From: Porphyra umbilicalis
Taxonomy: Eukaryota > Rhodophyta > Bangiophyceae > Bangiales > Bangiaceae
NCBI GenBank assembly: GCA_002049455.2
Contig: KV919023.1
Span: forward strand, 49,878-113,877
Direction: 5' to 3'
DNA length: 64,000 bases
The notes below the pieces were generated by a model. It was not told the DNA's origin and did not search any database. It saw nothing but the letters and a program-made list of their open reading frames with translations. The translations under genes were made by a program, and so were the position numbers. This document shows, one piece after another, positions 1 through 64,000 of this stretch (positions within the stretch are counted from its first letter, which is position 1; every line of letters begins with the position of its first letter).

Positions 1-1
1 T

Positions 2-307
2 CCGGACCATCAATGGGACCACGCCACCCGGGCCCCGGAACCACCCGAGGGGGACCCGGCGTGGGCGCGGGCACTGACCGCGTGGCGGGTCCCGTCCCTC
101 CCCTCATCGGCCAGTAAACCGATTGAGGCTGTCTTCGACCGCTTTGTCGGACAGGGGTACGATGACCAGGAGCGACTCATGCTCAAGGTCAGGTGGTTCG
201 GGTATGGACCCCGAGCGGACTCCTGGCACTATGTGGAGGACCTCCCGGCTGAGAAGGTCCGCCAGCACTGTGTGCGGCACCGGCTCACGATGAGAAGAAG
301 GGTATAA
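2..307 (+). CDS. Ty3/gypsy pol C-terminus with chromodomain-like tail (5' partial)
   Basis: The frame is open from base 2 to a TAA at 305-307, so this is the end of a longer polyprotein that starts outside the window. The last ~60 residues follow the chromodomain pattern found at the C-terminus of chromoviral integrases: a hydrophobic strand ending KVRWFGY, a GPRADSWHYVEDL segment (the usual 'W-x-G-Y...-D-T-W-E-P-x-E-N-L' block) and a basic helix ending TMRRRV. In that family the chromodomain steers integration toward marked chromatin. A matching polypurine tract and LTR lie downstream at 3378-3660 on the same strand, which supports a Ty3/gypsy assignment. RT and integrase core are not in the window. 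Confidence 0.8.
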   Translation, partial: PDHQWDHATRAPEPPEGDPAWARALTAWRVPSLPSSASKPIEAVFDRFVGQGYDDQERLMLKVRWFGYGPRADSWHYVEDLPAEKVRQHCVRHRLTMRRRV

Positions 308-444
308 TACAACAAACAACCCCCAGTACGGGGTACCCCTCGCACACACCCCCGACAATAGATCCAACCAAACTAGGGACACGCCCACAGGGGGCCGGGC
401 TGCGCCTCACTGAGCGCCCCGGCGCCCCACTCAAACCTGGGTAC

Positions 445-1188
445 CTACTCCCTACCAGGCGAGTGCGGGCGGTCGTCACGAACGTACCCACCAGACTGGT
501 CGTAACCCGAGTGGTCCGGGTACTCCTGGGCCGACCCCCGGTCCGAGGGGCCCGGCCCCCACGACGAGCGCGGCACCCTTCTCGGTGCCGCCCCCGCCGC
601 GGCGTACCCCCCACCAGTGGAGGGGTAGCCGCCCCCATGGTAGGGCGCGGCCGAGCCAGCAGGCTCCCCGGCATACGGGGCCCGACTGAGGCCCCCGCCC
701 GCCGAAGCCCCCGCGGGCCCAGCCGCCACCCGCGGGCCGTGCCCCTCCAAGCGAGAGGCCATCTGGTACCCGATGGCCTCTGGGGTGGTGTCCACCAGGA
801 ACTGCGCGGCTGCGGAAGATCGGGGGGACGAGGAGTCCCGCAGTACGGACACCGCCGCCCGGGTGACCCACGCCAGGGTGTGCACCAGGGAGGCAACTAT
901 CGCCTCCCCATGGGCAACCCTCAGCGCCCCCGCCGCACTTCGGTAGGTGGTCGCTAAGGCGTGGGCGCACCGCGGGGTGATGTACCCCCAGCTGAGGCTC
1001 TGCCCCGCCCCAAGGGGCGGGTAGTACGGCACCCCCGGCGGGGCAAACGTCGGACGGCCCGACCGCCCCGCGGGGGATGCCCCCGCCCGGGTGGTCCGCC
1101 GGACAGCGCCCCCACGAGCAGGGGGGCGCTCGGCAGTACCTCGGGTACGCTTGCGCTGCTGGGGACACTGGCCCCCGGCGCACCCCAA
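445..1188 (-). CDS. Continuation of the antisense gypsy ORF in a shifted frame
   Basis: This minus-strand frame carries the globular-looking stretch GVPYYPPLGAGQSLSWGY and then helix-like sequence around residues 85-165, followed by a Gly/Tyr/Pro/Ser-rich tail ending HSPGRE. It picks up where the 954-2747 frame turns Arg/Pro-rich, so the two probably encode one ~760-residue protein broken by a small indel or a short intron between about 1050 and 1190, where there are C/G runs. The Met at 1188 is not proposed as a real start. Confidence 0.4.
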   Translation of the reverse strand: MGCAGGQCPQQRKRTRGTAERPPARGGAVRRTTRAGASPAGRSGRPTFAPPGVPYYPPLGAGQSLSWGYITPRCAHALATTYRSAAGALRVAHGEAIVASLVHTLAWVTRAAVSVLRDSSSPRSSAAAQFLVDTTPEAIGYQMASRLEGHGPRVAAGPAGASAGGGLSRAPYAGEPAGSAAPYHGGGYPSTGGGYAAAGAAPRRVPRSSWGPGPSDRGSAQEYPDHSGYDQSGGYVRDDRPHSPGRE

Positions 1189-2747
1189 CCCGAGTTGGGC
1201 GGGGGCGACGTCGCCGTGACCCCCGCCGAGTAGGGGTAGGCCAGGTCACCCAGGCCCTCACGGAGGCATATGCGCCCGGCCACCAGGCGTGTGTCACAGT
1301 GGACAAACGCCCGAGGCGCCTCGCCCTCCTCCCCGCCAACTTGGCGGACCAGGAAGGGCCCGGCCGCCTCCCAGTCCAAGGACTGGTGAAGGTCCAGCAA
1401 CTCGCTGAGGTAGGCGTGCGCGTCCGGGCCGGCCCCCTCCGCCACGTTGGCAAGGCGAAGCCCCACCAGACGCCCCACTATGGCGGCTGGCAGGTGCCAG
1501 AGGTACCCCTTAGTCCGGGCGGAGGCAAACCACACCCCCACTACCTCCAGCACCCACTGGGTAGCGAGGATGGCCGCCGCCGGGGTAGACTCCCCCCGGC
1601 GGAGCGCAGTGCCAAAGTAGGCCAGTATGCGGGGCATCCGGGCCGGGAACCCGAAGGGCACCTCCATGGCCGACCACCAGGACGGCGTCGGGACGTAGTA
1701 TGCCGGCCGCGTCGAGGTGTGGACCTGGGAGCTCTCCACTTGAGAGGCCCGCACCAGGATGCCCGACGCTTCCCGCACCCGGCGTTCGGTGCGGGCGTCC
1801 TGGTGGTGAAAGTGGGGGTCCGTCTCCCCCAAGTACGGGGGGGAGCAACACGCCCACTCCCACGCCACGACAGGCGGCACCTCGTCGGCGGTGGCCCCGT
1901 CCATAACATTGGACAGGCGCGCGGCCAGGCGCTCCACCCACGGCGCGTCCCCCGCCTCCTGTAGGGCGGGGAGGTCCGTGGCCACCCCGGCAGGCAGTTC
2001 GTACTGCACGGGGTGGCGGGCCAGGCAGCGCTGCCAAGCCGGGCCCTGCTGGAGCAGCGGGATCGCCGAGTAAAGCGCCCGCAAGCGGCACTCCCCCATC
2101 TGACTGGGGGCAGCCGGGGGCGTCCACTGAACCAACGCCCCCGGCCCCGCAAGTCCCGCCTCCCCCACTGCCGGGAGGCGCTCCCGGCGCGGCACCGGCG
2201 GGGGGGACTCCTGCTCCATGGGATCATCCCTCGCCTCGCCCGGCGCCGCTCCCGCCACCGGGGGAGTGGCCGGCCGGCTGGGCGGCAGCGGCACGCGCGC
2301 CGCCGCCGCGCGGGACCCGACCGCGTCCTCCCCAGCCGACCGCGTCGGCGCGCTCGACGCGCGGGAGGCCGACGCCGATCCCGCCGACGACTTGGACCGG
2401 CGGGCAGGCGGCGGCGGTTGGGTTGCTTGACTCCCCGCCGCCGACGACTCCCGGCTCGGGGGCGCGGCGTTGGCCTGGCGCGCCCGGCGGGATGACTTGC
2501 CCTGGGACGCCGCCACGGCCGCGCCACTTGACTTGGTGGCGCCGGCCGGCGTGGCAGTTGCCGACGCCGCCGCCCCGCCAACCCGCGGAGTGGCCGCCGT
2601 CGAGCCCTTGGCCTTGGGGGCGCTAACACTCCCCGGCGCCCCGCCCACCCGCAGGGACCCCGCCGCAGGGCTGCCCGACTTGGCCGTAGCCGACGCCGGC
2701 GTCCTACTCGGCGCCGGCGTGGCGCGCCCCGCACTAGGGGAAGCCAT
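954..2747 (-). CDS. Large antisense ORF between gypsy pol and 3' LTR, function unknown
   Basis: The minus-strand frame opens at ATG 2747 and stops at 954, about 597 codons. Residues 1-190 are a basic Ala/Pro/Ser-rich tail of low complexity. From about residue 200 composition becomes globular, with many Trp, Tyr and His residues and motifs such as EWACCSPPYLGETDPHF and RPAYYVPTPSWWSAMEV. I do not recognise the domain. It resembles the antisense additional ORFs reported in some plant gypsy elements only by position. The frame fails near 1050-1190, where the protein-like sequence passes to the frame of 445-1188. It could be an accessory element protein, a captured gene, or the gag of a nested element in reverse. 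Confidence 0.5.
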   Translation of the reverse strand: MASPSAGRATPAPSRTPASATAKSGSPAAGSLRVGGAPGSVSAPKAKGSTAATPRVGGAAASATATPAGATKSSGAAVAASQGKSSRRARQANAAPPSRESSAAGSQATQPPPPARRSKSSAGSASASRASSAPTRSAGEDAVGSRAAAARVPLPPSRPATPPVAGAAPGEARDDPMEQESPPPVPRRERLPAVGEAGLAGPGALVQWTPPAAPSQMGECRLRALYSAIPLLQQGPAWQRCLARHPVQYELPAGVATDLPALQEAGDAPWVERLAARLSNVMDGATADEVPPVVAWEWACCSPPYLGETDPHFHHQDARTERRVREASGILVRASQVESSQVHTSTRPAYYVPTPSWWSAMEVPFGFPARMPRILAYFGTALRRGESTPAAAILATQWVLEVVGVWFASARTKGYLWHLPAAIVGRLVGLRLANVAEGAGPDAHAYLSELLDLHQSLDWEAAGPFLVRQVGGEEGEAPRAFVHCDTRLVAGRICLREGLGDLAYPYSAGVTATSPPPNSGWGAPGASVPSSASVPEVLPSAPLLVGALSGGPPGRGHPPRGGRAVRRLPRRGCRTTRPLGRGRASAGGTSPRGAPTP

Positions 2748-3377
2748 CTCCTCGGTCGGCGCCACTGCCGTCGACCGCGAGGAGGCCACAGCCGGCGCGC
2801 CCAGGTAAGGGGGACGGCGAGGGGGAGGGGGGGTGCCCCGCGCACAGAGGGACGCGAGGAAGGCTCTCAACTCGAGAAGCGGTGGAGGGGGGGACGGTGA
2901 CGGTCGGCAGTGGACGGCGTCCCCGTCTGTCCCCCGCCTACCCCCTTTTTATGAGCCCCTGTGTTGGGACAGGGGCCCTGACCCCGGGCCCCCTCAACCC
3001 CACCCCGCGGGCCACTCCCCCTGGACCACTCCCCACGGGGGGGGGCCGCGCGACAGCCCCCCAGGTGGGGGGGCGGGGGGATGCCATACTGGGCACCCGC
3101 CCCCCTGTTGGCCCACCGGGCACGGTTAGCGGGCCCGCCCCGGACACGCGGCAACACCCCTGGCCCCCGCGGCCGTGTCCACCGTACAGCGACGGCGCGT
3201 ACCCCCTTGCCCCGGCGGGGGCGCCCCCACGATCCGGGGCAGCCATCGCTGGCGAAGACCGGGGCAGCACCCGGGCCCCACACTGGGGAGCCCGGCGGCT
3301 AGCTGTCCTGGCCCGCCCGCCACACTGGGGCGGGCCCGCCCCCCCTGGCTCTGGGCCGCCGGGACGGCGACCCCTTT

Positions 3378-3388
3378 AGAAGGGGGAA
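3378..3388 (+). other. Polypurine tract of the gypsy element
   Basis: An uninterrupted purine run (AGAAGGGGGAA) lies immediately before the LTR start at 3390. This is the usual priming site for plus-strand DNA synthesis and fixes element orientation as plus. Confidence 0.7.
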
Positions 3389-3389
3389 T

Positions 3390-3660
3390 TGTGACGGTCC
3401 GTCACATGGCCACCACACTCCGGGATCCAGATTCCCCGGGAATATGCCCCACTAACGCATATTTCAAATTGTTCTGTTGGCGACCCACTTGTGATCATCT
3501 CGTGGCTCACCAACCAAAACCGCAATCCCAATACTTCCCTGGGATTCGTAGCCCCCTCGAGCGGGCCCCTACTTAAGGGCCTAATGTTGTGTAAACCCAA
3601 CTTGGATTATCGACTTATGTTACTTTGTGCCCCTGACTCCGGGGCGCCGCGAGGGTGTCA
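3390..3660 (+). repeat. 3' LTR of the gypsy element (about 271 bp)
   Basis: The segment begins TGTGACGGTCCGTCACA, a perfect palindrome around a central base and a common chromoviral LTR start, directly after the purine tract. It ends at a TGTCA at 3656-3660, giving TG...CA ends. The right boundary is inferred from the terminal dinucleotide only, because the 5' LTR is not in the window. Confidence 0.6.
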
Positions 3661-3752
3661 CGTAGCACCCTTCCCCCCGTCTCTACTCAAGGTGGTATTC
3701 GAAGCTTCGGCCGTCCTCCGGGTTATGGGCCCAGTAGGCCCTGAGGAGAGGG

Positions 3753-3885
3753 CTTTCCGTAAGTCCTTTGAGGGTTTCTGAGGAGGGATTTCCGAGGGTC
3801 CTTTGAGGGAGTCTGGGGAGGGTTTTTCGAGGGTCCTTTGAGGGTGTCTGAGGAGGGTTTTCCGAGGGTCCGAGGGGAGCGGATG
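3753..3885. repeat. Tandem repeat, ~36-bp unit, 3-4 copies
   Basis: Diverged copies of a unit containing CGAGGGTCCTTTGAGGG and TCTGAGGAGGG follow one another here. It lies just outside the LTR. No gene is proposed for 3661-4524; long frames through it are only translations of the repeat. Confidence 0.7.
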
Positions 3886-4524
3886 GGATAAGAGGGTGAG
3901 GCGTGAGTGTCGCCTCGAGGCCTTCGACGCGGGCAAGTAAACTTCCGGTCACAAAACTCGTGTTTGTCGCTCGGGGCGCGTTCCCCCGGTCGACGCCGTG
4001 CGTGTGTGCTCTTCGGGGTTTCCTTCCGAGGCGGGTATTCCCCGACAGGACTACCCGGCGACACGGTTTGGCTCGCCCTCCCCCCAACTGGGTGGGGTGG
4101 GCTGAGCGTGTTGTCACATGTAGCAGAAAGTTCTTTTCAGTCAGCTGCCCGGAAACGGGCTGTCGCGAGCGTTTAACGCAAGACTTCTCACGCGAGTTGC
4201 AAGAACTTTCTGTTCCTGTTCGCGCGTTCGTATTGGTGTGTGCCCGATTTTGGCCCATGCCCAGTGCTGCGCAAGCAACAGAGGGACTTTCCATTTCCAC
4301 AATACGTTTTCTGATCTTTCTTGTATTTCCACTGACTGCATCAAATATTGACTGTGAACGATATGCTCTTAAAGTTCAGATAGACAGGTCGGAAGCCCCT
4401 GACTGACAATGTCTGCGCCGTTGGAACCATACGTCGTCCCCTGCATGCCTCAACGCTCCTTTACCCGTGTTTTTTCTGTCCCCGTCGCGCGGTACTCACG
4501 TGGCCGTGTGCGCGAACGTGCATC

Positions 4525-5854
4525 ATGGCATCGGGATCATCAGATGCCGGACCTGCTGCTGAATTTGCGCCCAAAGGTACGCTCGAGCATGCCCCGCCAG
4601 GTCGTGGGAAGAAAATGTGGGAGGAAGCCTCCTTTTCTAGTCTCGTCGTACACCTTTTTCTGTTGCCATGAATGCGCCACTTTGACGGGGACAAGATGCT
4701 GAATAGTTGTGCTTCACGGCGTCGACGATTGCTCTCTATGTTTTTCCCTCTGCGCTGCCTGTCGCTTCCTTTTCGGACGTCCAGGTCTCCTAAAGTGCGG
4801 TGTGTGCGGCGTGGCCGGACACAAATCGGATCGCTGCCCAATCAAGCACGTAAGTAACGTGCAATGCCGGTGTGGTCAACATTGGTGGTCGCGGTGCTCA
4901 ACGACGTGTAAGGTCTGCGACGCTATCAGCCACGAGGCCGACAACGTGGAGGATGTGATGGAGCGGAGATCCGCGCCGAAGTGGTCGTGCCCTGAGCACG
5001 ACATGGACGCCGTGCGAGCCCGCGTGGAGGACAAGCTCAAGGACGAACCGCAAAAGGGTCGCGCACGAACTGACGCCGCACGTGGCCACAAGCGGGCGAT
5101 GGCGGAGGTGCGCCCGACCGATGGGCCGCGCCTCCCGGCCCTTGAGGCGCAGTCGGAGATCATCGACTGAACAGGCTTGGGCGGGGCGTCGGCGTTCGCG
5201 TCGGTTCGCACTGCGGGGGCCGTGACGGCGGTCGCGCAAGATGATGAGGCATCGAGGCGGGCTGCACGAATGCTGAGGGCGCTTACGTCAGATGCGCACG
5301 GTTAATCAGCTGGCGCAGTGAGACAGCCAATTCCGGGCGCACTGGGCAACATCGAGCTGGACGGGCGCCAAGAGACACTGCAAAAGGGGCTGGGGAGCGC
5401 AGCAAAGAATCGGGCCGCGATATAAGCGAATCAGCGGCTACAAAACCGCGAGGCGGGGCTGGGTTGTGTCGGCGCGGGAGCCGCGGAAGAGATGCGTGGC
5501 AGCTCCAAACCATTTTTTGGGGTGAAGGGCAGGGACCTCAAGCGCGTGGCGCAGCGCTACATCGGTCTCTTTGAAGGCAGGGGACTTGCCAAAGAAAATA
5601 TGGCCCTTGCAGCCTTCATAGGGGAGGGAAGGGTGCACACGGGCGCGTCTGTGCCGAGTTGTGAGCTGACTTGCGCGCACGTCTGCGAAGAGTTGATGGC
5701 GTTTGTGTCGAGTGTGGGGTTGGAAGTGCCGTCGGTGCTGGCGTCGCTGCGACAGTTTATTGTTAAGATGCGACAGGGGGAGGAGGACGTGCGACGTTTT
5801 TTAACTGACGGGGCAGACTGCCCGAGCTCAGCGGGATCTGCATCGTCGGAATAA
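4525..5854 (+). pseudogene. Zinc-knuckle protein gene with three in-frame stop codons
   Basis: A first exon from ATG 4525 (MASGSSDAGPAAEFAPK) is followed by GTACGC at 4577. A phase-matched acceptor CCAG precedes 4785, and the next exon opens into KCGVCGVAGHKSDRC, an exact C-x2-C-x4-H-x4-C zinc knuckle. An extra exon from 4601 (GRGKKMWEEASF) is also phase-compatible. Past the knuckle one frame runs to 5854, interrupted only by TGA 5168-5170, TAA 5303-5305 and TAA 5423-5425. The blocks between and after the stops still look protein-coding (for example LGNIELDGRQETLQKG and KPFFGVKGRDLKR). A polyadenylation-like AATAAA overlaps the last stop. A recently dead, perhaps TE-borne, nucleic-acid-binding gene is the simplest reading; readthrough or in-frame introns remain possible. 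Confidence 0.55.
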
Positions 5855-5921
5855 AGCACTACCCCGCTCTCTTCACCAAAAGTCGCTGCAAGCACCGACA
5901 CCACGACAGCTGCAGAAGGGC

Positions 5922-6956
5922 CTATTTTTGGGGCACCGTCGAGGCGCCTTTACGGCCCACGGTCGCCGACAGCGCCATCGTGAACGCCCTCTTCCCCCCC
6001 CCCCCCCCCCCCGACTCTTCGTCCCCGAACATGTGGCACCATGCCTCTCCCCGCGCAGTACGGGTAGCCGCCGCGGCGGCGGCGACGCGATCGCTGCCGT
6101 GCCGCCGCCGCCGCACACCACGTCGGCGGCGCGGCCGCGGTGCGGCGGCTCGGCGGCGGCGGCAAGGCGGCGGCGGCAAGGCTACGGCGCGGAGGAGCGG
6201 GGAGCCTATTTGTGCGCGGGGGCTGTTGGTGCGGTCGTCGGCGGAGGGGGGGGGTTTTTTGGCGGCGGCGGCGGCGGGGCAGGCGCTGAAGAATCCCGCC
6301 CCGCCGCCGCACCCGACACGTGGCGGCCGCCGCCGCGGCGGTTGCGGAGCGATCGCTGCAGAGGGAGGACGCGACACGACCCAGTTTAGAAGGCAGTTGC
6401 GCGCCATCGCGGCAGAAAAGCTTGTTCGCACCCCGGGACTCGACGCACTATGGTACTCGGCCCAGGAGCGCAGCAGAGACCACGCCCACCTCCTCTTCGC
6501 CACTTGCCCAACATGGTGCGCCTCATCGAGGTAGACGCAGCACCGGAGCGGTACCTGCCACTGGGCCGGAACCCATGCCAGCCTGTTGGCCTCGTTCCGC
6601 GAGATGCATGTACGCACTGTGACCTTCCTCGTGCATCCGTTGTGCGCCAGCACTCGGGCTACTGTCGAAGGGCAAACGTCCACGTCGTCATTGACGTGCT
6701 CGCCAATCACTCGAACAGCATCCGCAATTTCATCAAGGAACAGCTCGGGCTGCTCCTCGACTGCGGAGAGCACCGCCTTGCGCAGCTGGGGGTCAACCAT
6801 CATGATGTCCTCGTGACGAATCCACCCCGACGGATCGTGGTGGTAATCGCCGGTGTCTCTGTAGCACGCCAAAAACCGAGACGCCGACCATAAAGAGACG
6901 TTGAGGTCGTGTGGGGCAGCCGCAACACTTCGCCCGTGCTCGCGCACCATCTTCAC
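5922..6956 (-). pseudogene. IS630/Tc1/mariner-like transposase remnant
   Basis: The minus-strand frame begins with a helix-turn-helix-like part (residues 1-130; the basic stretch LETRLRLVKMVREHGRS lies at and just before the Met). A segment ending CCVYLDEAHHVGQVAKRRWAW matches the first catalytic Asp block and following basic motif of the DDE_3 superfamily. After this block the sequence becomes Pro/Arg/Gly-rich low complexity over 6000-6330, and the second Asp and third catalytic residue are not recognisable. A KRAFTMALSATVGRKG patch near the end may be a displaced piece of the core. The gene appears inactive through insertion or expansion of GC-rich repeat DNA. Confidence 0.5.
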
Positions 6957-7017
6957 GAGGCGCAGACGTGTCTCCAGGGACTTCTTGGAAGAACGACGCT
7001 GCAGGGGTTGGGCTCAC

Positions 7018-8273
7018 AAGATGGCGGCGGGTGGATTGGGGGCGGATACGAGGGGGGCGGTGTCGGGGTCGACGAGAAGTGGTGGATCATGCAAATCAGA
7101 GTTGGAAAGACACAGCGGCCAAGCCGTCGACGAGAACGATCACCGGCAGGACCTCGAGCTTTACTCCCGCTGTCCCGCACATTCCTGCCCCTGCCGTCAG
7201 ATTCTCTGCACGCCGAGTCGCTTCCAAGCCGCAGTCACTCAACCTGTTGCAACCTGGGCCAGTGCTGGCTCCGTGCGGGTGCGAGGCCCAAGAAGCTTGG
7301 GCACCTCGCAGCTGAGCCCGTTCGTCACACCCTCATTGGGAATGACATGGACTACGTCAAAGAATGCATCCGAGCCAAAAGCGCGCCAAGCAGAACAGCT
7401 GTGGTAATGACGTGCCAGCAGCCGCTGTTGCTCATGAAAATATTCTGAAAAATACGATCTTGTCTTTGAACAAATTGGACGAGCCTGATACGGCACTGGC
7501 TTGTACAAGTATCTTGAAACGAAACGAACATGAAATTTCGAGCTGTACCATCGGTCGACACGCGAACGAAGCGCTTGGCATCGGCCAAAATCGACCAAAC
7601 AGCAACAGACGGTGGCGATCGTCTGCCACGACGCAAACACGAAGCACATACACGACGCAAAGTGGCCAATCATCCTGATATACGACAATCATCTGACGCA
7701 TGGCAGCACCCCAGGCTGCCACCGTGCCACGTTTTACAGCTTCGGCTCACTCCTTTAAGCCACTCATATTTGACAACCAGAAAGGAGGCAAAGAAGCACC
7801 GAGAGGTGTTCTACGTCTCTCCCTTGACACACACGCGACGACAGTGTGGGAGGCTCAGCCTGGTCGCATAAGACCCGGTGGACCCGCCAAGTGGCCGCAA
7901 GCGACGTGTGTGTGTCGCCGTGATACGTCACGGCGTTCCAAGTCGATTGCGTCGGCGTCCGTCTAGGCAAGAAGTGTCGAATTTTGGGTCACCTGTCATT
8001 CCCAACCTTTGCGTGGAGCGGCGATCGTTTCGCCGTGGTCGTTTGGCGTGGTCGTTTGTCAACAGACGCGTTGTATGGTGCAACAATTGGGTGTCCTGCC
8101 AATGGGAGAACCTGTATAATAGTCCAGCGGGGCAGAATCAGGTGCCCGAGCCGTATTTTGGCTTCGAATAGAACTTTCGCGTTTTATGGTGACACTCGGG
8201 CTATCGAACCAAATTTGAATTATCTACGTTCGAGGAGGTGGTTCGAAGTTCAATAGGGCACGCTCACGTTTCG
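7018..8273. other. No confident gene; moderately AT-richer spacer
   Basis: Base composition is less extreme than in flanking DNA and all frames are short. No transposase motif, structural RNA or terminal repeat could be recognised here. Confidence 0.5.
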
Positions 8274-8390
8274 TGGCCTTCAGGACAGGGTGCTCTCAAA
8301 GTGAGGTGATGCACACATATTCTTAGATGACGGGACTTGATCTCCGTTTCAAAGTTGGCAGTCTGCATTCGTGTTCTCAGGGATCTGAGG
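8274..8390. repeat. Dispersed repeat AB, left part, interrupted by hAT-like insertion
   Basis: This stretch matches 22645-22761 with scattered substitutions (shared GGACAGGGTGCTCTCAAAG, TGCACACATAT and CTTGATCTCCGTTTCA). At 22.7 kb the match continues without interruption into the sequence found here only after 10886, so the repeat was contiguous before the insertion. Confidence 0.85.
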
Positions 8391-9221
8391 CAGGGTTGAC
8401 ACTAATGAATTGCATGCTTTAACCTAAATCGATTTAATACATATTTACTCTGTAGATTAATCAGTTGCCGTTCTCCCGTTTTATATGTGTTTTTTATCTT
8501 AATGCTAGAAGGCTGCCGTCTCGGGTCTCGGGCGCTGCCTGTGGTGCGACACGCGTCTTGGTGGCTGATGGTGCGGAGGCGGGGGGGTAACAACGGTGGA
8601 GAGCGGCAGTGGGGGCGGCCTCGGCTACAGTGGCCGCTCCTCACCCACCCTGACCTTGCACTAGACGGACAACGGCGACCACCTCGGCCTCTCTGCTCTT
8701 CTCTCTTCCACCGCAGGATGACCGACGCGCCACTCAGTGTGAGGTGTAAATCGTCCACCACCGATCGAGGAAAGCCAGCACCCTCGGACCAGCCATGCGG
8801 CGGCGACTTGGATGGTCAGACACAGCCCGCAGTCGAAGTCACAGGCAGCAATAAATCCATTGATTCATTGAAATTTCAATATTTAATTGATTAATTAGCG
8901 AAGCTCCTCTATGAGACGAAGACGAAAAGAGCCCCTCCAGCTGTCCCAATAGGGGCGCTGATTGGTCAATCTGCATGGATCCAGGTGGAAAGCTCGCCGA
9001 TTTCCTGACCGCCCGTTCTTCCCTCGGAGTGCGACACTTGGGTGATCTATGCTTTGATTGGTGGTTGGCAGACCAACTCTCCTCGCCGCGTTCTGCGGAT
9101 GTCGCTCTGACGTATTGTGTTCCGAATGAGTTTATATTGGCGATTGAAAGTGTGGTTCCTTGCATAAAAAGGCCCGTCCAAGTCACGAGAGTGACGGGGC
9201 CCCCCCACCCCGGCCTGGTTA

Positions 9222-9618
9222 GAGCACGTCTATCGGTGCGCCAAAAAGCCATCTCAGATGGCATTTTGGCGATAAAGCATCTCCATCGGATGCTCAAAAT
9301 GCCATCCGACATCCTCATATTGCCATCGCCATCCCCAAAAAAATGACTTTTGGGGATGGGGATGGCGATGCGCCAAATGCCAGGAACCAATCATATGAGC
9401 CGAATCACCCCCGGTCAACAGAATCACCCAGGGTCCTGAGCAATCCACCTCACCTTCGTGCCTTGTGATCCTGTCGTACTTTTCCGAGAAACTTTGTGAT
9501 CACAATTCTGGCTTGCCACCCGGACACACCGATAGAGATGCCGCGTCAGCGCCATCCCAAAACTGCCCAAAATATGGTACTTTGGCGACGGTGGGATGGC
9601 CCACCGATAGACGTGCTC
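9222..9618. mobile_element. Harbinger/Tourist-like MITE (397 bp)
   Basis: GAGCACGTCTATCGGTG at 9222-9238 and its exact reverse complement at 9602-9618 form the ends; the match extends ~5 bp further inward with one mismatch. The flanking trinucleotides are TTA (9219-9221) and TCA (9619-9621), close to the TWA duplication of PIF/Harbinger elements. Related subterminal motifs (for example ATCTCCATCGGATG near 9280) occur inside, and a strong hairpin sits at 9324-9370. There is no coding capacity. Confidence 0.65.
9324..9370. repeat. Hairpin inside the MITE
   Basis: The arms CATCGCCATCCCCAAAA and TTTTGGGGATGGGGATGG pair around a short AATGAC-type loop. Confidence 0.7.
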
Positions 9619-10304
9619 TCACTGCAGCTGTCCCCCTGCAGGGAGGTCCTGTGCGTGCCTGCTTTGCCTCCAGTGTGATTGTCCAATGCGAGGGCTCAGG
9701 CTGGGTGGGGGGTCTGTGGGCCTTTGGAGCCTCCATCTCCACAGTGCGATGCCACGGTGCCGGTCAGCTTTGACAGTCCTCCCCGGATCTCGCGGCCCTT
9801 CGTGTTGCTTGGAAGAACGACAAGTATCAATATGCGAGAAAACCATAACTTTACATGCGTTTTCTGATCAATGGATTCAAGCGAACCACATGCGCATTTC
9901 TCGAACCAGCAAAGCTGTAAATCAAGGCAAGCGAGGCCACGCCCAGGAGCGCAGCTGATGATGAATTCGAGAGCGAGGGCGGAAGAACAGAAAGACAGCA
10001 GATGCGGGCACCATATTTCGAGTCTCAATAAGAATTTGAACAGTTTCCACTGGTGGTGTCCGCTCCCCGGGCCAAGGGGATCGGACGGTTGTCAGATGGG
10101 TACAGATTGGCGCTGGCGCAGTGGTGGCGATTCGAGTGCCTGGTCCAAGTGCAAGAGTCTCTCTCGCATGGTCGGCTCTTTCTGCGGGGAGAAGCAGGGC
10201 ACGGCGGGGACCTGGGGGGAGTAGGACTGAGGGAGCGCCGATTGTGTACGCGGGGGCGGCTGTCGGGGGCGGGGGGAGGGGCGGTTGCCTCTTCCATTTC
10301 TTCC

Positions 10305-10668
10305 GTGATGTGGCAGAAGCGGTCATTCGGCGTGTGGTTGGCGGGAGGGGACGCTCGGGCGCCGCTGGCGGCGGCGAGAGGTAAAGGGGTTCGTTGACTT
10401 AGCGGAAAGGAGTGCAGGACGAAAGCAGTTTCTCAGCCAGAAGGCATGAAGGAAAGGGGCAGTGGGCGCGGAGGGACGGTCGAGGCGTGATGTGGCAGAA
10501 GCGGTCATTCGGCGTGGCTTGGGGGGAGGAGACGCTCGGGCGCCTCTGGCGGCGGCGAGACGTTAAGGGGTACGTTGACTTGGCGGAAAGGAGTGCAGGA
10601 CGAAAGCGGTTTCTCAACCAGAAGGCATGAAGGAAAGGGGCAGTGGCCGCAGGGGGACTATCGAGGAA
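10305..10668. repeat. Tandem duplication, two copies of ~182 bp
   Basis: The segment starting GTGATGTGGCAGAAGCGGTC at 10305 is repeated from 10487 with about 90% identity by eye, including shared CGTTGACTT, GGAAAGGAGTGCAGGACGAAAGC and AGAAGGCATGAAGGAAAGG blocks. It lies in the right third of the hAT-like element. Confidence 0.85.
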
Positions 10669-10886
10669 GACCGGCCAAGGCTGGCCGTGGGTGGTGCTGT
10701 TTGTCATCGTGCAAGAGGCCAGGTTGGGTGCCTGTAAATAGTTTCGTTTCACATTCGGGCGCAAGGCATGCAAAATGCACTTGCAGGAACTTCGCTAATA
10801 GCCTCCCCTGCCCCTGGGGGGGGGCTTCTATTGATCTATAGATAAATCGATCCGAGATGTAAAAAATCGCAATTTTTCCATCCCTG

Positions 10887-11115
10887 ATTTGAGGGCGTGT
10901 CAGCGTTGGAAGGGTCGCGATGACCCTGAAAGGCGAATAGAGTTACGTGGCTGAGAAGGACTGTCCTGCCATAAGGATCACAGGGCCCGGACGGCGCCTG
11001 CCCCTCTGCCCCCCCCCACCGCCCCGAGTCGCGCGCGGCAACCGCGCGCAGCGACTTCCGGGGTTTGACGCTGGTGATCGTGCCTTCGCGCCGTCTTCTG
11101 TTGCGGCGGCGCGTC
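10887..11115. repeat. Dispersed repeat AB, right part
   Basis: This matches 22754-22998 including GCGTGTCAGCGTTGGAAGGG, AATAGAGTTACGTGGCTGAG and GCGCGCGGCAACCGCGCGC. Relative to that copy it lacks a ~16-bp piece near 11072, and it diverges after GCGGCGGCGCGTC. Confidence 0.85.
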
Positions 11116-11734
11116 CCTGCAAGGAAGATAACCGCGATATCGGGGGTGAAGTGGTGGCTCAAAATCGCGGGTAGGACCCCCCCTCACCGGTTCTCGAAGG
11201 CATGCCAGAACCCGCGATATCGGAACTTCTGGCTGATCATAATCGCGTTTTTTTCCGCGATTTTCTGGTCGCGATCGGTGGCACTTTGCTTTGCTGCGAG
11301 GCCTCCACGTGTTCTGCGTCATTGGCCCAGAGACCATCTCAGAGCACATTCTCAACCACAGCTTTCAGCCAGCTTGTATTGGAATGCCCGATTGCTTACA
11401 GCTATCTAATAATGCTAGCAAAGAAATCCTCGGCGGTCCTGGTGGCCGGGGCGTCGGCACGCCGCGTTGCGCCCGCGTGGCCACCCGCACCACCGCGGGC
11501 GCGGATGACGTCCTCACCCTCTCCCCCTCCCACTCCCCTCGCGTCAGAGCTTGCACCGACGGCCAAGCCTGTAGTGACCTGAACCGCATCGGCGGCGTCG
11601 GTTGGCGAACGACCTGGCATCGAGCCGGTGCTGGTCGCGTCGGCCCTCGTGCCGGCCCGAGCAGGGCACACAGGGTCGGCGCTCGCACCGACCCGAGAGG
11701 AGCTCGTCCCTCCGAGGGCAAGCGAGGGTCTCGA
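11116..11734. other. Intergenic, nothing recognised
   Basis: No plausible coding frame, RNA gene or paired terminal repeat was found. Two CGCGATATCGG copies (11133 and 11213) are the only repeated feature noted. Confidence 0.4.
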
Positions 11735-13119
11735 CTAAGCGGGTGCATCCTCAGAGCAGCAGCGTGCGTGCACGTGCGCAGCCTTGTCGTTCATCGCACG
11801 AGAAAGCAGGGCACACGCCCCCCAGGAACGCACACAGGCCGCCAAATGCGGCTCGTGCAGCTCCACGTAGGTGATTGCCTGCTCCATGTCCTGCGAGTGC
11901 CGACAGCCCCACGTAAGGTAGCTGGTGAAGCACTCTTTGACTGCCGCTCGCACGATTAAACGGACAAACAGCACGCGGTCGGGGGGGATACCGACGGCGT
12001 CGTTTCCAAATACGGGCATCTTATTTTCAGGCGGCGGCGGTGCCGCCAGTGTTCCAGCGACCGCATGCGGGTCGGCGGGCAGGTCAAACCCGCCGCGGCC
12101 GTTCGTATAGGCCCGACCGCGGCGCCGTTGTCGGCAGCGGCAAAGGGTCTTGGTCGCCCCCCCCTCTGTGCTGCTTGCGGCGGGAAGTCGCGACGGTCGC
12201 GGCAGATGCGCGCGCCGTCGCGGGTCAGGTAAAACTGAAGGGGCTGGTGCGGGGGATGCCTGCCATCCGCCGCTTGATGTAGCCAGGGCCCCGCCCGTGG
12301 CGTTGCCCTCCAGCCTGCTTTTCGCCTCCGGTCGAGGCCCGCGCGCCGGGGATTCCGGCGCTCCAACCTGTCGACGTCCACTTGAAACGGGCGGTCCCGA
12401 TCCGGGCAGAGCCCCCGAGCCAGACCCGCGCAGCGCGGTAGCGCGTCCCCCACTTGGCGCAAGCGGGCGCGAATCCGCCAACGAAATTTCATCCGTGGCA
12501 TGACCGTCCGAGTCGCCCGCCCAAAGGGAGTCCAGTCTCGCCGCTGGAGCCCTAGTCCCTTGCACTGGCAATAAACCTCCCAATGGGAGCCCCGCATGGC
12601 GGGCCGTCGCTGTGGGGGGTGGCACCGGTGCCCTTTTCGGCGGCGGCCGCGGAGGAGCCCGGCAAGGCGGTTGGAAACGATGCGCCTGCAAAGACGTTCT
12701 CGCTGGAGACGGGGGCGTTCGACGAGAAGGTGACATAGCGGGTGAAGGGGAGGATGGGCGTTGCGCCGCCGTTTTTGAGGAAGCGCGCCGACGAAGAGGA
12801 CGATGGGCAACGTCGTCGGCCTCACCATCATTGGCTGCAAGGACGGAAAAAGCAGCGGCAGCCGCCGCCGCTGCAGCGACACTGGATTCCAAGTCTGAAA
12901 ACGATCACCACGCTCAAAACGCGGCCAAAAAGAAAAGCAGCACAATAGTGTTAGCGGAAAAATAACACCGGGGGCCGGACACGCTACGCGGTTGTCGCGG
13001 CTACACGAACAACTCAACAGCAGGTACACGAGAACGAAAGTACAAACAATACAACAAGAAGTGCTCACAAACGTACGATCTTGAGCCACCTCACGCGTTC
13101 GTTTGCGAGTAGACGGCAT
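11735..13119 (-). CDS. Two-exon gene of unknown function, possible partner of the Tnp2 element
   Basis: Exon 1 (13119-13077) reads MPSTRKRTREVAQD and ends in GATC|GTACGT. A pyrimidine-rich acceptor (GTTTTCAG) gives exon 2 from 12894 to the stop at 11735; the 182-nt intron leaves a consistent 400-residue frame. Residues ~15-30 are an Ala run, the middle ~230 residues are Pro/Arg/Ser-rich linker, and the last ~100 residues look like a folded domain (NKMPVFGNDAVGIPPDRV, then Cys/His-rich sequence up to CCSEDAPA). The domain is not one I know. It follows the CACTA transposase on the same strand, so it may be the accessory protein of that element or an unrelated host gene. Confidence 0.5.
12895..13076 (-). 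other. Predicted 182-nt intron
   Basis: It begins GTACGT and ends TTTTCAG on the minus strand, with a pyrimidine-rich stretch before the AG; removal joins exon phases exactly. Confidence 0.55.
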
Positions 13120-13891
13120 GGTATTCTGTGTCAGCCTGACACAAAGGTGCTGTTAGAAGCTTACGTGGACCGTACCGTCCAGAGCGGTGGACCCGACGGG
13201 GCGGGGAAACCAAAGGGAAAAGTGATGGCAAAGGTACGTCTGGAAGCAAACACACACGCGTGGTGCGTGGTGGAACAATCGAGCCGGGCAGGGGACGGCG
13301 GATGGAGAAGCGATCGGGATGAGGTGGAATGTGTAGGAAGGTGGGCCGGGGGGTGACGAGGGTGGACAGGATCTCGACAGAAAGCGGCGACTTGAGGGTG
13401 TGGGCGGGCTGGTGGGAGCGTGTGCCAAGTCCCAGCGTGTGGTCGTGTGGCAGGACAGCGTGTGGCTTTGGTGCGATCACGACGACGATTGCCCACTGAG
13501 TGAAATCTCCAGCCCGCTCGCTGGAAGTACGCACTTAAGCTTTCTGCAACCAATTCCTGTGACACCAGATAAATACAGCGATCCAGGAGCAAACCTGTGC
13601 CCAACCGGTGACAGGTGAGTGCATAGCTCGGCTCTGACGTTTCGGTGGGATTGCTCCGCGAATGCACATTAGTCCCCACGCATCGCCGATGCAGTCAACT
13701 GCATGATCCTCGACTCCCGTTCTGGGGAGGGAGTCATCAACGGGTCCGACTCCTTAGTTGCCACGACACTTTGGATCATCCGAAGGGACGCCGGGCCACA
13801 CTGGAAACAGACCACCGCAACATTGGGTCACCCCACCCTTTTTGTGAACACCCTCTTGTCTGGTCACACCCAATACATCCATGCTCCTAGA
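13120..13891. other. Spacer between Tnp2 remnant and the downstream gene
   Basis: Frames here are short and show no domain. It probably holds the promoter of the minus-strand gene starting at 13119 and the 3' end of the transposase. Confidence 0.4.
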
Positions 13892-15884
13892 TCAGAGAGA
13901 CGATAATCGCTCCTCCGAGAACGGCTCTCGCGCATACAACACAAAATGCACCCCTTCTCGCTCCAGACTCCCGACCACCGCGTCCAGCGAGGCGGCTGGC
14001 GCGCAGTAGCGCACCCCGTCCGCGCTGAAAAAGCAATCAATCCCAAAGCGTTGCGCGGGGTAGCCGTAGCGCCCTTGCCGGTCACGCGTAGTCTTGTTCC
14101 GCGTGAGGTAGGCAAAAGCCATTGGTTCTCCATCGACAAACACAACGGTGTAGTGAAGCGCCGCAGCATAATTGGTCACAGGCACGTCCACCTCCTGACC
14201 GTCAGACCGCCGCCGCTTCTTCGTGGAATTAATTCGAAAAAGATAGTTGCGGCGGCGGTGTTTGGTATAGTCCGATCCGGCCGGCCGCGACCCTGCCAAT
14301 TTCCCGTCCACAAGCTTGAGTCGGAAGAACTTCATCGCCAAAATGGCGGCTGGCGCGTCCGAAACGCCAGCGAAAGCGAGCGCCTCCTGCATACTCGCCA
14401 GCTCTGCGTCAGCGAGGTGGGCCACAGCAGAGCGAGGAGGCAGCAGGGTTACAGCGTCGTCCCCGCCCACAGATACCACGACGCTGCCGCCAGGGGGGCC
14501 TTCGCCCCGCGGCGCCTGGCCGGTTGCCTCGCTCCACTGCACCGGTGCGTACTTCTGCCCAAACGCCGTTTCCAGCTCAGCCTGAGTCCGTCGCATCAGG
14601 CTGGCGGTGAGGTTGGCGCTCGGGCTGGAGTGCGAAAGGATGAGTGGTCCGAGCTCCCCGATCTTACCCTCCGCAGGGAATTGCAATGAAACCCAGGCAG
14701 GCCTGCACGCGCGCGTGCTTGGCACGATGTCCAGCACCGCGGCGATAACTGACCGGCACAACGGCAGGCGCGCATGGGTACCGCGGTACACGTTGCGGTA
14801 GTACCGGTTCACTAACCGCTGCAGTCGACTCTCGACGTCGTCAATTTCCAGTGGGGAGAGGCCGCGGGGACGGAAGAGGATGCGGCACGCTTAGAACAGC
14901 GTCCTCAGCATTGCGTAGTGCGAGTCCGGAATTCGACCCGCCAACAGGACTTCAGCAGTCGAAACCAACCAGTACATCCAGTCCACGGCCTTGAATTACC
15001 GGAATTGGGTGTCGATGTTGCGTAGCGATCGAGCTTGGGCTCGGGGCATTGTGCGCCGTGCCCCGACCATCTCGCGGCCAATGAGCGCTACGGTCGCTGC
15101 AGGCAACAAGTAGTCCTCATCAGCTGTCCCCTCAACCGATACCGTACTAGCGAACAGCTTCCAAAGGAGATGGGCGACGTTTTGCAACGGCAAATGCATC
15201 ACGTCATACGGAGCCCTGGAGGGACCAAGGCTCCATGTGCGTGTCAGGTGCGGGTACGCCAGTCGCATTGCCCCAGACAAGGCAAAGAACAGCGAGTGTT
15301 CTTTGATCCCTGACAATTTGGAGAGCCGGTTCTGGAGGCCCTGCGACCGACCTGTCACGCGAGCCTCCTCCATCGCAGCAGCGTCACGGGCGAAGCTCTC
15401 GTCCGTCCTTCGCGGAACAGTGAACAGCAAACAGCACAGTTCCATGGGGACAAGTAGGGTCCACCGGAGGAAAGTAGTGGTGGTTGCTGGCCGCGTGGTG
15501 CACCCCGTGATATTCACGACCCCGATTCGACGAGTAGCCACCAGACCCGGTCGTATTGAGCAGCTTATCGCCAGCCGACATATCCGTCGTGAATTGTACC
15601 GGATGGGCCCGCAAGACAACCGGTTCCGAAGTACCAGCGACGCGAACACCAGGAATGCCCCGCGCCAGCTCATTCAACACCTCCGCCAGAGGGTGCAGAA
15701 ACGACTCCAGATCGACAGGCTGTCGAGGCCCGGGTGAACTGGCCACGACAATTTGACACACATTGCGCGTCCTTGCACCTGGTGGCAGGTTAAAAACAGT
15801 CACAATAATGGGCCAGCCCTGAAATCCTCCTTGGCGCCATGCCTCAAAACCGTCCGTGTAAATGCTGAGAGCAATGTCGGTGTC
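13892..15884 (-). pseudogene. CACTA (EnSpm) Tnp2-like transposase, decayed
   Basis: On the minus strand, just inside a likely acceptor at about 15885, the frame reads DTDIALSIYTDGFEAWRQGG, then GWPIIVTVFNLPPGARTRN and PGPRQPVDLESFLHPLAEV. These are hallmarks of the Tnp2/Transposase_21 family, whose products cut and move CACTA elements. Later blocks SFARDAAAMEEA and APYDVMHLPLQNVAHLL also fit. The frame breaks at a duplicated GGAC (plus-strand GTCCGTCC, 15401-15408) and then carries TAA codons at 14996-14998 and 14891-14893, with coding-like sequence continuing in frame to 13892. An upstream exon probably exists beyond 15900. The terminal CACTA repeats were not found. Confidence 0.75.
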
Positions 15885-16126
15885 CTTCGTAAAAAGGCCA
15901 GCATAACGTTATATAACGTTGTACAAGTCCGATTCTGCGCACATTTGGTAAACCGATTACATGAGGAAATCTGTACTGGCGTCAGTTCGGGTGTCCGATC
16001 GGACGATCCAACACCCGCCTTCGTCTGGCACGAACCTCACCGCGTCATCACACCGCTCCCCGCACCGACCACCTAACCGAACCACCACCCCAATCGTTGC
16101 TGTGCCACACTCCTATCTGTTCCAGC

Positions 16127-16981
16127 ATGGCCTGTCGAGTCACTTTTAAGCACCTCAAGGAGGAGCTGCGGCGCCGAGGCCTGCCAATTCATGGCATCAA
16201 GAACGCTTTGTTGGAGCGCTGTCGTACGAACGGCGTCTCGCCACTATCAGTGTAGCTCCCGCCGCCGAAATATCGAAGCGCAATCGCGGTCCACACATCG
16301 GGTGGCACGCCGAGCCGAGAAAGGCGCGGCCACAAAGCGTCAACGAGGTCACAAAAAGCGCCAAGGGGCATGCGCATAGCTCGATGAAATTTGCGCCCGT
16401 GCCTTGCTTATACATACATCAGCAAAAGAGACATGGGCGGGGGTGTGGTACCGGGAAGAGAAAACAATGCCTCTCTGGGCATACACGGCGCCTCCTACTG
16501 TGATGACAAACTGACCATGGCGCAGGATGGAGGCAGGGTCCATGGCGACAACCCGCCTCACGCGTGAGAAATCTGTGGGTAGGTGAGGAGCACGCGCGCT
16601 GGCCGAGAACGTGGCTTTGTCCGCAGGGGGACGTCGACTGTGCGTTAAGGTAAGGCCGGTATATAATTTGATGTTTTGATGGTGTATTTGAAACGAACGC
16701 TGACCGGGCCCGCATGTTTCTTTCGCAGCGTTTCGGGCGTTATACCAGCGTCAAGCGAAGCGACGTTGGAGTCTGCGAACGGGCCTGAGTTCGTCGGGCC
16801 AGAAGTCGCTCGGAAAACTCTGATACTTATGTGCATAAATGTATTGCCTTCGATTGGGCCGGCCGTCGTTGCGCCCAGCAACCTTGCACAGGACCCCGAC
16901 CTGGACCGCACAAGGCTTGCCTCGGCGGCGGCCGTGGCAGCATCAACCGGCGTGGCAATTGCTATAGGGTTCTGTAGCTAG
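16127..16981 (+). CDS. Small three-exon SAP-domain protein gene
   Basis: Exon 1 (16127-16249) encodes MACRVTFKHLKEELRRRGLP followed by GIKNALLERC, a good match to the SAP helix-extension-helix (a DNA/scaffold-binding motif). The proposed exon 2 (16627-16649) and exon 3 (16729-16981) are joined by introns GTGTAG...CCGCAG and GTAAGG...TCGCAG. All phases agree, giving 132 residues. The C-terminal part (SGVIPASSEATLESANGPEF, then an Ala/Val-rich hydrophobic end) could be membrane-anchoring. The gene is divergent from the Tnp2 remnant. The first donor is weak, so exon 1 might instead end at TAG 16253-16255 as a 42-residue peptide. Confidence 0.45.
16245..16405 (-). pseudogene. PIF/Harbinger transposase N-terminal fragment
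   Basis: The minus-strand frame reads KFHRAMRMPLGAFCDLVDAL and then VPPDVWTAIALRYFGGGSY, the characteristic start of Harbinger/DDE_4 transposases (a 'FRMxxxxFxxLV...AIALRxLxxGS' pattern). It stops abruptly where the SAP exon begins on the other strand, so only this exon-sized piece remains. It lies within the proposed first intron of the SAP gene. Confidence 0.5.
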
Positions 16982-17870
16982 AGGGGCGTCTGGAGAAGGG
17001 TGGAGAGAGGGGCGTGCACAGGTACATGGAGGGCGACAGACAGATACGCGCAAACAACCCAAATGACAGGGTTTATTACCACGCAACCAGGTCCTGCACG
17101 GCAGGGGTAGGGCTCGAGATCCTCACGAGACCACCACCACCGTCGGCGGCGATCGAGAAACCGCGAGCGCGGGAGTGGGAGCTTGGGCGGTGGGTGTGGC
17201 GACGACGGTCGCGGGGCCCGTCGCGGTGGACAGCCTTGCATCAAAAAAAGCAGATCCTCGAAGTGTTGCATTCAACTCCCTAACGCCCGTGTGAAGTACC
17301 CTTCTGTCATATTGCTGGAGCTTGCGGCCTTCTCTGTGGAGCGTTCTCGTGCTTGGCCCGGCTTGAATATGTGATTGGGGGTCATACAATCAAGCCAGAT
17401 ATTGCTATCCTCCAAAAAATGGCGGTTGCAGAGAGAAGGGAGGCAGAGCCGACTACACAGCATAGAAATGAAGTAGGATTGGCTGTTCGACAAGCCACGA
17501 TCGTACTATTGGCTGAGACTTGCCGCCGGTAAACTTGCAAGCCAATCAACGTGTATTGTAGAGGTCACGCAGATCCATTGCAACCCACAATGACATTTCC
17601 TGAGATTTTTCGGTCGCTTGCTCGGGCCTGGTCAGGGCATGGAGAGGGTTCTGGTCCAGACCTGTGATTTGTCATGAGATCAACAAATTTCTTCAGACTT
17701 CTTGAGATCCTGATGTGCGTTTCCAGCGCTCAGAGCTGCATGAGAAGACTGTGTAAGGAACTCACATGGTTCCTAGCCTTTCCATTGGTCCACGTACGCT
17801 GTTGAATGATTGCAACCACTCTGCAATTGCCATTTTTTGGAGGTCAGCAATATAAACGGATACACTCTGT
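16982..17870. other. Intergenic, no gene recognised
   Basis: Composition is near balanced. Short frames only; the region up to the mariner-like element shows no paired terminal repeats that I could find. Confidence 0.4.
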
Positions 17871-18180
17871 ACTACAGTACGGCCCCGAAGAACGCCTGGG
17901 GTAGGCCAGAAACGTAGCACCCTTCCTTGGCCATTAGCGTAGCACCCTCACTGGAACGTGCAGTTTGGATTCGTGATTTGACAAGCGCGACAGTCTGGCT
18001 GCTGCGTGCTTGTGTTTTTCGGAAATGGATTGGATGACCAAGAAATACGCATTTTACGGTCTGGAAGCACACACGCACCAGCCATTCGCGATCGCACCCT
18101 CTCTCCTCACTGTGACAAAATAAGCATCCGCTACTGTCAGCCGCCAGGAATTTCTTGAAAAGATAGAACTCGGAGGGTAG

Positions 18181-18243
18181 CGTCTCGAACCCGCGCCTTC
18201 CGGAACAGTAGCGTTGTACCTTGACCACTAAGCCACGGGCCCA
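18181..18243 (-). ncRNA. tRNA-like SINE head or tRNA pseudogene (Pol III A and B boxes)
   Basis: On the minus strand TGGCTTAGTGG (18235-18225) fits the A box and GGTTCGAGACG (18191-18181) the B box, 33 nt apart, as in an internal Pol III promoter. The acceptor and T-stem do not pair properly, so a working tRNA is unlikely. A tRNA-derived SINE transcribed leftward is the better reading, but no tail or second copy was identified. Confidence 0.45.
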
Positions 18244-18836
18244 ATCGGCCTGCCATCTAAGCCAAATCTGGACAATGTATATCCAGCTTATTAGACAATC
18301 CGCCTTCGGGTGTGCCGGAACATAGCAGCCTCTATACTGCTACACTCACACCCCCCCCCCCCCACCACACCCCGTTCCGCCGATCCGCTAACCCACCTCC
18401 CTCGCGACCGCGCATTGCCGGCGCTCACCGCGACCACCCCGACATCCGTTGATCCTCGACGCAGCCGCAATCGACGATTTGCCCGCTCGGTGCCCTGCGT
18501 TTCACGGTTTCGCGAAGGTGAGTGCCTGGAGACTGATATTTGTTATGAAGTCTGGGGGTAGCGGCGGCTGGAGCGAGAGGGGGGTGGAGGGGAGGCCGCG
18601 TCCGATCAGGAGGGTGCCATGCTCTTGCGTCCAGCGCCTCCAGACAGAAGACCGCTGGGGGGGTGCGGCCAGCTGGACGCCGTCGGCGGCTCGCCTTCGG
18701 CTGCTCAATTCGAAGTACCTGCTCATTGCCGGTTCGCCTGCTGCCACTTGCAATTTCTTTGCTTCTCCGAACTGAAACCCAATCTGACTCAACCAGTGTT
18801 GCCTCACTGACAGAGGGGCTACCGGGTCTGGACCCA

Positions 18837-18867
18837 CTCGAAGATGGTCGCGAAGACCATCTTCGAG
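18837..18867. repeat. Perfect 13-bp hairpin
   Basis: CTCGAAGATGGTC and GACCATCTTCGAG are separated by GCGAA, close to the right end of the mariner-like element. Confidence 0.85.
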
Positions 18868-18894
18868 GGCGTCCAACTTCGGGGCCGTACTGTA

Positions 18895-19920
18895 TGGCAC
18901 TTCCCCCTAAAATGGACACCCCGCGGATCACGCGCACGATGACCCCACTCACAGACCCCGTGTGGGGCGGCACGAAGTCGACGGGGCGCTTGATGTCTTA
19001 CAGAACAGCTCAACACGAGTTCGGATGCCAGGACATTTCTCGCCCATCACGTGGTCGGGATTGCGGAATCGAGGAGGACGAGCGATCTGATGGCCCATTG
19101 TCTTAACCAAGTGGGCCAAATCTTAACATCGGGCTACTTGTTGCCATTAAGATTCCCTGTTTCGACATTGTGCAGGGCATCGTGCGTGATGCACGGTATG
19201 CACTTCGTGTAGAGTTAATCGGAAGCCCCTAACTGAGCCCGTGGAAGCGGGTCGGCTGATTTCGTCTCGATTAGGACTGCCAATTTCAGGCCTCCCGGGC
19301 TGAAAAGAACGCATCGTGCAGGACATCGTGCTGGCCCGTGAAGCGTGCAATCCGTAATGTGTGGCGTGCAAACATGGCCGTCCGTCGGCGGCGTGCAGCT
19401 GTGCACGGATCTGCGGACTCAGAATGGCAGCATCGATTTTTCATTGGACGTGCGCGTCGTCTCGTGGGCGTCGCGAAAGTCAATTTCCCGGACTATTCCG
19501 CAGTGGACCGCCGTTCCGTTCCCCAACTGTGCAAGGCACCCCTCTCTGCGTGCACACTGCGACAGCCCACGTCACACCCTCTCGAGCGGCGCCAAGTCGA
19601 GCGAGACGTCGTGGGCCCACGAGCCCATCCCATGGGATGGGCCGTCGGCGACGTGCCCACCAATTGACTTGGCACAGAGCAGAAAGCGCCTGCAAGCTGG
19701 CTCAGTAGGATACTCCATGAGCATCTCATCGATCGTCCTACTCCTCGACCTAAAACAGAACGCACATGATCTGAGGATGTACAGATATTTCTTCCAAAAC
19801 TTATGGCCGACAGACTGTCCGCGTGTGGCTGAGGTGCCTGCAGAGCTTGGCACGCAAGATCTCAAGAAAACACCCAATGGAGTGTGGTCCGCTGATGAGC
19901 TAAATAGTGGGGTGGCGGAT
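18895..19920. other. Spacer without recognisable gene
   Basis: Frames are short or Arg-rich shadows. A 38-bp stretch after 18893 recurs inverted before 22341 (see findings). Confidence 0.4.
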
Positions 19921-19924
19921 TGCT

Positions 19925-20345
19925 ACCCCCACCGTCGCCCCCACCACCGTCGCCACCCCCGCCGTCGCCACCCCCACCGTCGCCACCCACACCGTTTCCA
20001 CCCCCACCGTCGCCACCCCCACCGTCGCCACCCACACAGTCGTCGCCCCCACGATTGCCGCCCCCGCTTCCTCCGCCGCCGCCCCCGCCGCCGCCGCCGC
20101 CGCCGCCGTCGCCGCCCCGGCCAGCGCCCCCGTCGTGGCCGCCCCCGATCCCGCCGCCGCCGCCCTTGCTCCCGCAATGGTGGTTGCCTCTCTAGGCGGC
20201 CCCGCCCCAGCTTCCGTTGTCGCCGCCGCCCCCGCCCCCGTTGTCGCCGCCGCCCCCTGCCCCCGTTGTCGCCGCCGCCCCCGCCCCCGTTGTCGCCGCC
20301 GCCCACGCCCCCGTCGTCGCCGCCCCCACCGTCGCTGCCCCCACC
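19925..20345. repeat. GC-rich minisatellites (15-bp and related units)
   Basis: 19925-20060 is built from ACCGTCGCCACCCCC-type units; 20060-20130 is (GCC)n-like; 20215-20345 repeats GTTGTCGCCGCCGCCCCC. Plus-strand translation gives Ala/Thr/Val or Pro/Arg repeats, but there is no convincing gene boundary. Two clusters are separated by less repetitive sequence. Confidence 0.75.
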
Positions 20346-20999
20346 ATCGCGCCCCAATTCCCTACGATCTTGTCACCCGCCCCGACTGTGGCTGCCACCG
20401 TCCCCGCCGACGCCACCCCCGCCTCGGCCCCCGCCATCGCCGACGCCGCATCTGTTTCGTGTTTCCTCCCGTCGCCGCTGTCCCTTTTTTTGTCGTCTGA
20501 ACATTACCCTACTTGCTCTGCTCTCTCCACTTCTTCTCTCTCTTATGTTTTCAGTCTTGTGCCACATAAAACATTCCTGTTCGCCGCAGGCGCTCGCTCC
20601 GAGACACCATGGGCTAGTGGAGATAAAGTGACCATTCCCACCTTCGCAGAATGTCGGTCATCGTGGCGGCGGCTTCCACGCGGGTGAGCACGATAAGGCA
20701 GAGGGAGCAAAGGCCCGCACGGTAGGAGAGCGTGGAATGGGGTGGGCGCGAGAATAAAACCGCAACACATATTCGTTCTTTCTTGGCGCAGAGGCGCAAC
20801 TGGCCGCCGACATGCACACAAGGCAAAGAGCAAACTGGACTTGGCGATGATGATGGCCGTGGCGAAGGCTGAGAAGGTGGTATCTTTGAATGCGAGCAGA
20901 GATTATTGTTGACGCCTGGAAACAGCAACACAAGAGAAGGATAAAGAAAATGGATGGAACGCAAGGTGAGTGGTGGTCGGAAAAAAAGAAGAAAGGGGA

Positions 21000-21895
21000 C
21001 AGGCGACGGGCGGCGGCGGCGGCGACAGCGCGCCGATGGGCCCTTCCCGCCGCCCGTACCCGCCGCCTGTACCCGCTGCCGCCCATGCGGCCGGCGGCGG
21101 ACATGGGCGCGGTACGGGGGCGGGGGGTCTGCACCAGCACCCCGCGCAGCTGCGCTTGCCGGCGTTTGCGGCGCCTGCCGCCACATCGGGCGCAGGGCCG
21201 TCACCCCCGCGGCGCCGCGGCAGGGCCGACGCGGGGCCGCGCCCGCGGGCGGGGTGGCCGCCGTCGGCCGCACCCGCCGAGAGGCGGCGGGCGCGGTCGC
21301 GTCTGTTGTCGCCGTGTCCCCTCCGCCGGCCGCTGGCCGGTCACTCCGCTGACGCGGCTGTAGCAGCGGCGGCCGACGGGCCGGCGGGGGAGACGGCGAC
21401 GGTGGCGGCGCCCGACACGCCCGCCGCGTCGCCGCCCCCGTCGCCCGCGCCCCCCTCGCCCGACCGGCTGGCACCGTTGCGGGCGGGGGGGCGCACCCCC
21501 CCCCGTGGCCGTGGCGGGTCGGTCGGGCGCGGCGGCGGCGACGGCAGTGGCGGCGAGGGTGGCGGCTTCCACGGTGGGGGAGGGGTCGGCCACGGCGGGG
21601 GCGGGGGCGGGGTCGGCCACGGCGGCGGCGGGGGCGGGGTCGGCCACAGCGGGGGCGGGGGCGGCGAGGGTGGGGACGTAGGCGGCGAGGACGGGGGAGG
21701 AGGCGGCCATGGCGGGGGCGGGGGCGGCCATGGCGGGGGCGGGGGCGGCCATGGCGGGGGCGGGGGCGGCCATGGCGGGGGAGAGGGCGGCGAGGGCAGG
21801 GGCAGGGGCGGCGAGGGCGGGGGCGGGGGCGGCGAGGGCGGGGGCGGGGGCGGCGAGGGCGGGAGCGGGGGCGGCGAGGGCGGGGGCCGGGCTTG
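21000..21895. repeat. G-rich low-complexity block with 21-bp minisatellite
   Basis: From about 21540 the plus strand is almost pure GGCGGGGGCGGGG motifs. At 21715-21790 four consecutive copies of GGCCATGGCGGGGGCGGGGG(C) occur. It has strong G-quadruplex potential on the plus strand. Long frames on both strands are artefacts of composition. Confidence 0.7.
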
Positions 21896-22341
21896 ACCCC
21901 GGATTGATCTGCAGTGGCCAATCGCAGATTCTGTGGCCACGAATGGCCGGCCCAATTGCACACAGCAAACATGGCGGCGGTACACGAAAAAAAGCTGACT
22001 CAGCCTCCTAAACAGGCCATAGGAATTCTAGACGACGATCGCATTCGCCGAAGGCGGACACAAAACGCATACTCAAACGACGCGCGACGACGGATCGTGC
22101 AGATCAAGAAAGAAAAGCCCCCAGACAGAAGGCTTTTTTCCTTGCATGAGCAGAAGGCATTTGGTGACGTTGGTCGGCTTCCTGCATCTCGCGTGGGGAT
22201 CATCAGAGTGCGACAAGTTTTACCGGGGCATAAATGCGGCACTGTCATTGGCTCCACTTGCTGGAGGATCTCTTACAGCACGATGTGGAAACGATCCTTC
22301 CTGATCGGCGGTGTGTCCATTTTTGGGGGAAGTGCCATATA

Positions 22342-23544
22342 CAGTGCATTCTCGTTATAACGTCCACGGATACAAGAGACTTATGCGAAACAAAGCCGAA
22401 GTTGGCGCAGATCATATGCGCGCTGGGTAACGAATTGAGGCGCCAGATGCTGTTCAAAAGCCATGGCTTCTGGAGCGGACCGCCTCTGGCAGTTCCAAAT
22501 TTGGTGGTGCAGGGCCTGGTGGTGAGGGACAGTTCGGCTCCATATCAGACAATGTGAGGACGGAGTGAGCCAACAGGTAACGGTCTCAGGATTCTGACCG
22601 AGAAAAGGCGCTGGGGCAGTGGGGGACGTTGCCAGATAATTCCCTGGCCTTTAGGACAGGGTGCTCTCAAAGTGTAGTGATGCACACATATACTTAGAGA
22701 ATGGAACTTGATCTCCGTTTCAGAGGTGCCAGTCTGCATTCGTATCCTCAGGGATCTGAGGGCGTGTCAGCGTTGGAAGGGTCGCGATGACGCTAAAAAG
22801 CGAATAGAGTTACGTGGCTGAGAAGGACTCTCCTGCCACAAGGGCCACAGGGCCCGAACGGCGTCTGCCCCTCTGCCCCCCCCCACCGCCCCGAGTTGCG
22901 CGCGGCAACCGCGCGCAGCGACTTCCGAGGTTCGACGCGCCCACGATGACCCGCGGGTGATCGTGCCTGCGCGCCGTCTTCTGTTGCGGCGGCGCGTCGG
23001 CGGTTGCTGACGCCACCTAGCGGCGCGGCTGGATGCGCATCGCGCGGCGATCAGTCCCACCCGCCTGCCCGTGCGCCGTGTCGGCCTCCCTGCCCGCCGT
23101 GCGCAGGTGCGCTGCGCGGCGGAGTGACGCCCCTTCTGTGGGCGTCGCGCGACGCCGGCGGACCGCCGCCGCTGCTGAGGCGGCGGCGGCATCCCTTTCC
23201 CCGCCCCACTTTCTCCCCGCCACGGCAGCGTGGCTGTACGTGCCCCCGTGCGCGCTCGCGGCTATGGAGCCGGCCGGCATGCCCGGTGTCGATGCGTCGC
23301 CGAGCGCGCCACCGCCCTGACGGCCAGGGTATTGCACGCACGTGCCTGGAATTAATTATGGTCGACAACGCCCTTCACGGTATAATCGCACGCGACAAGA
23401 CTGAAAGGAAGCCTCGAAAGCCGAGCCGCCGCAGCATAGTTCGAAGGCTTCAACTCTCTTCAGCGAATCGGATACAAGCGACTTTAAACTTCAATCTGGC
23501 AGATTTATGTGAAACAGGGTGGACGTTATAACGAGAATGCACTG
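22342..23544. mobile_element. pogo/Tigger-like non-autonomous element (1203 bp)
   Basis: A 26-bp perfect terminal inverted repeat starts CAGTGCATTCTCGTTATAAC (22342-22367 and 23519-23544 reversed). CAGT...CTCGnTATAACG ends are typical of pogo/Tigger relatives of Tc1/mariner. The left flank is TA (22340-22341); the right flank is CA, a probable one-base decay of the TA duplication. The interior holds a complete copy of dispersed repeat AB (22645-22998) and no transposase. Confidence 0.75.
22645..22998. repeat. Dispersed repeat AB, uninterrupted copy (empty site for the hAT-like insertion)
   Basis: It matches 8274-8390 joined to 10887-11115. The single ATCTGAGG at 22754-22761 marks where the other copy received the 2.5-kb insertion. 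No terminal repeats or coding frame define what kind of repeat AB is. Confidence 0.85.
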
Positions 23545-23997
23545 CACGGCATCGGCTCGAAACCAACCCAACGCAAACACCAATGTACTTGGTCCGGTCG
23601 GCTGTGGAGCATCACAAGTACAGTAGATCACACTGTGCCGCGCTTGGCCATGTCAATTCCAAGCGCTCCCCCGAGCAGCAGCCGCATGTGCGCGCGGCGG
23701 ACGCGCTCGCCTCGCGCGCGCGCTTTTCCCGATCGCCCCCTCCTTGCCCTCCTCCCACCCGCCCAAAACCGCAGCGCGCGCCGGCGCGGCCGCCCCGGGG
23801 CGCACCGCGTCCCCGCACCCCCGCCGCCGCCACCGCCGCTGCGACGCTGCCGTCGGTCGCCTGATCCCGTTTTTTGGTCTGCCCCCCCTTTGTTCCCCCC
23901 CCCCCCCCCCCCCCCGCCCCCTCCTGGACGCGCCGACGCGACCCCCCGCCCCCCACCGGGCCGCCCGCCACCCCCCGCGTGTCGAGCTGCTGCGGCC

Positions 23998-24268
23998 ATG
24001 GATGAGCGCGCGGGCGCGGCGACCCCCCCCCCCCCGACGCCCCCCCCCCCCCCCCCCCCCCGGGACGATTGCCGACGCGCTCGCGCGGGAGGAGGCGGCG
24101 GCGCTCGCCGCCGCCGCCGCCCACGTGGGCCGCCTGCGGGCCGAGGTGGATGCCGCCGCCGAGGCGGCCAAGCGACACCTCACCGCCCTCGCCGCCCGTC
24201 GCGGGGCGGCCGGCGGCACGCAGGGGGGCGCCGCCACGCCACCGCTGCCGCCGCCGCCGGGCGGCGAC

Positions 24269-24306
<38 letters not shown>

Positions 24307-24464
24307 TGCGGCGGCGGCGGCAGACGCAGCGTCGACGGCCGACGCGGCGGCGGGCGCGGGGGGGGGGGGGGGGGGCACCCCCCGCAGAGCCCGACGCGGC
24401 GGCGAGTGCCGGTGACGCGGCGGCCGCGGGCGGCGGCGCCAAAGCGGGGGGCGGCGACGCGTGA
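23998..24464 (+). CDS. Possible small Ala-rich coiled-coil protein
   Basis: From ATG 23998 (MDERAGAATPPPPTPPPPPP) a run of C's precedes a shifted frame reading TIADALAREEAAALAAAAAH, LRAEVDAAAEAAKRHL. This gives heptad-like helices, then poly-Ala, a G run and a last shift into AEPDAAASAGDAAAAGGGAK with a stop at 24464. The heptad segment looks like a real coiled coil of ~50 residues. Family is not identified. Both frame changes fall in homopolymers. It could be chance in GC-rich DNA. Confidence 0.3.
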
Positions 24465-26056
24465 GCGCGCGCCGACGGCCGGGGGGTGGCTCGTGTGGGT
24501 GCGGCAGCGGGCGCGGGCGCGGCGGCGCGGCGGCGGCATGGCCGGCGGGTCGCGGCGGTTGGTGGGGTGGTGCCCGCCGGCCGCCGGCGGCCGGCGGCGC
24601 CGTGCGTGGCTGCCGCCGCCGGTCGGCGGGGTGGTCCTCGGCCGTCCGAGGCGGCCCGCAGGGTGGTGCCCGGCAGCCGCTGGCCGGCGGCACCGTGGTG
24701 CTCGCGCGTCCCAGGCGTCCGGCCGCGACGCTGGTTGCGGTGTGCACGCCGCGCGGGTGCCGACACACCCACGACGCGACCGGCGTGGTTGGTGGACGGG
24801 AGGGAGGGGGGCGGGGGACTGGGTGGCGCCCCGCCCATGGGCGGCTGCTGTGCGTACCTGTGTACGGCACCGCCGCGCCGCGCCGCGGCGGCGGTCTTCT
24901 TGCTGCGCTCCCGTTTTACCAGGGACGCTGCTGCTGCTGCTGCCGCCGCCGCCGCCGCCGCTGCCCCGACCGCCGTTGTCGGCGGCGGGTGCCAACAACC
25001 CCGCGCGGGACGCGGAGGGGAGCGTGGCGGGGCGCCCGTCCCCCCCCCCCCCCCCCGCGGCGGGTGCGTGCGTCCCAGCGCGCGCGCCGCCGCCGGCGGA
25101 GCACCCCGCCCGCGTCTGCGCCGGGCGACGGCGGTGGGGCGGGCTCGGTCGCCGGCGGGCCGTGGGGCCGGGGCGCCCGCCGCGCGCGGCGGGCCGCGCG
25201 GCGGACGGGCGGCTGCGCGGCGCCGCCGGGGCGTGCGCGGCGGGGCGGGTCGCCCGCGCCCGGGGTGGGGGGTCGGTGCGCGGGGGGTGGCGGCCGGCGC
25301 GGCCGGCGCGGCGGCGCTCCGCCAAGTTTTTTGGGGGTCTTTTTCCTGCAAACTCTCCTTTTTGGGGGGGGGGGTGTGTGACGGTGCGTTGCTGACGGTT
25401 GCCGTTGCCGGCGCGCGCCGAGTCGGCGGGGGGTCGGCGGCGGCCGGTCGGGGTCGTCCATAGCGGCGCCTGCGGTGCCGCCCCTCGCCGCGGCCACGCG
25501 GCCTGCGGGCAGAGTCGGCCAAAGGGCCGGCCGACGGCCGACAAGACGGCGCGCGCGCACGTCGCCGTCTCCCCGCTGCGTCTCCCGACGGTGCCGCCGC
25601 GCGTCACCAGACCGCTGGCGACCGCTGGTGATGCCCGCGGTGCGTCGCGGACCGTGGCGTGGCCACACGCCGCAGGTGGTTGACAAGTGCTATCCAAAAA
25701 AAAAAAATAGAAAGAGAAAAATGTAGTGATCGCTCTGGGGGACAATACCGGCGCGCCACCCCCCGACGCCGGCCGTCTGGCCCCCCCCTACACGCGCCTG
25801 TGCAGTAAGAAACAAGCATTCACGAACAAATCCGGGCGGCAGGGGTGCAGGCGCCCGTGGCCCCGCCCCTGCCAGCCCGCCTGTGCCCCCGCCCTGAGCA
25901 ACTTTGTAAGTCAGCAAACGTACACCACAACGTCACAGCGACAGAACCGGGCGCCCGTCAGTGTTGCAGGCGGGACCGGGTCAAGGCCGCGCCGTCGGCG
26001 GCCCAACCTCGACCCACCCCCCCATCGCCGGTCGACGCGGCGGCGGGAGTCTAAAT
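24465..26056. other. GC-extreme stretch with no reliable gene
   Basis: Frames of 200-640 codons exist on both strands but are Arg/Pro/Gly-rich mirror images with no domain, as expected from near-absence of AT-rich stop codons. The oligo-A/oligo-C patch near 25697 is AT-richer. Confidence 0.4.
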
Positions 26057-27264
26057 TTAGGCATAGGCCGTCCGCCGGCGGCCCGACGCGGTCGGCCGGG
26101 CCGCTTCCACCCCCCCTTCCAAGCGCCCCATCAGGTGTGGGGGCACCCACCCGTCCGCCGCCGGTCCCGACGCGGCAGACCACTGGCGGGACCGCGTCGA
26201 CGGCACGTACGAGGCGCCCGTGGGCGTCGGCGAGGGCCTCTCGGACGCGGCTGCTGCCGTCGCCGCGGCTGCCGCCACCAACCCGGCCGTCCGCCGCGGC
26301 ACGGCCACGGGCGGCGACACGGTCGTCGACGACGAAGACGTCGGCAAAGTCCACCAGGCCCCCCCTCTCTCGCCCCGGCCGTCGGACGGCGTCTTGCTGC
26401 CGTCGCCGTCAAACAAGGGGCACCCGCCCGTTGCGGATGTCGCCACGGCCGTATCAGTGGCGGCGCCCCGCCGCGGCGGTGCCGCAATCGCCGCGGTGCC
26501 CGGCGCGAGGCTCGCGCCCGACGCCCACGGCGGGGTTTCCACGCGACCCGGCACGTCGACCTCGGTCGGCGGCCCCGCAGCGACCGCGGACAGCGGTACC
26601 CACATGTCGAGGGGCTCCCCCGGCGCAGACGCCCACGGCGGCTCGGTGAGGGTGTCGACGCCCGCAGGCGACAGCGGCCAACCGTCCATGGCCGGGGTGG
26701 TGGCCATGGTACCGCCGACGGGGACGGCGGCGGTGCCGCACCAGCCGAGCGACGGGGCCGGGAGGGACGAGCGCCGCAGCGGCGAGCGTGCCGCCCACTG
26801 GGTGGCGTGCGCCGGTGGGGTGACGGCTGTCGCTGGCATTGCCGCCACCGTGGGTACTGGCGACACGTGTCGGGGTTGGGGCAGGAGCAGCGGGGACGTG
26901 CCGGGCTGCGGCGGCGGCGGCGGAAAGACCGCGCACGACGGCGGCGCCGGCGGGAGGGTGGCGCCGAGAGAGGTAAAGGGCGCGAGATCCCGCTCGTAAG
27001 GCGATAGCGCCGATGAGCAGTAGTCAGACGTGACCTGTAGGGGCAGAGCCGGAGGCAATCACCAAGGCAGGGGGGGACAGAGAGGCAGGGCGGTCGATTG
27101 GGGGCCGTCAGAAGCGGTTCACGGCGGTGACCAATGCACGTGGGTACCTGGCGGGGCGGGGTGCCCGCCACCCACTCGCCTCTCTCTGTCGGCGCCGCCC
27201 ACGGGTGACCCACGGTCGGCGGCACGTACAGCTTCCACCGGGCCGGCCTTGGCGCGCAGCACAT
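26057..27264 (-). CDS. Hypothetical two-exon Pro/Ser-rich protein
   Basis: Exon 1 (27264-27148) reads MCCAPRPARWKLYVPPTVGH and ends PPRQ|GTACCC. Exon 2 starts at 27034 after a good acceptor (CTCTGCCCCTACAG) with VTSDYCSSALSPYERDL and runs to 26057, giving ~364 residues with a 113-nt intron. Most of exon 2 is Pro/Thr/Ala-rich, resembling a disordered regulatory region. No domain is recognised. The ATG at 27303 in another frame (MTRLAWANVKRVSDGDVLRA) might be the real start with a further frame change. The plus-strand frame 26220-26999 is judged a shadow. Confidence 0.35.
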
Positions 27265-27299
27265 CACCGTCGCTGACGCGCTTGACGTTGGCCCATGCG

Positions 27300-28800
27300 A
27301 GCCGCGTCATGGTCTCTCGGCCGCCGTGGCGACGGCGCTGTGTCGGGGGGTGGCGTCGGGCGAGGGGGGGGGGGGGGGGCAGCAATGGGGGCAACGGCAC
27401 TTGCGGCGTGACGGGATGCGCAAAACGAGCAACGGGGTGTGGGTAGCGGCGTTCAGATGAGCGGCGGGGGGAGGAGACGCGGGCAATGGAGCGCGCGCGC
27501 ATGCGCCACCACCGCCGGCGGATGCAAAAACAAAACGGGGCGGACGCCGTCGGCGCCCTCGGTGGCGGCGGCCGCGTCTGAGGGCCGCGGCGGCCCAGGG
27601 ATTCCGATTGAGGGGGGAGGCAGATACGCGGGGATTCGGAAGGGGCGGACCGGGGAGGCAGACACACGGGGATTCGGAAGGGGCAGAGAGAGGGGGGGAG
27701 CGCGGGGGGGGGAGGGGGCACCGTCCTCGGCACCCACCCGGCGAGCCGACGCGCCGCCCGTCACGTGCGGCCGGCGGTGGAGTTTGGGCGGAGATGCACT
27801 CTGGCGTTGGGGTGACTGCCGCGCGGGCGGGGGGGATGTTGGTTCCCTTCCCCCCCCCCCCGGCAGAGCGCGCCCACTCCCCCGCGTGGTGTGGCGGTGG
27901 TGTGGCGGCACCGACCGCCCGCCGAGGGGCGCTGAATGTGGCGGCCGCCGCCGCCGCTGCGGCGCCCGCGACGGGCGTCGAGGCGGGCGCGACGCGCGCC
28001 GCCGCCGCGTCCTCGGTGGTGCCACGCCCCCCCACGGGGGCGCCGCGCCGACCGCCGCGGCGGCGGCCGCACGAAGGCGTGCGGCCGCCTACGCAAGCGC
28101 CGGCCGCCGCAGTGCCTACGGCGGCGCTGGCGGGGGGGGGACTGCGCGAGTGGCTTGACGGTGGCAGCGGCGGCGCCAGAGCATCATTTGGAGGGTGTTT
28201 TTTTCTTCTGTTTTGGGGGGGATGAGGGGGCCGCGGCCCCCGCCCCCCCCCCCCGCCCCCTCTCCCCTCTGTGCAAGTGTGCCGCGCGACGCCGTTGGGA
28301 TGGCACGCCGCCGACCCGGCGCCCGTGCGACTGACAGCGGGCCACCACCCGCGGGTGACGCGGCACACGTGTGGGCGTTGGCAGTTGAGACGACGCGCGG
28401 CGCGACGGGCGCGGCGGGTGACGGTCAGCCGCGGGGTCGGGCGCGGCTCGGGGGGGGCACCCGGGGTCGACGAGAGCGACGGTGATCGCACGGTGCGCTT
28501 GTATTCTTCTCCTCTTGTTTTTTTTGAAAGGGCGCCCCCTCACACGCGATGGGGGAATCTCTTGAGCGGGGGGCAGCGGCGGCACAAAGATTCTCGGGCT
28601 TTTAGAAGGCCGGTTGGGCGCCGGGAGATCGTGGATCCGTCTACAGGCTTCGGGAGAAGATGCAAACACACCGGTCCTGGGAGCATGGACTGCCGCGGGC
28701 TTTGCAACGAGCCAGAGTGGTGAAGCGCACGAGGGTTGTGTCTGAAGGGCAGCACCCCAACAGCTGGAACTGCTTCAATGAGCGACGCCAGTTGAGGTAC
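27300..28800. other. Low-complexity GC-rich spacer
   Basis: Contains G runs (27366-27379), C runs (27850-27861) and Ala/Arg-coding repeats, with no domain in any frame. A few AT-richer patches occur near 28200 and 28500. Confidence 0.4.
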
Positions 28801-28802
28801 TC

Positions 28803-29351
28803 ATGTGGCCCCGCAGGGTCATTCTACAAACGCACAGTGTGTATTTGATATTAGGGCGCTCGTTTATAAGACCCGGTCGTATAAACGAGCCAGTCCTTAC
28901 TGCAATTACATACACTGCAGTGACGTCATTCCATGGAACTGCTGACTCAGACTTAAAGCATGTGCCCCCGTTGTCATGCAGTGAGACAGCTTCCGTCGCC
29001 ACCGCACCGCACACCATCCCCCCACCATCAAACTACCATCTGCTTGCCCGCGGTCCTTTCCCCCCCACCGATCATCAACTTCCCCAGTCGTATTGGCGGG
29101 GTCTCTCAGTCGCGACAAACAAGATCGACGCTATCGTGCTGCATGGGGTTCTACCTGTAGCTGACAGCGTCCATGCCGACGTGTCAGAGGTGGTCTCTCT
29201 GTTGAAGAACACTGGTCTGCTTGTGGACTTTCTGGGGGTGTCGAAGGAAGAGAGAGGCCGTGCGGTGGATAGGTGGTTTGTCGTCGAGGATGACGTGAGC
29301 ACCATCGCTCAGGAGGACGACATGTTCCTCGCAGGAGAGGACGAAGACTAA
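28803..29351 (+). CDS. Hypothetical acidic-tailed protein
   Basis: The frame from ATG 28803 to TAA 29351 has a protein-like second half: SYWRGLSVATNKIDAIVLHG, two amphipathic segments (DVSEVVSLLKNTGLLVDFLG) and an acidic end (EDDMFLAGEDED). The first ~90 residues are less convincing. An acceptor-like CTTCCCCAG at 29080-29088 suggests that only the part after 29089 is coding, preceded by an unseen exon. No family was recognised. Confidence 0.4.
   Translation: MWPRRVILQTHSVYLILGRSFIRPGRINEPVLTAITYTAVTSFHGTADSDLKHVPPLSCSETASVATAPHTIPPPSNYHLLARGPFPPTDHQLPQSYWRGLSVATNKIDAIVLHGVLPVADSVHADVSEVVSLLKNTGLLVDFLGVSKEERGRAVDRWFVVEDDVSTIAQEDDMFLAGEDED
28855..28888. repeat. Hairpin with pogo-like motif
   Basis: GCTCGTTTATA and TATAAACGAGC flank a ~10-nt loop. 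Read on the minus strand the block just before it is CAGTAAGGACTGG, reminiscent of a pogo-type end, but no partner end was found. Confidence 0.5.
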
Positions 29352-30955
29352 CGCAGCTAAAGAGCTATTTTTTTCTGTCGTTTGCTTGATGGCGCTGTTG
29401 GCAAACACCGTCTCTGCAGGCCTTGGCACCTTTTGCTTGCAGCGCGTCGGCTTTGAGTCGGTGCAAGTAGCGAGACCACAACCGGGCGCAAGTACGGTGG
29501 TATTGCGGTGACACACCCCAAATGATGATCTGAATGTGATTTCGAAGAAGGCTACTATAAAGTGGCCCCGCGTCGCATAGTCGAATACACACTGTACTTT
29601 CCTGCTGCACTCGGGATTTCAAGAGAAGGATTTGCCAGACTTGATTCGTACTGCCGGTATGTCCCTCATGGTGCCCTATGCTACGCCGACGCCTAAACCC
29701 GGCCCCTGACCCACCTGCCGGTGCTCCACCCTTCCCAACGGACGCTCCGCCCGTCCCAGCCGGCTGCCGCCCCAACCTCCCATGTCCGTCCCCTCCCCGG
29801 TCGACTGGCTCCTCTAACCCAGTCGCTCCCAGGACGAGAAGCTTCTACCTTAGTACCTCCTCATTGTCGTGGCCAGTAGCTAGCGGGCGCGAGGACTGCG
29901 CCGGCTGCTGATGCTCGATCCGCGGCTCCTCCCCCGGCTTCCACTGAGCTTTGGCTCCTGCGTCTTGCCAATGGCTGCTTGCGGGAGGCCACGACGCGGT
30001 GCTGAAACGGCGGCTCCTACGTAGCTCCCTGTTGCTCTTGCCGGCGGCTCTGCTGCCGTGGCTACAGCTCGGTCGAGGCGGTGAGGTGGCCACCGCGGAC
30101 TCCTCTCGCGTCTTTTTCAGATGGGGCGCGCCACCCACCCCCACCCCCACCAAGATGGAGCTGCTGTGCACCCCGCTCGAGCGTGCTCTGCATCTACGGG
30201 TGGCGTTTCGTGTTGGGCTTCCTCCGCCGCTCTCACCGCCTGCGCGTCATTTCCTTGTTGAACACCGCCAACCATATCTCTTCCCGACACGCTGGGCTGC
30301 GGTGGGTGCGCGCGCGGGTCCCATACCAGGCCCCCGCATGCAGATGACAAAAGGCATGCGCGTCAGAGTCGTGACCGATCCAGTCGCCCGCGGGTGCACG
30401 GCGCTGCGGGAGCTGGCCCTGGGGGTGCGCGCGGAGCTTGGCAAGGACGCCGTCGGGCGCGCCCCGCGCGTCTCTCTCTGGCCTGGCACGTCTAACCCTC
30501 TGTTTCCGTCGAGGGCCCGCACCTGGCGTTGGCGAGTGGCCGAGCTTGCTCTGCCAGGGGTACCGCCACGTGGGTGTGGGTCCCCTCGCGGGCGTAGTCA
30601 CAGCGCTGGCGGCGTTGCCGGCCTGCTTGACGTTGCAACGTCTTGGGGTCCGAATGAGCGAGGCGCCGCCTGACGGCGACTGCGCTGCGGCGCTGCCGCA
30701 CCGGTCGGCGCTGCGCATCCTCTCTGGTGCGTGTGACGTTGCGTTGCTGGTGGGATCACATCCTGTAACTCTGCGTCGACAGTGGCGTGGTGCCTTGCAT
30801 GGATTTTTTCACCCTTTTTTTCGTCCTTTTTGTTTCAGGGCCCACCCCGACGGGCTGCGTTTGACGCGCGATGGGCTCCATGTCTCCCGATTGCCTTGGC
30901 CGGGACCACAAGGCCCGTCGTACCTGCCTCTGCCGACTGTTCACCCTCACTCGCC
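29352..30955. other. Mostly non-coding; possible decayed LRR-like coding near 30480-30800
   Basis: A TATA-like CTATAAAG lies at 29554. Between 30480 and 30800 one plus frame reads LTLCFRRGP, then VVTALAALPACLTLQRLGVR and DCAAALPHRSALRIL. It has leucine spacing like leucine-rich repeats but no clean unit or boundaries. Confidence 0.25.
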
Positions 30956-31984
30956 ATGGCAGACAGCGGGGGCGTGGTCGCCGCAGTTCCTGGCGGCGCC
31001 GCCCACCTCGCGCCGCCGCCACCGCCGCCGCTGCCGCCGCCCCCCTCGCCCCGCCACCGCTGCGGCCGCCGCCGCCGCCGCGCAGGCACGCGGCGCGACG
31101 GCGCAGACCGGTTCGTCACCACGGGCTGGCGGGGCGGCGGTCGCGCCATGCGCCGCCACCGCGTGGGGCTCGGCGCGCGCGGCCCCGCGCGGGGCCCCAC
31201 GCGGCCGCGCGGGCGCGGACGCGGGGCCCGCGCCAAACTCAACTCGGTCAATAGGGTGCTACTTTATCGCAAAACCCCATCGTGGGCCCCCCGCCCATCG
31301 TCTGCGGTCCGCCCGCGGGCCGACTCTGCCGCGGGCTCCACGCGCTTTGAAGTCGCGCACCCCCCCCCCCCCCCCCCCCCCCCCGCCGAAACCCGCGCGA
31401 CCACGTCCGCGACACCCCCCCCCCCCCCCCCCCCCCGCCGCCCGACCGCGGGCCGCCACGGCGCGGCGCGCCCGCCGCCCCCCGGCGGCCGCCCGCACGT
31501 ACGGTACAGGGCTGTGCCGCCGGTGGCGCGTCGGTTTGGCCGTGTCCCGCCCGCCCTCCACCGCCACCGCCGCCGGCCGGCGGCCGCGCGGCGCCGCACG
31601 CGCGCACCGCCCAAAAGCAGGCGCCGCGCCGGCAGCGTCGGCGGCCGGCGGCGTCGGCCCGCCCTCGTGCCCGCCGGTCGCGCCCCCGCGCGCCTCGGCC
31701 GCCGCCGCGGGTGTGGCCGTCGTCCGTCCCCGCCGCCGCCCGTCGGCGGCGCCCCCTCGGTCGGCGGCCGGTGGGCGGCTCGGTGGGGCGGCCGCCGCGT
31801 CGACGGGCGGCCGGCCGGCCGCTTGCGCGCGCGGCAAGGTCGCCTGTCACCGTCTGTCAGAGGGCGCCCCCCCCGTCCCGCTGTGGTGCCCCGTCGGCGA
31901 GGCTGCCTCGCGGCGGTTGCGGCATACGGGGAGAGGCGGGGGGCACCCCCCCCCTGGCCACCACCCCCCGCCGCCGTCAACACG

Positions 31985-34900
31985 ATGGGCGGCGGGGCGG
32001 GCACCCCCCCTGCCCCCCCCCCCTCCCCCCCCCCTCGCCGACGAGTTCGGGCACCCCCCCCCCCCCCCCTCGCCGCCGGCTTTCGTGCCGCGATCGCCGC
32101 CCTCCGCCCCGCCCCCGTCTTTACGCCGACGGCCGCCGAGTGGGCGGACCCGCTCGCCTACATCCGCACGATCCGCGACGCGGGCGGCGCCGCGGCGGGC
32201 ATTGCCAAAATCCGCCCGCCCGCCGGGTGGGAGCCGCCCCCCGTGCTCCCCGACGGCCTCGAGTTTAAGACGCGCCTTCAGGCCGTCCACGCGCTGCGCC
32301 ACCGGGCGGGGGCGGCGGAGGCGTTTGCGGCGGGGGTGGCGGACTTTTTGGGGCGCCGCGACGCGGGCGCCGCCGACGCGGCGGCGGCGGCCACGGCGGG
32401 GGGGGGGGGGGGTGCCGCCGTGGGAGGGGGGGGACGCGGAGGATGGTGGCGACGGGGACTATGGCGGCGCCGTCGGCCGGCGGCAGCGGCGGCGGTCCCG
32501 CTCCCGCTCGGTCGGCGGCGAGGCGGACGAGGATGGTGGTGACGGGGCAGCGTCGGCCACCCCGTCGGCGTCCTCCGCGTCGGATGCGTCGGACGCGGCG
32601 AGTTGGGGTTCCCCCCCGCCCGGCGAGCGGTCACCCGGCGCTCCCCCCCCCCCGCGCCGGCGCGGGACCCCCCCCCCCCCACCGGACAGTCCCCCCCCTC
32701 CGCCCACGGGCGGTCGTCGTTGCCCGCGTCCCCCCCCTGCCCGTCGGGGGCGGGGGCGGCCCCCCCCTTCCCGCCGCGGGTGGCACTCGCCGCCGCCCCC
32801 GGCGCGGTGCGGGAGGTGGACCTGAGCCGCCTCCGCGACGCGGTCGCCGCGGCCGGCGGCGTGGCGGGCCTTGTCGCCGTCCCCTCCCGCTGGGCGGGCG
32901 TCATTACCCACCTGCGGCTGGCGGGGGGGGGCGTCGCCGCCCGCGCGGGTGCCGACGGGCTCGCCGCTGCCGCCGCCGCTGCCGGCGGGGCGGTCGGCGC
33001 CGGCGTGGCCGCCGCCTTGATCGACCACTACGCGCCGCAGCTCGCGCGCGTGTACCACCGCTACCTCGGCGCCTACGTGGCGGCCGAGGCGCGGGTAGAG
33101 GAGCGGCGGGTGGCTGCGGCGGCGGCGACGGCGGCGGCGGTGGCGGCGCGGGGGGAGGCGAAAGCGACGCCCGTCGAGGTGGACGATGCCGCCGCCGCTG
33201 CCGCCGCCGCCGCTACCGCCTCCGCCGCTACCGCCGCTGCCGCCGCCGCTGCCGCCGCCGCTGCCGCTGCCGCCGCCGCCGCCGCCGCCGCCGCCACCGC
33301 CGCCGCCGACGCCGACGGCGCCGACACGGACGCGGCCACTGCGGGCGCGTCGCCGCGGTCCCCGTCGGTCAGCGGCAGCGGCGCGCGGGGGTCCCCGGCC
33401 GCCGCGTCGCCGCCGCTGCACTCTGCGTCGCTGCGGGCGCGGAGCGGCTGGGTGACGCCGCCCGCCAAGCGGGCGCGCCCTGCAGACGGCCACCCGGGCG
33501 CCTCTGCTGGCAATGGCCACGGCGGCGGCGGCGGGGATGGGGTCGGCTTTGCTGCCGCCGGGCAGCTGCCGGGCACGGGAGTGGGTGCGGCGGCGGCGGC
33601 GGCGGCGGCGGCGCCGGCTGGCGTCGTCCCTGGCGACGGCAGCAGCGACCGGGACGTGGATGGGTATGGCGGCGACGGGGACGGCGGCGGCGCGCGTGAC
33701 GCGGACGGCGGCAGCAGCGGTGGCGGCGGTGGCGGCGCCGGCAGCAGTGGCGGCCGCCGCATGGCGCGCCAAGCCGCCCGCCGCGCGGCGGTGGCGGTGA
33801 CGGCCGCCACCGCCACCCTCGACAGCTTTGACGCCTTCCTCGCCGCTGCCGACTGTGGGCGGTGCGGGGAAGGTGGTCGGCCCGACGGCTCGTCACGCAT
33901 GCTCATCTGCTGCAAGTGCGCCACGTCCTTTCACCCGCGGTGCGTGGCGGCCGACGGCGGGGAGGTGCCGCCGCCGCCGCCGCCCGGCGCGGCGCCCGGC
34001 GCGGGCGGCGGCGGCAGCGGCGGTCCGCCGCCGCCGCCGCTGCCGCCGCGGTGGACGTGCGCCGCGTGTGATCCGCGGCGGGGGGTCAACTTTGGCTTCC
34101 GCGACGGCGAGCGGTACACCATTGCGTCGTTTCGGGACGTGGCCGCCGCGTTCAAGGCCGACATGCTCGGGCCGTGCGCGTACGTGCCCGACCCGGTCAT
34201 CAATGGCGGTGGCGGGGGGTGGCGGGGGGGGGGCGGTGCCCCCCAGACCAGCAGCTAGAGGCCATGTATTGGGCGCTAGTCGAGGGCGCCGACGAAACCG
34301 TCTACGTGCGGTACGGGTCGGACCTCGACACGGCGGTGGTGGGGAGTGGCTTTCCAAACCCGCGCGCGGCGGGGCTGCGGCGCGGCGGCATTGGGCGCGG
34401 CGCGCCCGGCGCGGCGAGCGCGTCAACGACATCGTCGGCGCCCACGCCGGGCGCCCCCCCCCCCGACGGCCGCCAGGAAGCGTACGAGGCGAGCGGGTGG
34501 AACCTCAACCTCTTCCCCATGCTCCGCGGCTCCCTCCTCGACTACCTCCCCTCCTCCATCCGCGGCGTGACGGTCCCGTGGTTGTACGTCGGCCAACTCT
34601 TTTCGTCCTTTTGTTACCACACGGAGGATATGGCGATGCTGTCGATCAATTACATGCACGTTGGGGAGGGCAAGGTCTGGTACGGGTGCCCGGGCGGCCT
34701 CGGCGCGGCGGCCTTTGAGGCGGCCATGCGCGCGGCGGTGCCGCACCTCTTCACCGCCGAGCCGGGCCTCCTCTTTTCCCTCGTCACCATGGTGCCGCCG
34801 ACCGTCCTCGCGTCGTCGGGCGTGCCAATGTGCCGCACCGTGCAACGGCCTGGGGAGTTCATCGTGACCTTCCCGCAGGCCTACCACGGCGGCTTTTCGC

Positions 34901-35212
34901 TCGGCTACAACATTGCCGAGGCGGTCAACTTTGCAACGCCCGACTGGCTGCCGTTTGCACGCGCGGCGGTGGCCAAGTGCCGCCTCTACCGCCGGCCGCC
35001 CTGCTTCTCCGCCGACCGCCTCGTGTACCGCGCGGCGGGCGCCGCGGGCCTCGGCGGGCGCCTCAGCCCCCGCGACGCGGGCTACCTCGCGGAACACCTG
35101 CGCTTTGTCGGGTCTGCCGAAGTCGCCCTCCGCGCGCGCCTCGTCGAGTTGTATGGGGAGCCCAAGCGGGCGACGCCGACCATGGCCGGCGGCGCGCCCG
35201 CCCTTGACGCGA

Positions 35213-35271
<59 letters not shown>

Positions 35272-35612
35272 CGGCGGTCGTCGTCGACGGCGGCGGACCC
35301 CCACAACCAGAGCGGCTGCGGCACGTGCGTGGAGTGTCGGCAGCCCGCCTTTTTATCCGCCGTCCGCTGTGGCAGCCGCGCGGCGGGCGCGGCGGGCGCG
35401 GCGGGGGTGTGGTCGCTGACGCGCCCGGCGGCGCCGCGGCGCGTCATGGTCTACTGCGGCCCGTGCGCGGTCGGGCGGCCGGGGGTGCTCCGCCGCGCCT
35501 TCCCGCGCTCGACGGACCGGCGGCTCGTCTTTTCGCTGACCGACGCGGAGCTCCGCGAGGCGGTGGTGGCCGTGGAGGCGGTGGCGCGGGGGGGGGGGGG
35601 GTCGGCGCCTGA
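31985..35612 (+). CDS. KDM5/JARID1-type histone H3K4 demethylase (JmjN-ARID-PHD-JmjC-C5HC2)
   Basis: The domains occur in KDM5 order. JmjN starts near 32119 (FTPTAAEWADPLAYIRTIRD, then FKTRLQAV). ARID begins near 32815 (VDLSRLRDAVAAAGG, then DHYAPQLARVYHRYL). A PHD finger lies at 33850-34070 (CGRCGEGG...LICCKCATSFHPRC...WTCAAC). The bridge is FGFRDGERYTIASF. JmjC has Fe(II) ligands in YHTEDM (His 34618, Glu 34624) and distal His in AYHGGFSLGYNIAEAVNF. A C5HC2 zinc finger (CVECRQPAFLSAVRC) follows. The family demethylates H3K4me3/2 with 2-oxoglutarate in the nucleus. Frame changes occur at the G run near 32399, C runs near 32670 and the 10-G run at 34218; the 3' end is unsure. An alternative start lies at 30956 (MADSGGVVAAVPGG). 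The linkers hold long Ala and Gly runs. Confidence 0.85.
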
Positions 35613-36155
35613 GCCGCCCCCCGGTCGGGGGTGGGTGAGGGGGGGGTGCGGGCGCGTGCGTGGGCGCCCGCCCGCGCCCGCGGCGACGGTGGGGGGGGCA
35701 TCCGCGCGCCGGCGACACGCGTGGGTGGCGGCGCCCCCGGTGGCGCCCCGCGCGACGAAAAGCCGCCGCCTAGTGGACCCATTGCCGCCCGCGCGGGGGC
35801 CGGCCTGCCGGGGGGCACACCCCCCCCGGCGGTTCCACGCATGCGGCCACCCGCCGCGCGCCTGGGCACCGCGCGCGTCTCCCGGCGGCACCCCACACGC
35901 GCACCGCCCGACGCGGTGCGGGGGCGGCTGCACCCGGCACAAAAGAGCAGCACGGACAATAAGCAAAAGGCGCCACCGCCCCCAATGGCGCACCCCCCAA
36001 ATCCGCCCCAGACGCAACGAGGGACACTGCGGGGGGATGGCCCCACCCCCCCCCCCGCGGGCACCCCCCCGCGGCCGCCCGGCGCCCCACCCACGGCGGC
36101 CGCCGTGCGGCCGTGCGCGTCCCCCCCCCCCCCCCCCCGCGCCCCCCGCCCGCCG

Positions 36156-37110
36156 TCAATCCACCAACGACAGGGATGGGGAGAGCGGCGGGCTCGCCGC
36201 CGCCCCCCCCGTCGGCGACGCCGGCGGCGTCACCATGCCCGCGCCAGACCCGCCCGCCGCCGACGCCCCACCGCCCGCGCCGGCGGCGGGCGGCGGCGGC
36301 ACGCCACCGAGCACCCTGCCGCTGCCGCCGCCGCCGCCGCCGCCGCCGCCGCCCGGCGGCGACGGCTCTGACGCGCCGACCGCCGGCAGCGACGCTGCCG
36401 CCGCCCCCCCCGACGCCGCCGCCGCGTCGCCCCCGTCCGTCGCCGCCGCAATGGCCGCGGCGAGCGCGTCGCCCACCTCCGCGTCGTCGTCGCCCGCCGC
36501 CGCCGGCGCCGTGCCCCCCCCCCCCGCCCCCCCCCCCCTGCGCCACTGGCGGTGGCGGGGTCCCCCCCCCCCCCCCCCCCCTCCCCCACGGGCGCCATCC
36601 CACACTGCACCCGGTACGCGTCGAGCTCCACGGGCACCCGCCGGCGGAGGGCCGCCTCAATCGCCGCCGGGTCCGCCCGCTCCTCCCGCTTAAACTTCAA
36701 CTTTATCTGGCGGCGGCTCCGCGACGGCAGCCGCCGCGCGACGAGCGCAAAGTCCGTCCCAAACACCGACAGCGCCTCGTAAAAGGTGGCCGTGTCCGCC
36801 GCCGACCACCGGGCGCCCCGCTCCCACCGCGTAAAGGAGGCGGACGTGACGCGCGCGTCGGCCGCCACTTCAACGGTCGGGAGGGCGCCGGCGCCGGCAC
36901 CGCCGGCGCCGCCGCCGCCGCCATCGGCGGCGGGCGCCACAACCAACGACGCCTCGTCGAGGGTGATGTTGCCGTCCGCGTCGAGGCGCATCTGGGGCGC
37001 CAACACCGCCGCGTCGCCCGTGTCAAAGGCGGGGGGGGGAGGGGCGCCGCCGCCGCCGCGGCGGCGAGCGCGTCGCGGGGGGGGAGCCGCCGCGCGGCCG
37101 CCGCGGGGAG

Positions 37111-37156
<46 letters not shown>

Positions 37157-37647
37157 CACCCTCACCGGCGCCCGCCGCCCCCCCCCCTCCCTGGCCCGCC
37201 CCGCCCGCGGCCTCTGCCGCCGCCGCCGCGGCGCGCGCCTCGACGCGCTGCCGCTTGCGCTCCGCCGCCGCCGCCACGGAGGAGGGCATCCGCGCCGCGC
37301 CGCGGCGCTTGCGCAGGTTGCCAATCAGGGAGGAGAGCGTCGCGTCGCGGTAGGCCGCGTCGCCGCCGCCGACGCCAGGGCCGACGCCGTCGGCCGCCGC
37401 ACCGCCGCCGTCACCGTCGCCAGTAGCGGCGGCGCCGCCGGCACCGCCGCCCGCACCGCTGCCGCTGCCGCGGCGGCGCTGCCGCCGCCCCGCCCGCGCG
37501 CCCGCGGCGGCGGCCGCCGCGTCGGCGGCAGCCTCCTCCACCCCACCCTCCCCCTCCCCCTCCTCCTCCTCGTCGCCCGTGTCGTCCGAGGCGGCCGCAA
37601 CGGCGGCGGCGGCAGCGTCCTCTTGCGCGGCCGCCGCCGCCGCGGCA

Positions 37648-37703
<56 letters not shown>

Positions 37704-38089
37704 GGCGGCGGCGGGGTCATTGGCGTCGTCCGCGTGGGGCCCGCCGTTGGGGTGGCCGCGCGCGGCGGGGGCGGGCGCCGCCGCCGCGGGGGGGGAGATG
37801 ACGCGTCGGTTGGGGGGGGGGCCCCGGGGAGCGACGGCGGGCGGACCGCGGCGGTGGGCGCGGGGGGGACGGCGGCGGCGGCGGCGGCGGCCGCCGCCGC
37901 CGCCGCCGCGGCTGGTGGTCGCGCCGGCAGGTCGGCGGGCGGCGGCGGCGGCGGCGGCGGTGGCGGCGCCGCCGGCGGCGGCGCCGCCGGCGGCGCCGCC
38001 GGCGGCGCCGCCGGCGGCGCCGCCGGCGGCGCCGCCGGCGGCGCCGCCGGCGGCGCCGCCGGCGGCTCCTCGTCAAAGAAAAAGTCCAT
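36156..38089 (-). CDS. TFIIIB component Bdp1/B''-like SANT protein
   Basis: The SANT region is clear at about 36860-36640 on the minus strand: FTRWERGARWSAADTATFYE, then FGTDFALVARRLPSRSRRQI and KLKFKREERADPAAIEAAL. This is the Bdp1 signature, in which the extended SANT domain docks on the TBP-Brf1-DNA complex for Pol III initiation. The start is placed at ATG 38089 (MDFFFDEEPPAAPP). An acidic DEEEEGEGG stretch, a NLRKRRG motif and an FDTGDAAVLAPQMRLDADGN segment precede SANT. The C-terminal tail ends SPSLSLVD at 36156. The reading passes through three frames at Gly/Ala-coding homopolymers. The gene converges on the KDM5 gene. Confidence 0.7.
37970..38067. repeat. 9-bp tandem repeat (GGCGGCGCC)n inside the Bdp1-like gene
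   Basis: About ten copies in a row encode repeated Pro-Ala (PPAAPPAAPP) near the N-terminus on the minus strand. A repeat this regular is likely length-variable. Confidence 0.85.
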
Positions 38090-39008
38090 GGGCGGCCGCG
38101 GCCGCCGCCGCGCGGCGGGGCGCCCGCGCCCCCGCCCCCGCGCGACGGCGGCCGAGGGGGGCGGCGGGCGCAGCCAAACGGCACGCGGAAACACACACAC
38201 CGCACGGCGGGTGGGCGGCGTCGGGGTCGGCGCCAGGGCGCGCCGTCGGGGGGGCGGCCGCCGGCGGCGCGCGGCGGCGGCGGCCGTCGGGGGTGCGCGC
38301 TCGCGCACCGCCGCGGCGCGGGGGGGGGGGGCGCGCGGCCACGGATGACGGCGCGCGGCGGCGGGTGCGTGTCGGTGATGCGCGTCGTCCCCCCACCACT
38401 TTGGCGGCGCGGAAACGGAAACGCGGCGCGCGGCGGCCGCAAAGGGATCGGTCGAGCGGGAGGGGGGCAAAGAAGCCCCCCCCTGTGACCGTCGCTGCGC
38501 GTGCGTGGCTGACATGGCCACGTGGAGAAGCAGCAGCCAGACCGGGGGGCGGCGGACAGCCCCACGATCAGCAAGCAACCGGTGCGGCGCGGCCAATGGC
38601 ACGACGCGGCAAGCGTGCACCCGCGCGCGGCGGTGTGCTGTTAGGGTTGCCCAATTGGTTCGCGGGGCCGAACCAGTTCATCCAATGTGTTTGGTGGCCA
38701 ATAACCAGTTTTTTAACTAGTTGGTGGACCACGGCCGAGCGCCAGCCACACATGAGACTGGGGGTCTGCGGCTCATCCCGGGCGAGGACGATCCGGTCTC
38801 CCAGTCCCTGCCGACCCTTGCACCACACTCCTCCCCCTCCCCCTGTCATGTTCCGTTTTCTCTATCGCTCTCAATGCCACACCTTGCGAGCCCGTTGCAG
38901 TTCTACCTCCCTCCTCGCCCACCCGCCGAACGCTCTGTCGTCGGTTGGCGCCTTGGTGCCATGTGCTGCACCAACGCTGGCCTTGGACTTGTCCCAGGCA
39001 TCCGTCTA

Positions 39009-39140
39009 CAGCCGTTCTCCCAAAAATCCCGCACTCCAACAGTTGCAAAAGAGTGCCAAATCGGCCTCTACGACCCCGTAGAGGGCGATTTGGAACTATT
39101 TTGCAACAGTTGGAGTGCGGGATTTTTGGGCGAACGGCTG
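39009..39140. mobile_element. Foldback MITE of the Tc1/mariner (Stowaway-like) type, 132 bp
   Basis: The two halves are near-perfect inverted repeats (about 66 nt each) beginning CAGCCGTTC(T/G)CCCAAAAATC, with TA on both sides (39007-39008 and 39141-39142). The RNA or single strand would fold into one long hairpin. It is inserted inside the hAT-like element. Confidence 0.85.
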
Positions 39141-39289
39141 TACTGCACCGCTTTGGGCAGTGACATCTTCCCTCGTCGTCGTGTAGACCCACATGGTGTG
39201 ATACACGGGGAGATGCTGGTGTGTATCTGTGAATGATATGTCTGTAGGTGATCATGTGGACGTCAGTCGAACTGCCAGTATGTATGATG

Positions 39290-39390
39290 GTCAGTGGAGT
39301 CAGTTGGAGAGTCAGTGGAGTCAGTTGCAGAGTCAGTGGAGTCAGTAGAGTCAGTTGGAGAGTCAGAGGAGTCAGTGGGAGAGTCAGTAG
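39290..39390. repeat. AGTCAGTGG-type minisatellite
   Basis: Units GTCAGTGGAGTCAGTTGGAGA (~21 bp, with variants) repeat about five times. Confidence 0.8.
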
Positions 39391-39600
39391 AGTTATTTAC
39401 TGAGGAGGGCAGTGTGCGTACGTTCTATGTCTGCGTGCAGCGCGTCTGTCACGAGCATCTGTCTCCTCTGCGCGGCGTTCCCTTCTCTTCTGCTTCTTCG
39501 TGCATGATGTGTTTTTGGCGTGTGCAATGGTCCTCGTCGTTGCTTTTCTTTCCCAGATCTACTCGAGGCTGCTAATAGGTACATGCATACTATTTAGGTA

Positions 39601-40566
39601 TGGTGCTTTGCTGAGAAATGGAGCATGCACGTTTGCGCAAACAAACATGCACACCCGGCCACTGTGAGCATTGACCCGTGCTGCAGGGAGACCCGTGATA
39701 TCTCTGGGTGATGTGTGACATGTCAAGCATCCCGACCAGGTTCGCCGGGCCCTTGGGCCGACAAATGCTGACAGCAGCTGGAAAACCGCACTCTGAGTGA
39801 CCCGGTGACAAGTACCTGCTGACACCCGCGGCGGTCTTTGTGAAACGATGCCAGAACATGCACGCTGACAGCCTAATCAGGACAAGACTTCTTAAGCCAC
39901 CGGCCACTGCGGTGCCGTCAGGAGCGTCCCCCCTAACAGGCCCCTCATGTTTGCTCGCAGAGGCTGAATCGGCTTCCGAACATGCAGGACGTTTGAGAAG
40001 TTCTCGCAATTCTTTTCTGTCCGTTCGGGCCGTTCATTGGCCCTCCGAACACGTGAGCCCTGTGACCAGTAGATCGCCTTTGTTCATTGACATCGAGACG
40101 TGTCACTGACAATCTGTTGACCAATCACCGTCGATGAAGGGTACAGCAGTGACTGGATCCAGCCCACCTGCGTTTCTTCTGGGGCACCAGATGGCACAGG
40201 TGCGCAGTCTCTGTCTTGTGGACTGTAGAGACCCGGCTCAAATACTGTGAAACTAGGCCGCCTGACGCAGCCAATGGGCACGTGGTCACATTCATTGAAC
40301 CGGCAATCTGACAGGGTTTGGGCAGTTCTTGACATTGAATCATGAGAAGTCATTGGCTACATGAAGAGCCTTCAGTCCCCTGTCTTACCATGTGCCAGTG
40401 GGTGGCTGTGGCTTTCGCCGGTCATGCCAGGAGCAATTGCACTTCGGACGCTATCGGTCCCCTGAAGCCAGGGGAGAGACGATCTGACGGACATCCTGAC
40501 ATCGGTCCACATCGGCAAACGTTTGCACTCGCAAACGTGCATGCTCCATTTCTCAGCAAAGCACCA
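39601..40566. mobile_element. TIR element with 37-bp perfect ends (966 bp)
   Basis: The ends start TGGTGCTTTGCTGAGAAATG and match perfectly for 37 bp (39601-39637 and 40530-40566). TA dinucleotides flank both ends (39599-39600 and 40567-40568). No transposase frame is present, so the superfamily is uncertain; TA flanks suggest a Tc1/mariner relative. It is nested within the 38642-40999 element. Confidence 0.8.
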
Positions 40567-40654
40567 TACATGGACCTTAACTCTTCCCGCGTGGTTGCGT
40601 GTTGCGTACGTGGCCGTCCCTTTCCTGTGCGGGCGTGAGTGGTGCGATTGCACG

Positions 40655-40770
40655 ACATGTGCGCGGTGTGGTTGCACGACTTGTGTGCGGTGTGATTATA
40701 CCTCTGGTTATACCTCTCGTTACACGACTCGTGTGCGGTTTGTAGTTACACGACTCGTGTGCGATGTGTG
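40655..40770. repeat. Imperfect short tandem repeat
   Basis: Four diverged copies of an ACGACTCGTGTGCGGTGTG-like unit lie near the right end of the hAT-like element. Confidence 0.6.
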
Positions 40771-41007
40771 AGAGACGAAGACACCTTCAGGTCGTGCACA
40801 GGTCATGAAGTTGGATCGGGTCCCGCACTTAAATCCAAGGAACGCAGGCAACTCCTGTCACAGGACAGCAACGCTCTCGTACTTAAAAACCCAGTTCGAC
40901 CAATGTTTCGCATCCAAAACCAGTTCACAAGCGATATCCGATTTTTACCCAATATAAACCAGTTTTAACCAATTACGAGAAACCAATTGGGCAACCCTAT
41001 GTGCTGT

Positions 41008-41702
41008 ATTCGTGAGAGGAGACGCATGCGCGTGGCAAGAGGTGCGCCCCACGCATGCCGGTCGGGCCAAAACCCGCGCCATTGCATACAGGTCTCGCTG
41101 GACGTCCGAACGGGGGTCAGGCCAGAAACGCAACGCCTTCCGCAGGGGCACCCCGATGGTCATGGCGTCATGCCGCTGCAGCGGCTCTGAAGAGATGCGT
41201 TGGCGCGTAGCTCTTTTCCCAGGCACAGGGCGGGTTGGGGGGCGTCCACGGCGAAGTCAACCACACAAGCAGAGCAGCATGCTTTCCATACTACTCGTCA
41301 AGCGCGTGTCAAGGTTCAAACGGTAAAGCCGACCCTAAAAAAGATTAAAAGATATGAACGAGTAAGGGGGGAAAAAGCCGAAACAAATGCAGGAGAGAAG
41401 AAAGGAATATGCCGAGCACGGACGCGGAACGGCCAGGCACACCACCTCCACCAATGCAAAGCGAAAAAAGAGAAATGAGCAGTGAGACAGACCAAGACAA
41501 GGGAGAAAAAAATGAGAGGGGGGGGCCGCCGCCGCCTCCCTGCGCCGCAGTGCAGGTGCACACTCCATCCCATGTGGGTCTGCACCGCAGCGTACTGTAC
41601 GACACCGTCGTACCATATCCACGACCAGCAAAGAAACAGAAACAACAAACGAGATGTAAAAGATATAAACGAAGCGACTATTCACAAGCTGAGCAGGGCC
41701 GT
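41008..41702. other. Spacer, no confident gene
   Basis: A minus frame ending near 41000 carries RFWPDPRSDVQRDLYAMARV, which looks coding but is short and unassigned; the hAT-like insertion cuts it from DNA at 38640. The remainder is purine-rich spacer. Confidence 0.35.
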
Positions 41703-44700
41703 TCAAAAGGGCGTGCTGCCCATGCCCGGCGGCGGCGGGGACCCCCCACCAGACGCAGCCACCGACGCAACGACCGCCGCAGAGATGTCCGCGAGCGCCG
41801 CCGGGTGCGGGTACGCGTGGTTGCCCCACCCGTTCATGGGGCCCAAAGGGTGCGAGTGCACCTCCGAGTTTCCGCCGCCGGGCACCATGACGGGGTGCGC
41901 CGGATGCGGCGCGCCGCCTGCCGCAGGTGTCGGCCCAGAAACAGCGGCGTGGGCGTGTGGCGGCGGCGGCGGGTGCGGGTGTGCGTGCGGGTGACTCGCC
42001 GACGGGGGCGCGCCCGACGCCATCGGGTAGGCCCCATGCGCGCCTGGGGGTGGCACCCACCATCCGCCAGCCGGAGGAGCACCGCCCGACACGACCGGCA
42101 CCCCCCCGGGGGCGGCGCCGGCGCCAGCCCGTGCACCCCTACCGCCGGCCGGGTGCCCGGGGTGTGCGGAGAGCGGGACGTAAATGAGCGGGGGAGGATC
42201 GTCGATGCTCGTGGCGGCCCAGCGGCGGCAGCAGCGGCCGCAGCCGCTGCCCGCTCCTTGCGCGCAATCGCCCGCGACTGTTTCTTAATGATCGGCTTGG
42301 CCTCCTTGCGGCGCGCGCAGCGGGAGCAGGCCAACCGCCGAATGTGGTTGTCTTGCCCACACACGCACCGGACGTAAACCTTGTCGCGGTCGCTACGGGC
42401 ATTGCGGGCGGCTTCCGCCACCGGCGCAGGAGCGCCCGGGTAACCCCCCGGCGCCCCGTGCGGGGTACCGGGGTAGACGACTGCCCCGCCACTCGGATGG
42501 GGCACCCAATAATGCGCGCCCGGGGGCACTCCGTACGGCGGACCCATCGGGCCCATGGCGTACGCGCCGGGGGGCGGCGCGTGGTAGGCCGCCCGACCGC
42601 CGTGCGCCGCGTACATGGGGCCATAACGAGGGTCGACGGGGCCCGCGGGGACCGCCCCGGGGTGCGCTCCGGGGTGCGGCACGTACGTTGGGGGCCGGGA
42701 GGCGCCCGGACGGGGGCCCGCCATCGGGGCAGCCGCAACAACGGCGGCGCCAGCACCGGCGCCAGAGCCGCCAGTGCTGCCGGCATTGGCGCCACCTCGG
42801 AGACTGTGCATCGAGCTGGTGCTCGCAAACGGAGAAGTCGAGACGGGTGCAAAAGGACGCGACTCGACCGAGGCGGGCGCCAGAGAGGTCGACGACGTCG
42901 GGCCCGACGAAACACCACCGCGACATGCAGTGCTCGCAGTCCCAGCTGCCGCTGTCGCTGTCGCTGTCACGGCCGCGGCCGCGGTGGCCCGCCGTACCTC
43001 GGGAGCGGGCGGGATCGAAATGCCGCCGACCGGGCTTGTGCGGCGGAAATTCCCGTCGTTGGCCACAGCCACCGACATCGGGCGGGTGATCACCTTGGTC
43101 GGCGCCGGCGTCGCGCTGGCGGCGGCCGCCACCTCATTGACCTTGCCACCAGGCGCGGCGGCGAGGCAGAGGATTGGCACCAGCGACGACAGCGACACGT
43201 CCGGGGAGGGCGAAAGGGAGATCCCAAGGGGCGGAGAGAGGCACAGGCTCGGCATCGGGGATAAGCAGACGTCGGTGGCCATGCCCGGTGCGTCGGTCAG
43301 CGTGCCCGCAGCGTCACCTTCCACAGTGCCACTGCTCGTGGAGCGGGCAAGGACGCGGCGGTTGAGATCGCCGGGCACTGCCGTTGGCGCAGCCGCCACA
43401 GCCGCCCCCGCGGGGGCAACGACCACCGATGAGGCGTTACCAGCGTGAGCGGCTGATGGCCTGCCGCCACGCGGTCGCACGGGTGTCGTCGGCACGGTCG
43501 GCAGCACCGCCGACGCGTCACCATGAGTCCGACCAGCGGGGCGCTTGGCAGCCGGCGCCTTGGCTGCCGCCGCGACGGGTGGTGGCGTCGCCGTTGGGGC
43601 TTCCAAACCACGCAGCAGCAGACCCGCAGCCGAGCGGGATGGCAACGGCGGCGAGGGCGCGGGGGACGAAGTCGGCCGGGTGCCTGCCGTTGCGGAAGCG
43701 GCGGGTGTCACTGGCGGTTCCGGCGACGGGGGCAGCGGGTGCACCGCTGCCGCCAACGCCGCCGCCAAAGTTTCCGCGGCGGGTCGTACCGTGGCAGCCG
43801 GAGCCGCCGGAGACGTTGGCAGGCACGGAGTCAGTGGCCTTTTAGTGGCGGGCACGCCCTTGCCCGCGCCGAGCGCCCCCGGTGGGCGGCTCCGTTCCGA
43901 CGACGCGTCGCTGCTGCTCGTTGCGCTCATAGAAGGTGGACCGGTGCTCCGCAGCGCCGCTACGGGCGCGCCACCGCCAGCGTGCGTGCGAATGGCGCGG
44001 CAGTTGCCAGCCGCGTCGCGGCGACAGTTGGTGACGGCCGCATCGACAACGTCCATCCGCTCCCCGCCCTCATCGTCGCCACAGTCGGCGTCGACCGGGG
44101 CGAGCGAAGAGGGCTCTGAATCCTCGGACCGCCAATCGTCGTCCATGGCAAACGGCACGCAGATGGCGACGGCCTTCGTGATGCCACCCATGGACGCCCC
44201 GCACGGCTGCGGCGGGCGCAGGAGGCATGAGTTCTGCCTGTCGGACGCAACGGCCATGGAGAGGACACCCCGCCGAGACGGCGGCGACGGTGACCGCACC
44301 ACCGCCGGGGCGGCGTCACCCAAGTTGGGGCTGTCGGGCCCGAGCGGGTCCCCAATACTTTCCGTAACAGATGCAGAGAGGGTAGGAACGTCGCTGTGGT
44401 CGTCCGCTACGCCATCAACGTCAGCCGCACCATGGGGGCCCGGGCTCTTGGCTGCCGGCACCTCCTGGATCAAGTAGCTAAACAGCCGCTCGTCGTCCTC
44501 TACGTCGGTAGGCGCCTGCGGTTTGACCTCCTTGGTGCCAACCGGTGGCGGGCGAGACGGCCGTGACGGTACCGCCATCGGTGCGGCAGGATGATCACAG
44601 CAGCCGCCCTTGTCCACTCCGTGCGAGTGCTCCGAGTTACGCAGCAGCGCAACCAGGTCCAGCGTCGAGCCCGTCATGATCGAGTCGGTCTTGGAAGCGA

Positions 44701-44767
44701 CTGGATGCGACCGCAGCGGGCGATGTAACTTACCTTGAGAAACGACGGCCGAGGAGGATGCGGCCAT
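41703..44767 (-). CDS. Long unrecognised protein with a Cys-rich motif, likely regulatory
   Basis: The minus frame is open from beyond ATG 44767 (MAASSSAVVSQG, followed by a textbook GTAAGT). A second ATG at 44677 gives MTGSTLDLVALLRNSEHSHG, the more likely start of the main exon. About 1000 residues follow: an acidic stretch near the N-terminus (VEDDERLFSYLIQEV), long Ser/Pro/Ala-rich disorder, a Gly/Pro/Tyr-rich segment (MGPMGPPYGVPPGAHYWVPH) and YVRCVCGQDNHIRRLACSRC plus a basic tail. The paired cysteines (C-x-C...C-x2-C) could bind zinc. The frame passes to the one ending at 41703 in a C/G run near 42105 (PAGGWWVPPPGAHGAYPMAS). This looks like a transcription or RNA regulator by composition only. 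Confidence 0.55.
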
Positions 44768-47700
44768 GTCCAGCCCGACCGCCGTGATGGTCGCCGCCCA
44801 CCCCCCCGCGTGTCCCCGCGAGCGGCTCCTTGACCAACAACCGCCGCCGACGTGCCGAGGCGCTGTGGGCCACGCGGGGCAGCGCGGCAGACTCTCCTGA
44901 CCTCCCGCGACACAGATGTGGGTACACAAGTGGAGGCGGATGGGAGGTCGACGTGGCTCGGTCGACTCACTCCGTCTCGCCCGCGACCCTACCCCCCCAC
45001 TCCACCCCTCTCCGTGCGAGTAAAAAAACACACAGCTGCACTCAACCCTGCCCAGCCGGTGGGCACCAAACGCAGCGGCTGCCGACCGCGGACGCCGCGC
45101 GTGCGAGAGGGGGATACACGCAGAGATATGGACGGATGGCCCAGAGTCGGTGGGGGTCGTAGCGGAGATCAAAGTGGCAAACAGGAATAAAAGGTGGCGG
45201 CGAGGTGGTGGGGCTCAACGCTCAGTGGACGCCGGCGGCCGCGCACGTGGGCGGCCACGACGGCGATGTGCGGCACGCGCGGGGGGTTTGGGGAGCGCCG
45301 CCGCCACACGCGCGCCCCGCGCGGACTTTGCACGCCCGCACTGGCCGTCAGACCGGCGCGCCACGACGTCGTCGGGCGGGGGCGACCGACGATGGCCGGG
45401 TTCCTCGCGGGCTCCTCCTCGGAGATACAGACGGAGCCACCGGACAGACGACGCCACGTGCGCCGGCGCGTGTCGCTCCAAGGGGCCCAACAATTGTGTG
45501 GCCTGAGTGCAACCGCGCGGTGCAGAGACACTTCAGCCGTCAACAACACGCCTCCGCGCCTGCGGCTGCACGAACGCACCCACGCCGGACTCCTCCCCTG
45601 GCAGCGACGCGCCCGGGCGCAGGCTCACGGCGTGGCCACAGTCTGGCAGCAACGGATGGCAGCGGGGGGGCGACGAGGAGCTCTCCGAGGCGAGGGAGGT
45701 AGGGTGGTGGGAGTCGCCGACCAAAGCGTCCAAAATGGATTCGGTGGGGGGGTGGCGGTGGGGCACAAGTGGGATCGTCCCCACACGCCGCGGATGGCAG
45801 CAGACAGGTCGGCTAGCTAGAGGTGGTTGTCCGCGGTGGCCCCTGAGCGGAGGGGGGATTCGTGGAATGGGCGGCGCACCTGTGGAAAGCTCGGTCGCAC
45901 CCCCACGAGGTGGGCGCCGTGGTGTGTTGGGGACACGGCGCCACTGGGCTGTGGGAAGTCCGAAAGAGAAGACGGGCTCAGAGCCACCACCAGACGGCAC
46001 GGCGCGGTCCGCAAACCCCCGGCGGCCACCCGTGTCTCGACGCGGGCCCGCCGTGCCGCCGACCACGCTCGCGGCACGAGTGGCCCGCCGCAGCCGCCCT
46101 GCCCGCTCGGCCGACGGCGCCGGACACAGTGGCCGACCAAGAGCGCCACCGCGGACCGTGTTGGGCCGCGCTCAGACGCGTGATTGGCAGTCAGGCCGGT
46201 TCGGGCAAGGGCAAGGCCCTCCACGGGGACGCGGAGCGGGGAAGAGAGACGGCGCAGGCACGCGGCACCACAAGCGCGCGGGACGTCAGGCACACGGGGA
46301 AGCGACCAACCAAGCGGAATTGTTCTCAGGAGACCAGATTTCTCACTCGTGAACGCCCACGCCAGCGCGAACTGACGCGCCCCCGCGTTAAGGCAGGAAA
46401 AAACCCGCACACGCCGCACGGCTGACCGCGTTGGCGAGACGTCGGCGGCACCCGCCCGCATCGGCTGTCTGCGGGGGGGGTGAAAACCCTGGCGCAGCCG
46501 CGCCCGCCCCGCAGACCGACGCGGGAAGTGGGTTCGCGTGGGGCATCATGAGGGACCAATGATTGGCCCCTGGAGCCCCGCCCGACCGAGCGGGGCGTCT
46601 GTGTGGCTGTCCGTGGCTGAGTAGAGCTGAGGGTCCCGTCTGGCAGAGCTGTGCGCAGACCACAGCCACAAAGTCACATGAGAGCACGCGCCGAGTAAAA
46701 ACCCAATGGACGCTGGCAACCCTCGGGGCGCAGCTGTCGGGGCCACACGGACCACATCCGGAACACAGGAAAAGACGGGTTTCAGCCAATCTGAGGGGGG
46801 CCTGCCACCGAGACGGTCAGCTGCTGCCCTCGCTCCTCCTCCGATTGGCCGCGAGCGGGAGGCGGGTCTGGAAGGTCCGTTGTTGCCATCACTTCGCAGG
46901 CGATCGAAAGGGATCTGCAACCGCCAGCTCTGAGGGTTCCGACGTGCTGTGGAGGTGGCGGCGACCGACCAGGGTCCGCCGCCCAAATCTGGGCGAATCC
47001 GTTGCAAAGCCGCCACCGACCTTGCCGGGACGGGCCAAGACGGGCAGGTGGCGTAAGAGAAAGAGCCTCCCAGACGGACCGGCACCTGGCAATCGCCAGA
47101 TACACATGTTTCTCTTCGTCTATTGGTCAGTGCATTCCTTCATACGAGAGGCATGCAGCTCCTCCACCCCACACTGTGGCCGACGTAGCTGTCTCTGTTC
47201 ACACCCCCAGATAGACTCTGGGCCAAGAAAGGTCCACCAGTTTGACCACTGCGCGTTGCTGGTTGATGGGATCAACAGAAGTTCTGGGTTCCAACGGCTC
47301 AACCCCACGGCTTTCTTTTCGGAACCAACGTGTACAGTAGTCAGTGGATTGCACAGCCACGGACGCGTGCTACTCGCGCGAAGTATGGCAAATCTCCTTG
47401 CACGGCACCCCACGGTCCAAAACAGCCCGTTCGGGTGTGTGGCGGTTGGATGCAACTGGGAGAAAGTGTGCAAAGAAGACGGTTCGACAACAGCCCTTTT
47501 CATTGGTTGCCTCTAGACCCTCATCTGAAGGGCCATTAGCAGCGATCTCGCGACGGTTCGATCGACGTGGCGCCACGAACGGCCCTCGTGCAAGGCTCAA
47601 CTATGGGAGATTTCTCGGTCTCGCAATGGCATCGTGGCCTTTCATCCTGGGGAGCTCGGGACAGACACGATGTCTGTTTCCAGCTCGACACCGCCACGAG

Positions 47701-47860
47701 TCGTCCTGTTGTCGGCTAGTTGTGCGCCTGGACTGGTGCCAGTGTAATGAAAGGGATGGCCTTCTGACAGAGCTGACGCGACAAAAGCGGATTGATGGTA
47801 CAGTGTTTGGTCCCCGGCCGGGGGCCCATGCCGACAGAGCGGTGGGACTTGCGTGTGTTC
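44768..47860. other. Gene-poor region upstream of the DIRS-like element
   Basis: 45.2-46.5 kb is GC-rich with mirror-image frames and no domain. 46.7-47.8 kb is less GC-rich with short frames. The minus-strand GTAAGT at 44733 could mean that a 5' exon of the 41.7-44.8 kb gene lies here. No terminal repeats or RNA genes were recognised. Confidence 0.35.
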
Positions 47861-48458
47861 TGTATTTAACGTAGTTTTCGGTGTAACTGGCATGGCTGAT
47901 TATTTGTCAGCCGGCCGGACGCGGGCAACTGGCCAGGCGGAGGCGGCTGACGGAGGGGGGCGGCGCGACGCACGGTCGGGGGACCGAGCGGACGCGCGAG
48001 ACCGAGCGTGGGCGGTGCGTGGCCGCCAATGGGGGCGGCACGCGACGGCGACGCTCGGGCGGGCGTGGCGCCTCTTTGGGCACCACCGCCCGCGACCGCG
48101 GGCAACCACGGTTCTGACACGCAGCCGCGGCGACGGGCGGCGACGGGCGCGCGGCAATGACGCCCGCCCGCCGCGGCGCCTGCTGGCGGGCGCATCGGGC
48201 GCCACGCCCGCGCGCGCGCGCGCGCGTCGCGCGCCGCGCGCGCGGCGCAGCGCGCGCGCCGGCACCGGCCCCCCTCCCCCAACGGGCGCCCGGGGCGTGC
48301 TCCGGGCGCACGCGCAGAGACCCCTTGCGGCGGCGGGGTGCGGCTTGCCCTGCCGGCGGCGGCCGCGCCAGCGGCCGCAGCCGACTACTTGATGCCGCGC
48401 GGCGGCGACCACCCGCCGGCCTCTACCGGCCGGCAGCGTCCTCGTCTTCTCGCGGCCC
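47861..48458 (+). repeat. A1 split direct repeat (left terminus) of the PAT/DIRS element
   Basis: It starts TGTATTTAACGTAGTTTTCG and is repeated at 52927-53524, with CGCGACGC here versus CGTGACGC in A2 the only change seen. It contains a long alternating GC tract around 48209-48260 with Z-DNA potential and probably the promoter. Confidence 0.9.
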
Positions 48459-48557
48459 GCGCTCGCCGCTGACCGCTCGAAGCCGAGACCCCCCTCCCGG
48501 GCCCACTGCCCGTGGTTGACGTGACCCCGCCCCCCCCTCCCCTGTGTGGGCGGCACG

Positions 48558-49796
48558 ATGCCGGGGACGCCCCCCCCCCTACCGCTTGCCGGCGGGGACC
48601 CCGCAGCGCTTGACCCGGCCGCACTGCGCGTGCGCCTCGAAGAGACCGAGGCGCGCCTGTCGCAGACGCACGCCGAGTTGGCGACCGCCCGGCTTGCCAT
48701 TGCCGGGCACGATGCCGCCCAAGGCGCCGCCACAGCCGCGGCGGCTGCGCTCCACGACGGAGCGGGCGCAGCTGGCGGCCGCCGTACGGGCGGCGCAGCT
48801 CCTAGTGGGGCAAACGGGGTCACCCCCGCCGCCCCCGCTACCGGCATCACGGGCGGCGCCGGGGGCATCATCCCGGCGCCAACGGACGGCGGCACGACCG
48901 ACCGCCCCTACGTCCTCCCGGCCCCCGTCAATGGCGGCGGCCAGGACTACGGGCGCATCGGCGACGGCGAGGGCTCCGACAGCCCCGCCGACTGGCTTGC
49001 GCGCACCAACTCCGTCCACGCCGGCCGTGGCGCCACGCCGCGCCACTACCCGTACGTCGACGACGCGGCCGTCTACAACGACGGCTTCGACACCATCAAG
49101 GTGCCCGCCGCCGACGAATGGCTCCAGGCGTTCGCCGTCCCGCGCTCCATCCTCCGCGGCGATGGCATGCCCGTCCCCTTTGCGCCCGACGACAACGTCC
49201 ACTCGGCCACCTTCCCCAACGGCGGGCGAGACGAGGTCGAGGCCAGGCACTGGTACTGCATCTTGGCGTGGCTCCAGCACACCCACAACGAGGCCTTGGA
49301 CGGGCACCACGCCGTCGACCGCACGCCCGACGAGGACAAGCAGCTCGTCGAGTTCCTCCTTTGCGCCCTCAACCGCACCTACGCCATCGGCGTCTCGAGG
49401 TACGACTACCTCGCCTTGCGCCAGTCCGAGCCCGCCTTGGCGGAGGCGTTCGCCCACAGCGACGCTGTCCCGCGCAACACCCTCCGAGGTGACGGCGCCC
49501 GCCGGTACCTCTCCCGCGTCGTACGGCAAGAGACCCTCGCCTCCGCCAAGATTGGAGCCGCGGAGCGCGGCTTCTCGTACGGCTCCCGCACGACCGGTCG
49601 AGCCGGCGGCAGCACTGCCCCGGCAGGCGGCGGCCCGTCACGGGCCGGCGCTGGCAGGGGCGGCGGCAGCAGCAGCGGTCGAGGCGGGGGCGGGTCCGGC
49701 CACACCGGCGGTGGCGGACGAGGTGGCGGCGGCGGCGGCGGCGGCGGCCGCGGCCGAGGAGGGGGCCGAGGTGGGCGCGGCGGCGGCCGCGCCTAA
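48558..49796 (+). CDS. DIRS Gag-like protein
   Basis: ATG 48558 gives MPGTPPPLPLAGGDPAALDP and 412 residues to TAA 49796. Residues ~20-60 are a predicted coiled coil (LEETEARLSQTHAELATARL). The central ~230 residues form an acidic/aromatic domain (RHYPYVDDAAVYNDGFDTIK, WYCILAWLQHTHNEAL). The tail is Gly/Arg-rich (RGGG repeats) and could bind nucleic acid in place of a zinc knuckle. Position before RT and composition fit a capsid-like ORF; I do not see a named Pfam domain. Confidence 0.75.
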   Translation: MPGTPPPLPLAGGDPAALDPAALRVRLEETEARLSQTHAELATARLAIAGHDAAQGAATAAAAALHDGAGAAGGRRTGGAAPSGANGVTPAAPATGITGGAGGIIPAPTDGGTTDRPYVLPAPVNGGGQDYGRIGDGEGSDSPADWLARTNSVHAGRGATPRHYPYVDDAAVYNDGFDTIKVPAADEWLQAFAVPRSILRGDGMPVPFAPDDNVHSATFPNGGRDEVEARHWYCILAWLQHTHNEALDGHHAVDRTPDEDKQLVEFLLCALNRTYAIGVSRYDYLALRQSEPALAEAFAHSDAVPRNTLRGDGARRYLSRVVRQETLASAKIGAAERGFSYGSRTTGRAGGSTAPAGGGPSRAGAGRGGGSSSGRGGGGSGHTGGGGRGGGGGGGGGRGRGGGRGGRGGGRA

Positions 49797-49921
49797 ATTT
49801 CGACCCCGCGCCGGGTGGCCTAGCCTCGCTCCCGGCGCCCAACGGCCTAGAGGCAACAGCGCGGCGACACCGCACGCGCAAGCACCGACGGCGGCTGCCA
49901 CGGCCCAGACACACGCCAACG

Positions 49922-51868
49922 GTGCCGGTCTACGACGCCCTCCGCGCAGCGCTCCCCGAGTGGCGCGCGCTGGGCGCGTCGACCTGGGTGCTCGACACGA
50001 TCGAGCACGGCGTCAAGATCGACTGGGTGGACCGTCCCCCCTACTTCCGCTCCAAGGAGTACCCAATGGGGACGGACGACACGGCGTTCATGACGGGCGA
50101 GATTGCGCGCGGGCTACAGGAGGGCTACATCGAGGCAGTAACCTGCCCCCGCAAGATCGCCAACCTGGTCTGCATTTCGTCGGCCTTCGTCGCCCACACG
50201 GGCCACAAGCCACGCGCGGTCTACGATTTGAAGCACCCGAACGAATTTCAAGGGAACGCGGCCTGCAAGTACGAGACGCTGCAGGAGCTGTCCATGTCGC
50301 TGCGCCCCAACGACGCCCTCTTGTCGTGGGACATTCGAGACGCATACCACCACCTCCGCATCCGCCCCGCGGACCGCACGTACCTCGCGTTTCGGACGCT
50401 GGGGCGCGTGTTTGTGCCAATCACCATGCCCTTCGGGCTGCGGGTCGCCCCGCGCACCTGGACCAAGGTGTGCCGGCCCCTGGTGCAGGAGCTGCGGCGG
50501 CTGGGCTTCCGAATTATCGCGTACGTGGACGACTTTGGGGGAGCCCCCCCAGCGCCAGCTGGCGTACCGGCCACGCGGGCGCAGGCAGTGGCGGCCTTCG
50601 ACCTGGTGGCCAAGCTACTGGCGCGCCTCGGTCTTTACCTCCACCCCAGGAAGGGCACGCGCGACGGCCCAACGGTGATGCTACTCCTGGGGCACGTCAT
50701 CGACACGCGCGCCGGTATCTTCCGGCTCCCGACCGAGCGGGTGAGCAAGACCGCGGCTCTGGCGGCGGGCCTCGCCCGCTACGCCACCTCCCACGAGCGG
50801 TGGGTCAGCTTCAAGGCGCTCCGCCGTTTTTGCGGCACCGCCGTCTCCACCACCCTGTCGGTCCCCGCCGCGCGCCTCCACCTCCGCAGCCTGTTCAATG
50901 CTCTCCAGTTCCGCCACCCGCGGACCGGCGACGCCCGCCTGGGCAACCAGGCGGTCCAAGACCTGCGCTGGTGGGTAGACCTCGACACCAACTCCCTGGG
51001 CGGCCGGCCTATATGGCCGGGCGCGGCGACGGTGCAAATGGATACGGATGCGTCTGGCGTGGGCTGGGGTGCGGTGCTGGGCTGTTTACTGGAGGCCAGG
51101 GGCTTCCACGGGACGCTGAGGAGTGGGCTCCACATCAACGTCCTGGAGCTGGGCGCCATCACCCTGGCGCTTCGCTCCTTCCGCGCGGACATCCCCCCGG
51201 GCACCATCATCCGCCTCCGGACGGACTCAATGGTGGCGCTCGGCGTGCTCAACGCCCAGTCATCACGCTCCCTCGTCCTCATGGAGGAGTACCGAGCGCT
51301 GCACGCCCTCTGCGCGGAGATGGACGTGGAGCTGCGAGCCGAGCATCTCTCTTCGGCCCTGAACGAATGGGCCGATCGGCTCAGTCGGGAGAACGACTCT
51401 ACCGTCTGGACGCTCGCGGCCGCGTCCTTTACGAGATTGGACGCCCTGTTCGGGCCACACACGGTGGACCTATTCACCACCGAGCTCGACGCCCGATGCC
51501 CGAGGTTCTACACCCGATGGGCTGCGCCGGGCACCCTCGGCGTCAACGCCATGGCGCACCGCTGGACGGGGGAGAACGCCTGGGCGAACCCCCCCTTCCA
51601 CATGCTGGGCCCGGTCGTGCACAAGATCATCACCGAGGGCGCCACCGTCACGCTGATCGCACCCGCATGGCGCGCCCAGCCGTGGTGGCGCCGCGCCACG
51701 GAGGCGGCGACGGACTGGTGGCTCCTGCCCGTGACGGACGGCGTCGGCGCACAAGGTACGAGATCGGCGCCGGGGCAACGGCCGCACTGGCGAACTGCGG
51801 TGTTCCGCTTCGCGCCGGTGGAATGCGCAACGACGGCGAGCGATGGGACCACCTCTTCACTCGCCTAG
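49922..51868 (+). CDS. DIRS reverse transcriptase / RNase H / adenine-methyltransferase-like protein
   Basis: RT motifs include SWDIRDAYHHLRIRP and the catalytic IAYVDDFGG. RNase H carries its acidic residues in VQMDTDASGVGWG, NVLELGAI, LRTDSMVAL and NEWADRLSR. The C-terminal third (DLFTTELDARCPRFYTRW, NAWANPPFHM) is the Dam-like methyltransferase region of DIRS elements, here with an intact NPPF motif. The conserved N-terminus (STWVLDTIEHGVKIDW) lies upstream of the first ATG (50066). Synthesis probably depends on frameshifting from Gag or a non-AUG start; the frame is free of stops upstream. It overlaps the recombinase ORF by 46 bp. Confidence 0.9.
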   Translation: MPVYDALRAALPEWRALGASTWVLDTIEHGVKIDWVDRPPYFRSKEYPMGTDDTAFMTGEIARGLQEGYIEAVTCPRKIANLVCISSAFVAHTGHKPRAVYDLKHPNEFQGNAACKYETLQELSMSLRPNDALLSWDIRDAYHHLRIRPADRTYLAFRTLGRVFVPITMPFGLRVAPRTWTKVCRPLVQELRRLGFRIIAYVDDFGGAPPAPAGVPATRAQAVAAFDLVAKLLARLGLYLHPRKGTRDGPTVMLLLGHVIDTRAGIFRLPTERVSKTAALAAGLARYATSHERWVSFKALRRFCGTAVSTTLSVPAARLHLRSLFNALQFRHPRTGDARLGNQAVQDLRWWVDLDTNSLGGRPIWPGAATVQMDTDASGVGWGAVLGCLLEARGFHGTLRSGLHINVLELGAITLALRSFRADIPPGTIIRLRTDSMVALGVLNAQSSRSLVLMEEYRALHALCAEMDVELRAEHLSSALNEWADRLSRENDSTVWTLAAASFTRLDALFGPHTVDLFTTELDARCPRFYTRWAAPGTLGVNAMAHRWTGENAWANPPFHMLGPVVHKIITEGATVTLIAPAWRAQPWWRRATEAATDWWLLPVTDGVGAQGTRSAPGQRPHWRTAVFRFAPVECATTASDGTTSSLA

Positions 51869-52893
51869 TCGGCCCCACGGCCGCCGACACCCACGACCCG
51901 GCAGCGGTGACGGCGCTCCTGCGCCGCGGCTATCGGCCCAACACCGAGGCGTCGTACATGTCTAAGTACCGGGCATTTGCCCGCTACTGCAACGAGCACG
52001 GACGCGCGGCGCTCCCAGCCGACCCATCAACTGTCGTTGGATACGTGCTACACGAGCAGCACCGCGGGGCACTCGCACCGCCGTCGCTCGAGAAGTACAT
52101 CTCGGCCGTGGCGTCCATCCATCGCATAGCTGCGTACGAGGACCCCACCAAAAGCTTCCTGGTGCGTCTGGCGATCTACGGCTATCGCTCCTGGGCGCTC
52201 GAGGAGCGCGGTGGCGAGCTCGCGCTGCAACGCATGCCGCTACCCGCCGCCTTTATCCTCGGGGTCTGCGACGTGGGCCTGTCCACCCCCGACGCGCTCT
52301 TGCGCGTCCAGTGCGCGGGCCTGGTACTGGGGTTCCTCCTCTTCAACCGTCCCGGCGCCGCCGCCTGTATGCGGCACAAGGACGTGGCATTCACGCCGAA
52401 CGGCATGGAGCTCCAGATCGTCGACTTCAAGCTCGCCCTGCGCACTGGCCGCGAGAGGCACGCGTTCACCGTGCCTATCGACTGCAACCCCGACGTGCGC
52501 GACAGGCCCGCCGCACTGGTGCGGCTGGTCTGGGAGCAGCACCGCGCTGCCGGCCGGGGCACAGCGGCGTTGCTGTTTGCCGACCCCCACCTGCCACCGG
52601 AGGTCCGCCTGTTCAACCTCGCCGCCCGTGTCACCAACGTGTGGTTGCGCCGCCTGCTCGGACTGGTGCCTGTGCCTGTGACACTGGGCGGCATCTACCA
52701 AGGCCACTCATTGCGGAGCGGGGCGGCCACCGCGGCGTACTCCATTGGCGTCCCTCTTCCCATGGTGGCCGAGATGCTGGGCCACTCATCGATGGAGGTC
52801 ACCATGCGCTCCTACGTGAAGTCGCGGTTCCGGGCTACACCGGAGGCCCGGGAGGTGATGGGGAGGTTCCTCCCCTCACATCTCCGACTATGA
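51823..52893 (+). CDS. DIRS tyrosine recombinase
   Basis: ATG 51823 opens a 356-residue frame to TGA 52893. An N-terminal SAM-like region (YMSKYRAFARYCNEHG) precedes the catalytic core with Arg in AACMRHKDVAF, the H-x-x-R box in GHSLRSGAA, a second His in MLGHSSMEVTM and the Tyr in MRSYVKS. This R-H-R-(H)-Y set is that of phage-type integrases; in DIRS elements it inserts the circular cDNA. The stop immediately precedes B1. Confidence 0.9.
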   Translation: MRNDGERWDHLFTRLVGPTAADTHDPAAVTALLRRGYRPNTEASYMSKYRAFARYCNEHGRAALPADPSTVVGYVLHEQHRGALAPPSLEKYISAVASIHRIAAYEDPTKSFLVRLAIYGYRSWALEERGGELALQRMPLPAAFILGVCDVGLSTPDALLRVQCAGLVLGFLLFNRPGAAACMRHKDVAFTPNGMELQIVDFKLALRTGRERHAFTVPIDCNPDVRDRPAALVRLVWEQHRAAGRGTAALLFADPHLPPEVRLFNLAARVTNVWLRRLLGLVPVPVTLGGIYQGHSLRSGAATAAYSIGVPLPMVAEMLGHSSMEVTMRSYVKSRFRATPEAREVMGRFLPSHLRL

Positions 52894-52926
52894 TGGCGCA
52901 CTCCTTCTCGGCTACCTCACTGGTTA
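52894..52926 (+). repeat. B1 repeat of the PAT/DIRS element
   Basis: It starts TGGCGCACTCCTTCTCGGCT, ends GGTTA, and joins A2 directly. B1-A2 reproduces the junction expected if the two element ends were fused in a circle. Confidence 0.9.
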
Positions 52927-53524
52927 TGTATTTAACGTAGTTTTCGGTGTAACTGGCATGGCTGATTATTTGTCAGCCGGCCGGACGCGGGCAACTGGCC
53001 AGGCGGAGGCGGCTGACGGAGGGGGGCGGCGTGACGCACGGTCGGGGGACCGAGCGGACGCGCGAGACCGAGCGTGGGCGGTGCGTGGCCGCCAATGGGG
53101 GCGGCACGCGACGGCGACGCTCGGGCGGGCGTGGCGCCTCTTTGGGCACCACCGCCCGCGACCGCGGGCAACCACGGTTCTGACACGCAGCCGCGGCGAC
53201 GGGCGGCGACGGGCGCGCGGCAATGACGCCCGCCCGCCGCGGCGCCTGCTGGCGGGCGCATCGGGCGCCACGCCCGCGCGCGCGCGCGCGCGTCGCGCGC
53301 CGCGCGCGCGGCGCAGCGCGCGCGCCGGCACCGGCCCCCCTCCCCCAACGGGCGCCCGGGGCGTGCTCCGGGCGCACGCGCAGAGACCCCTTGCGGCGGC
53401 GGGGTGCGGCTTGCCCTGCCGGCGGCGGCCGCGCCAGCGGCCGCAGCCGACTACTTGATGCCGCGCGGCGGCGACCACCCGCCGGCCTCTACCGGCCGGC
53501 AGCGTCCTCGTCTTCTCGCGGCCC
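52927..53524 (+). repeat. A2 split direct repeat
   Basis: Second copy of A1, offset by 5066 bp. The divergence point after CTCGCGGCCC is the same in both copies. Confidence 0.9.
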
Positions 53525-53921
53525 CGCCCACCCCCCTGGGCACGCACGCACCGAGCGGTGCCCACTGTACATCATGTTCAACCCTCGGCCTGTACCTGCT
53601 GTTTGACTCTACCGCGGCCGCTCCGTTAGCGGCCACGTCCTGTACCTGTTACACACGCTGGTTGCACTTTATCCCCCCTCTCGGGTGGGGCGCGACCGCT
53701 TGTACTACCTGCTGCGTAACCGTGCCGAGGCGGTATGCGCCCATGTCTTCTGGCGGCTGGGCAGCACGCCGCATGCCGGCGCGCGTGACCCAGCTCGCAG
53801 CTCAATGCACTTGCTTCTTCTTCTTCTTGTCTTCCCGCAGGGCCGGCGAAAGCCGGTCAGCCAACCGCATCGGGGGGGTTGGCGTAGCCTGCATTGGGAA
53901 TTATTTAAAAATCACGTTTAT

Positions 53922-53954
53922 TGGCGCACTCCTTCTCGGCTACCTCACTGGTTA
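53922..53954 (+). repeat. B2 repeat (right terminus) of the PAT/DIRS element
   Basis: Identical to B1; host DNA (GCCACGAGCCCG) follows. Confidence 0.88.
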
Positions 53955-55262
53955 GCCACGAGCCCGCCAACGCGCAATACGAAACTATTAATACAGCAAT
54001 CGCATGTGTGACATGGGTCACATGGCCTTTCGTAGCCGCTGCGCCACTTCCGCCTTGACGACACGCATGGAAGGCTGTCCACAGTGGCAGCAGAGGTAGA
54101 TTGGCAACATAGCGCGTCTTCCAAGGTCCCTCGCGAAAAAATGAAACGGTGTCGCACGACCACCATGATAGGCTGAACAGGTGCACGGCGTGACGGCGTG
54201 CTGCTTTTCAGGCCATGGACTGCGGTTCTCGCTGGGGGGCCTGCCCGCACGACTCGGCCAACTCCGTCCCCCCCCAGCAGGCCACGGCGGCGGCAGAGGC
54301 GGCCACATCCGTCCGAAGTCCCACGCGACATGACCCCGCCTTCCTCCCGCCCCGCGTGGAGTTATCACAGCCGGCGCGAGCGGCATCGGCCCATCTGACG
54401 CGGCGCCCACGAAAGAGTCCGCCGGGTCGGATGTTCTGCGGGAGGGACGTGATGGGGGTGGCGCACTCGCCGCGCCGTGCCGCTCCCCCCGCCTGCCCGA
54501 TGCGAGCGGCCAACATGGCGGACGGGTCGAAGGGAGCACGGGCACCGTCCGTCAAGGCGATCGGTCGTGGAGCAGACGTCGCTGACAGTCGCGACGCGAG
54601 GGGGACGCGGCGCACGCGCGCCGCCGCCGCCGCCGCTGCCGCCGCTGCCGCCGTCGCCGCCGCCACGGCCACCGCCGCCGCCGCCACGGCCACCGCCGGT
54701 CTACGTTGGCGCAGGCGGCGCGTACCCCACTGCGTGGCAGTCACGGTGGGCCGCTCGGTCGGGTGCGCGGCCCCTTCCGGCACTCGCCGCGGCCGCGGGG
54801 CGGTGGCGGCGCGGCGGCCTCGCCGTCACGCTGCCGCGCGTCCGCTCTCCTCAGGCGCGGCGTGCGATTCCCACATGCCACGTCATTTGGCCAAGAAAGT
54901 GCCATGACGACTGAGTCAGTGTCAACTGCGATCAAAGATTGGTGACGGAAGATTCTCGTGGCGGGGCGCTTCGGTGGGTCCGGTGCCAGCCACCGGCAGG
55001 GGCTGGTAAGGAGCCAGGACGCGGCACGTGGGCCCCGGGCCCCGGGGGGGCGGGGTCCCCAGCTGCCCACATGCCGCGTCCTGCCCCACCAGGGCCCCTG
55101 ATCTGCCCGGTTGTTGCCGCGGACCAACGATCCGCTCGTGCAAGCGGGCGGCTGGGGCATGCAAGAAACCTTGATCGGCTTGCTCGCGGGGCCGCACGAG
55201 GCTGGGAGCGACGCTACCCCGCATGCACACGGGAGTTCGCGGGGCGCACGGTCGGTTCCGGG
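53955..55262. other. Region with one doubtful frame
   Basis: A plus-strand frame from ATG 54215 (MDCGSRWGACPHDSANSVPP) to 54907 has a non-repetitive first ~110 residues and then an Ala/Thr repeat with (GCC)n DNA. It has no domain and may be chance. Confidence 0.25.
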
Positions 55263-56060
55263 ATGAGACCCGACGTGCTTCTCGTTGCAGCTCCCTGCGC
55301 GGAGGAGGAGCTGCCAGCCGCCGCCCAGGCGCGCGCCGACCCCGCGCTGCGGTCGCCGCCGACCCGGGCGCCCCTGACCCGCTCCGACGGCGCTGTGCCG
55401 CCGGCCGCCACGACTCGCCGACGCGCCCGGGAACGCCAGCACCCCGCCCCCCCCCCTCCGACCCGCACCCCTACCGCCGGGCGGCACGGGCGCGTGCGGT
55501 CACCGGGGGGGGCGCGTCGCCATCGGCCGGTGCGTGCGCGCCGGCGGTGACGACGGCGGGCGCGGGCGCACCGACACGGCGGAAGCAAAAAAAGCTGTGG
55601 TCGACCGCCGAGGACCGCTTCCTGCTGGTCTATGGGCCAAGCCGCGTCGCGCAGTCTGTCGCCGACTCGAGCTCGGCGCGCACCGAGGGTGCCGCCAGGA
55701 TGCGGCTTCGGCGGCTGGCGGAAAGGGACGCGTCCCGGCCGCTGAATGGGGGAGGGGAGGGGGGGGCTGGCGCTGCAGAGCCGCGCGCGTGCCGGCGTGC
55801 CACGGCGGCGGCGACGGTGGGTTCCTGTGGGGGTGGCGACGGTCGCCGCGCGTCGGGCTCTGATGCGTCGCAGGCGACGTCAGAGGGCAGCAGCTCGGGC
55901 ACTGAGGTATCGAATGATGACACGACTACACGAGTTGGTCGGTAGGGGGATTTGCAACGGGTGCTGTGGCGCACCAGGGCCGCCGGCGCTTGGGTTTGCA
56001 GGGGTGGGGCGCGTGGCCGGGCCGTTTTGCATTGAGTGCGCACTGTTGATGTCAATGTGA
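55263..56060 (+). CDS. Myb/SANT-like protein with C-terminal Cys pairs
   Basis: ATG 55263 reads MRPDVLLVAAPCAEEELPAA. After a C run near 55446 the frame moves to one carrying KQKKLWSTAEDRFLLVYGPS and TEGAARMRLRRLAERD, a Myb-like helix set (W-x2-xED...R-T-x2-A-x2-R). After a G run near 55755 a third frame ends in RLHELVGRGICNGCCG and GPFCIECALLMSM (two C-x2-C pairs about 25 residues apart) at 56060. One protein of ~260 residues with a DNA-binding domain and a possible zinc site is the simplest reading. It could belong to a transposon or to the host. Confidence 0.4.
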
Positions 56061-56920
56061 GTGTGAGAGGATGATGCGCCCGGAGGATACTCATGCCAGT
56101 GCTCGTGCCTTGCTCGCGCCATTGGGGGGAATGCCCTCTACGGCGGGGGTGTCGACAGTTGGATGGTGTGCGGCCAACCCGAAAAGGCACGAGCGGCGAG
56201 GCGCACGGGCGCTGGCGGCGGCTGGGTGGCGCGAGACCTCGATCCGTCCCGCAATGCCCAGCGCGGCGACAACCACAAGAAACAGGCACACCCCCGTGGG
56301 CAATCCCAACGCGTCAAACACGCCAAGAAAAAAACACAGACAGAGGGGCATTGGCGGCACCTGTGCGGTGCGCGCCGCCGCCGCGTGCCACCCGCGATGG
56401 CGCGCGGCACCGTCAGGGGAGGGGAGAGGGGGGGAGCTCCCCAACGATGCGGCGCTTGGGCGACAACCACCACCGCCGATAGCAGCGGCGGGTGGTGGTC
56501 GAGGCCGGGTCAGCGTCGAGGGCGCCCGCACCCGCCGCGGCGCCCACCTCGCGGCGGGAGCGGTCCACGCTTGCCGTCGGGGGTCACAGACGACGACGGG
56601 CGGTGTGGCCGCCTGCCACCCCGCCCGACGCCCAGTGTGTCAAAGCGTCGGCTGGCTCGGCCACTGGCGGCGGGCGACGGCGGCGGCGCCCGCGGCGCGC
56701 CCGCCGCGTCGGGCGGCGGGGGACGCCGGCGGCGGCAGCGGGGCCAGCGTCGCCGGCGTTGGTGGCGGCGGGTCGCTGCGGCCGCGGCAGCGCGGGCGGC
56801 CAACCCTGCCGTGCAGCTACGTCGCAGCGCGTGCGTGCCTGCGGTGCCGGTGGGGGGGGCATGGCACGCCGGGAAACACGCAGCAGGGCGGACTACTGCG
56901 GAGGACCGCCTCGCCGCATG
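56061..56920. other. GC-rich spacer, no gene assigned
   Basis: Both strands are open for hundreds of codons with Arg/Gly/Ala mirror translations. No motif was recognised. Confidence 0.4.
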
Positions 56921-57239
56921 TAGTATCTGGAAGTCTCGATCACGTACCGTTTTTTGGTGCGGAGACGCGCTCTCAGCGCTCGGCGCCCGGCCAGCGGGCC
57001 GCGCCCAGCCGCGCCGGGCCCGCTCCTCGGCCCGGCGGCGGGACCTGCCACGACACCCAACAGTGCCACGTGCCCAGATCGATACTTACCTACCCTCCTC
57101 GGATGCACTCCTGTATGAGTGATCACCCCACCGTGGGCGTGACCGGGCATGACCAGAATCCATGACTGCCCCCCCCCCTACACTGCTACCCACGACCCCA
57201 CCAACAGGCCTCGCCTGGGGGTGTAAACCGTGACCGTCA

Positions 57240-58130
57240 TGACGGGCACGACGACCACGCCACCGCCATCGCCGCCGCGCCCGCGCCGGCCCCGCCCGCG
57301 CCGCCCCTGCCCCCGCCCCCGCCCCCGCCGCCCCCGCCCCCGCCACCCCCGCCCCCGCCCCTGCCCGCCGCCCCCGCCCCCGCCCCCGCCGCCCCCGCCC
57401 CCGCCCCCGCCCCCGCCGCCCCCTCCCCCGCCCTCGCCCCCGCCCGCCGCCCCCGCCCCCGCCACCCCCGCCCTCGCCCCCGCCCGCCGCCCCCGCCCCC
57501 GCCACCCCCGCCCCCGCCACCCCCGCCCTCGCCCCCGCCCCCGCCGCCCCCGCCCCCGCCGCCCCCTCCCCGCCGCCCCCGCCCCCGCCGCCCCCGCCCT
57601 CGCCCCCGCCCGCCGCCCCCGCCCCCGCCCCCCCGCCCCCGCCCCCGCCGCCCCCGCCCCCGCCGCCCCCGCCCCCGCCGCCCCCGCCCCCGCCCCTGCC
57701 GCCCCCGCCGCCCCCGCCCCCGCCGCCCCCGCCCTCGCCCCCGCCCGCCGCCCCCGCCCCCGCCACCCCCGCCCTCGCCCCCGCCCGCCGCCCCCGCCCC
57801 CGCCACCCCCGCCCCCGCCACCCCCGCCCTCGCCCCCGCCCCCGCCGCCCCCGCCCCCGCCGCCCCCGCCCCCGCCGCCCCCGCCCCCGCCCCTGCCGCC
57901 CCCGCCGCCCCCGCCCCCGCCGCCCCCGCCCCCGCCCCCGCCGCCCCCACCCACGCCGCCCCGCCGCCCCCGCCGCCCCTGCCACCGCCCCCGCCCCCGC
58001 CGCCCCCACCCACGCCGCCCCGCCGCCCCCGCCGCCCCTGCCACCGCCCCGCCCCCGCCGCCGCTGTCCCTACCCCCGCCCCCGCCCCCGCGGCCCGCCG
58101 CCGCCGCCCCCGCCCCCGCCCCCGCCGCCC
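57240..58130. repeat. C-rich minisatellite with higher-order repeats
   Basis: Short CCCCCGCCGCC/CCCCCGCCCCCGCC units dominate. Longer blocks repeat: the stretch near 57430-57560 recurs at about 57730-57855, and a 60-bp unit with CCCACCCACGCCGCCCCGCC occurs at 57945 and 58005. Strand asymmetry is almost complete (C on plus). It continues less regularly as GCCGCC repeats to about 58780. Confidence 0.85.
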
Positions 58131-58799
58131 CCGCCGCCCTCGCGGCTGCCGTCGCCCCCGCCCCCGCCCCCGCCGCCCCCGCCGCCGCCGCCGCCCCTGC
58201 CGCCCTCTCTCCGGCCAGCCCCTGCCGCCGCTGCCGCCGCCGCCGCCCCGTGCCGCTGCCGGAGCCGCCGCTGCCTCCTGCCGCCGCCCTCCCTGCCTGC
58301 CGTCGCCGCCACCAGCGGCCGCCGCCGCCGCTGCCACCACCGCCACGGGCCCCTGCCGCCGCTGCCGCCGCCGCCATTACCTTCTACCGCCGCCGCCCCT
58401 GCGTGTCACCGCTGCCGGCTTCTGCCGCCGCCACCGCGCCCGCCGCCCCGTGCCGCCGCCTCCCCTGCGTGCCACCGCCGCGGCCTCCTGCCGCCACCGC
58501 CGCCGCCGCTGCCCCCTGCCGCCGCTTCCTGCTGCTACCGCCCCGCCCCCTGCCGCCGCCGCCCTTGCGTGCCGCCACCGCGGCCCCGGCCACCACCTCT
58601 GCCGCCGCAGCCCCCTGCCGCCGCCGCCTGCCGCCGCCGCCTGCCGCCGCCGCCACCACCGGCTGCCGCTGCCGCCGGCTGCTGCCGTCCGCGCGGCGGC
58701 TGCTGCAGCCGTCCGCTGGTGCCGCCCTGGTGGCGGCTCGCGCCACAGGTGGGTGCCTTTTGTCCCTACCACTTCCCCCTGACTCGGGCGGACGGGGGT

Positions 58800-60180
58800 A
58801 GGTGCCGTCGAGGTACTGGGCTGGTTTGGTGTGGTCAGTTGGGGGGGGTATAATGTCGTGTTGTACTTTTCCCTGGCGAGTTCTATGGAGCCCGCACAGT
58901 CTCTGTGCTACTCCATGTGTATACGCACCTTGTAAAGTGTGTTGTTGACCGCCACATGACTTTGTTGCCTTCCGTAGCCGGAAGGAGCAATCGTTAAGTT
59001 GCCGTATGCACGTCGGTGGGGGGGCCGCATACCATGGATACATTCCTTGCAGGGGGTGTACACAACTTCCAGAGTGGCTCAGAGTACTTTGATAGCTTGG
59101 GACCTCTGTAGGCAGCTCGTGCCCATAGCTGGGCAGGTCTGGGGAAAGTACGTGGCAGAGGACGTCCTCTAGGCTTCCTGTGATAGTAGTAGTCCCGTCT
59201 TTTGGGCTCTACTGAGGGGCTGGTACATGCCGGTGGCAGTGCGCTAAAACGCCTGGGGTATGGATGGGTATGGCAGGCTGGGGAGGTGGTGTCGGGTACT
59301 GGTGACTGATACCTTTGGAGGGCAGAAACGGTATGAAAGAAGTGTTTGTGCACAAAAAGACCCACAATGCCGTAACCAGCGCCCTTCAAAGACCCAACAA
59401 GGATCCTCTCCAAGAAAGTTGTGTTTTGCTCGTGTTTGTCCCAGAAGTGCTCGACGTACCTCCGATGTGAGCAGGACTGCACAAGTGAAGGAACGCGTGA
59501 AGCAAGTGCACCCAGCAGCACCTTTTCTTTTCGCAGCTGGTCAGGAAGCACACATAACCTTGTTAGTGATGTGCAATGGTATTTTTTTTGTGAAAGCACA
59601 ACGAGAGCTGCTGTAGGCAGGTAGGGAAGCGCAACCAACGATTCCACTGGATTGTGCAGTGTCATCAGACAGACGTGTGATCAACTGGGCCATGCAGTGT
59701 CAGCGATCTTACCGAATATTGCTGTTTGCTGAATTTTAGCAGATGCGAACAAGAACAACATCGGCAGAAACAGCCGCCTCGGCCAATGGGCGCAACAGAA
59801 AAATGACGTGCACCAATCAGATCACGTTTCGGTCCAGTCCTGTTCCTGTCCAAGTGGGCCAAATTTCAGAAAACAGTAATACAGTGGTCAGGATGTGGCG
59901 ACAGGTCCCAAGATGTTTCTCTTGAGCACACGCCGCATTCACCTCCCCGCGCCCGCTCGGCTACACGCCCCGGTCGCCAGAAACACGCCCAGTCAGTACC
60001 CGGATTCCACCCCCATCCAGTTAGCTACCTCGGACCATACCCAAACCTCGCTGCCCTTTCACCCTGTACCATGCTCCACCTGCGCCTCAGTACCAATCCT
60101 CCCCCCTCACCCCGTACCCCATCTCGTCCACCACCCACGGCGACACCTTTCTCACCAGCCCAATACCCACGCCAATCCAA
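58800..60180. other. AT-richer stretch without recognised gene
   Basis: The minus frame 58994-59665 is the longest and has balanced composition (for example YVEHFWDKHEQNTTFLERIL) but matches no family known to me. It could be a diverged element ORF. Confidence 0.3.
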
Positions 60181-60189
60181 TGAGCCTAA

Positions 60190-60960
60190 GGGGAGGTGGC
60201 CAGGGGCGAGAGCGGTGCCAGCGGCGGGAGCCGCGGCCAGGGGCTGGGGCGGCGGCGGCGGCGGGGGCTGCAGCCAGGGACGGGGGCGGCGGCGGTGGCG
60301 GGGGTCGCGGCCAAGAGCGGGGGTGGCGGCGGTGGCGGGGGCAGCGGCAGCAGGCGGGGTAGTGGCCAGCGGCGGCGGCGGCGCCAGTGGCGGGGGCCGC
60401 GTCCAGGGGCGGGGGCGGTGGCGGCGGCGAAGGCTGCGGCCGCGGGGGCGGGGCGGCGGCGGTGGCGGTGGCGGGGGCTGCAGCCAGGGGCGGGAGCGGC
60501 GGCGGGGGTGGGGGCCGCGGCCATGGGCGGCGGCGATGGCGGCGGCGGGGGCGGCAGCAGCAGGGGAGGCAGCGGGCAGCGGCGGCGGCGGTGCCAGTGG
60601 CGGGGGCCGAGTTCAGGGGCGGCAGCAGCGGCGGCGGCGGGGGCTGCGGCAGCAGCGGGCGTGGCGGCCCGAGGGGGGGCGGGGGCCAGCGGAGGGGGCG
60701 GCGGCCAGGAGCGGGGGAGGCGGCCAGGGGCGGGGGAGGCGGCCAGGGGCGGGGGAGGCGGCCAGGGGCGGGGGAGGCGGCCAGGGGCGGAGGAGGCGCC
60801 AGCGGCGGGAGCCGCGGCCAGTGGCGGGGGCGGTGGAGGCGGCGGGAGCGGCAGCCGCGGGGGCGGCGGCGGCGGAGGGGGCGGCGGCGAGTGTAGAGGT
60901 GGGGGCGGGGGCGGCGACGGCGGCGGCAGCGGGTGCGGGGGCGGCGGCAGTTCGTGCACG
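60190..60960. repeat. G-rich minisatellite
   Basis: GGCGGCGGCGGGGGC and GGCCAGGGGCGGGGGAGGC units; the latter 20-bp unit repeats about five times at 60700-60800. G is on the plus strand, the opposite polarity to the 57.2-58.1 kb array. Confidence 0.8.
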
Positions 60961-61266
60961 CCCAGTGACAGTGCAGATCCCCCCCGCTGAGTGAGGAGGA
61001 CAGCCCAACACCCATCTGGATCACCGTGATGCCGGACACAGGTGTCGGGGCGGTCATGTCTGGTCACGAGCTTCATTGCAAGTACAAAAATGCACGAGGT
61101 CGCATCGTGGCACAAAATCGACAGAATTCAAAAAGAGCTAGCCCCCCCACCAAATCACCCCCCACGCGGCCCCTGAATCCCCCCACGTGGCGCGCGCACA
61201 GGCCGCCCCCCCCCCCCCCCCCTCACGCACCAAAAAACGGTACGTGATCGAGAATGTCAAATACTA

Positions 61267-61939
61267 CCTCGCCGCGCCGCACCACGGCGAGAGGACGCCC
61301 CGCTGTCGGAGGAGCGGGCAAAGCCCTGCGGGGGCGAGAAAGACACTGGGCCGAGCTGGGTGGACCCCCTGCGATCTACACAAGCGGGATCTGGTCGACG
61401 GCGGCCCAATGGGAGCGGCGGTGGTCGCCGCGGAAAGTACCCGCATCAAAGGAGTAGTTGCAGTGCAGCACCTCAAGTCGACACGTCATGAGCAGCCTCA
61501 AGTGCGCTGCGCGCCAGCCGTCAGAGTGGAGAACGTGGTGGTCGGCGACCAGCCGCCGGCGCCTCCACGACCGCCTCGACGTGGTTGCTGACGCAGGCTG
61601 CCGAGGCGGCACAAGGACCGGGATGGCCACCCCACACCGTCCCGTTGAATTATTTGGGGGATGTGACTTTGCCGGCCCCTTTGAACTGTCGCGGACACAC
61701 CGTGACTGCGTCAGCACCACAACGACTGCGGTTGTCGGGTCTCCACCAGCAGCGCGCCGTCGTCGTGTTGCCGCGTGCCTCGGTCGGCACCTTCTCCCCC
61801 CTACAGCACCGCCCTGCTCTCTCGCACTTTCCTTTCCTCCTTTCCCCCATCTGCCCCTCACCTCCTCCTCCCGCCTGCGGTTCCCCTCTTCGCCGTCTCC
61901 TTTCCCAGCGCCCGCCCCCTCTTTTTTTCCGGTCCGACC
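61267..61939. other. Upstream region of the I9 gene
   Basis: Contains no convincing ORF. Pyrimidine-rich sequence at 61790-61935 precedes the ATG at 61940 and looks like a 5' UTR or promoter-proximal stretch. Confidence 0.4.
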
Positions 61940-62303
61940 ATGGCCCCCCCCGGGCCGGACGCTGCCCCTCCTCGTCGCCGCCGCCGCGGCCGCCATCGTT
62001 GCCCTCAGCTGCGTCGCCACCCGCGTCGACTCGTCGACGGCGGCGGCGCCCCCGACCAAGCGCTACATTGTCACCCTCACCCACTCGGCCGCCCCCGCCG
62101 ACGCGGTGCGCTCGGCGGTGCGGCGGGTGCAGGCGCGCGCGCGGGCGGCCGTCGCTGGCGGCGGCGCCCCCGCCCTGCGCGTCCTCGACGAGTACCGCAC
62201 CATTGGGGGGTTGCTCGTGGAGGGCACCCCCGCCGACGCGGAGGCGGTGCGGGCCATGGACGGGGTCTTTGTGGAGGAGGATGGGATTGTGACGGCGGCC
62301 TGA
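61940..62303 (+). CDS. Stand-alone subtilisin propeptide-like (inhibitor I9) protein
   Basis: The frame ending at TGA 62303 reads KRYIVTLTHSAAPADAVRSA, DEYRTIGGLLVEGTPADAEA and MDGVFVEEDGIVTAA, the full beta-alpha-beta pattern of Inhibitor_I9, the domain that chaperones and inhibits subtilases. There is no protease domain after it, so it resembles free propeptide-like inhibitors of plants and fungi. A hydrophobic leader (RTLPLLVAAAAAAIVALSCV) precedes it and would send it to the secretory path. The only suitable ATG (61940) is one base out of frame, separated by an 8-C run at 61944-61951; seven C's would give an intact ~120-residue protein. Confidence 0.7.
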
Positions 62304-63066
62304 TGTGGTTTTTTCGGGGGGGGGGGGGTATGGGAGAGGGCACCGTGAGGTGGTGGTGGTGGCCCACATGCCGTGGACAACGGGGCGTGTTGGGTGGGGG
62401 ATGACTGTTGGGTGTGCGCGTCTGATGTCGGTTCCGTTTCTGCTTCGGTCGTTTTTTTTTTTCCTTTGCATTTCTATCGACAATGCCTGTGCTGTTTGTA
62501 CGACGAGCAACCGCGCAACCGCCGCCACACACGCGGGCCCAGCGACGCCAGCGCCCGCGGGGCGGCCACGCCGGCGCCCCCCAAACCCCAGTACCGCGCG
62601 CCGGCGCCGGCCACCCCCTCGCCCCCCGACTACAAGTACAAAGTGGCGGGCCCGCCGCCCGAGCGACGACGCGGTACACCCAACGGCAGCAGACGCCGGC
62701 GCCGCCCCGACTGGGAACGGCGCGCACGCACGCACGCCCCCGTCCGCGCGGCGGTGGGGACGGCCGGGCGCGCGCGGGGGGGCACCGCCACGCCGCGCCG
62801 CGCCGCGCCGCGCGTCGAGGGGGGCCCACCGCCACGCCCGCCGCCACCGCCGCGTCGCGGGCGGGCGCCGCCCCGTCGACGCGGCGTGGCGCGCCACCCG
62901 CCCTCGCGGGGAGGACCGGGGACCGGCCGAGCCGCCGGCGGGCCGCCGCGCGGGGACCCGCGGGTCAGCGAGCAGGCGCGGCCTCCAGTGCCCGCCGGCG
63001 CCGGCCGCCCCCGCCCCCTCCGCCGCCGCCAGCCCCGTCTGGGTTGGTCCGCCGCCGCCGCGGCGC
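62304..63066. other. Intergenic between convergent I9 and UPF0301 genes
   Basis: Mirror-image GC-rich frames only. An AT-richer patch with a T run (62451-62462) may belong to 3' ends. Confidence 0.4.
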
Positions 63067-63905
63067 TCAGTCCCCCCCCCCCCCCCCGCTCCTCTCGTCC
63101 GCCTCGCGCTCCCACTGGCGCTCCCGCGCCTTGTCAACGACCGCCGCGTAGGGCCCACCCATGCGGAGCAGCACCGCCTCCCACAGGCGGCGGCCGGCAC
63201 CAACAGCCGCCGCCCACCCCGCGTCGCGTGGCGACAAGCCGCCCGTGCCGCCTCCCGCGCCGCGTCGCGGTCCCGAACCGTCGCCGGCGGCGGCGCCAAA
63301 GATGACGCCTTTGCCGGCGGCGGCGACAAACCAGGCGCCCGACGCCAGCTCCGCCTCGAGCTGCCCGGCCGACCACCCGCAGTAGCCGAGGTGGAGGCGC
63401 AGACGCGCCGATGCCGCCGCCTCGTCTCCGTCCGGAGGGGGGTCCGTGGGGGGGGGGCATCGCGCCCGTGACGGCCGCGACGGCGGCGGCCAAGCCCGTG
63501 GCGCGGCTGCTGCCGCTGCCGCCACCGCCGCCGCCGCCGCCGCCGCCACCGCCGCCGCCAACGTCCGCGTCCGCCCCCCCCCCCCACCCAAGTACAAGCC
63601 TGGCAGGACGGCCTCGGAGCCCGGCACGCCCGCCACATCGTGCAGCAGCAGCGCCACCGACGAGCGGCCGACGGGCCCCCCTCAAACGCGGCCAGCCGCG
63701 GGCTTGACCGCCCGTCGCCCCCCCCCCCGCCCGAGCGCTTCCACCGCCCGCGCGCGGCCGCCCGCCGCGGGACGGCCGAGGAGGACGCCGGCGGCCCCCC
63801 CCGGCCCCGCGTGGAGCACCAGCACGACCGAGTGGGAAAAGTAGGAGCCGGGCGGGTGGCCCTTGGCGGTGGCGAGGAGGAGGCACCCGCACTCGGGCGC
63901 CGCCA
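63067..63905 (-). CDS. UPF0301/YqgE (AlgH-type, DUF179) family protein, 5' partial
   Basis: The visible exon starts at 63905 after a minus-strand acceptor (CTTGTCCGACAACAG), so the 5' end lies beyond the window. Family motifs are CGCLLLATAKG, YFSHSVVLVLH, GVLLGRP, AAFEGGPV (across a frame change), VALLLHDVAG, LPGLYLGG, LGYCGWSAGQLEAELASGAW and the C-terminal RMGGPYAAVV. Plant members are often plastid-targeted; no biochemical role is settled. Frame changes sit at a G run near 63722 and at the six-G run by 63682. An Ala-rich insertion separates GLYLGG from the LGYCGWS block. Confidence 0.75.
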
Positions 63906-64000
63906 CTGTTGTCGGACAAGGACAGGGGAGCGGGAGCAAGTACACCGTGCTCCCCCTAGTCTGGTGTCAGCCAGCGGTACGAGCGACCGGACCAGGATGC

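What the first reader, a model, noticed from the sequence alone, without database searches (positions are those of the whole stretch)
47861..53954. Apparently intact PAT-type DIRS element with perfect split direct repeats
Seen: 598-bp A repeats with one difference, 33-bp identical B repeats, B1 fused to A2, and three stop-free ORFs with all RT, RNase H and tyrosine-recombinase residues. Known: PAT elements regenerate ends from a circle whose junction is B-A. Inference: young and possibly still mobile. About 400 bp of unique DNA lies between A2 and B2, which is more than a minimal A1-ORFs-B1A2-B2 layout needs and may mark a group variant.
Basis: partly seen in the sequence, partly recalled or inferred. 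Interest (0 to 1): 0.8.

Follow-up and report, generated by a model that had tools for sequence, protein, structure and literature searches.

The report
Intact algal retrotransposon with structured tail
A recently active jumping gene of a photosynthetic microbe copies itself through RNA, and the stretch of DNA near its end that looked superfluous carries a folded RNA shape that its relatives preserve, which may help show how this poorly understood class of jumping genes starts and finishes its copying.

Summary
Window 47861-53954 is a complete 6094-bp tyrosine-recombinase retrotransposon, A1-ORFs-B1A2-U-B2. Two further full copies (C73, C34) have the same ends to the base, unrelated adjoining flanks and 99.5-99.7% pairwise identity. 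Changes that distinguish copies are shared by both A repeats of a copy, as expected if the pair is rebuilt from one template. By features it is a Toc-type PAT element (RT, Dam-like methyltransferase, same-strand recombinase, no zinc knuckle); no tree with named references was possible.

The 397 bp between A2 and B2 (U) is a group trait, not a peculiarity of this copy. Its end carries a three-way-junction RNA: 14 of 22 pairs have changes on both sides and 92.7% of cells pair, against at most 49.5% in slid controls. Rfam has no match. It ends 14-21 nt before B2 in 16 of 16 sequences measured. B2 starts TGGC in 18 of 18 tabulated rows; insertions follow GT in 6 of 6.

I propose that it marks the RNA 3' end or the start of first-strand synthesis; that is inference. 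The element is a known kind; the RNA element appears undescribed in the papers I could search.

The parts
47861..48458 (+). A1, left terminal repeat (598 bp)
48415..48434 (+). 7-bp hairpin near the 3' end of A1, followed by AGCGTCC and CTTCTCGCG; the motif recurs near the A2 ends of relatives
   Evidence: hairpin drawn by eye on the printed sequences
48558..49796 (+). ORF1, Gag-like by position, Gly/Arg-rich C-terminus, no CCHC zinc knuckle, no Pfam match
49799..51868 (+). ORF2: reverse transcriptase, RNase H motifs, Dam-like methyltransferase; different frame from ORF1; no ATG before the RT region (49799 is the first codon after the ORF1 stop, not a shown start)
51823..52893 (+). ORF3: tyrosine recombinase, same strand, Cre-like N-terminal part, invariant R176, H295, R298, Y331
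52894..52926 (+). B1, internal 33-bp repeat directly after the ORF3 stop codon
52927..53524 (+). A2, internal copy of A (1 difference from A1)
53525..53921 (+). U, unique 397 bp between A2 and B2
53832..53899 (+). Conserved three-way-junction RNA at the 3' end of U (model match)
53922..53954 (+). B2, right terminal repeat (33 bp, identical to B1), starts TGGC and ends GGTTA
47857..47860 (+). GTTC, last four host bases before A1 (target-side counterpart of GTTA at the B end)

Best explanation
This is an intact, recently transposed Toc-type PAT (DIRS-order) retrotransposon. SHOWN: exact ends; split direct repeats; coding domains; three near-identical copies; homogenised A pairs; a GT before the left end in six of six insertions; a covarying three-way-junction RNA placed 14-21 nt before B2 in a family of relatives. 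INFERRED: transcription starts inside A1 and the RNA ends at or just inside B2; the Gag/RT complex recognises the three-way junction as the signal for RNA 3'-end formation or for starting first-strand cDNA there; B is the short end missing from, or incomplete in, the RNA, and A includes the promoter end missing at the other side; the internal B1A2 block is the template from which the B-A circle junction is rebuilt; the tyrosine recombinase then integrates the circle at a GT(T) target without duplicating target bases.
For: Three full copies with the same ends and different flanks. Two A positions that distinguish the copies (285, 308) are changed in both A1 and A2 of a copy, while two single-repeat changes (A 106 in the window copy, A 373 in C34) are private. 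Domains. Three-way junction: 14 of 22 pairs doubly changed, 92.7% of cells paired versus at most 49.5% when slid; 16 distinct sequences, 90.9% versus at most 47.7%. G-U 30 cells against A-C 10 of 340, favouring RNA of the sense strand. The last 85-90 nt of U are 53-72% identical between families, counting gap columns, against 15-37% for the rest of U, in 13 of 15 pairs; the other two pairs are 70 against 51% and 96 against 66%. B2 starts TGGC in 18 of 18 tabulated rows and ends GGTTA, GGTA or GGGTA; an in-frame stop abuts B1 in 12 of 18. Left flanks GTTC, GTGC, GTTG, GTTC, GTAG, GTTC: GT in 6 of 6, GTT in 4 of 6.
Against: No transcript ends were available. The window copy has no perfect AATAAA, only an A/T-rich stretch before B2; AATAAA is seen in L051, L071 and L072. 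The function of the three-way junction is inferred from position alone. In the pair counts the number of further pair types does not exceed the shuffles (371 of 500 and 273 of 500 shuffles as high), although the other four measures do. 15 of 30 sources searched with the model, among them L061 and the more distant L063-L066 and L069-L077, have no match at E<=0.01; L063 and L065 fold into a similar shape with other sequence, L064 does not in its best fold. Energy z-scores of single sequences are mixed (-3.15 to +1.00). Without gap columns the contrast between the end of U and the rest is smaller (56-78% against 38-58% in the 13 pairs, and only 56 against 50% for window/L055). The 16 aligned sequences are related, not independent. 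No empty site or circle was seen.
Confidence: 0.6

Rival explanations
1. Ordinary PAT element whose 3' structure serves RNA export, stability, translation or Gag packaging rather than 3'-end formation or cDNA priming.
For: Structures in retroelement untranslated regions often do such jobs (recalled). The structure is in the sense RNA (G-U bias).
Against: Its placement 14-21 nt before B2 and the sharp TGGC start of B point to a job tied to the RNA end.
Confidence: 0.28
2. The structure is a self-cleaving ribozyme or a captured host RNA that trims the transcript before B2.
For: Compact three-way junction with a conserved loop (GCNNTGRGGG) and linkers next to the element end.
Against: No Rfam family matches up to E 10; I recognised no known ribozyme core by eye.
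Confidence: 0.06
3. The inverted sequences act as DNA (cruciform or recombinase accessory site) rather than RNA.
For: They lie beside the recombination end B2.
Against: G-U cells outnumber A-C cells 30 to 10; no U-like segment precedes A1, since U occurs once per copy.
Confidence: 0.04
4. The copies arose by segmental duplication of a dead element, not by transposition.
For: Some relatives (L055, L057, L058, L059) share right flanks over about 680 bp.
Against: The three copies studied here share no sequence next to the element (two short matches lie 2.7 and 6.6 kb away), two tested left flanks are unique, and their A pairs are homogenised per copy.
Confidence: 0.02

Closest known systems
Toc (TOC3) PAT elements of algae
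   Same: Split direct repeats, MT domain, recombinase not inverted, no zinc finger in Gag (features as listed in section 7 of PMC4157794)
   Different: Sequence relationship not tested (no named reference sequence to hand); the 3' three-way junction was not found described
Pat1-like elements (nematode and echinoderm forms)
   Same: Split direct repeats with MT domain. PMC4157794 says the two forms differ in placement of the internal repeat; that the echinoderm form has it downstream of the recombinase, as here, is my inference from the text
   Different: Pat1 Gag has a zinc finger; none here
Kangaroo of Volvox
   Same: PAT type, alga, no zinc finger (PMC4157794)
   Different: Kangaroo has an inverted recombinase and internal repeats between MT and YR (PMC4157794)
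Ngaro elements
   Same: A1-ORFs-B1A2B2 order, tyrosine recombinase (PMC8547959 passages)
   Different: Ngaro lacks the MT domain (PMC4157794); here MT is present and U separates A2 from B2
DIRS1-like elements
   Same: RT/RH/MT plus tyrosine recombinase, no target duplication, a short circular-junction motif used at integration (PMC3266345 passages)
   Different: DIRS1 has inverted terminal repeats and internal complementary regions; here direct split repeats

Membership tests
PAT superfamily (DIRS order) | Split direct repeats A1...B1A2...B2 | tested here: met
   three of three copies
PAT superfamily (DIRS order) | Methyltransferase (Dam-like) domain after RT/RNase H | tested here: met
   PF05869 E 3.8e-9, above cut-off
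PAT superfamily (DIRS order) | Tyrosine recombinase | tested here: met
PAT superfamily (DIRS order) | No target-site duplication | tested here: met
   the end of the left flank is not repeated at the start of the right flank, apart from a 2-bp TG at C34 that chance can give; no empty site available to confirm
PAT superfamily (DIRS order) | RT clusters with PAT/DIRS in a tree with named references | not tested
   no named PAT reference sequence available; hits carry no element names
Toc-type PAT | Recombinase on the same strand as RT | tested here: met
Toc-type PAT | No zinc finger in Gag | tested here: met
   no CCHC pattern, only 2 Cys in ORF1
Pat1-like | Zinc finger in Gag | tested here: not met
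Kangaroo | Inverted recombinase ORF | tested here: not met
   ORF3 on the + strand like ORF2
Ngaro | MT domain absent | tested here: not met
   MT present
DIRS1-like | Inverted terminal repeats | tested here: not met
   the first 30 bases do not match the reverse complement of the last 30; minus-strand matches between the first and last 700 bases are internal (query 175-523, mostly the CG-rich part of A)

The most novel reading that the evidence does not exclude
Toc-type PAT elements carry a dedicated 3' cis-acting RNA, a three-way junction at a short distance before the terminal B repeat, which sets where the genomic RNA ends or where first-strand cDNA starts. This would define B mechanistically as the segment beyond that point, and would be a structured initiation signal for a tyrosine-recombinase retrotransposon that my searches did not find described.
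Probability: 0.4. Interest if true: 0.75.

Novelty: new variant of a known kind. Interest (0 to 1): 0.55.

Why it matters
How DIRS-order elements prime cDNA and restore both ends is, to my knowledge (recalled), unsettled. A covarying RNA element close to the 3' terminal repeat gives a concrete handle on that question, and gives split direct repeats a possible functional boundary (TGGC at the B start, GGTTA at the B end). Three near-identical copies, eleven further full-length or nearly full-length recombinase relatives at 54-66% identity in the same genome and relatives in EukProt with transcript-assembly names make the group usable for tests. My literature searches (listings only, plus the passages and section named in the report) showed no paper describing a conserved RNA structure in these elements; most subscription papers are not held, so this is a weak negative.

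Tried and rejected
tRNA primer: B starts with TGG like a tRNA primer-binding site. Only TGGC and a following purine are common to the 18 tabulated B2, so one fixed tRNA is unlikely. tRNA genes of the genome were not examined (none in the window).

3' splice acceptor: the structure begins after a pyrimidine tract and CAG/TAG in many copies, but L051, L082 and L067 change the AG. P1b stays fully paired in L051 and L082 and 4 of 5 in L067, so pairing rather than the AG seems to be kept.

Insertion into inverted repeats: the left and right flanks of L051 and L052 contain inverted copies of each other. The three copies of this element show no left/right inverted match at E<=1e-5, though the right flank of C34 has a 136-bp palindrome of its own. 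Not pursued.

Empty site: left flanks of the window and C73 copies occur once each in the genome; no second haplotype. The C34 flank was not searched.

Viral contigs: no relative of the recombinase. Rfam: nothing at gathering cut-off for the window or up to E 10 for 53460-53960.

A1 of L053 and L063 was not found in the pieces fetched, so target sites come from 6 insertions only. A possible C-rich B / G-rich loop pseudoknot was considered by eye and dropped.

A first comparison of U between families began the window's stretch 66 bases too early, inside A2; it was redone with the right borders, whose figures I use.
Full report
What is there. The window lies in an 83.8-Mb, 665-contig genome. The genome has ten stretches matching the chlorophyll-binding family PF00504, so the host is taken to be a photosynthetic eukaryote; the species is not known to me. 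The element runs from 47861 to 53954. A1 (47861-48458) and A2 (52927-53524) are 598 bp and differ at one base. B1 (52894-52926) and B2 (53922-53954) are identical 33-mers. B1 starts right after the ORF3 stop codon and is fused to A2. Between A2 and B2 lie 397 unique bases, here called U.

Copies and age. A search with A gives 47 rows: six full-length A repeats, two in each of three places (C263, the window; C73; C34), and 41 shorter matches, all to the GC-rich part of A (the tool calls its counts lower bounds). A search with U plus B2 finds the same three places. All three copies start TGTATTT and end GGTTA, and differ in flank. Pairwise they differ by 17 to 28 substitutions plus at most one indel over about 6.1 kb (99.54-99.72%); ORF1, the ORF2 frame and ORF3 are free of stops in 3 of 3. 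Changed codons in ORF2 are mostly non-synonymous (2:10, 1:7, 1:5 synonymous to non-synonymous in the three pairs), as for unselected recent changes. A position 285 is C in both A repeats of C34, and A position 308 is T in both A repeats of C73, whereas A 106 (window) and A 373 (C34) are changed in one repeat only. The paired changes are what copying of both A repeats from one template predicts.

Coding content. ORF2 matches RVT_1 (E 8.7e-9) and Dam methyltransferase (E 3.8e-9); ORF3 matches Phage_integrase (E 1.6e-6) and its SAM-like N-terminal domain (E 1.1e-4). By sequence, the solved structures matched are Cre and its variants for ORF3 (best E 6.9e-7) and one RT/RNase H chain, 4ol8, for ORF2 (weak, E 0.0073; that it is from Ty3 is recalled). 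In an alignment of 13 recombinases R176, H295, R298 and Y331 are invariant. ORF1 has no Pfam match and no CCHC knuckle. ORF2 has no ATG before its RT region, and ORF3 overlaps ORF2 by 46 nt; how they are expressed is open.

Relatives. The recombinase finds 86 matching stretches in the genome: the three own copies, eleven others of full or nearly full length at 54-66% identity, and partial or more distant ones. Loci for 30 of the 86 rows were held. In the three families where A1 could be aligned to A2 throughout, A is 598 bp (here), 483 bp at 98.3% (L052) and 630 bp at 99.4% (L051), and U is 397, about 275 and about 362 bp. The unique stretch between A2 and B2 is therefore a group trait.

B repeats. 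Of 25 rows examined, I tabulated 18 with a clear B1/B2 pair and dropped seven (L054, L056, L060, L066, L069, L075, L076: truncated, diverged, or no pair recognised; L076 would be an exception to the rule below). In the 18, B2 starts TGGC in 18 and B1 in 15; B2 ends GGTTA in 13 and GGTA or GGGTA in 5; an in-frame stop codon abuts B1 in 12. One of the 18 rows (L050) is a copy of the present element, and several others are close relatives of each other. Beyond these ends B varies between families. In L063-L065 I set the end of B by comparing the three.

Three-way-junction RNA. The last 85-90 nt of U look alike between families whose remaining U aligns poorly. Over six sequences (15 pairs), identity with gap columns counted is 53-72% for the end of U and 15-37% for the rest in 13 pairs; the pairs L051/L060 (70 against 51) and L052/L053 (96 against 66) are closer throughout. 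Without gap columns the ranges are 56-78% against 38-58% for the 13 pairs and L051/L060, and window/L055 is only 56 against 50. BLAST finds no match between the rest-of-U stretches except L052/L053. Folding gives a closing stem P1, hairpins H1 and H2, and an unpaired (C/G)TAG linker; RNAalifold on the first alignment gave H1 and H2 only, and single-sequence folds gave P1. On a nine-sequence alignment with the structure named by me, 14 of 22 pairs have changes on both sides and 92.7% of cells are paired; with partners slid by 1-3 columns the figures are at most 4 pairs and 49.5%. Four of five measures exceed all 500 shuffles; the number of further pair types does not (371 of 500 as high). H2 is CCAACC/GGTTGG here, CCGGCA/TGCCGG in L051, CTAGTA/TACTAG in L055 and CTAACC/GGTTAG in L062. 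A covariance model (R1) was run over 30 held sources. At E<=0.01 it matches 15 of them: the three own copies, L051-L055, L057-L060 and L062, and L067/L068, which are one place on C531 outside the training set (64 bits). L054 (30 bits) and L059 were also outside the training set, L059 being identical there to L057. The other 15 (L056, L061, L063-L066, L069-L077) have none. A sequence pattern for the H2 loop and the 3' side of P1 has 19 matches in the genome against 2 for the reversed pattern. Five newly found places were read. In the four that are not near-copies of L055 (L080-L083) the 5' strands were not fixed by the pattern: P1b pairs 5/5 in all four, and H2 pairs 7/7, 4/7, 6/7 and 7/7. L080 and L083 lengthen H1 with extra complementary bases, so their H1 scores 2/6 and 4/6 in the model frame; L081 has a damaged H2. 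Over 16 distinct sequences 90.9% of cells are paired, against at most 47.7% slid; this alignment is fitted to the model and leans towards it. G-U cells (30) exceed A-C cells (10) among 340, as expected for sense RNA. Rfam holds no match up to E 10. In the L063-L065 group the same place can fold into a closing stem with two main hairpins of other sequence in L063 and L065, not in the best fold of L064; this is a lead only. From the end of P1 to the B2 start there are 14 to 21 nt in the 16 sequences measured (the two own copies measured are 21, the relatives 14-17; L054, L061 and L080 were not measured).

Target site. The four host bases before A1 are GTTC (window), GTGC (C73), GTTG (C34), GTTC (L051), GTAG (L052) and GTTC (L055), against GTTA at the end of B. 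GT is kept in 6 of 6 measured; two other attempts (L053, L063) did not find A1. DIRS1 is described as recombining at a 3-bp junction shared with the target without duplication (PMC3266345, passages). The present data fit that kind of integration, with the bases left of A1 from the target and GTTA at the right from the element.

A B-A junction outside the canonical place. At C22 (L056) the recombinase stop is followed by B, then A, then 5' untranslated sequence and a gag reading frame (41% identical to ORF1 over 295 positions), with no U: a head-to-tail arrangement of the A-ORFs-B unit. One of 25 rows shows gag within the 1.5 kb held after the recombinase. Either a circle-derived tandem or unequal exchange between A1 and A2 would give it; I cannot tell which.

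How it most likely works. Transcription probably starts in A1 and ends near the start of B2. The split repeats then supply, from the internal B1A2 block, both the B end and the upstream part of A that the RNA lacks, giving a circle with a B-A junction that the recombinase inserts at GT(T). This scheme follows published reasoning for split-direct-repeat elements that I recall; of papers I saw PMC4157794 (section 7 and passages) and passages of PMC3266345, PMC8547959, PMC6681497 and PMC2685390, which describe the repeats and, for DIRS1, the circle. What this work adds is the conserved RNA structure placed a short distance before B2, and the sharp TGGC start of B. I infer that this structure tells the machinery where the RNA ends or where first-strand synthesis begins. 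No transcript data were available, the window copy has no perfect AATAAA, and other roles (packaging, export) remain possible.

Novelty. The element itself is a new member of the PAT group, Toc-type by its listed features; a tree with named references could not be made. The 3' RNA element is the part I did not find described (searches, listings only apart from the papers named). Relatives are many: 55 recombinase rows (the first being the window's own) and 113 ORF2 rows, both from the best-scoring of about 8000 candidates. Nearly all carry the source labels lgn, jgi or ena, which I take to be mostly metagenomes or read assemblies; five ORF2 rows carry the label eukprot, two of them with transcript-assembly names (P0074, P0107), which suggests that relatives are expressed.

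Noticed in passing
G000:C201:73152-78214: Five fragments of a recombinase C-terminal domain (query residues 257-352), each in a 138-aa open frame without stops, spaced 1191-1192 bp apart: a tandem array carrying the C-terminal part of a tyrosine recombinase.
   Followed up: no
L056 (G000:C22, downstream of the YR at 69011-70078, minus strand): Recombinase stop, B, A and then a gag frame without U: head-to-tail B-A junction.
   Followed up: partly
L055, L057, L058, L059, L084 right flanks: Related copies on different contigs share the same right flank (about 680 bp at 93-99% for the first four, with a 115-bp tandem duplication in L058; L084 was read for about 50 bases), suggesting insertion into a repeat or later duplication.
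   Followed up: partly
L051 and L052 flanks: Left and right flanks contain inverted copies of each other (175 bp at 97% and 389 bp at 85%).
   Followed up: no
window 49790-50066: ORF2 frame has no ATG before the conserved RT region; ORF1 ends in TAAATTTC and the LNFD reading across it is matched in a EukProt protein (P0074), hinting at a non-standard start or frameshift.
   Followed up: partly
window 48415-48458 and 53481-53524: The A repeats end with a hairpin plus AGCGTYC and CTTCTCGCG; the hairpin arms vary compensatorily by eye between families.
   Followed up: partly
G000:C576:685 and 8729: Two matches to the three-way-junction pattern in opposite orientation about 8 kb apart on one contig.
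   Followed up: no
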